DNA from: a virus
Direction: 5' to 3' (one strand)
Length of the DNA stretch: 28,612 bases
IMG/VR virus record: IMGVR_UViG_3300033153_000656
Span: 1 to 28,612 of that record
Shown here: positions 1 through 28,612 of the stretch, one piece after another
Layout of the letters: the number at the start of each line of letters is the position of its first letter
How positions within the stretch are numbered: position 1 is the stretch's first letter
Made by a program: the position numbers and the translations under genes
Notes under the pieces: model-generated
Told to the model about the DNA's origin: nothing
Database searches by the model: none
What the model saw: only the letters and a program-made list of their open reading frames with translations

Positions 1-2
1 TA

Positions 3-128
3 TTCGGTGACCTAATGGGTGTCGATGTTGTCGGCGGATTGCTAAACTTAGTTAACACTCTTGGACAACAAGGGTTAGTTGGACTACTAGTAGCAATCAT
101 ACTAATTCATTTATTTACGAAAGAGTAA
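3..128 (+). CDS. C-terminal end of an unidentified membrane protein (5'-truncated by window edge)
   Basis: Only one plus-strand frame is open from the window edge to the TAA at 126-128, giving the last 41 residues of a protein. The visible tail is glycine- and leucine-rich and ends in a hydrophobic stretch (GLVGLLVAIILIHLF) followed by a short charged end (TKE), which looks like one C-terminal membrane-spanning segment. It runs into the hairpin terminator at 141-166, which it shares with the convergent reductase gene. The family cannot be named from this fragment; a small membrane or lysis-type phage protein is possible but only a guess. Confidence 0.6.
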   Translation, partial: FGDLMGVDVVGGLLNLVNTLGQQGLVGLLVAIILIHLFTKE

Positions 129-140
129 ATTTAGAATATT

Positions 141-166
141 AAAAAGCAGACTTCGGTCTGCTTTTT
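141..166. terminator. Bidirectional intrinsic terminator with UUCG loop
   Basis: A perfect 11-bp inverted repeat (AAAAAGCAGAC / GTCTGCTTTTT) encloses a TTCG tetraloop. The stem is flanked by A5 on one side and T5 on the other, so it reads as a rho-independent terminator on both strands. It lies between the stop of the plus-strand fragment (128) and the stop of the minus-strand reductase (172). Confidence 0.93.
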
Positions 167-171
167 ATTGG

Positions 172-885
172 CTATTGATCCACGAATGCTTTTTCAATAA
201 CGAATTGACCAGGCTCTCTATTTGAGCCTTCAGTCATACCTAATGCTTTGCACCACTCAACAACATCATAGTTGAATTGTAAATTACCACATGCCATAAC
301 ACGATCATCTGCTTGTATAAATCTTGCATCTATACGTTGATCTCCCTCACCTGTGACTAGTGTAGTGTATTCTAGTTTATCTTTTAGCAACTCATGTAAA
401 TCAGGTTCATCTTCAAACGCAGACAGTAATTCATACCAATATGCAAGATCGTCTCTGTTTCTTACACTATGAACTAAATGAATTTTATCATATGATTCTA
501 TTAAATCAATATCTCTAATAGTTGACATGAACGGAGCAAGACCTGTTCCTGTTGCTAATAATACGAGTCTTTTGCCGCCTTCTGTAAGAAACGTATTTCT
601 TAATGTACCAGTACATTTAGGAAGCACTAATACTTCATCTCCTACTGACAGTTGACTAATTTGATTTGTTAACGGACCTACATTTTTAATACTGAGAAAT
701 TCTAAGTGTTCTGCCCAAGGAGGACTAACAACACTATATGCTCTGATAACTTTTTTGTTATCAACCATCTGACCGATCATAGCAAACTCTCCTGAGTTAA
801 ATCTAAATGTATCACTTCTAGTTGTAGTAAAACTAAATGTGCGATCAGACCAATGTTTAATTTCTAATACGTTTTCTGTTAACAT
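172..885 (-). CDS. fpr: Ferredoxin/flavodoxin-NADP reductase (Fpr type)
   Basis: A 237-residue FAD-dependent reductase that moves electrons between NADPH and ferredoxin or flavodoxin. The FAD-binding RAYS motif is at residues 48-51, followed by VVSPP. The nucleotide-binding GTGLAP motif is near 113-118 and a MACGN motif lies late in the protein. The C-terminus (PGQFVIEKAFVDQ) is the type seen in proteobacterial bacterial-type FPRs rather than in plastid enzymes, and the length fits that family. The frame stays open upstream through tRNA-Leu, but the family-like N-terminus begins at MLTENVLEIKH (ATG at 885-883), just 5 nt beyond the CCA end of the tRNA, so I start it there. It is last in the unit driven from the promoter at 1376-1404. 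The likely role is supplying reducing power to Fe-S enzymes; the electron-carrier partner is not in this window. Confidence 0.9.
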   Translation of the reverse strand: MLTENVLEIKHWSDRTFSFTTTRSDTFRFNSGEFAMIGQMVDNKKVIRAYSVVSPPWAEHLEFLSIKNVGPLTNQISQLSVGDEVLVLPKCTGTLRNTFLTEGGKRLVLLATGTGLAPFMSTIRDIDLIESYDKIHLVHSVRNRDDLAYWYELLSAFEDEPDLHELLKDKLEYTTLVTGEGDQRIDARFIQADDRVMACGNLQFNYDVVEWCKALGMTEGSNREPGQFVIEKAFVDQ

Positions 886-890
886 GTGAT

Positions 891-977
891 TGGTACCCGA
901 GGCCGGACTTGAACCGGCATGACCGTAAGGTCGAGGGATTTTAAGTCCCTTGTGTCTACCAATTCCACCACTCGGGC
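891..977 (-). tRNA. tRNA-Leu (anticodon UAA), CCA encoded
   Basis: Read on the minus strand, this folds as a class II tRNA with a long variable arm. The acceptor is GCCCGAG pairing with CTCGGGT (one G-U), the anticodon stem-loop is GGGAC-TTAAAAT-CCC with anticodon TAA, the variable arm is CGACCTTACGGTCA, and the T arm is GCCGG-TTCAAGT-CCGGC. The discriminator A and a genomic CCA follow. It decodes UUA, a favoured Leu codon in AT-rich genomes. Its first bases are also used by the upstream Ala-type tRNA. Confidence 0.95.
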
Positions 978-1044
978 AAAACTGGTTCGAACCGCCGACC
1001 TTCTGGTTGCAAACCAGACGTTCTCCCAACTGAACTACGGCCCC
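972..1044 (-). tRNA. tRNA-Ala-like (anticodon UGC), possibly degenerate, overlaps tRNA-Leu
   Basis: The 5' half is canonical: acceptor strand GGGGCCG, D arm GTTC...GAAC, and anticodon arm TCTGG-TTTGCAA-CCAGA with anticodon TGC (Ala). The 3' half is poor. The T stem GGCGG against CAGTT has one mismatch and two wobbles. The acceptor 3' strand TTGCCCG pairs with the 5' strand at only about four Watson-Crick positions, and its GCCCG is the first five bases of tRNA-Leu. No CCA is encoded. It may be a decayed or recombinant tRNA, or an overlapping tRNA that needs processing or repair of its 3' end. The TAG stop of the 72-residue ORF ends on its first base. Confidence 0.6.
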
Positions 1045-1262
1045 TAGTCATTTGTATTTGGATCTCCCCACGGAGTAGATTCTTCACATGCATCTTGGGC
1101 ACACTGTATATACTCTCTATCTCCTTCTGATAAGACAGACCAAAATTTACTAATGGAAAGAGTGTGTTCATAGACTTCATCTGCATGATCTAAATGATAA
1201 TTGCTTTCCATCCAGGTTTGCAATTGATCCATTCTATCATTAATCTTCTCTGTTAGATTCAA
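1044..1262 (-). CDS. Small conserved-looking phage protein, function unknown (72 aa)
   Basis: A 72-residue acidic, probably helical protein. The central stretch FWSVLSEGDREYIQCAQ resembles small orphan proteins I associate with T4-like marine phages, but I cannot name a family. It starts at a TTG (1262-1260) preceded at a five-base spacing by a good ribosome-binding sequence (AGAGGG), which supports the non-ATG start. It sits between tRNA-Thr and tRNA-Ala, and its TAG stop shares one base with the tRNA-Ala 5' end, so it must be cotranscribed with the tRNAs from the strong promoter at 1376-1404. Transcript processing at that tRNA would cut right at the stop codon. Confidence 0.7.
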   Translation of the reverse strand: MNLTEKINDRMDQLQTWMESNYHLDHADEVYEHTLSISKFWSVLSEGDREYIQCAQDACEESTPWGDPNTND

Positions 1263-1278
1263 ACTATCCCTCTAAAAC

Positions 1279-1354
1279 TGGAGCTACCGGTCCGACTCGA
1301 ACGGACGACCTACTGATTACAAATCAGTTACTCTACCAACTGAGTTACGGTAGC
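1279..1354 (-). tRNA. tRNA-Thr (anticodon UGU), CCA encoded
   Basis: A 76-nt minus-strand cloverleaf. A perfect 7-bp acceptor GCTACCG/CGGTAGC carries a T discriminator and genomic CCA. The anticodon arm is ACTGA-TTTGTAA-TCAGT (anticodon TGT) and the T arm is GTCCG-TTCGAGT-CGGAC. It decodes ACA. It is the first gene downstream of the promoter at 1376-1404, about 14 nt after the expected start site. Confidence 0.96.
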
Positions 1355-1375
1355 AATGTCATATATTTATTGAAT

Positions 1376-1404
1376 ATTATATCAACCGCAATATTTTTTG
1401 TCAA
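1376..1404 (-). promoter_or_regulatory. Sigma-70 promoter with perfect hexamers for the tRNA/fpr unit
   Basis: On the minus strand, TTGACA (1404-1399) and TATAAT (1381-1376) are separated by exactly 17 nt. All 12 consensus bases match and the spacer is ideal. The expected transcription start is near 1368, just before tRNA-Thr. An AATAAATA late-promoter-like octamer (1371-1364) overlaps that start region, so late transcription could begin here too. A host-type promoter of this strength fits early phage expression. Confidence 0.9.
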
Positions 1405-1425
1405 CGTATATTTTACCCATTAAAT
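1398..1425 (+). promoter_or_regulatory. Candidate divergent promoter for the methyltransferase/radical-SAM pair
   Basis: On the plus strand, TTGTCA (1398-1403, 5/6 match) lies 16 nt before TTAAAT (1420-1425, 4/6 match). It uses the same bases as the -35 element of the opposite promoter. The predicted start falls at about 1432, the A of the methyltransferase ATG, and no Shine-Dalgarno sequence is visible upstream. Alternatively, ATTAAATA (1419-1426) could serve as a late promoter with the same result. Confidence 0.4.
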
Positions 1426-1431
1426 ACATAT

Positions 1432-1983
1432 ATGGACTTATTATCATTTTCACACGGGCAAACACAAAGCAAACTTTGGTTATGTGATACTATTGAACAG
1501 TATATACCAAAAGATGCCGTGGTTGCCATACTTGGATGCTGGTATAATATGTTAGGTTTTATGCTTTTAACTCGTAACCGAGACATGTATCAGCACATCT
1601 TAGGTGTAGATATTGACTCAGAGGCGATTAGAGGCGCTGACATTTTGTGTCAGGGCTTTATGTTGGGCAAAAACTCACAAATTAGAAACGTTTGTCAGAA
1701 CGCAGATACGTATAATTTGCAAGGACATAGAGTTGTTATTAACACTAGTGTAGAGCATATGAAAGACGATTGGTACAACAACGTTGATCCTGGCGCTCTA
1801 GTTTGTATTCAATCAAGTGATGTCACTGAACACAGAAAACCGTGGTTAGTAACAAATCCTTGTGTCACATTAGAAGCATTAAAAGAACGATTTCAATTTA
1901 CTGAACTTTTATTTGCTGAAACAAAATATTTTGATTACGGGAGTGCGAGTTACAATCGTTACATGATCATCGGAAAAAAATAA
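1432..1983 (+). CDS. Class I SAM-dependent methyltransferase-like protein
   Basis: A 183-residue Rossmann-type protein. A hydrophobic strand ending in AILGCWYN stands where motif I should be, but without the usual GxGxG. The strand HILGVDID ends in an acidic residue as expected for ribose binding, and VVINTSVEHM matches the post-motif IV loop (usually S-x-x-E-H). The C-terminal end (SYNRYMIIGKK) resembles the terminal strand of these folds. The substrate is unknown. Its TAATG junction gives a one-base overlap with the radical-SAM gene, so the two are translationally coupled and probably work together. No ribosome-binding site precedes the ATG. Because motif I is degenerate, it may bind SAM weakly or act as a partner subunit. 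Confidence 0.7.
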   Translation: MDLLSFSHGQTQSKLWLCDTIEQYIPKDAVVAILGCWYNMLGFMLLTRNRDMYQHILGVDIDSEAIRGADILCQGFMLGKNSQIRNVCQNADTYNLQGHRVVINTSVEHMKDDWYNNVDPGALVCIQSSDVTEHRKPWLVTNPCVTLEALKERFQFTELLFAETKYFDYGSASYNRYMIIGKK

Positions 1984-3122
1984 TGTACGATTATGCAGAC
2001 ATTAAGACAGTTCATTTAGAAATTACAGAAAAATGTAATGCGGCATGTCCTATGTGTGCAAGAAATATAAACGGCGGAGAAGATAATCCATGGCTACAAA
2101 ATGCCGAATTATCTCTCAATGATATTATTACTATATTCCCTACTGAGTTTATTAAACAAATTACGCATATGTATATGTGTGGTAACTACGGAGATCCTAT
2201 TGTTGCAAAAGATACATTAAGAGTATTCAAATATTTTAGAGAAGTTAATCCAACAATATATTTGAGCATGAATACGAATGGTTCTGCAAGACCTAAACAA
2301 TGGTGGAAAGAATTAGCAGAAATAATAGGTAACGGATATGTAATTTTTAGCATCGACGGATTAGAAGATACTAATTATTTGTATCGTAAAAACACAATAT
2401 GGGAAAAGATTATAGAAAACGCAGGATCGTTTATTGATGCCGGTGGAAATGCTCATTGGGAGTATATAGTTTTTGAACACAATGAACATCAGGTAGAAGA
2501 GGCCAGAAGACTTGCAGAGCAAATGGGTTTCCAAAAGTTTCAAGTAAAAACATCTAGTAGATTCTTTTCTAGTGTGTCTGGAAGCACTAAGTCATACATC
2601 AAAACAATCGACAGACATGGCTCTGAAATCGTCATTAGAGAGCCCAGAGGGGCGGCCTACGACAACTTATACACTAAAGAGATGTCGAGTATAGCCGAAG
2701 AAAAAGACATCATATTTCCAACAAAAAAAGAAGATTTATTAGGCAAATTAAACCCAGAATTATTTGATTCTAGGTCTCCTGTACAACAACATTACGACTC
2801 TACACCCGTTACTTGCAAAGTAAAAGAAGAAAAAAGTGTATATGTAAGTGCTGAAGGAATACTACAACCTTGCTGTTGGGTAGCAGGTCAAATGTATAAT
2901 TGGTATCATACGCCTAAAGGTAGTCAGATATGGTCTGTAATTAATGAAGTAGGAAAAGACAAAATCAATGCCCTTAATTATACGATTGAAGAAATTTTAG
3001 AGAGTGGATACTTTGATCTGATTGAAGATAGTTGGAGTAAGTCTACATGTAATGACGGTAAACTTCAAGTGTGTGCAAAGACATGTGGATCAAACGATGC
3101 CTTTGCACATCAATATATTTAA
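1983..3122 (+). CDS. Radical SAM enzyme with SPASM-like C-terminal cysteines
   Basis: A 379-residue protein. The radical-SAM cluster motif is C18-x3-C22-x2-C25 (EKCNAACPMCARN), preceded by VHLEIT and followed by an LSMNTNG strand and a VIFSIDGL strand typical of the partial TIM barrel. The C-terminal part has C278-x13-G-x4-C297, a second Cys at 298, then C356, C364 and C368. The first pair fits the SPASM pattern C-x9-15-G-x4-C, implying at least one auxiliary Fe-S cluster. Enzymes of this architecture often modify peptides or proteins, but the substrate here is unknown. It is coupled to the methyltransferase-like gene, and its 3' end overlaps the convergent peroxiredoxin gene by 4 nt. MetK, IscU and an NADP reductase encoded nearby could serve its needs for SAM, clusters and electrons. 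Confidence 0.88.
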   Translation: MYDYADIKTVHLEITEKCNAACPMCARNINGGEDNPWLQNAELSLNDIITIFPTEFIKQITHMYMCGNYGDPIVAKDTLRVFKYFREVNPTIYLSMNTNGSARPKQWWKELAEIIGNGYVIFSIDGLEDTNYLYRKNTIWEKIIENAGSFIDAGGNAHWEYIVFEHNEHQVEEARRLAEQMGFQKFQVKTSSRFFSSVSGSTKSYIKTIDRHGSEIVIREPRGAAYDNLYTKEMSSIAEEKDIIFPTKKEDLLGKLNPELFDSRSPVQQHYDSTPVTCKVKEEKSVYVSAEGILQPCCWVAGQMYNWYHTPKGSQIWSVINEVGKDKINALNYTIEEILESGYFDLIEDSWSKSTCNDGKLQVCAKTCGSNDAFAHQYI

Positions 3123-3640
3123 CCTAATAATTCGTCGCCTTCGTCCCAAGCACAACCAGTTAATCCACCTGCTTGTAATGCTTTAAGTGTTCTTAATACT
3201 TCATCTGCATTTCTGCCTGTATCTAGTGCATTGATCGATGCATGTTGAATAGTTCTGTCTTTATCAAAGATAAACGTTGCTCTATAACAAACACCTGCTT
3301 CTTCATGTACAATACCTAATTCACGTGATAATGCTAGTCCGCAGTCTGCGGCTAGAGTGTGATTGATACCGCCTATCAATGCATTCTCTTTCTTCCATGC
3401 AAGTTTACAAAACTCATTGTCGCCTGAGATACCAACAACATTAGCATGTTCTGCTAAAACGTCCATACCAGCAATCTCTGTTGGACAAACAAACGTAAAG
3501 TCTTTAGGATAAAAATAAACTACAGACCAATCTTTTTTGTGTGGTGTGTAATTTTCATGTATGTCTACTTGGACAAACTCGTTATTTTCATCAATACCCG
3601 GCAATGAGAATGCGGGAAATTTATCGCCTACTGTTTTCAA
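3119..3640 (-). CDS. Peroxiredoxin (AhpC/TSA family)
   Basis: A 173-residue thioredoxin-fold peroxidase that reduces hydroperoxides. The peroxidatic cysteine is C52 in FTFVCPTE. GRNADEVLR is the conserved downstream motif, and a GCAW motif (C163) aligns with the region where AhpC-type enzymes keep the resolving cysteine. Three further cysteines (in DNEFCKLAW, AADCGLA and GVCYRAT) are present. The start is a TTG (3640-3638) preceded by a strong AGGAGA at 3645-3650; the sequence MKTVGDKFPAFSLPG fits a family N-terminus. It is downstream of the SGNH gene on the same strand but separated by 283 nt, so it may have its own late promoter. The phage role is inferred to be protection against oxidative stress. 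Confidence 0.92.
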   Translation of the reverse strand: MKTVGDKFPAFSLPGIDENNEFVQVDIHENYTPHKKDWSVVYFYPKDFTFVCPTEIAGMDVLAEHANVVGISGDNEFCKLAWKKENALIGGINHTLAADCGLALSRELGIVHEEAGVCYRATFIFDKDRTIQHASINALDTGRNADEVLRTLKALQAGGLTGCAWDEGDELLG

Positions 3641-3723
3641 TATGTTCTCCTAAATAAGTTATTGTGTAGTATTTACTTGATTTATAAAGAGTAAAAATAT
3701 TTTTTGGCGATAGAAGGCATATA

Positions 3724-3731
3724 TACTTATA
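3724..3731 (-). promoter_or_regulatory. Candidate late promoter (TATAAGTA) upstream of peroxiredoxin
   Basis: The minus-strand octamer TATAAGTA differs by one base from the T4 late-promoter consensus TATAAATA. A second candidate, TATAAATC, lies closer to the gene at 3686-3679, followed by AGTAAATA. Either could drive the peroxiredoxin gene. AT-rich background makes such octamers common, so confidence is low. Confidence 0.3.
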
Positions 3732-3770
3732 TGTCACAATTTTGTAACATAACTGACACAATAGGTACAT

Positions 3771-3860
3771 ATGATAAGATTATACAAAAAATTACATAAA
3801 ATAATGAAGGCAGGAAGAATCCATAAAGTTTGGAACAGAGTGTGTCCTTTAGAGAATTAA
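3771..3860 (+). CDS. Possible 29-residue basic peptide
   Basis: A short plus-strand ORF in an otherwise empty 283-nt gap (3641-3923). It begins MIRLYKKLHKIMKAG and ends CPLEN. It has eight Lys/Arg against one acidic residue, plus two His, a Trp and a single Cys near the end. AGG lies 5 nt before the ATG. It points opposite to the genes on either side. It could be a small regulatory or nucleic-acid-binding peptide, or a chance ORF. Its position beyond the radical-SAM gene invites comparison with peptide substrates of SPASM enzymes, but nothing direct supports that. Confidence 0.35.
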   Translation: MIRLYKKLHKIMKAGRIHKVWNRVCPLEN

Positions 3861-3923
3861 GATTCTTTTAACTTAATCAAAACCTACGTCTACTCGCACT
3901 CATTAGATATGTCCCCTTATTAA

Positions 3924-4883
3924 CTATCTAAGTTTTATAAATTTTGGATCTAGTTTCTCGTAAAAATAATCAGCAACCATACCATTAGCCATTTTGCTCA
4001 TGTGTCTATAATCTCGGTTGCGATAAAAATAACTCTTACATCTTGGTATAAGTTTTTGTAAAAAGAAATATGCATCACTATCACTTATAAGATCACCTAA
4101 ATTATTGTGTGCCGCTAATTGATGATAGATTGCTTCTAAAGAAGGCCATCTAGGTGTAGAGTATAATTGATACTCCTGTGTGCATAATAATATAAAAATT
4201 TCATAAGGGATATCTTTATATTTAAAATCATAGTCACGCATATATGCATGAGCCTCAGGGAAATGAGAATGCAGGATTTTTTGCATGTCCGGGTCCCAAC
4301 ACCATGGGGGAATAAATGCTATTTCTGATCCCATTGGCCATTCGTATTCTTTTAAGATATGTATCTTTGCTTCAGTTGAATTAGCATCTGCAAGTTGATC
4401 TGCTGTTGCACCGCCATGTAAATTAAATAGACAGAATGTGTGTTGTACATCAAAGTACTTTCTCATTTTATCTACAATAAGATGATATGATTCAGGACCT
4501 AATCCATCAACTCCACCGTTAAGAATTGGAATATTACATCGTTCTTGTAATTGACTAGGCCAACTATGTTCTAAAGGGCCACCTACGTTCATAGTAAAAC
4601 TATCACCGATAGCCAAAATGATCTTTGCTTTTTCTCCGTCTACATTTAAGTCTTCGTAATTATAGTCTGCACGAAATCCCCATGAGTTGAACGTGTAGTC
4701 AAAATCTCTCTCAGGATGTAGTTCCATATATGAATTGTAGAATGCCATGTGTCTAAACATGTCATCTGATGCACAGTACTTGACAGTTTTGTTTCTAAAT
4801 TTTAATAGTTGGCGCCACAGAGTTTTAGGTAGACCGAATCCTTTAGGTGTCATGTCCATCTTTTTTCTAAGTTCCTCGATCAA
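3924..4883 (-). CDS. SGNH/GDSL hydrolase-like protein
   Basis: A 319-residue protein. The block I motif is IILAIGDSFT, with the candidate nucleophile Ser95 in G93-D94-S95. Block II/III-like glycines and asparagines lie at LNGGVDGLG and FNLHGG, and a D291-Y-R-H294 sequence supplies the block V DxxH. The preceding NSWGFR segment is also common just before the GDSF strand in phage and bacterial SGNH proteins. These enzymes remove acyl groups from sugars, lipids or peptides; the substrate is not evident and there is no signal peptide. The start is uncertain: TTG at 4883 gives a 17-nt overlap with the DUF1289 gene, while ATG at codon 9 (4859-4857) would remove the overlap. It is the last gene of the metK-iscU unit, so it may act on a host product or on phage glycans. 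Confidence 0.72.
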   Translation of the reverse strand: MIEELRKKMDMTPKGFGLPKTLWRQLLKFRNKTVKYCASDDMFRHMAFYNSYMELHPERDFDYTFNSWGFRADYNYEDLNVDGEKAKIILAIGDSFTMNVGGPLEHSWPSQLQERCNIPILNGGVDGLGPESYHLIVDKMRKYFDVQHTFCLFNLHGGATADQLADANSTEAKIHILKEYEWPMGSEIAFIPPWCWDPDMQKILHSHFPEAHAYMRDYDFKYKDIPYEIFILLCTQEYQLYSTPRWPSLEAIYHQLAAHNNLGDLISDSDAYFFLQKLIPRCKSYFYRNRDYRHMSKMANGMVADYFYEKLDPKFIKLR

Positions 4884-5091
4884 AACTGATCTCTTTAATA
4901 CGTTGCATAGCCTTCTTATTTATTTCTGCTTTATCTTCATTCGTAAAAATGCGCCAGTTAGCAATTTCATCTATTGTTCTACCACAACCTTGACATACTT
5001 GATGTGTTTCAAAATCTAAGTTGCATATTCCTTTGCACGGTGATTTAACAATTTTTGTCTCTGTAATCTTTGACTGCTTGTTTAATGGCAT
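4867..5091 (-). CDS. DUF1289 family protein (small four-cysteine protein)
   Basis: A 74-residue protein with the DUF1289 signature. SPCKGICNLD carries C19 and C23, VCQGCGRT carries C33 and C36, and DEIANW follows. The four cysteines form two pairs well placed to bind a metal or Fe-S cluster; the family function is not established. It overlaps the 3' end of iscU by 47 nt if the ATG at 5091 is used. No better start is visible downstream, because the next codons before the Cys motif contain only ATT. The overlap ties its translation to iscU and suggests a link with Fe-S metabolism, which is inference. Confidence 0.85.
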   Translation of the reverse strand: MPLNKQSKITETKIVKSPCKGICNLDFETHQVCQGCGRTIDEIANWRIFTNEDKAEINKKAMQRIKEISFDRGT

Positions 5092-5425
5092 CTTCCGCTA
5101 ATACCGAGCAATGGATCTTGACTGGAGGGAGTGAGAGTTCTTCCGCGAGTTCAACGTTTTTAATTGCTTCTGCTTGTTCGAGGCTTTTCCCTTTGACCCA
5201 TTCTGTGAGGAGACTGCTTGATGCAATTGCAGACCCGCACCCATACGTTTTAAACTTAGCATCTTCAATAACTCCTTCGTCATTAACTTTGATTTGCAAC
5301 CTCATCACGTCTCCGCATGCCGGTGCGCCTACCATTCCCGTACCTATACCGTCTTCGTTAGGATCCCATTTGCCAACATTACGAGGATTTTCATAATGAT
5401 CGATTACTTTATCACTATAAGCCAT
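5045..5425 (-). CDS. iscU: IscU-type Fe-S cluster assembly scaffold
   Basis: A 126-residue scaffold protein on which [2Fe-2S]/[4Fe-4S] clusters are built with sulfur from a cysteine desulfurase. Starting at ATG 5425 (MAYSDKVIDHYENPRN), the key residues fall at the classic numbering: C37, D39, C63, H105 and C106, with the LPPVK chaperone-binding motif at 99-103. Because this matches Escherichia coli IscU numbering, I prefer this ATG over an in-frame TTG three codons upstream. All ligands are intact, and so is the HscA-binding loop, so it should be able to use host IscS and HscA/HscB, which are not seen here. A 17-codon ORF with a strong ribosome-binding site overlaps its start. An extra Cys is the last residue. 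Confidence 0.96.
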   Translation of the reverse strand: MAYSDKVIDHYENPRNVGKWDPNEDGIGTGMVGAPACGDVMRLQIKVNDEGVIEDAKFKTYGCGSAIASSSLLTEWVKGKSLEQAEAIKNVELAEELSLPPVKIHCSVLAEDAIKQAVKDYRDKNC

Positions 5426-5468
5426 GAGTACCAACTCTCGTTGATACTACGTTGATAGTCTGATTCAT
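5415..5468 (-). CDS. Putative 17-residue leader peptide overlapping the iscU start
   Basis: An ATG at 5468-5466 opens MNQTINVVSTRVGTHGL and stops with TAG at 5417-5415, overlapping the first 11 nt of iscU. It is preceded at 7 nt by AAAGGAG (5482-5476), the best ribosome-binding site in this unit, whereas iscU itself has only GAGAG at a 9-nt spacing. This arrangement suggests ribosomes load on the leader and reinitiate at iscU. It is not a recognised family and could be an unconserved coupling ORF. Confidence 0.5.
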   Translation of the reverse strand: MNQTINVVSTRVGTHGL

Positions 5469-5475
5469 AATTAGA

Positions 5476-5482
5476 CTCCTTT
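5476..5482 (-). promoter_or_regulatory. Strong ribosome-binding site serving the leader ORF, not iscU directly
   Basis: AAAGGAG on the minus strand, 7 nt before the ATG of the 17-codon ORF and about 50 nt before the iscU ATG. Its distance from iscU is too great for direct initiation, which is why a translated leader is proposed. Confidence 0.65.
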
Positions 5483-5490
5483 GTCTAAGT

Positions 5491-6624
5491 CTATTTATTC
5501 TTAACTGTTTTCTTCTTTGGCTTTTCTTCTGGGAACAAGTCGAGTTTTTCCCAAGGTAAGTATTCTTTTCCGAAGTGACCGTAATTTGTAGTCGCTCCGT
5601 ATATAGGGGAAAATAGATCAAATCTATCAATGATGCCTTTAGGTGATAAGTCTACGTTATCTGTAATCCATTTAGTTAAATCTCTACTATCTCTATCACT
5701 TTCTACATAAACACTTGTTGGTTGTTCTACACCAATTGCATAACTTAATTGAATGTTAGCCCAATCTGCTTGTCCACTTGCTACAATATTTTTTGCAAGA
5801 TAACGAGCCATATATGCCGCTGATCTGTCTACTTTAGATGGGTCTTTTCCACTAAATGCTCCTCCACCATGAGGCGCCATACCACCATATGTGTCTACTA
5901 TAATTTTTCTACCAGTCAGACCTGAATCTCCGTCAGGTCCACCAATAACAAATCTACCTGTTGGATTAATTAAGTATTGCGTGTTTTCATCTAAAAGTTC
6001 TTCTGGTAATGTTTTCTGAATTACTTCTTGTATCTGTGCCCTCACAGTCTCTATATCGACCTGCTCTACGTGTTGTGTAGAACAAACTACCTTATCGATG
6101 CGTTTAACTGTGTTATCGTCATTATATTCTACAGTGACTTGTGACTTAGAATCAGGACCCAACCAAGGAAGCATACCATTCTTTCTAATAACAGAAAGCA
6201 TTTCTACGATTCTATGAGAGTAATACAAAGGTGCGGGCATATATGTTTCAGTATCTTTAGTTGCATAACCGAACATGATACCTTGGTCACCTGCGCCAAA
6301 TGTATCTGTACCTAATGCAATGTCAGGAGATTGTCCGTGCAACAGATTAGAAATTGTTAAATTGTTCCAATGAAATCCTTCTTGCTCGTATCCTATATTT
6401 TTTACTACTCTGCGTACAAGATATTCAACATCTAAACTATCGATTTGTCCTTTATATTCACCTGCAACTACTACTTGATTAGTAGTAACTAACGTTTCAC
6501 AGGCACAACGTAGAGTAGGATCTTTATGTTGCATAAACGAATCAAGTATAGCATCACTGATTGCATCTGCAACTTTATCCGGGTGTCCTTCAGAGACACT
6601 CTCACTCGTAAAATAATAACTCAT
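5491..6624 (-). CDS. metK: S-adenosylmethionine synthetase
   Basis: A 377-residue methionine adenosyltransferase, close to the usual ~384. It makes SAM from methionine and ATP. The N-terminal SEGHPDKVADAISDA carries H14, D16 and K17, GAGDQGIMFGYA is the signature 1 hexapeptide region, and GGGAFSGKDPSKVDRS is the phosphate-binding loop (signature 2). All three expected subdomains are present without gaps. The C-terminus has a lysine-rich tail (EKPKKKTVKNK). ATG at 6624 has AAAGGA 8 nt upstream. It is the first gene after the promoter at 6643-6671 and is followed by the leader ORF and iscU. It should raise SAM supply for methylation and radical-SAM chemistry during infection. Confidence 0.98.
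   Translation of the reverse strand: MSYYFTSESVSEGHPDKVADAISDAILDSFMQHKDPTLRCACETLVTTNQVVVAGEYKGQIDSLDVEYLVRRVVKNIGYEQEGFHWNNLTISNLLHGQSPDIALGTDTFGAGDQGIMFGYATKDTETYMPAPLYYSHRIVEMLSVIRKNGMLPWLGPDSKSQVTVEYNDDNTVKRIDKVVCSTQHVEQVDIETVRAQIQEVIQKTLPEELLDENTQYLINPTGRFVIGGPDGDSGLTGRKIIVDTYGGMAPHGGGAFSGKDPSKVDRSAAYMARYLAKNIVASGQADWANIQLSYAIGVEQPTSVYVESDRDSRDLTKWITDNVDLSPKGIIDRFDLFSPIYGATTNYGHFGKEYLPWEKLDLFPEEKPKKKTVKNK
5492..5499 (-). promoter_or_regulatory. Candidate late promoter (AATAAATA) before the iscU leader
   Basis: The minus-strand octamer GAATAAATAGAC lies at the very end of metK and differs by one base from TATAAATA. Transcription starting about 7-10 nt downstream would place the AAAGGAG ribosome-binding site near the 5' end of a short leader, giving iscU and its neighbours a late transcript independent of metK. 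Confidence 0.4.
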
Positions 6625-6642
6625 ATATGGTCCTTTTAGTAT

Positions 6643-6671
6643 ATTGTATACTAATATTTAATACGAGTCAA
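6643..6671 (-). promoter_or_regulatory. Near-consensus sigma-70 promoter for metK-iscU unit
   Basis: On the minus strand, TTGACT (6671-6666) and TACAAT (6648-6643) are spaced by 17 nt, matching 10 of 12 consensus positions. The predicted start near 6636 gives a short leader carrying AAAGGA. It separates the metabolic unit from the large structural gene that ends at 6691. Confidence 0.82.
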
Positions 6672-6690
6672 GGGGTAGGTAGAAAAAGTT

Positions 6691-9600
6691 TTAACTAATT
6701 AAATCCCAGCAATCACAGTTACAATGAATAACTTGTTCAATTGCCTCATCTGCTGATTGAGGTGGTACAAACGGAGGAGGTGCAGTTGTTGGTCCACCAC
6801 CGCCATCATTGTCTCCACCGCCACCACTTCCTGGCGTGAAGTCAGGTCCATCTCCGGGGTCGCCTTCATTACCTGGAGGAGGATCTCCGACTAAATCAGG
6901 AGGACCAGATGGAACTGTGGGTCCTACTTGAGGATTAGGATCCTTATTAATAATCGGATCGTAATTACCAGGACCTTCACCGTCTATAGGTTCAAAAACA
7001 GGATCAACATATTTACCCCCGGCTCCTGTTGGGGGAGGGCCGTCTGGACCATATGGTCGAGGCCAACTTGGGTTAGTAAATTGTACATCATCAACCTCAA
7101 TACCTTCTCTTGCGCCTTCAACAGTTCCATTATTTACTAGAGTTCGATGAATATTGTTTGGAATAATATCTGGTATATTGTTGTTTACTGGTATGCCACA
7201 ATTTGCTAGAGTTCTGTCATTGCGTTCTTGTCGTAATTGCGCCATAATATTTTGTCCTACATCGCAATTTCTATCTATAATAAGTTCTAGTGTTACTCTT
7301 GCTCCTATTCCTCGCGGTTGATTCCAATCTGAATAGTCCGGCATACTGTCAACAAAAGTTACTAAGTCTTGGTTACTATAAACAAAAGGATCTCTTGGAA
7401 TTTCAACTCGTCCTAATGCATTATATCTACTGCGTTGCTCAACTTTCATTTGCTTACCTAATATTCTCCATTGAAGTTCAAGGGCGTTTAATGAATCTCT
7501 GTATGATGAGTTTGCAATACTAGAAATTTCTGAGTTGGCGGCATTAATATAATATTGCGTAACAGAATTATAATTATAACTAGATCCAAATGGTGAGTTA
7601 GTTCCGCCTGTAGGGGGTTGCCAACTATAAGTGCCTATTGGGGGATATTCAGGCTCTCCAATAACATCTACGTTGGCAACAGGGGCACCGTATCCTGGAT
7701 TTGAATCTTGGTAGTTAGGATAAATACCACCTGGATCTTCAAAACCAACAGGTGGATCAGTTGGCTTTGGTATTCCAGAACCTTCCCAATTTGCGCCGGG
7801 GATGCCTGTAGCAAAATAAGTAGCAAAACCATCATAAACTTCTGCTCCTTGAACTCTTCCAAATGTCCCGGCGCCATTACTACCTGTTTGTGCATCATTT
7901 CTGCCTATAGCGCCGATATTAATTTTTGACCCGTCTGAATTAAATGTTGTATAATTAATAGTGACTGCTGGATCCGGAGCACCACCTCTTCCATATCCTC
8001 CACCGTCATTAGTTAGTGGGGTATATTCACCTTGACTTGGTTTAATTCTATAACCTGCCGCCCACAATGAAGGTTGCCATTGATTATCTGTGTACTGTTT
8101 AGGATCATATGGCTCACCAGTATCCGGATCTACGAGTACATAGAGATAAGGATTATAATCTGGTAGTGCAGGATCCGGTTGATAATCTCCATTGGGTTGA
8201 TTTTGTACTGCGTCCCTAGTACCAGCAGTGCCAGAACCCATAGTACACGTATACTCTAATTCTAAAGTAATTGCGGCAGGTTCCCAAGATACTGCTAAAA
8301 ATAGTTGTTGATATATTCTTGCTAAATCCGAACGAGGGCTAGTAACATTCTCTATTTCTTCATCACCTGCTAGATAGTCATAAATTTGATCCCATGGATA
8401 AGGATTACCTGACATACACCCAAAAAAGTCATCCATACGATAACTACCTTTCCAGCCAGATCCTAATCCCATTTGTTCTACTACTGTATCTACTAAAAGT
8501 TCGTTAACTGGTTTTTGTAAAGTATCAGCAGTTGCTACTGTACCGTTTGCCCCTGGTGTGTCTGTGGATAATATTTCTAAGAACTCTAAACAATCACCTA
8601 ATTCACCAGGAGTTATTTGCTCAATATTACTAATTTGTAAAAAAGAATATCTAAGAGCGCCTGCGGCTAATGCTACTTGTGCAGGAAGAATTTCATTTTG
8701 GGATCCTAAATACGAATCATATCCTTTTGGCAAAGTTAATAGTGAACTAAAAGTTTGTCTTGCTGTGCCATCACTTGGATCTGGTTGTCCTTTTGTAAAT
8801 AAAGTACCTACTCTGTCTCTAACTGTTGCAGTACCTATTGCATTATTAGTAGAACCATCCTCATTGTATATTAAGTAATATGTTTTTGAGCCTGTTGGTA
8901 AATTTAATGTATCATTATATAAAGGAACAGTTAGTGTTTTTCTAGCATCAAGGAACAAATACCAAGGATCTAATAAATCTGCTAAAGTTCGTACTTTTAA
9001 AAAATCATAGAATCCAGAATTAACATTACTAAAACCAATTCTAAAATTAAGAAAATAATTATTATCTGTTAATGATGATGCTACAACTTTTAAATTGTCT
9101 CCTGTTATAGTTAAAAAGGCTGTATATATTTTTCTTTCTTGTGCCGAAGTTCCAGATTTATTTTGTGTAGAAAGTTTTTTAATTTCATTAGCAGATAATC
9201 CGGCCGCGCCCAATGCTAAATTTAAATCTTGTGTTATTCCTCCGGCTTCATGTAATTGTTGCAATAGAGTTGACGGGAAGCCAAAACGATCAAGCCTTCT
9301 GAAATCAAAGATTTTTTGAATTTGTTTTAAATCATATGCAAGACCGTTAGTATACAAAGATACACCAGTTACATCTCCTGTAATAAGATCATTCATGTTA
9401 CTAAATGACCCTGCTAAAAATTCTTCTGAGTTTGCCGCTGTGTTTACTGTATCATTAGTATATTGACAGTAACTAGCCGCTTCATTGAATGATCCACAAA
9501 AATCTTCGTAACGGGGCACTGCTTGACCTTCCTTACCGTTTTGTGCATGCCAGTTGAATTCATTATGTGCTTGTAGAGCATGACATCTAATCCATCCCCA

Positions 9601-10110
9601 TTGAGTAATACTGCTGTTTGGGTTTGTATTAGTGTAGGGCAACCATGTGGCTTGTTGACCGTAATCTGTTTTACCAGTTACAGAATACCCTGCATTTGCT
9701 GGTCCGGCAAGTGCACCTGTAACTCCTTGTGCTTCTGCAAACTCAAGTGCTTTACAATTTGCTGTTGTGTTTGGTGTTGCTCCTGCCCATGATTCACTAG
9801 GATCTTCTGCAACATAAGTAGGAGGTTTAGCATTACCTAACGAATAACCTTCATTACCATTACCTGAAATTGAAATAATATTATTATAGGTCGATCCAGT
9901 TACATAACCTCTTAAATAAGCATCATTAATAGACCATACAAGCATTCTAAGAACGGTATTTCTTACAAGTGCACCAAACGTATAAGAACTATTTGATGTG
10001 CTTATTCCCATATAGTATTCGGCATTTTTATTAATTTCGAGGCATCTATTTTGTAAGATACCTCCTAGCACGTTCATGCCTAATGGACTTTGTTTACCAG
10101 TATCAGCCAT
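6691..10110 (-). CDS. Large virion structural protein (baseplate/tail-associated, unnamed family)
   Basis: A 1139-residue protein. Its N-terminus (MADTGKQSPLGMNVLGG, then YYMGISTSNSSYTFG) matches the pattern of large structural proteins I recall from T4-like cyanophages, but no specific function is known to me. Residues up to about 600 are mixed globular sequence. From about 630 on it is rich in Pro, Gly, Asn and Tyr, and the last ~130 residues are a low-complexity Pro/Gly/Asp tail. It ends with a striking cysteine cluster, HCNCDCW (C1130, C1132, C1134). It lies 8 nt after the PAAR gene with AGGAT before its ATG, so it is cotranscribed with the spike-tip gene, favouring a baseplate or tail-tip role. 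Confidence 0.75.
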   Translation of the reverse strand: MADTGKQSPLGMNVLGGILQNRCLEINKNAEYYMGISTSNSSYTFGALVRNTVLRMLVWSINDAYLRGYVTGSTYNNIISISGNGNEGYSLGNAKPPTYVAEDPSESWAGATPNTTANCKALEFAEAQGVTGALAGPANAGYSVTGKTDYGQQATWLPYTNTNPNSSITQWGWIRCHALQAHNEFNWHAQNGKEGQAVPRYEDFCGSFNEAASYCQYTNDTVNTAANSEEFLAGSFSNMNDLITGDVTGVSLYTNGLAYDLKQIQKIFDFRRLDRFGFPSTLLQQLHEAGGITQDLNLALGAAGLSANEIKKLSTQNKSGTSAQERKIYTAFLTITGDNLKVVASSLTDNNYFLNFRIGFSNVNSGFYDFLKVRTLADLLDPWYLFLDARKTLTVPLYNDTLNLPTGSKTYYLIYNEDGSTNNAIGTATVRDRVGTLFTKGQPDPSDGTARQTFSSLLTLPKGYDSYLGSQNEILPAQVALAAGALRYSFLQISNIEQITPGELGDCLEFLEILSTDTPGANGTVATADTLQKPVNELLVDTVVEQMGLGSGWKGSYRMDDFFGCMSGNPYPWDQIYDYLAGDEEIENVTSPRSDLARIYQQLFLAVSWEPAAITLELEYTCTMGSGTAGTRDAVQNQPNGDYQPDPALPDYNPYLYVLVDPDTGEPYDPKQYTDNQWQPSLWAAGYRIKPSQGEYTPLTNDGGGYGRGGAPDPAVTINYTTFNSDGSKINIGAIGRNDAQTGSNGAGTFGRVQGAEVYDGFATYFATGIPGANWEGSGIPKPTDPPVGFEDPGGIYPNYQDSNPGYGAPVANVDVIGEPEYPPIGTYSWQPPTGGTNSPFGSSYNYNSVTQYYINAANSEISSIANSSYRDSLNALELQWRILGKQMKVEQRSRYNALGRVEIPRDPFVYSNQDLVTFVDSMPDYSDWNQPRGIGARVTLELIIDRNCDVGQNIMAQLRQERNDRTLANCGIPVNNNIPDIIPNNIHRTLVNNGTVEGAREGIEVDDVQFTNPSWPRPYGPDGPPPTGAGGKYVDPVFEPIDGEGPGNYDPIINKDPNPQVGPTVPSGPPDLVGDPPPGNEGDPGDGPDFTPGSGGGGDNDGGGGPTTAPPPFVPPQSADEAIEQVIHCNCDCWDLIS

Positions 10111-10118
10111 ATAATATC

Positions 10119-10397
10119 CTAAGGAACAAAGACTGTCTCTGCGCCTTCTACAATTTTATGTTTGCAATCATTACCAGATCCTACTCGGAGTACTGGTTTA
10201 CCTTCACAAAAAACTGTAGGGCTACCTTCAGTTGTCTTTGCATTTTTATGAGGCTTTTCATTTGGTTTAGGGTTGTGGGGAGTGATTTCACTTACATGTA
10301 AGCCGACAGGTTTCCCCTCACAAAACACAGTCTCGGAACCTTTTAAGATTTTACCGCCTGTAGTATTTTTATCTCCCTTTCGGCTCAGTTTGGCCAT
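10119..10397 (-). CDS. PAAR-repeat spike-tip protein
   Basis: A 92-residue protein built of repeats of G-[SA]-x-T-V-F: at 20-25, 58-63 and again near the end. The first two continue as CEGKPV. Between them are H34, H41 and H50, and later C78 and H80, candidate metal ligands as in PAAR proteins, where a zinc holds the sharp cone. T4 carries a comparable ~97-residue tip protein (gp5.4) on the baseplate spike. ATG at 10397 is preceded by GTAGGATAA. It sits in one unit with the 1139-residue structural protein. The assignment to the PAAR fold rests on motif pattern and length. Confidence 0.88.
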   Translation of the reverse strand: MAKLSRKGDKNTTGGKILKGSETVFCEGKPVGLHVSEITPHNPKPNEKPHKNAKTTEGSPTVFCEGKPVLRVGSGNDCKHKIVEGAETVFVP

Positions 10398-10403
10398 GTA
10401 ACA

Positions 10404-10715
10404 TTATCCTACTAATATTTTTTTCTCCGGTACAGTTACTCCGGTGGTCGCCTCTCTGTATTTGTCTTTAACTTCGTCTGCTGTTTCAGCAACAAGAGAA
10501 ACACTAGTAGTATTTAGTCTTACGTTTTTCTTGGCATTTGCAGTAAACACACTAGGAACAAGTCCCATACCTTGTGGGCTAGGGGCAATTGATACTGGAT
10601 CTTCTAAAACAAGTGTATCATCTTCTACTTCTACAACTTTTGATACAATCTCTTCACCACTGTTTATCTTTAGAGTATATACTCCACCTACTTTGACATC
10701 ACTTAATATTGACAT
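10404..10715 (-). CDS. Small beta-rich phage protein, function unknown (103 aa)
   Basis: A 103-residue protein. The N-terminal half (GGVYTLKINSGEEIVSKVV, then EDDTLVLEDPVSI) has the alternating strand pattern of a small SH3-like or LSm-like barrel, and the C-terminal half is helical and charged. Proteins of this appearance recur near tail genes in marine T4-like phages, but I do not know a function. AGGAGAAA precedes the ATG. It is 6 nt upstream of the PAAR gene, which argues for a shared transcript and perhaps an assembly role. Confidence 0.75.
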   Translation of the reverse strand: MSILSDVKVGGVYTLKINSGEEIVSKVVEVEDDTLVLEDPVSIAPSPQGMGLVPSVFTANAKKNVRLNTTSVSLVAETADEVKDKYREATTGVTVPEKKILVG

Positions 10716-10726
10716 TATTTCTCCTA

Positions 10727-10969
10727 TTATAAACTGTTAGTATTAAAAGTAATCATTTCTTCTTTTAGTTCCATAAATCCACCCACGTACTTGTCTCCTA
10801 AAAAGATTTGCGGCGCAGTTCGTGCATTAGGTACTACGGCTAGTAAGTCTTCTAGTGTATATCCATGTCCAATTTTCTTTTCTTCATACTCAATGCCTTT
10901 TTCTTCAAGCAATTTCTTTGCTTGATCGCAATAAGTGCAGTTGTCTTTGCTCCATACAATGGCTTTCAT
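10727..10969 (-). CDS. grx: Glutaredoxin
   Basis: An 80-residue glutaredoxin. The redox motif is C11-T-Y-C14, the cis-proline loop is TAPQIF, and GG lies in VGGF, all at standard spacing. It can re-reduce ribonucleotide reductase using glutathione and may also handle Fe-S clusters. ATG at 10969 has AGGAGA 7 nt upstream. It lies immediately downstream of nrdB (73-nt gap), the same association as T4 nrdC with reductase genes, which supports a role as the electron donor to NrdA. Confidence 0.95.
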   Translation of the reverse strand: MKAIVWSKDNCTYCDQAKKLLEEKGIEYEEKKIGHGYTLEDLLAVVPNARTAPQIFLGDKYVGGFMELKEEMITFNTNSL

Positions 10970-11042
10970 TCTTTCTCCTAGTTAGTTAAATGTTATATCT
11001 TTATTTAATGTGATATTACGATCAAATAATATTTTCTGGCTC

Positions 11043-12143
11043 TTACAACTCGGGTAAGGCTTCGTAATCAAGTGATTCTGACATAACTCCGATTACGTAG
11101 TTAGTTGATTCATTTTCTTGTAATGCTGTTTGCTTTTTGCTAGTATCACTGTGCTTGTTAAACCACGGAATAGGACTTGCTTTTGGTGCAGGTTCGTTAT
11201 ATTTTATACCGATTACTTTAAGTGATTCTAGTGCTGTGTAGTCTACAAATTCTTTAAGAATGTTTGCGTTCAGACCGATCACAGGACCTTTCTGAAACAA
11301 GTAATCAGCCCATTCTTTTTCTTCTCTAATTACATCCATATACATAGCATACACTTCTTGTTCACATTCTTTTTGTGCTTTTAAGAATCGTTTGTCTTCT
11401 TTTACTACTTGATTGATGATCCAGCCTGTCCACCCTTTATGTAGCAATTCATCTTGTAAAATTAATGAAATGATATTACCATTACCAATAAAGATTTTGT
11501 TTTCTACCATTGCCAGTGATGTAGCAAATGATACCATAAATCTTAATGCTTCTAAAGCATAACTTGCATGTAATGCCATCCAAATTGCTTTAATATGCTC
11601 ATGTTCATCAATCTTGTGACCCATTTCTTTTTTGCAATTAATCTGATGTAGTGCTTCATAGTATTCGCCCACACTAGATGCCATGTCTGCGATTTCTTTA
11701 GTATCATGGATAGTATCAAAGATGTCCTTAGGTACATTATAGATGTTTCTAATGATGTGACTGTAAGAACGTGAATGAATGTTAGTCTCAAAGAAAGACC
11801 AATTGTAACATAATGCTTCTACTTCAGGTAGACTTACTACAGGAGTAAAAACTTGTGCAGGGCCTCTACCTTGTAAACTATCTAGTGCAGTTTGTCTTAA
11901 TAGATTAGCAGTAAAAATGTGTTTGACGGCATCACTAGCATCTTTAAAATCAGATGCATCCTTTGTTAAACTAATTTCTTCTGGTATCCAAAAGAAACCT
12001 CTAGCAGTTTCTTCAAAGTTTGCTATCTTATCATATTTTACTTCTTCAAATCTTTGGATAGTTACAGGACCTGATGGATCCAAAAACATAGTGCTATCTA
12101 AATAATTTGTTTGTTTTGCCAAATCATATTGTTCTTTACTCAT
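11043..12143 (-). CDS. nrdB: Class I ribonucleotide reductase small (radical) subunit
   Basis: A 366-residue ferritin-like subunit that generates the radical for deoxynucleotide synthesis. Expected metal ligands are D88 (ALDSLQGR), E119, H123, E198 (ALEAL), E232 and H235 (QDELLH). The radical tyrosine is Y127 in HSRSY. The unusual point is E119-T-N-I-H123: the Escherichia coli enzyme has E-T-I-H (ExxH), so one residue is inserted between these ligands while the spacing from D88 to E119 is unchanged at 31. The C-terminal tail (SESLDYEALPEL) provides the peptide that docks on NrdA. AAGGG lies 6 nt before the ATG, and the gene follows nrdA by 9 nt. Confidence 0.97.
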   Translation of the reverse strand: MSKEQYDLAKQTNYLDSTMFLDPSGPVTIQRFEEVKYDKIANFEETARGFFWIPEEISLTKDASDFKDASDAVKHIFTANLLRQTALDSLQGRGPAQVFTPVVSLPEVEALCYNWSFFETNIHSRSYSHIIRNIYNVPKDIFDTIHDTKEIADMASSVGEYYEALHQINCKKEMGHKIDEHEHIKAIWMALHASYALEALRFMVSFATSLAMVENKIFIGNGNIISLILQDELLHKGWTGWIINQVVKEDKRFLKAQKECEQEVYAMYMDVIREEKEWADYLFQKGPVIGLNANILKEFVDYTALESLKVIGIKYNEPAPKASPIPWFNKHSDTSKKQTALQENESTNYVIGVMSESLDYEALPEL

Positions 12144-12152
12144 AATTAACCC

Positions 12153-14459
12153 TTATAATTTACATGCTTCACAGTCATCATCATCAAATGCTGGCTCGTC
12201 AATGTATTGTTTTGCTATTTCTACTATTTGTTCATCTTGTCTTTTGACTCCTGCTTTATTTATTAAAGAATAATAAAAAGTCTTAAGTCCCCATTGATGT
12301 GCCTGCATTAAGTTCTTTGCGATCAGTGTTGTAGGCACTTTCTGATCTTTAAAATGTGCTGGATTGTAAAATGTATTTGTTGATATGCTTTGATCTACAT
12401 AAGCCGCTAATACTGCCGCAGTCTTTAAATATGCATCACAATCTTGTTGCTCCCACATCAATTGATAAGAATTTCTTACACGTTTGATATGATAGTCTGG
12501 TACTACTTGTGTGAGTGATCCTGCTTTACTTTCTTTAACAGAGATTAAACTCATTGGCATTTCAATACCGTTTGTAGAATTGATAACTACACTAGATGAT
12601 TCTACTGGAGCAATTGCCATCAAAGTTGCATTTCTGACACCATGTTCTTTCATTTCTTTTCGTAATGCTTCCCAATCACACTCTGGCTTAAAGTTTGCTA
12701 GTTTATTAACACCTTTTGCTCTACGTTCCCAAGGGAACTTACCTTTACCATACCATGTCTTATCACTATCTAAACATTTACCTCTTTCTTTTGCTAGTTC
12801 TACTGTTGCTTCAGTTAAGAAAAATGCTTGATGTTCCATCCAAGTTTTAACATCTTGTAGTGCATCTTTGTCACCATATATGTAGTCACGTTTTGCATGC
12901 CAATATGCTAAATTAGTAACACCAATACCCAAAGGTTGTATTTCATCGTTACTTAATTGACTCTGAATCGATAAGAAATCTTGGTAATCTAAGATATTAC
13001 ACAAACTACGTTGTAGTACACGACATGCTCTACGCATGTCCTCAGGGTTTCTGAATGCTCCCCAGTTGATCGATCCCAATGTACACAATGCAATACGTCC
13101 CTCATCGTCATCTAAACGTTTAAAAGGCTTTGTAGGTAATAATATCTCACAACATAGATTGCTTTGATAAATTGGATGTTCAGTAGTATCAAACGGACCT
13201 TGGTTAGATACGTTGTCTACATACACTAAGTAAATTCTTCCTGTATCTGTTCTTTCTTTTAATACACCAGATTTAAATACTTCTTCTGCTGACATTACTT
13301 TCTTACTGAGGCTACGGGACCTTTCATATTTGAGATACAGTTCCTCAAATTTAGCAGTATCTGAATAGAATGCTTCATACAAATCAGGCACTTCGTTTGG
13401 ATCAAAGAATGTAATGTTTTCTTTGTTTTTAAAACGTTTCCAAAAGAATGCATTAAGACATACGCCATAATCCATATGTCTTACTCTTGTTTCTTCAGTA
13501 CCTTGATTGTTCTTTAGTACGATTAAATCATCAAATTGATGATGCCAAATAGGATAAAAGACTGTAGCACTAGCATTACGAATGCCACCTTGTGAGCATG
13601 AACGTAAGTCTCCGAACCACTTCTTTAAGAAGGGTATCATTCCCGTATGCATGATCTCTCCGCCTCTTATAGGCGCTCCTAGGGGTCTTAAACGACCTAT
13701 TTCAAGACCTATACCAGCACGTTTACTAGCATACTTAGCCATCATTTCACCTGATGCAAAGATACTATCTAAGTCATCATCACTTTTAATTAATACACAA
13801 GAACTGAACTGTTTAGTAGGTGTTCCTAATCCAGCAAGTACAGGAGTTGCTAGTGTAAATAACCCATCACTAGCACAGTTATAATATTCTTTAATATATT
13901 TCATTCTTGCTGATAAAGGTTCTTCTTTATGAAATACTGTTGCGGCCGCAAATATCTGTCCTGTTGATCTGTTTCTGACTAGATATTTACCTATCATTTG
14001 TTCGATGGCGGCATAAGATAGGTTTTCATCTTTCTCGTGGTTGATGATCTTTTCCATTTTGTTCCAATCATCTTCAGAATACCACTCAAGCAAGTCTGTA
14101 GTATATAAACCTGATTCTATATTCTTCTTAACAATTTCATATAGATGAGGTGGTTGATAGTCTCCGTATACATCTTTACGCAACATAGATAAACGTTGTT
14201 TGCCGGCTACAAATTGATAATTAGTATGGCCTGTTTCTGGTGCTTGTTCTTCATCGATTAAATCAACGATAGCACGTAAAGTAAGCCCATCAATTTCTCT
14301 TGTAGTAATACCGTCAAAGAAGTGTGGTTGTGATGTGATCTCAATCATTGATTGTGATACATCTGATACACCTTCACATACTTTTGCTACTTGGGCTTGC
14401 CACTTTTCTAACTCTAATTCTACTACCTTTCCTGATCTTTTAGTGACTTTAATGTTCAT
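12153..14459 (-). CDS. nrdA: Class I ribonucleotide reductase large (catalytic) subunit
   Basis: A 768-residue alpha subunit that reduces ribonucleoside diphosphates. An ATP-cone-like domain spans about residues 1-90 (KRSGKVVELELEKW). Catalytic residues are in place: C221 and C459 (redox pair), N434, C436 and E438 in SNLCCE, the radical-transfer pair Y729-Y730, and C-terminal C763 and C766 (CEAC) that relay electrons from glutaredoxin. It closely parallels Escherichia coli numbering (225, 462, 437/439/441, 730/731), so no intein or gap is present. AGGT precedes the ATG at 14459. It forms a unit with nrdB and glutaredoxin. Confidence 0.98.
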   Translation of the reverse strand: MNIKVTKRSGKVVELELEKWQAQVAKVCEGVSDVSQSMIEITSQPHFFDGITTREIDGLTLRAIVDLIDEEQAPETGHTNYQFVAGKQRLSMLRKDVYGDYQPPHLYEIVKKNIESGLYTTDLLEWYSEDDWNKMEKIINHEKDENLSYAAIEQMIGKYLVRNRSTGQIFAAATVFHKEEPLSARMKYIKEYYNCASDGLFTLATPVLAGLGTPTKQFSSCVLIKSDDDLDSIFASGEMMAKYASKRAGIGLEIGRLRPLGAPIRGGEIMHTGMIPFLKKWFGDLRSCSQGGIRNASATVFYPIWHHQFDDLIVLKNNQGTEETRVRHMDYGVCLNAFFWKRFKNKENITFFDPNEVPDLYEAFYSDTAKFEELYLKYERSRSLSKKVMSAEEVFKSGVLKERTDTGRIYLVYVDNVSNQGPFDTTEHPIYQSNLCCEILLPTKPFKRLDDDEGRIALCTLGSINWGAFRNPEDMRRACRVLQRSLCNILDYQDFLSIQSQLSNDEIQPLGIGVTNLAYWHAKRDYIYGDKDALQDVKTWMEHQAFFLTEATVELAKERGKCLDSDKTWYGKGKFPWERRAKGVNKLANFKPECDWEALRKEMKEHGVRNATLMAIAPVESSSVVINSTNGIEMPMSLISVKESKAGSLTQVVPDYHIKRVRNSYQLMWEQQDCDAYLKTAAVLAAYVDQSISTNTFYNPAHFKDQKVPTTLIAKNLMQAHQWGLKTFYYSLINKAGVKRQDEQIVEIAKQYIDEPAFDDDDCEACKL

Positions 14460-14466
14460 TCTTTAC

Positions 14467-14904
14467 CTAATTTATTTTGTTATATAACACCTGCATGTCA
14501 ATGTTTTTGACATTTCTGAAATCTGACAGCACAGTATTTACTACCGAATCTGGCCAGTAATTCAACACATATTTTGCGTTGTCTACCAGGACTAATACTA
14601 CTTCTGTATCAGTATAATCTATTGCTGAACACAAGTCAACATCTTTTATACCCAATATTGCCAAAGTATAAATGTTGCCTAATGCACGTGCCCAAAAACA
14701 ATAGTGATTGTCATGTAAAAGTTGCCATGGATTAGGCCAATCTTTTATATCATGTGGATGTAGATAGTAGTTATTTAGTGGACATTGTTGCCAAAACTTA
14801 TCTACTTCAATACAAATTTCTTCTAATTCTGAATCTTTTAATGATCTTCTTAATTCATACCATTCTGCCAATCTGGTATCAAAATTCATAGTAAAAGTAT
14901 TCAT
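14467..14904 (-). CDS. Hypothetical phage protein (145 aa)
   Basis: A 145-residue acidic protein with aromatic-rich motifs WPNPWQLLHDN and FWARALGNIYT and a C-terminal strand-helix region (EVVLVLVDNAKYVLNYWP). I recognise the general look from T4-like marine phages but no function. The ATG at 14904 or the second Met at codon 6 (14889) could be the start; neither has a clear ribosome-binding site. It lies 7 nt before nrdA, so it may belong to the nucleotide-metabolism transcript, and it begins just after the inverted-repeat array. Confidence 0.72.
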   Translation of the reverse strand: MNTFTMNFDTRLAEWYELRRSLKDSELEEICIEVDKFWQQCPLNNYYLHPHDIKDWPNPWQLLHDNHYCFWARALGNIYTLAILGIKDVDLCSAIDYTDTEVVLVLVDNAKYVLNYWPDSVVNTVLSDFRNVKNIDMQVLYNKIN

Positions 14905-14909
14905 ACATA

Positions 14910-14917
14910 TACTTATC
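14910..14917 (-). promoter_or_regulatory. Candidate late promoter (GATAAGTA) before the nrd unit
   Basis: The minus-strand context GATAAGTATATG shares the core ATAAGTATAT with the candidate upstream of peroxiredoxin (3724-3731). It is only about 6 nt from the first ATG of the 145-residue gene, so a transcript would be nearly leaderless or would use the ATG at 14889. Confidence 0.3.
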
Positions 14918-14939
14918 TGTGGCCGAATTAGTGAACAAA

Positions 14940-15016
14940 TTCCATATATGGAAAGAGAGTCTTTCGACTCTCTCTACATGTTAAGTGTGACTTAACGATT
15001 CTAAGGTAGTTAGAAT
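14940..15016. terminator. Array of four adjacent inverted repeats (terminator/processing region)
   Basis: Four inverted repeats fill almost all of this 77-nt stretch: the perfect 14-nt palindrome TTCCATATATGGAA (14940-14953); an 8-bp stem AGAGAGTC/GACTCTCT (14954-14973), whose minus-strand loop is GAAA; a 7-bp stem GTTAAGT/ACTTAAC with loop GTG (14980-14996); and a 7-bp stem ATTCTAA/TTAGAAT with loop GGTAG (14998-15016) that touches the stop codon of the upstream fibre gene. The second, followed on the minus strand by TTTCC, could act as a weak terminator between fibre and nrd genes. The others may protect the 3' end of the fibre mRNA. Confidence 0.7.
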
Positions 15017-15636
15017 TAGTTTTTACCTACTAGAACTTCGACTACACCTTCTGGTGTATCACCGTTGTAGGCTGAAATTGCTTTACCGATAATTGTACCT
15101 GGCTTAACATTATCTTCATCAACTGGGCGACATCCATATCCTGCTTCTTCAGAGGTTACGATTAGATCACCTTTGTTGATAGGTCCTATAACTTTACATG
15201 GTACACGTCCAATCAATGCTAGTTCTACAACAAACTCTCCTTCGCCCGCAGAACATTCTGCGTTATAGACTTGAGCAGGATTAGTTGTAACAATACCTGC
15301 TACTGCTGAACATCCATGTGCTCCTGTTGTTGATAATTCTGCATCTCCGCCGAATACTAATACTGTTCCTGGCTCATAATCTCTATCTGCTGTGTATTTC
15401 TCCGCCAAGTCAGCATATGTTGCGTTAAGAGTTGAACCTGATGTCAGTGTATAGTCACCAGTAATTGTACCTGCTGTTGCCGCTGATCCTGTAGTGATCG
15501 TAGTAGACTGCATTGTACCAGCATTCATAGTTCCTGAAACAGTTAGTCCTGTTAAAGTACCTGTACTTGTAATGTTGGGCTGTGCCGCAGTTGTTACAGT
15601 ACCTGCTGTAGTTGCTGATCCTGCACTTCCTGCCGT
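15016..15636 (-). CDS. C-terminal part of tail fibre F in the shifted frame
   Basis: This frame has a TAG at 15639-15637 and is open from there to the stop at 15016. From codon GGA at 15630 it reads as a natural continuation of fibre F: more TTAGTVTTAAQPNITS repeats, then the module NATYADLAEKYTADRDYEPG and a beta-rich end finishing VVEVLVGKN. An ADLAEKY-type C-terminal module is common at the end of phage fibre and appendage proteins. Read alone, the first Met is at 15528, but that would remove only repeat sequence and leave no independent protein start; no ribosome-binding site is obvious there. Together with 15631-19165 and one skipped base it makes a 1382-residue protein. Confidence 0.75.
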   Translation of the reverse strand, partial: TAGSAGSATTAGTVTTAAQPNITSTGTLTGLTVSGTMNAGTMQSTTITTGSAATAGTITGDYTLTSGSTLNATYADLAEKYTADRDYEPGTVLVFGGDAELSTTGAHGCSAVAGIVTTNPAQVYNAECSAGEGEFVVELALIGRVPCKVIGPINKGDLIVTSEEAGYGCRPVDEDNVKPGTIIGKAISAYNGDTPEGVVEVLVGKN

Positions 15637-18600
15637 CTACACCTGGTGCACCTACTGAGTTATAAGAAATAGTTCTTGCAGTTCCACCATCGTATGATGT
15701 TCCTGAGGCTGCACCTGATCCACCGTTGTTGAATGTTACTGATTCATCTACACTACCTGCTGTAGTTGCTGAACTTGCTGAACCAGTGACTGATCCTGCG
15801 ATAGGATTAGTAACAGTTAGTCCTGATAGAGTACCAACAGAAGTAATGTTTGGTTGTGCGGCACTTGAAACAGTTGCGGCATAACCTGTTGTGTTTTGGT
15901 TAAGAGTTGAAACATACGCCGCTCCAATTGCTGTACCTTCCCATACACCTGTATCGATTGTACCGACTGATGTTAGAGATGAGTCTACAACACTTGAATT
16001 AAGAACTGTACCAGTTAGTACTCCTGCTCCTGCAGTAATTTCAACGTTAGCCGCCGCTGTCAATTGACCTCTTGCGTTAACTGTGAATGTTGCATTATGA
16101 GTACCGTTACCATATGATGCGGCTGATACTGCTGTGTTAGTTATTGAGAACTCTGAACCACTTAGTGTAAGACCAGTTCCTGCTGTATATGTACCAGCAC
16201 CTGAGAACTGTACGAATGTAATAGGATCAGTACCAACTGTTGATACTGGATCTGTGTTAACAAAACCAGAGTCATTTAAGACTGTACCTGTTGATACGAA
16301 TGTAAAGTCTCCACCTGCTATCTCAGTTGGTGTATCAAAGTCATCTGCTCTTGTTAGAACTGTAGATGATGTTTTAACATAGATACCGTTGTGTGCTGTA
16401 TTGGATTCGTCTTTAACAAGAATTCTTTCTCCATTAGAGAATGATTCGCCGTCAATTGTATCAAAGTTACCAGAAGATGTTGTTAATGTTGCTCCAACAC
16501 CTGCTGTTCCGTTATTATAAGTGATCGTTCCACCAGTGATAGATGTTAATGTTCCTGTAGTACCGACATCACAAGGAGCATGTACTGCTAAGCCTTGTGC
16601 AACATCATCAACATACTGCTTAGTAGCGGCATCTGTTGATGCAGTTGGTGTTGCTAGTTCTGTAATTCGTGCTGAGTTTACATCAACTGACCCAGAGCCT
16701 GTTGTTACTAATGAGATAGGCTGATTAGTTCCAATTGCTGTAATTGTGATTCCGCCTGTTTTACCGATGATGTCATCAGTTACAACGTTTGCTGTTGTAT
16801 CAACGTTACCTGTAGTTGTTACAGCACTTAAAGTACCTACTGAAGTAATATTTGGTTGTGCGGCTGTTGTTACAGTACCTGCTGTAGTAGCAGTTGCTAC
16901 TGTACCACTTACATTAGCGGCTATGACATTTGATAAACCACCTGCATCACCTGTAAACACTCCTGTGTTTGCTGTGATTGCTGAAGCAGTAATTGTACCG
17001 TTAACACCTAATGCACTTAATGTACCTACTGACGTAATGTTTGCTTGTGCGGCTCCTGATACTGTTCCTGCTACTGAAGCAAGTGCTACTGTACCAGAGA
17101 CATTGCCTCCTGCTACTGAATTTGCTACTTCTGCGAATGGAACTTCACCAGAAACGTTAGCGCCTGCAACTGCGTTAGCAGATGTAGCACTTGTTGCTAA
17201 TGCAACTGCACCTGATACATTTCCACCTGCAACTGCGTTTGCTGTTGCGGCAAATGCTACTTCACCTGTTACGTTTCCACCAGCAATTGATGATAAGTTA
17301 GCGCCATCACCTGATACGTATGTAAAGACACCACCTGTTCCGTTAGTATTACCTGATGTGATGTTTCCAGTTACTGCTAATGCACCTAATGTGCCTACAG
17401 AAGTGATGTTAGTTTGTGATGCAGTACCTAATGTACCGTTTAATGTTGTTGCTGTTACAGTCGGTGCTGATAAAATGTTAGTATCTTTGTCGAATGTAAA
17501 TGTTGAATCTGCTCCGAAGTCATTGTCATCATTAAAAATAACTTGTGTATTTGAACCTGCTGGCTGTTGAAAGTCAACTGGTGCTCCGTTTGCATAATAA
17601 TAGTTGTCTGTTTTAATACCTGCTGTTGCAGTAATATTACCTGTTACGTTTAAGTAACCTGTTGTTGCGATACCTTCTGAGTTATCTGTAGTTTCAATTA
17701 AGAAGATATTTGCTTTACCTGTTGAACTGAATTTTAGGGCGCCTGCGTTATTGTCTACCAATCCCCATTCTGCTGAACTTTCGATAGTACCAATTCCACC
17801 TGCCGCTAGATATAAAGCATAGTTGTTAACACTTGATCCTTGGGCTTTACCATATAGACCAACGTTCATACCGCCTGAGTGAGTTGCGCCTGCAATACCT
17901 CTTACACCAACTGATGCTCCTGTATCTCCTGAAGCATCTACAAGACCTTCACCAAATACACCTGTACCTCTAGTTGCGCCTGCTGTTTCACCGTAACCCA
18001 TAACACCGACACCTGGGATGCCTGTATCAGTTGAGTCACCTTTTGCTTCACCTACAACACCAATATGACTACCTGATGCGGCGCCTGTGTTGTCTGCGGC
18101 GAATATTGCAATTGCATTTCCAAAATCTGCTGAAGAACCAGTACCACCTACGAGACTTGTTACTGTACCAACAGAAGTAATGTTTGGTTGTGCGGCTGTT
18201 GTTACTGTACCAGCAGTTGTTGCCGCTGTTGCTAATGCTACAGTTCCTGAAATGTTTGCGGCCGGGAGTGCTGATAAGCCTGCACCTGAACCAATGAATA
18301 CGTTACCGTGAACGTTACCAAATTTATTAACTGTAATAACTTCTGATGAGTTAGTAACGTCTTCACCAAAGATAAATTCTGATGCTGAGTTATCCCAACC
18401 CATAAATGCTACTAAGGCTTCACTATCATAGTATTGTAGATCAACACCACGATCTTTACCGTCGTCTGAAGTAGGGGCCGCGCCGTTTGCACCACCACCT
18501 AAATTGATTATTGGATCTTCAACAGTCATATTATCTACGTTAGTTGAAGTTGTTGTGCCGTTAACTGTTAAGTTACCAGTGATAATTGCATTACCTGAGA

Positions 18601-19165
18601 ATGCCGCGTCTACACCTGCAACTTCTCCTGTTGCAGAGATATTTCCTGTTCCGATGTTTCCTGAAACTGTTAGTGCTGATAGGGTACCGACTGTAGTAAT
18701 GTTAGTCTGAGCGGCAGTTCCAAGTAAACCGTTTAGTGTAGTCGCAGTAACTGTGGGTGCTGATAGGGTATCAGTGTCTTTATCAAATGTAAATGTTGCG
18801 TCTGCACCAAATTGAGAATCGTCATTAAAAATAACTTGAGTGTTTGCGCCTGCTGGTTGTTGTAAATCCCATGCAACGCCGTTAGCATATAACAGATTAT
18901 CTGTTAAAACTCTAGTCGCCGCAACGTTTCCTGTGACTGTTAATACATCAGTGGCTTTATCAAACGTAAAGTTTGCATCACCATTAATTGCATTGTCGTC
19001 ATTAAAGAAAACTTGTGTGTTTGAACCACTTACGGTTGGGAATGATTCGACTGATCCTGAACTCTTTTTGACTGACAGTACATCTGAATCACTTAAGAAG
19101 ATTGTACCTTTACCCGCAGCCGGGGTGGGGACTGATGCCGCCGTATTTTGTTTTAATATTAACAT
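15455..19165 (-). CDS. Tail fibre F, long repetitive adhesin (frame breaks near 15631)
   Basis: Reads as 1236 residues from ATG 19165, but the last ~60 residues (after GAPGVDG) are out-of-frame sequence rich in Tyr, Cys and Asn, so the true protein continues in the frame of 15016-15636. The body is a chain of Ala/Thr/Gly/Val repeats: units TAAQPNITSVGTLSAL, paired NTQVIFNDD...FTFDK units, and NYYYANG units. A glycine-rich insert at about 17600-18130 holds repeats such as GVGVMGYGET and GTGVFGEG. The KQYVDDVAQGLAVHAPCDV module lies at about 16140-16660. It is typical of elongated beta-structured host-recognition fibres of marine T4-like phages. It has its own late-promoter candidate at 19214-19221. 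Confidence 0.85.
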   Translation of the reverse strand: MLILKQNTAASVPTPAAGKGTIFLSDSDVLSVKKSSGSVESFPTVSGSNTQVFFNDDNAINGDANFTFDKATDVLTVTGNVAATRVLTDNLLYANGVAWDLQQPAGANTQVIFNDDSQFGADATFTFDKDTDTLSAPTVTATTLNGLLGTAAQTNITTVGTLSALTVSGNIGTGNISATGEVAGVDAAFSGNAIITGNLTVNGTTTSTNVDNMTVEDPIINLGGGANGAAPTSDDGKDRGVDLQYYDSEALVAFMGWDNSASEFIFGEDVTNSSEVITVNKFGNVHGNVFIGSGAGLSALPAANISGTVALATAATTAGTVTTAAQPNITSVGTVTSLVGGTGSSADFGNAIAIFAADNTGAASGSHIGVVGEAKGDSTDTGIPGVGVMGYGETAGATRGTGVFGEGLVDASGDTGASVGVRGIAGATHSGGMNVGLYGKAQGSSVNNYALYLAAGGIGTIESSAEWGLVDNNAGALKFSSTGKANIFLIETTDNSEGIATTGYLNVTGNITATAGIKTDNYYYANGAPVDFQQPAGSNTQVIFNDDNDFGADSTFTFDKDTNILSAPTVTATTLNGTLGTASQTNITSVGTLGALAVTGNITSGNTNGTGGVFTYVSGDGANLSSIAGGNVTGEVAFAATANAVAGGNVSGAVALATSATSANAVAGANVSGEVPFAEVANSVAGGNVSGTVALASVAGTVSGAAQANITSVGTLSALGVNGTITASAITANTGVFTGDAGGLSNVIAANVSGTVATATTAGTVTTAAQPNITSVGTLSAVTTTGNVDTTANVVTDDIIGKTGGITITAIGTNQPISLVTTGSGSVDVNSARITELATPTASTDAATKQYVDDVAQGLAVHAPCDVGTTGTLTSITGGTITYNNGTAGVGATLTTSSGNFDTIDGESFSNGERILVKDESNTAHNGIYVKTSSTVLTRADDFDTPTEIAGGDFTFVSTGTVLNDSGFVNTDPVSTVGTDPITFVQFSGAGTYTAGTGLTLSGSEFSITNTAVSAASYGNGTHNATFTVNARGQLTAAANVEITAGAGVLTGTVLNSSVVDSSLTSVGTIDTGVWEGTAIGAAYVSTLNQNTTGYAATVSSAAQPNITSVGTLSGLTVTNPIAGSVTGSASSATTAGSVDESVTFNNGGSGAASGTSYDGGTARTISYNSVGAPGVDGRKCRISNYSRYCNNCGTAQHYKYRYFNRTNCFRNYECWYNAVYYDHYRISGNSRYNYW
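16140..16660 (-). repeat. Shared ~170-residue fibre module, copy 1 (fibre F)
   Basis: The module begins TPTASTDAATKQYVDDVAQ, contains HAPCDV, ILVKDES, NGIYVKTSSTVLTRADDFD and FVQFSGAGTYTAG, and ends GSEFSI. Near-identical copies lie in fibres D and B, alike at the nucleotide level over long runs, which makes them substrates for homologous exchange. Confidence 0.9.
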
Positions 19166-19213
19166 TTCCTATTACCCTATTATAGTTAAATTTGCCTTAT
19201 TTCAGCATAATTC

Positions 19214-19221
19214 TATTTATC
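19214..19221 (-). promoter_or_regulatory. Candidate late promoter (GATAAATA) for fibre F
   Basis: The minus-strand octamer GATAAATA, one mismatch from TATAAATA, lies in the 89-nt gap between the 193-residue fibre gene and fibre F, about 48 nt before the ATG. It is the best late-promoter candidate in the fibre cluster. Confidence 0.55.
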
Positions 19222-19254
19222 GTTTTTATCTTTTTACCCCGTATAAACGTTGAT

Positions 19255-19836
19255 TTATGTAACTTGTGTATTATCAAAATAATACCAGTTAGTTCCATCG
19301 CCGTATGCTGGTTTGTTATTACCATTTGTGATAAAAATGATTCCTCCTTGAACACTATCTGGTAGTGCTAAATTAGAATATCTCCCTGTTTGTGTTATTC
19401 CATCCACTTGCAAAACATTGGTAGTAGTGTTGAATGTTAAATTCGTACTGGCTCCCATACTTTCGTCTGTGCCGTTGTTAAATTGAATTTGAGTGTTGGC
19501 ACCACCGACTCGTAAACTGTCACTACTAACGTCAACTAACACACCATTAACTTCTAGGGTGCCATCGACAGTAATAGGATATCCAAATATACCTTGATAA
19601 TTAGAGGGAACTTCTGCTGTTTCTCCAGAAGAAATAAGTGTGGGCATAGGTGCAATAGGGTCATCCATTGTAGGACTGCCAAATGATAATACTCCATTAC
19701 CATCTGTTAAGATTGCTTGACCGCTTGATCCACCTGTAATAGTGACATTACCTACTGCTCCCAGATCGGAAGTTGTGTTAACGGTAAGTGTTGGCGTTGT
19801 TAAGCCATTTTTGACTTTAAAGTCTCTTAATGCCAC
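19255..19836 (-). CDS. Short fibre-like structural protein E (193 aa)
   Basis: A 193-residue protein starting at GTG 19836 (ALRDFKVKNGLTTPTLTVN) with GGGGAA upstream. It shares the N-terminal RDFKVKNGL with fibre D. It shares its middle (SDLGAVGNITITGGS-type, GQAILTDGNGVLSFG, then a PITVDGTLEVNGVLVDV stretch) with the N-terminal fragment of fibre C. It ends with a Y-rich NKPAYGDGTNWYYFDN motif often found in fibre or baseplate-linked proteins. It looks like a complete short fibre or an adaptor. It is part of the fibre cluster, 47 nt downstream of fibre D. Confidence 0.8.
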   Translation of the reverse strand: MALRDFKVKNGLTTPTLTVNTTSDLGAVGNVTITGGSSGQAILTDGNGVLSFGSPTMDDPIAPMPTLISSGETAEVPSNYQGIFGYPITVDGTLEVNGVLVDVSSDSLRVGGANTQIQFNNGTDESMGASTNLTFNTTTNVLQVDGITQTGRYSNLALPDSVQGGIIFITNGNNKPAYGDGTNWYYFDNTQVT

Positions 19837-19883
19837 GGTTCCATATTCCCCATAGTCTTTTAGACTAGATTAATTAAATTGTA

Positions 19884-22439
19884 TTAAGTCAATATATAGT
19901 CTACTACCATATTGACTTTTGTATTATTGCTACCTGTTGTTGCATACAATGTACAGTTTCCAGATACACCATTGATGTTACTAGAAAACTCTACGAGGTC
20001 TGCTGATGTATTAGAACAAATAGTACCGTAAACAGTAATAAATGCATCTGTACCATCATGTACCATTAATACTTCTGCTGATTGATATCCGTCATCACCT
20101 GATCCAGAAACTACATATTTTGCAGTTCTATAATCACTAGGATCAAACTCATCAACCACTGTATTTGTTGAGACTGCGACATTAGAACGATTAGTTCCAA
20201 ATGAAACAGCATCAACTGCGCCAGAAGTTGTAACACTTGTTAAAGTTCCGACACTTGTAATATTCGGTTGTGCGGCAGTCGTAACTGTTCCCGCTGTTGT
20301 AGCAGTAGTTGCACTTGATACAGTACCTGATACATTTGCTCCAGCAACTGCGTTAGCAGTAGCGGCAAACGATACTTCTCCTGATACATTAGCGCCTGCA
20401 ACTGCATTTGCTGTTGCGGCATTTGTAACTTCTCCAGTTACATTAGCACCTGCTATAGCAGATAGTCCGCCACCGTCTCCATAAAACTTACCAGTTGATA
20501 CTGTGACGTTGCCATCAACGTCTAAGTTACTATCTGCTGTATCAAATGTAAAGTTTGCGGATCCACCAAACTGATCTTGGTTGTTAAATTGTACTTGTGT
20601 ATTACTTCCACCTGGTTGTTGTAAGTCCCAAGCAGATCCATTAGCATACTGTAAATTGTCAGTACGTAATGATCCAGTTGCTGTAATACCTGTAACTGTT
20701 AGTGCTGATAATGTTCCAACACTTGTAATATTAGGTTGAGCCGCTGTTGTTACGGTTCCTGCTGTTGTTGCTGTTGCTACAGTACCAGTTACATTTCCAC
20801 CTGCAATCGATGATAAGTTTGCACCATCGCCTGATACGTATGTAAATACACCACCTGTTGCGTTGACATTTCCAGCGCCGACGTTTGCAGTTACTGATAA
20901 AGATCCTAATGTTCCTACACTTGTAAGACTTGAATCTGTAACTGTAGATTTTAATTCTGTTCCGACTAATGTTTCTGCGTTTGCTGTAATTGCAACATTC
21001 GCCGCGGCCGTTAATTGTCCTCTTTGATCAACTGTAAATGTAGCATTATGTGTTCCATTACCATATGATCCTGCAGTGACTGCTGTATCAGTAATCTTAA
21101 ATTCTGATCCTGTTAGTGTTAAGCCTGCGCCTGCAGTATAAGTACCTGCTCCTGAGAATTGAACAAATGTCACATCTGATGTTCCGACCGTCGCAACGGG
21201 GTCCGTCATAACAAAACCACAATCATTAAATGATGTGCCGTTTGATACGAATGTGAAATCTCCACCTGCCATTTCAGTTGGTGTATCGAAATCATCTGCT
21301 CTTGTTAGTACTGTAGATGAAGTCTTAACGTAGATACCATTATTAGCACCTGTTGCTTCGTCTTTAACTAATACTCTGTCATTAGTTTGTACTGAGTAGC
21401 CGTCGATAGTGTCAAAATTACCAGACGATGTTGTTAAAGTTGCTCCTACTCCTGCTGTACCATTGTCATATGTAATAGTTCCACCAGTGATAGATGTAAG
21501 TGTGCCAGTAGTTGCAACGTCACACGGTGCGTGTACTGCTAATCCTTGTGCAACGTCATCTACATATTGTTTTGTAGCCGCATCAGTTGATGCTGTAGGC
21601 GTTGCTAAGTCTTTAATTCGTTTAGATGATACAGAAGTAGCACCTGTTCCAGTAGGAATAAGAGTAATGTCTTGGTCAGTTCCTATTGCTGTAACAGAAA
21701 TTCCTGAACTCTTACCGATAATTCTATCAGTAACTAAGTTTGCAGATGTATCTACGTTTCCTGTTACGTCTAATGAAGAAAGAGTTCCCACACTTGTTAT
21801 GTTCGGTTGTGCCGCTGTTGTAATAGTTGATGCTGTACCTGTAACTGAACCTACAATTGGGTTAGTAACTGTTAGTCCACTTAATGTTCCTAATGAGGTA
21901 ACATTTGGTTGTGAGGCTGTTGTTAATGATCCTGCTAATGTGCCACCTTGCACTAAACCAGTAGCCACTACGTTGCCTGCGTTTATATTTCCGCCGATTG
22001 TTAATCGATCACTAGCACTATCAAAAGTAAAAGTAGACTTTGCTCCAAAGTCTCCGCCATTATTATATTGTACTTGTGTATTTGATCCTGCTGGTTCTTG
22101 TAAATCCCATGCAGTTCCATTCGCATATTGTAGATTATCTGTACGTAATGATCCAGTTGCTGTAATGCCTGATACTGTTAATCCTGTTAACGTACCTACT
22201 GATGTGATTGCGGGTTGTGCCGCTGTATATACTGTTCCTGATACTAATGCATTGGCTACTTGCCCTGATACATTACCACCTGCGAGTGCTTCTAATTTAG
22301 AACCGTCTCCCTCGAAATAGTTGGCAACGGCCAGATTACCAAGATCAGCATTTACTGTGCTTAAATTACCTGTTGATGCTGAAATCGTTGCTAAGCCAAC
22401 TTCTAACCCGTTTTTGACTTTAAAATTTCTAGTTGCCAT
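19884..22439 (-). CDS. Tail fibre D (851 aa, intact)
   Basis: An intact 851-residue fibre starting MATRNFKVKNGLEVG, an N-terminal signature that probably docks the fibre to the virion. Then come repeats (YFEGDGSKLEALAGGNVSG, TAAQPNITSVGTL, LRTDNLQYANG, AWDLQEPAGSNTQVQYNNG), the shared 170-residue module at about 21090-21605, and more GNVSGEV-type repeats. The last ~110 residues form a distinct domain (SDYRTAKYVV, GYQSAEVLMVHDG, VYGTI) homologous to the end of fibre C. That ending is presumably the receptor-binding or trimerisation tip. No frame break is seen. Confidence 0.88.
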   Translation of the reverse strand: MATRNFKVKNGLEVGLATISASTGNLSTVNADLGNLAVANYFEGDGSKLEALAGGNVSGQVANALVSGTVYTAAQPAITSVGTLTGLTVSGITATGSLRTDNLQYANGTAWDLQEPAGSNTQVQYNNGGDFGAKSTFTFDSASDRLTIGGNINAGNVVATGLVQGGTLAGSLTTASQPNVTSLGTLSGLTVTNPIVGSVTGTASTITTAAQPNITSVGTLSSLDVTGNVDTSANLVTDRIIGKSSGISVTAIGTDQDITLIPTGTGATSVSSKRIKDLATPTASTDAATKQYVDDVAQGLAVHAPCDVATTGTLTSITGGTITYDNGTAGVGATLTTSSGNFDTIDGYSVQTNDRVLVKDEATGANNGIYVKTSSTVLTRADDFDTPTEMAGGDFTFVSNGTSFNDCGFVMTDPVATVGTSDVTFVQFSGAGTYTAGAGLTLTGSEFKITDTAVTAGSYGNGTHNATFTVDQRGQLTAAANVAITANAETLVGTELKSTVTDSSLTSVGTLGSLSVTANVGAGNVNATGGVFTYVSGDGANLSSIAGGNVTGTVATATTAGTVTTAAQPNITSVGTLSALTVTGITATGSLRTDNLQYANGSAWDLQQPGGSNTQVQFNNQDQFGGSANFTFDTADSNLDVDGNVTVSTGKFYGDGGGLSAIAGANVTGEVTNAATANAVAGANVSGEVSFAATANAVAGANVSGTVSSATTATTAGTVTTAAQPNITSVGTLTSVTTSGAVDAVSFGTNRSNVAVSTNTVVDEFDPSDYRTAKYVVSGSGDDGYQSAEVLMVHDGTDAFITVYGTICSNTSADLVEFSSNINGVSGNCTLYATTGSNNTKVNMVVDYILT
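21090..21605 (-). repeat. Shared ~170-residue fibre module, copy 2 (fibre D)
   Basis: Second copy of the KQYVDDVAQGLAVHAPCDV module, ending GSEFKI. It differs from copy 1 mainly at synonymous positions and in a short loop (SVQTNDRVLVKDEATGANN), consistent with ancient duplication or recurrent gene conversion. Confidence 0.9.
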
Positions 22440-22460
22440 GTTGTTGTTTATCCCTAATTA

Positions 22461-23576
22461 TTAGTCTGGTACATATGTCCCCATTAAATTCACACTTGTA
22501 CTGCTATTGACAGGTGTGGCTCGTAGCAATACATTTGTACCGCTCATAGTAGTATTTAGTGTTACTAAGTCCGAACCAGTAGTCGATAATGAACCATATA
22601 CAGTCATAATCGGAGTCACTCCGTCATGTACTAATAAAACTTCTAATGCTTGATAACCTGTGTTATCTGAAACTTTCATTGTGTATTTTGCTGATCGATA
22701 GTCTGATGCTCCAAACGTGTCAATTGTAGTGTTTGCACTACCAACTGATACTGCTGTTCTACTGCTATAAAAGTCTTCGACTGAAAGTGTCGTAGAATTT
22801 AGATTGTCAGCAGAAACGTTTCCTCTTGCTGTCAGTGTTTTTCCAGTACCACACATTACAATGTTTGCTTGTAATCCGATGTTTACATCAGAAATACCTG
22901 ATGTAAATACACCTGCTGTAGTTGTACTTGTATCTACTGATATAGTACCTGATCCAGGAGGAGTACCATATTGTACAGTTCCTGATGTAGCAATGAAATT
23001 GTTACCTTGAACATTACCTGTTGCAGTCAGTTTATGTACTCCAGAAGCATCATCAAACGTTAAGTTTGAAGTCGCACCGAAACTTCCTTGATTATTAAAC
23101 TGAATTTGTGTGTTTGCGCCTGCCGCTGATTCACCAAAAGTGATTGCATCGCCATTTGCATAATAATAATTGTCAGTTTTAATACCTAAAGGTACGACAT
23201 TACCTGTCGTAGTTAAGACACCGCCTCCTGACATTGTAAATACATCAGCATTTCCAGAAACACCCATTGTGACTGCTGATCCTGATGTGTCTATAGATAC
23301 ATTAGAATTACCATGTGCTATTGCATATGTATGAAAATCATCAGTACCATCGAATATAAATTGTCCACCGTCTCCGTTAGTCATGACCATAGCGCCGTTT
23401 GCGGCTTCTGCTATTGTACCACCACCTAAGAATATAGAAGTTCCTGCAAGATATAGATCATTCCAACGATAATTTGCTGATCCTAAATCGTATGTGACAT
23501 TTGCACTAGGAATAATACTTCCAGTAGGATTAATATTTCCTGGTACATCTAAAACCCACTTCGATAAGAATACCTT
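22461..23576 (-). CDS. Tail fibre C, main part (second frame)
   Basis: This frame is open from a TAG at 23579-23577 to the stop at 22461. It lacks its own convincing start: the first Met in frame (23390) lies inside a conserved fibre segment. Upstream of that Met the frame reads LDVPGNINPTG, then YDLGSANYRWNDLYLAGTS, the widely shared motif of phage fibres, so translation must enter from the other frame near 23551-23557. Downstream come NYYYANGDAITFGE, NTQIQFNNQGSFGATSNLTF and the C-terminal SDYRSAKYTM, GYQALEVLLVHDG, VYGSL domain shared with fibre D. Joined with 23530-23919 minus one base, it gives a 485-residue protein. Confidence 0.78.
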   Translation of the reverse strand, partial: KVFLSKWVLDVPGNINPTGSIIPSANVTYDLGSANYRWNDLYLAGTSIFLGGGTIAEAANGAMVMTNGDGGQFIFDGTDDFHTYAIAHGNSNVSIDTSGSAVTMGVSGNADVFTMSGGGVLTTTGNVVPLGIKTDNYYYANGDAITFGESAAGANTQIQFNNQGSFGATSNLTFDDASGVHKLTATGNVQGNNFIATSGTVQYGTPPGSGTISVDTSTTTAGVFTSGISDVNIGLQANIVMCGTGKTLTARGNVSADNLNSTTLSVEDFYSSRTAVSVGSANTTIDTFGASDYRSAKYTMKVSDNTGYQALEVLLVHDGVTPIMTVYGSLSTTGSDLVTLNTTMSGTNVLLRATPVNSSTSVNLMGTYVPD

Positions 23577-23919
23577 CTACATCTAATTCTCCGTCTATTT
23601 CGATAGGTTGTGAGAATAGACCTTGTAAATTTGCGGCTACTGTATATGATTCAGATGAATTAATAATATAGGGCATAACTGCGGCTGAATTTGCCGCTAG
23701 ACCTGCTTCACCGAATGATAATCCACCAGAGCCATCTGTAATTAGTGCTTGATTTGCGGAGCCTCCGGTAATTGTAATGTTGCCTACTGCGCCTAGATCA
23801 GATAGTCCGCTACTAACATCTAAGTTAGTGGGTGTAACGTTACCTACGTTACTTACTATCTCAACGGGCGTTTCGGCTACCGAAAACCCTCCAACTGAGT
23901 TAAAGGATCTTATCGCCAT
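23530..23919 (-). CDS. Tail fibre C, N-terminal part (frame breaks near 23551-23557)
   Basis: Begins MAIRSFNSVGGFSVAETPV, then SDLGAVGNITITGGSANQ, LITDGSGGLSFG and PIEIDGELDVEGILIEV, closely matching the order in protein E. After LIEV the frame turns into GFRCTRKY and stops. The genuine continuation (LDVPGNINPTG) is one base over, at a GGGTTTT run. It starts 2 nt after the stop of fibre B, so it is translationally coupled. As read it would give a 129-residue truncated head-piece without the fibre shaft. Confidence 0.75.
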   Translation of the reverse strand: MAIRSFNSVGGFSVAETPVEIVSNVGNVTPTNLDVSSGLSDLGAVGNITITGGSANQALITDGSGGLSFGEAGLAANSAAVMPYIINSSESYTVAANLQGLFSQPIEIDGELDVEGILIEVGFRCTRKY

Positions 23920-23921
23920 TA

Positions 23922-26849
23922 TTAAATAAACCTATATTGTGTAACCCATACTGTTGAGTTCGTTGATGTTGGAGTTACCAACAATTCTAAATCACTACCA
24001 TTCAAGCCTACTGCTAATACACCAGGCGCTCCTGTTAAGAACGTCTGACCGTATGTAACGAAATCAACTGTTGATCCGTCTGTTACAGTTAGTACTGATG
24101 CTACAGAAGTGTTTCCTGATGTTGCGTCAATTCCTTTTACTAAGAACTCTATTCCATTAATTCCAGAAACTGCAAAACTTGCAATTGCTGTTTGAGATGT
24201 CGATGAAGTAGTTACTGTGCCTGCCGCTAGTGTTGAAATTTCACTAGTACCTACATTTAAGTTACCTGCTACGTTAGCAGTACCACTTACTGCAACACTT
24301 GTTAAAGTGCCTACAGAAGTAATGTTAGGTTGAGCCGCTGTATATACTGTTCCTGAAACAAGTGCGTTTGCTACTTGACCAGATACATTACCACCTGCTA
24401 CTGCGTTAGCAGTCGCCGCAAATGCGACTTGACCAGTTACGTTTGCACCTGCTACATTAGATAAGCCGCCACCGTCACCAGTGAATACTCCTGTGTTAGC
24501 AGTAAATGCGGGAGCAGTTACAGTAGAACTAATATCTGCTGTTCCTGTTACTTCAATTCCGCCGTCTGATACAGTTACTATATCAGCAACGCCGTTAACA
24601 CCCATTGTGATGTTACCATCTGCTGATGCGATATCTACATTAGATGTGCCGTTTGCAATACCTGATAAACTTAAACCAGTTACGTTTGCGGCTGGTATGT
24701 TTGATAATCCAAAACCGTCACCATTAAAGATGCCGCTTGTAGAATCAATGTTACCAGATGCTGTTAGACTTGTTAATGTTCCTACTGATGTAACATTTGG
24801 CTGTGCCGCTGTACTTAAAGAACCTGTTAATGTAGTTGCTCCTATAATACCTGAGTTAGCATAAACATTTCCACCGATTACATTACCAGTTGCAGAGACA
24901 ATTCCTGCTGTTGTTAAGTTACCACCTGATACGTTACCAGTTGCTGTTAAACTTGTACCTGTTGCCGCTCCAATATCTGGAGTCGTTAACTGAGCAGAAG
25001 TTTTAACAACTACGTTTCCGCCTTGAATGTCTGTTGTTAATCCATCAACGTTAACAGAGAATTCAGTACCTGTTAATGTAAGACCTGCACCTGCTGTGAA
25101 TGATCCTGCACCAGAGAACTGAACAAAGTTAACAGTAGAAGTACCAACTGTTGTTACTGGATCAGTCATTACCCAACCAGTATCGTTATAAACTGTACCT
25201 TGTTGAACAAACGTAAAGTCACCGCCTGCCATTTCAGTCGGAGTATTAAAGTCATCTGCTCTTGTTAAAACAGTTGAACTTGTGTATACATAGATACCGT
25301 TATTAGCACCTGTTGATTCGTCTTTGATTAAAATTCTATCATTTGTAGTTAAAGTTACTCCATCAATTGCTGTTAATGTTGCACCAGAAATTGTAAGAGT
25401 CGCTCCGACACCTGCTGTGCCGTTGTCATATGTTACAGTACCACCAGACATTGTTGCCAATGTATTTGTTGATGCTACATCACAAGGAGCATGAACTGCA
25501 AGTCCCTGTGCTACATCATCTACGTACTGCTTAGTAGCGGCGTCAGTTGATGCAGTTGGAGTACCAACTGATTCAATTTTAAATCCACCGACGTGAACTT
25601 GACCAGTACCTGTAGGTCTGATCTCAACATAGTCATCTGCTGAACCCGCTGTTAATGTTAAATTACCACTACCTGCGCCTGTTACTTGTGCTGTTACGAC
25701 TGAGCCTAATGTTGCTACTCCGTTCGCATTAAGTGTACCAGTGATGTTTGCGCCAGTGCCAGTAATGACAGCAGTTGTGTTTCCTGCTGATACGATATTA
25801 ATGTTACCGTTGTTTACTGTAGTGATGTTTGAGGTACCATTAATTAATGTACCTGTAAAGTATGATGCTTCTACTAAGTTACCACCGTCTATATTGCCGG
25901 CAGTTAAGTTACCTGTTACATCTGCTTGTCCACCTGTGCTGATGTTTCCACCTGCAACATTTCCTGTAAATGTACCTACACCTGTTGCAATAACATTGCC
26001 GAGGTTTAAGTTACCACTAGTCATTACTATGCCAGTGTCAGTAACGTTTGCTGTTAATCCACCGTCTACATTTAATTCGATATTACCATCTGCGGCTGGT
26101 ATACGAACATTTGATGTTCCGTTTTGAATACCTGTTGCATCGATTCCTGTTAATTGAGAACCATTACCATAAAAATATGATGCTGTAATGTTACCACTAG
26201 TGACAACTTGACCTGTGCCATTTGGAGTAAAGATAATATTAGCATCTGTATCTTGTCCAGTAAATGTTTGATCAGTGATATCAATATTACCGATCTGAGA
26301 ATCTGGTAAACTAGTAACACCTGTTTTACCAATATATCTATAACCTACGATGTAAAGAACTTTACTACTTGTTAAAGCAGTCGGAATTGTTTCTCCGATA
26401 AAGTTAAGAACACCTGATTGATAGTTATAGAAGAACTCTCCAGTTCCACCTGAACCAGCACCAAAGATTTGAGTACCTGTTGAAGTTGGATCTGCAACTC
26501 CTGAATCGTCTACATATACTGCGACAGCATAAGTAGCACCAAATTCTTGTGGTATCCAATAAGTTAAATCAGTTTTCCATGTGGGGTAAACACCGCCAAC
26601 TGGTACAGTAGTATTATCTGCTGTACACTCAACTGCACTAGATCCTGTATATGCTTGAACAATACTAGCAACGGCTGCCGCTGTTCCTGGGATCTGATCA
26701 GCCTGTGTCCACAGTGTATCACCACGATTTAATAACGGACTAGCAATAGCCTCGTTACTTGGACTTTTATTAGATTCTGTGTCAGTTTTAGTGACACCAA
26801 ATGCCTGTTTATAAAGTAGGTCGACTTTTTGTGAAATAGGTATACTCAT
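23922..26849 (-). CDS. Tail fibre B / fibre-like structural protein (975 aa, intact)
   Basis: An intact 975-residue protein. The N-terminal ~190 residues are a unique globular domain (KVDLLYKQAFGVTKTDTESN, SPLLNRGDTLWTQADQIPG, GGVYPTWKTDLTYWIPQEFG, VLYIVGYRYIGKTG). I recall this arrangement from structural proteins of cyanophages and pelagiphages, where it probably attaches to the tail or baseplate. Fibre repeats follow (NITASYFYGNGSQLTGIDA, GTSNVRIPAADGNIELNV), then the shared 170-residue module at about 25050-25570. A C-terminal domain (SFAVSGINGIEFLVKGID...VTQYRFI) differs from the ends of C and D. It starts 2 nt after the fibre A stop. Confidence 0.87.
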   Translation of the reverse strand: MSIPISQKVDLLYKQAFGVTKTDTESNKSPSNEAIASPLLNRGDTLWTQADQIPGTAAAVASIVQAYTGSSAVECTADNTTVPVGGVYPTWKTDLTYWIPQEFGATYAVAVYVDDSGVADPTSTGTQIFGAGSGGTGEFFYNYQSGVLNFIGETIPTALTSSKVLYIVGYRYIGKTGVTSLPDSQIGNIDITDQTFTGQDTDANIIFTPNGTGQVVTSGNITASYFYGNGSQLTGIDATGIQNGTSNVRIPAADGNIELNVDGGLTANVTDTGIVMTSGNLNLGNVIATGVGTFTGNVAGGNISTGGQADVTGNLTAGNIDGGNLVEASYFTGTLINGTSNITTVNNGNINIVSAGNTTAVITGTGANITGTLNANGVATLGSVVTAQVTGAGSGNLTLTAGSADDYVEIRPTGTGQVHVGGFKIESVGTPTASTDAATKQYVDDVAQGLAVHAPCDVASTNTLATMSGGTVTYDNGTAGVGATLTISGATLTAIDGVTLTTNDRILIKDESTGANNGIYVYTSSTVLTRADDFNTPTEMAGGDFTFVQQGTVYNDTGWVMTDPVTTVGTSTVNFVQFSGAGSFTAGAGLTLTGTEFSVNVDGLTTDIQGGNVVVKTSAQLTTPDIGAATGTSLTATGNVSGGNLTTAGIVSATGNVIGGNVYANSGIIGATTLTGSLSTAAQPNVTSVGTLTSLTASGNIDSTSGIFNGDGFGLSNIPAANVTGLSLSGIANGTSNVDIASADGNITMGVNGVADIVTVSDGGIEVTGTADISSTVTAPAFTANTGVFTGDGGGLSNVAGANVTGQVAFAATANAVAGGNVSGQVANALVSGTVYTAAQPNITSVGTLTSVAVSGTANVAGNLNVGTSEISTLAAGTVTTSSTSQTAIASFAVSGINGIEFLVKGIDATSGNTSVASVLTVTDGSTVDFVTYGQTFLTGAPGVLAVGLNGSDLELLVTPTSTNSTVWVTQYRFI
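25050..25570 (-). repeat. Shared ~170-residue fibre module, copy 3 (fibre B)
   Basis: Third copy of the KQYVDDVAQGLAVHAPCDV module, ending GTEFSV. It is more diverged in the first loop (TLATMSGGTVTYDNG) but keeps the LTRADDFNTPTEMAGGDFTF and FVQFSGAGSF segments. Confidence 0.9.
26060..26175 (-). repeat. Fibre repeat shared by B and A, copy in B
   Basis: A ~115-bp segment encoding YGNGSQLTGIDATGIQNGTS and NVRIPAADGNIELNV. It is strongly similar at the nucleotide level to 28493-28608, differing mostly at third positions. Confidence 0.85.
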
Positions 26850-26851
26850 TT

Positions 26852-28252
26852 TTAGTTACTCGCAGATTCTAATGATAAGGCTGTTATCGATTGACCACTT
26901 GTTAATTTGATACGAACATAAATTTCATTAGTTGATGTACTAGATGAACTTACTGTACCAAAAGTAGCAGTTGTTGATTTATTTGTTTGAGCAGATCCTG
27001 TAGGTATAACGCCGCCTAACGCACACCCGTTTGAACCATTACCACCAGCGCCTGTGTTAGCACCGGGGACACCTGCTCCCGCGTAAGATGTTGACATATC
27101 AACCCAACCGTTCAATGAAGATGCTGAGTCAATTGTTGATCCGGGTACTGCTACCCAACAACCTGCCAATGTTCCTGAAAATTTAACATCAAACTTCGAT
27201 GTTGATGTTCTTACAAATTTGAATGTAAAATATTGTGCTCCTGATCTACCTGCTGATAAGTCAGGTCCTACTGGTAAATAACCAGAAGAATAATCAGTTT
27301 CATCGTGGCTTAATACATCACCTACGACTGTTGAGTCGTATGTCTCTAATGTTGAAGTCTCACTGTTAAACACAGTTGCACTTGCAGAGAAACTAGGTGT
27401 ATCAGTTGAACCTGGGTTTTCAATACGTTGTGCTAACCCTGATCCAGAACCAATTGTTGAACCGATATAAACGTTTGCTTCTTCAATTCTACTTGCAGAA
27501 GATGCAGTACCGGTCTTATAAAGAACTGTGCTTCCAGGATTGAATGTCTGTGCACCTGTTGCATAAGAGTTGAAGACTGATACTGATGGACCCGATGCAC
27601 TTGAACCGAATCCTGAAATAATAGATGCTGTAGTTGTTACTGCTTGACTTCCTGAAGATACATGTAAGTCTTGTGCTAATGGAGTTGTTACTCCAGCAGT
27701 TGCATATGTAACACTACTTGGTGAACCAAATGCTCCGCCACTTGATCCTGTTACGAATGTATCACTTGTTGGGTACATGTTACCTGATAGTCTGTTAACA
27801 TTAAATGCAATAGCAAAATCGTTTGTGTTGTTATAATGCGGTACAGTTGAACTGTATGTATAACTAGGGCCACCAGGAGCAGTAATAGATGTTGATGAAA
27901 ACTGAGGTGTACCAGGATTCGATGAATCATAGTACCAAGTTTCTTTGTTCGTAGATGCTGTTGCTGTATCATCTATTAATACTTCGTTCCAACCATCTGA
28001 TACAGTACCTGATGCATCTGCTGTAAAGACTGACCAGAAGCCTGCCGCTACACTTGAATCAACTACATTGTAGTCTACGTTGTTTGTAATAATCAGATCA
28101 GTGTAAGTTCCGTTGCCATCTAAAGAAGTAGTTAAAGTTCTGCTACCTGCGGCTGAACCATTCTTTTGAACAGAGATTGTTCCTGAATCACCTGGGCCAG
28201 TATTTGTCCATTCTGTATGATGATGTACTTGCAATAGTAATGCTTTGTCCAC
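26852..28252 (-). CDS. Tail fibre A, C-terminal part (second frame)
   Basis: Read from the first usable start (GTG 28252) this gives 466 residues, but the first ~14 (through VHHHTEW) are out-of-frame relative to the upstream fibre, which enters this frame near 28207-28213. The genuine part begins TNTGPGDSGTISVQKNGSAA and runs through SLDGNGTYTDLIITNN, GWNEVLIDDTA, YSSTVPHYNN and MYPTSDTFVTGSSGGAFG to the end LTSGQSITALSLESASN. It has no repeat shaft, and resembles the large distal domain of a family of marine-phage structural proteins as I recall them. It ends 2 nt before fibre B. Confidence 0.75.
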   Translation of the reverse strand: MDKALLLQVHHHTEWTNTGPGDSGTISVQKNGSAAGSRTLTTSLDGNGTYTDLIITNNVDYNVVDSSVAAGFWSVFTADASGTVSDGWNEVLIDDTATASTNKETWYYDSSNPGTPQFSSTSITAPGGPSYTYSSTVPHYNNTNDFAIAFNVNRLSGNMYPTSDTFVTGSSGGAFGSPSSVTYATAGVTTPLAQDLHVSSGSQAVTTTASIISGFGSSASGPSVSVFNSYATGAQTFNPGSTVLYKTGTASSASRIEEANVYIGSTIGSGSGLAQRIENPGSTDTPSFSASATVFNSETSTLETYDSTVVGDVLSHDETDYSSGYLPVGPDLSAGRSGAQYFTFKFVRTSTSKFDVKFSGTLAGCWVAVPGSTIDSASSLNGWVDMSTSYAGAGVPGANTGAGGNGSNGCALGGVIPTGSAQTNKSTTATFGTVSSSSTSTNEIYVRIKLTSGQSITALSLESASN

Positions 28253-28612
28253 CTGGGAAATCTGCTGGACTTGATGGAACTAATTTACCTAATACATTGT
28301 TTAACTGAGCAATTGAATTAGAGACCGATGATGCTGTTGTTAAAGTTAAAGCATTAGATGTTAAAGATCCTTGAGTCGGAGTTCCTAATGCTATGTCGAT
28401 AGCACCAGATGTACTAGGTACAGTAACAATACCTGTTACGTTCAGTGTACCTGCAACATTTACTCCTGTTGAAGTAATGTTTGCTTCAAGTCCGCCACCA
28501 ACATTTAATTCAATGTTGCCATCTGCGACTGGTATACGAACATTTGATGTTCCATTTTGAATACCTGTTGCATCAATACCTGTTAATGCAGAACCGTCAC
28601 CGTAATACTTAC
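28188..28612 (-). CDS. Tail fibre A, upstream part (first frame, truncated by window edge)
   Basis: Open from the right edge of the window to a TGA at 28190-28188. It reads YYGDGSALTGIDATGIQNGT, NVRIPVADGNIELNV, GTLNVTGIVTVPSTSGAID, SIAQLNNVLGKLVPSSPADF and PGGQSITIASTSSYRM, then runs out as DKYWPR. The continuing domain is in the next frame (26852-28252). The ADFPGGQSITIASTSSYRM segment is a natural lead-in to the GPGDSGT domain, so both halves belong to one gene whose 5' part lies outside the window. Confidence 0.75.
   Translation of the reverse strand, partial: KYYGDGSALTGIDATGIQNGTSNVRIPVADGNIELNVGGGLEANITSTGVNVAGTLNVTGIVTVPSTSGAIDIALGTPTQGSLTSNALTLTTASSVSNSIAQLNNVLGKLVPSSPADFPGGQSITIASTSSYRMDKYWPR
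28493..28608 (-). repeat. Fibre repeat shared by A and B, copy in A
   Basis: Counterpart of 26060-26175, encoding YGDGSALTGIDATGIQNGTS and NVRIPVADGNIELNV. The extent is cut by the window edge. Confidence 0.85.

Follow-up and report, generated by a model that had tools for sequence, protein, structure and literature searches.

Fibre A and its relatives

Fibre A resembles described tail proteins of PHROG 8578 in phiCbK-like phages of Caulobacter and Brevundimonas, with an identity of 30-36%. In the window, by which we mean the whole 28,612-base virus contig IMGVR_UViG_3300033153_000656, it is encoded on the minus strand, at the contig's end. A Pfam search of the fibres gave no match. The intact fibre A of a sister contig matches PHROG 8578 over residues 178-722 (E = 8e-95), and the window copy shows a match to this tail-protein family, whose function is unknown, over most of the protein. 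Homologues from IMG/VR belong to the same protein family. They are exemplified by the 725-aa protein of sister contig IMGVR_UViG_3300033143_000287 (L001), which was the top match in an IMG/VR search with the downstream part of fibre A.

In the window, the gene is present in two pieces. The 5′-proximal piece (28188..28610, minus strand) is an ORF open at its 5′ end, with the start codon beyond the end of the contig, and its frame (28610..28188) terminates with ...IASTSSYRM-DKYWPR-stop. The downstream frame (ORF 28252..26852, minus strand), which reads ...HTEW-TNTGPGDSGT..., is offset by +1 relative to the upstream frame, and the 3′ piece proper occupies 26852..28207. Alignment to L001 and to the homologues mapped the junction to 28207..28208 on the minus strand (window 28208|28207), which confirms the +1 frame change between SSYRM and GPGDSGT reported in the first-pass annotation. 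The two pieces are identical to L001 over 405 of 405 bases before the junction and 1356 of 1356 bases after it, in residues as well. Exactly 110 bp of L001 (positions 5891-6000) lie between these flanks and are absent from the window. In L001, this segment supplies the 37 residues that link SSYRM to TNTGPGDSGT, and the gene is intact as a single 725-aa ORF (L001 5179-7353). As 110 = 36 × 3 + 2, the suspicion raised in the same annotation, namely a deletion of non-multiple-of-three length, proved correct, and a single-base error at fibre A is ruled out. The junction is blunt, with zero microhomology and no base common to both edges.

The IMG/VR search yielded 80 loci, L001 included. The frame is open across the junction site in all of them, and 34-37 residues separate the two motifs, in agreement with the few dozen that the first-pass annotation gave for related proteins. 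Several positions in the spacer hardly vary (Q, D, N, T, G, R, Y). The alignment of homologues across the junction, which had been proposed as a check, thus located the missing residues, and the intervening segment is present in 80 of 80 loci. The window differs from the IMG/VR homologues in lacking the 37-residue segment; its copy has no continuous frame running from SSYRM through 34-37 residues to TNTGPGDSGT and is the only broken one at this site. Because the flanks match L001 exactly and all 80 homologues are open at the site, neither the frame change nor the deletion can be put down to chance.

Losses elsewhere in the window and in its sister contigs

Together, four sister contigs from other metagenomes that represent the same virus (3300033143_000287, 3300033144_002296, 3300033155_000623 and 3300033388_000810) span the whole window, with 3-15 substitutions relative to it in every 11-19 kb (~0.03-0.1%). 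The comparison revealed five further losses in the window, all on the minus strand. At the second junction, the frame of fibre B is broken at 23553..23554 by the absence of 95 bp, and the intact ORF of ~517 aa is found in a related locus (L175). The third junction breaks fibre C at 15632..15634, where 44 bp present in the sister contigs are missing, with a 1-bp ambiguity; the fibre C part of the homologue survey was left out because it was confounded by paralogues. In the ribonucleotide reductase alpha gene, 27 bp are missing in frame at 13951..13952, which removes nine residues of YETPQVRYMI. The enzyme is of class Ia, and in E. coli NrdA the corresponding stretch is IYESAQFLYIL. The nine residues are present in 46 other homologues and absent only from the window among the 47 copies. 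Relative to the sister contigs, a small intergenic ORF lacks ~76 bp at 3878..3880, and 25 bp are missing at 983..984, comprising 15 nt at the 3′ end of tRNA-Ala, CCA included, and the spacer that separates it from tRNA-Leu. Since the latter loss takes the 3′ end of tRNA-Ala, ARAGORN returns an Ala gene call that overlaps the next tRNA. In total, the window carries six private losses (110, 95, 44, 27, ~76 and 25 bp), which hit three fibre genes, the ribonucleotide reductase gene, the small ORF and the tRNA.

Some other genes of the window deserve mention. From reading the sequences, the genes at 172-1029, 3119-3640, 5045-5434 and 5491-6624 look like ferredoxin/flavodoxin-NADP reductase, peroxiredoxin, an IscU-like iron-sulphur scaffold and S-adenosylmethionine synthetase, a metabolic set unusual for a phage. 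A radical SAM protein (PHROG 21308) is encoded at 1983-3122 and adjoins a 183-aa gene without a Pfam match.

Three of the four sisters have private losses as well. Three stretches (36, 24 and 72 bp) are missing from contig 3300033155, one (60 bp) from 3300033144 and two (34 and 15 bp) from 3300033388; contig 3300033143 showed none wherever another contig overlaps it. At least twelve distinct losses are therefore present among five assemblies of this virus, none of them common to two contigs. Where a third contig of the virus overlaps a loss, it carries the longer form. The 110-, 95- and 72-bp events are covered by just two contigs of this virus, and their polarity was set by more distant homologues for the 110- and 95-bp events and by assumption for the 72-bp event.

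The small intergenic ORF lies beside a 319-aa gene (window 3879-3916; loci L251 and L252). Here, three sister contigs have three different private losses, of ~76 bp, 24 bp and, 0.1 kb off, 60 bp, and assembly of this region may be particularly difficult. At the ends of 3300033155 and 3300033144 (loci L271-L274), which are reverse-oriented, the alignment stops at 31016 and 25950, respectively. The last 751 bases of 3300033155, beyond position 31016, have no match to 3300033144 and may represent a strain difference or another assembly fault.

Junction properties and the origin of the losses

The losses span 15-110 bp, are deletion-only, and all their joins are direct. No indels shorter than 15 bp were found in ~99 kb of pairwise alignment of this virus's contigs; natural indels are mostly short. 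Over the 12 events, the mean microhomology was 0.83, compared with 0.77 for random breakpoints (P = 0.44), and only three junctions share at least 2 bp, none more than 3. Recombination or slippage at repeats was accordingly rejected, with zero microhomology at fibre A and the chance level over all events. Hairpin-mediated deletion was rejected as well: the deleted stretches are not unusually structured (mean folding z ~0.1), the tRNA site alone being structured. Among the clearly coding events, four of eight are multiples of three, which gives no clear frame bias.

As a control, we used 80 near-identical locus pairs from other metagenomes, each with <0.5% divergence but at least one mismatch, over a total aligned length of 586 kb. 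They gave 5 pairwise gap counts of at least 10 bp, corresponding to three distinct events. The sister cluster gave ~21 gap counts in 99 kb, about 25 times the control rate, in a comparison that within these metagenomes covered the contigs of one virus. On the basis of this rate, the defect goes with this group of data sets.

We consider, with a probability of roughly 0.87, that the change of frame in fibre A reflects 110 bp lost from the assembled record, that it is not a functional frameshift and that the virus itself probably has no such deletion. The record truly contains the frame change but the virus most likely does not, and the gaps most likely arise from assembly or processing of this metagenome set. 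The losses are private and contradicted by near-identical contigs, and they are blind to gene function and to frame, falling in fibres, ribonucleotide reductase, tRNA and intergenic sequence alike. A processing artefact fits this pattern, which is private, blunt, deletion-only and frame-blind and has no short indels; in these respects, and in affecting several contigs, the losses resemble gaps or collapsed scaffold joins in assembled metagenomes. Unlike typical assembly gaps, they are not marked by Ns, and no runs of more than three Ns occur in the loci checked. De Bruijn assemblers normally do not join blunt ends without Ns, which counts against an artefact. The most likely source of such blunt losses would be unresolved scaffold gaps whose two ends were joined directly, with nothing placed between them. 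Stripping of Ns, if it were the cause, would have to predate deposition, as isolated Ns are kept in other loci of the collection. A literature search by metagenome identifiers found nothing on the source metagenomes, their assembler or sample type.

Were the 110 bp truly deleted, from the virus or from a sub-population of it, fibre A would be truncated and non-functional. The record does read this way, with an exact junction and clean flanks; however, six independent damaging events would be needed in one 28.6-kb genome, including those in ribonucleotide reductase and tRNA-Ala. The sister contigs are ~0.03-0.1% different, yet three of four carry other sets of losses with none in common, and a scan of other viral contigs did not recover the 26-base string of the fibre A junction. 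One would not expect a real lytic phage to have six separate blunt deletions, most of them damaging, within 28.6 kb when near-identical sisters are without them, and we regard a viral deletion as unlikely. For the same reasons, that is, five further similar losses in the window, private ones in three of four sisters and random blunt joins, the "true rearrangement" suggested in the first-pass annotation was not upheld. Chimeras formed during amplification or library preparation (phi29 MDA or reverse-transcriptase template switching) and fixed into the contigs would likewise yield private deletions per sample. MDA chimeras are mostly inverted, with 2-21 bp of complementarity, and direct joins less than 10 kb apart have at least 2 bp in common in ~91% of cases (PMC1855051); their overlaps peak at 6 nt (PMC4595205). 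Here, 12 of 12 joins are direct and 9 of them share less than 2 bp, so that this origin is very unlikely. Still more doubtful is a viral population that truly carries many short blunt deletions differing per lineage, for example through cutting and rejoining of phage DNA by a host nuclease or a defence system. Programmed ribosomal frameshifting or other recoding in fibre A would draw on the ~65-nt overlap of the two frames (28188-28252), but this overlap exists only through the absence of the 110 bp. A single frame is found in all 80 relatives and the frame change is conserved in none of them; with the intact gene of L001, programmed frameshifting is refuted, and the chance of any recoding is negligible.

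Reading of these records

If the fibre A loss is an artefact of assembly or processing, the real virus would make fibre A as one unbroken protein of 725 aa. The case serves mainly as a caution. On these records, automated gene calling will split the fibre genes and misread the tRNA and ribonucleotide reductase. Until the reads have been checked, no frame break in the window or in the sister contigs 3300033144, 3300033155 and 3300033388 should be taken as evidence of a pseudogene, of frameshifting or of rearrangement.
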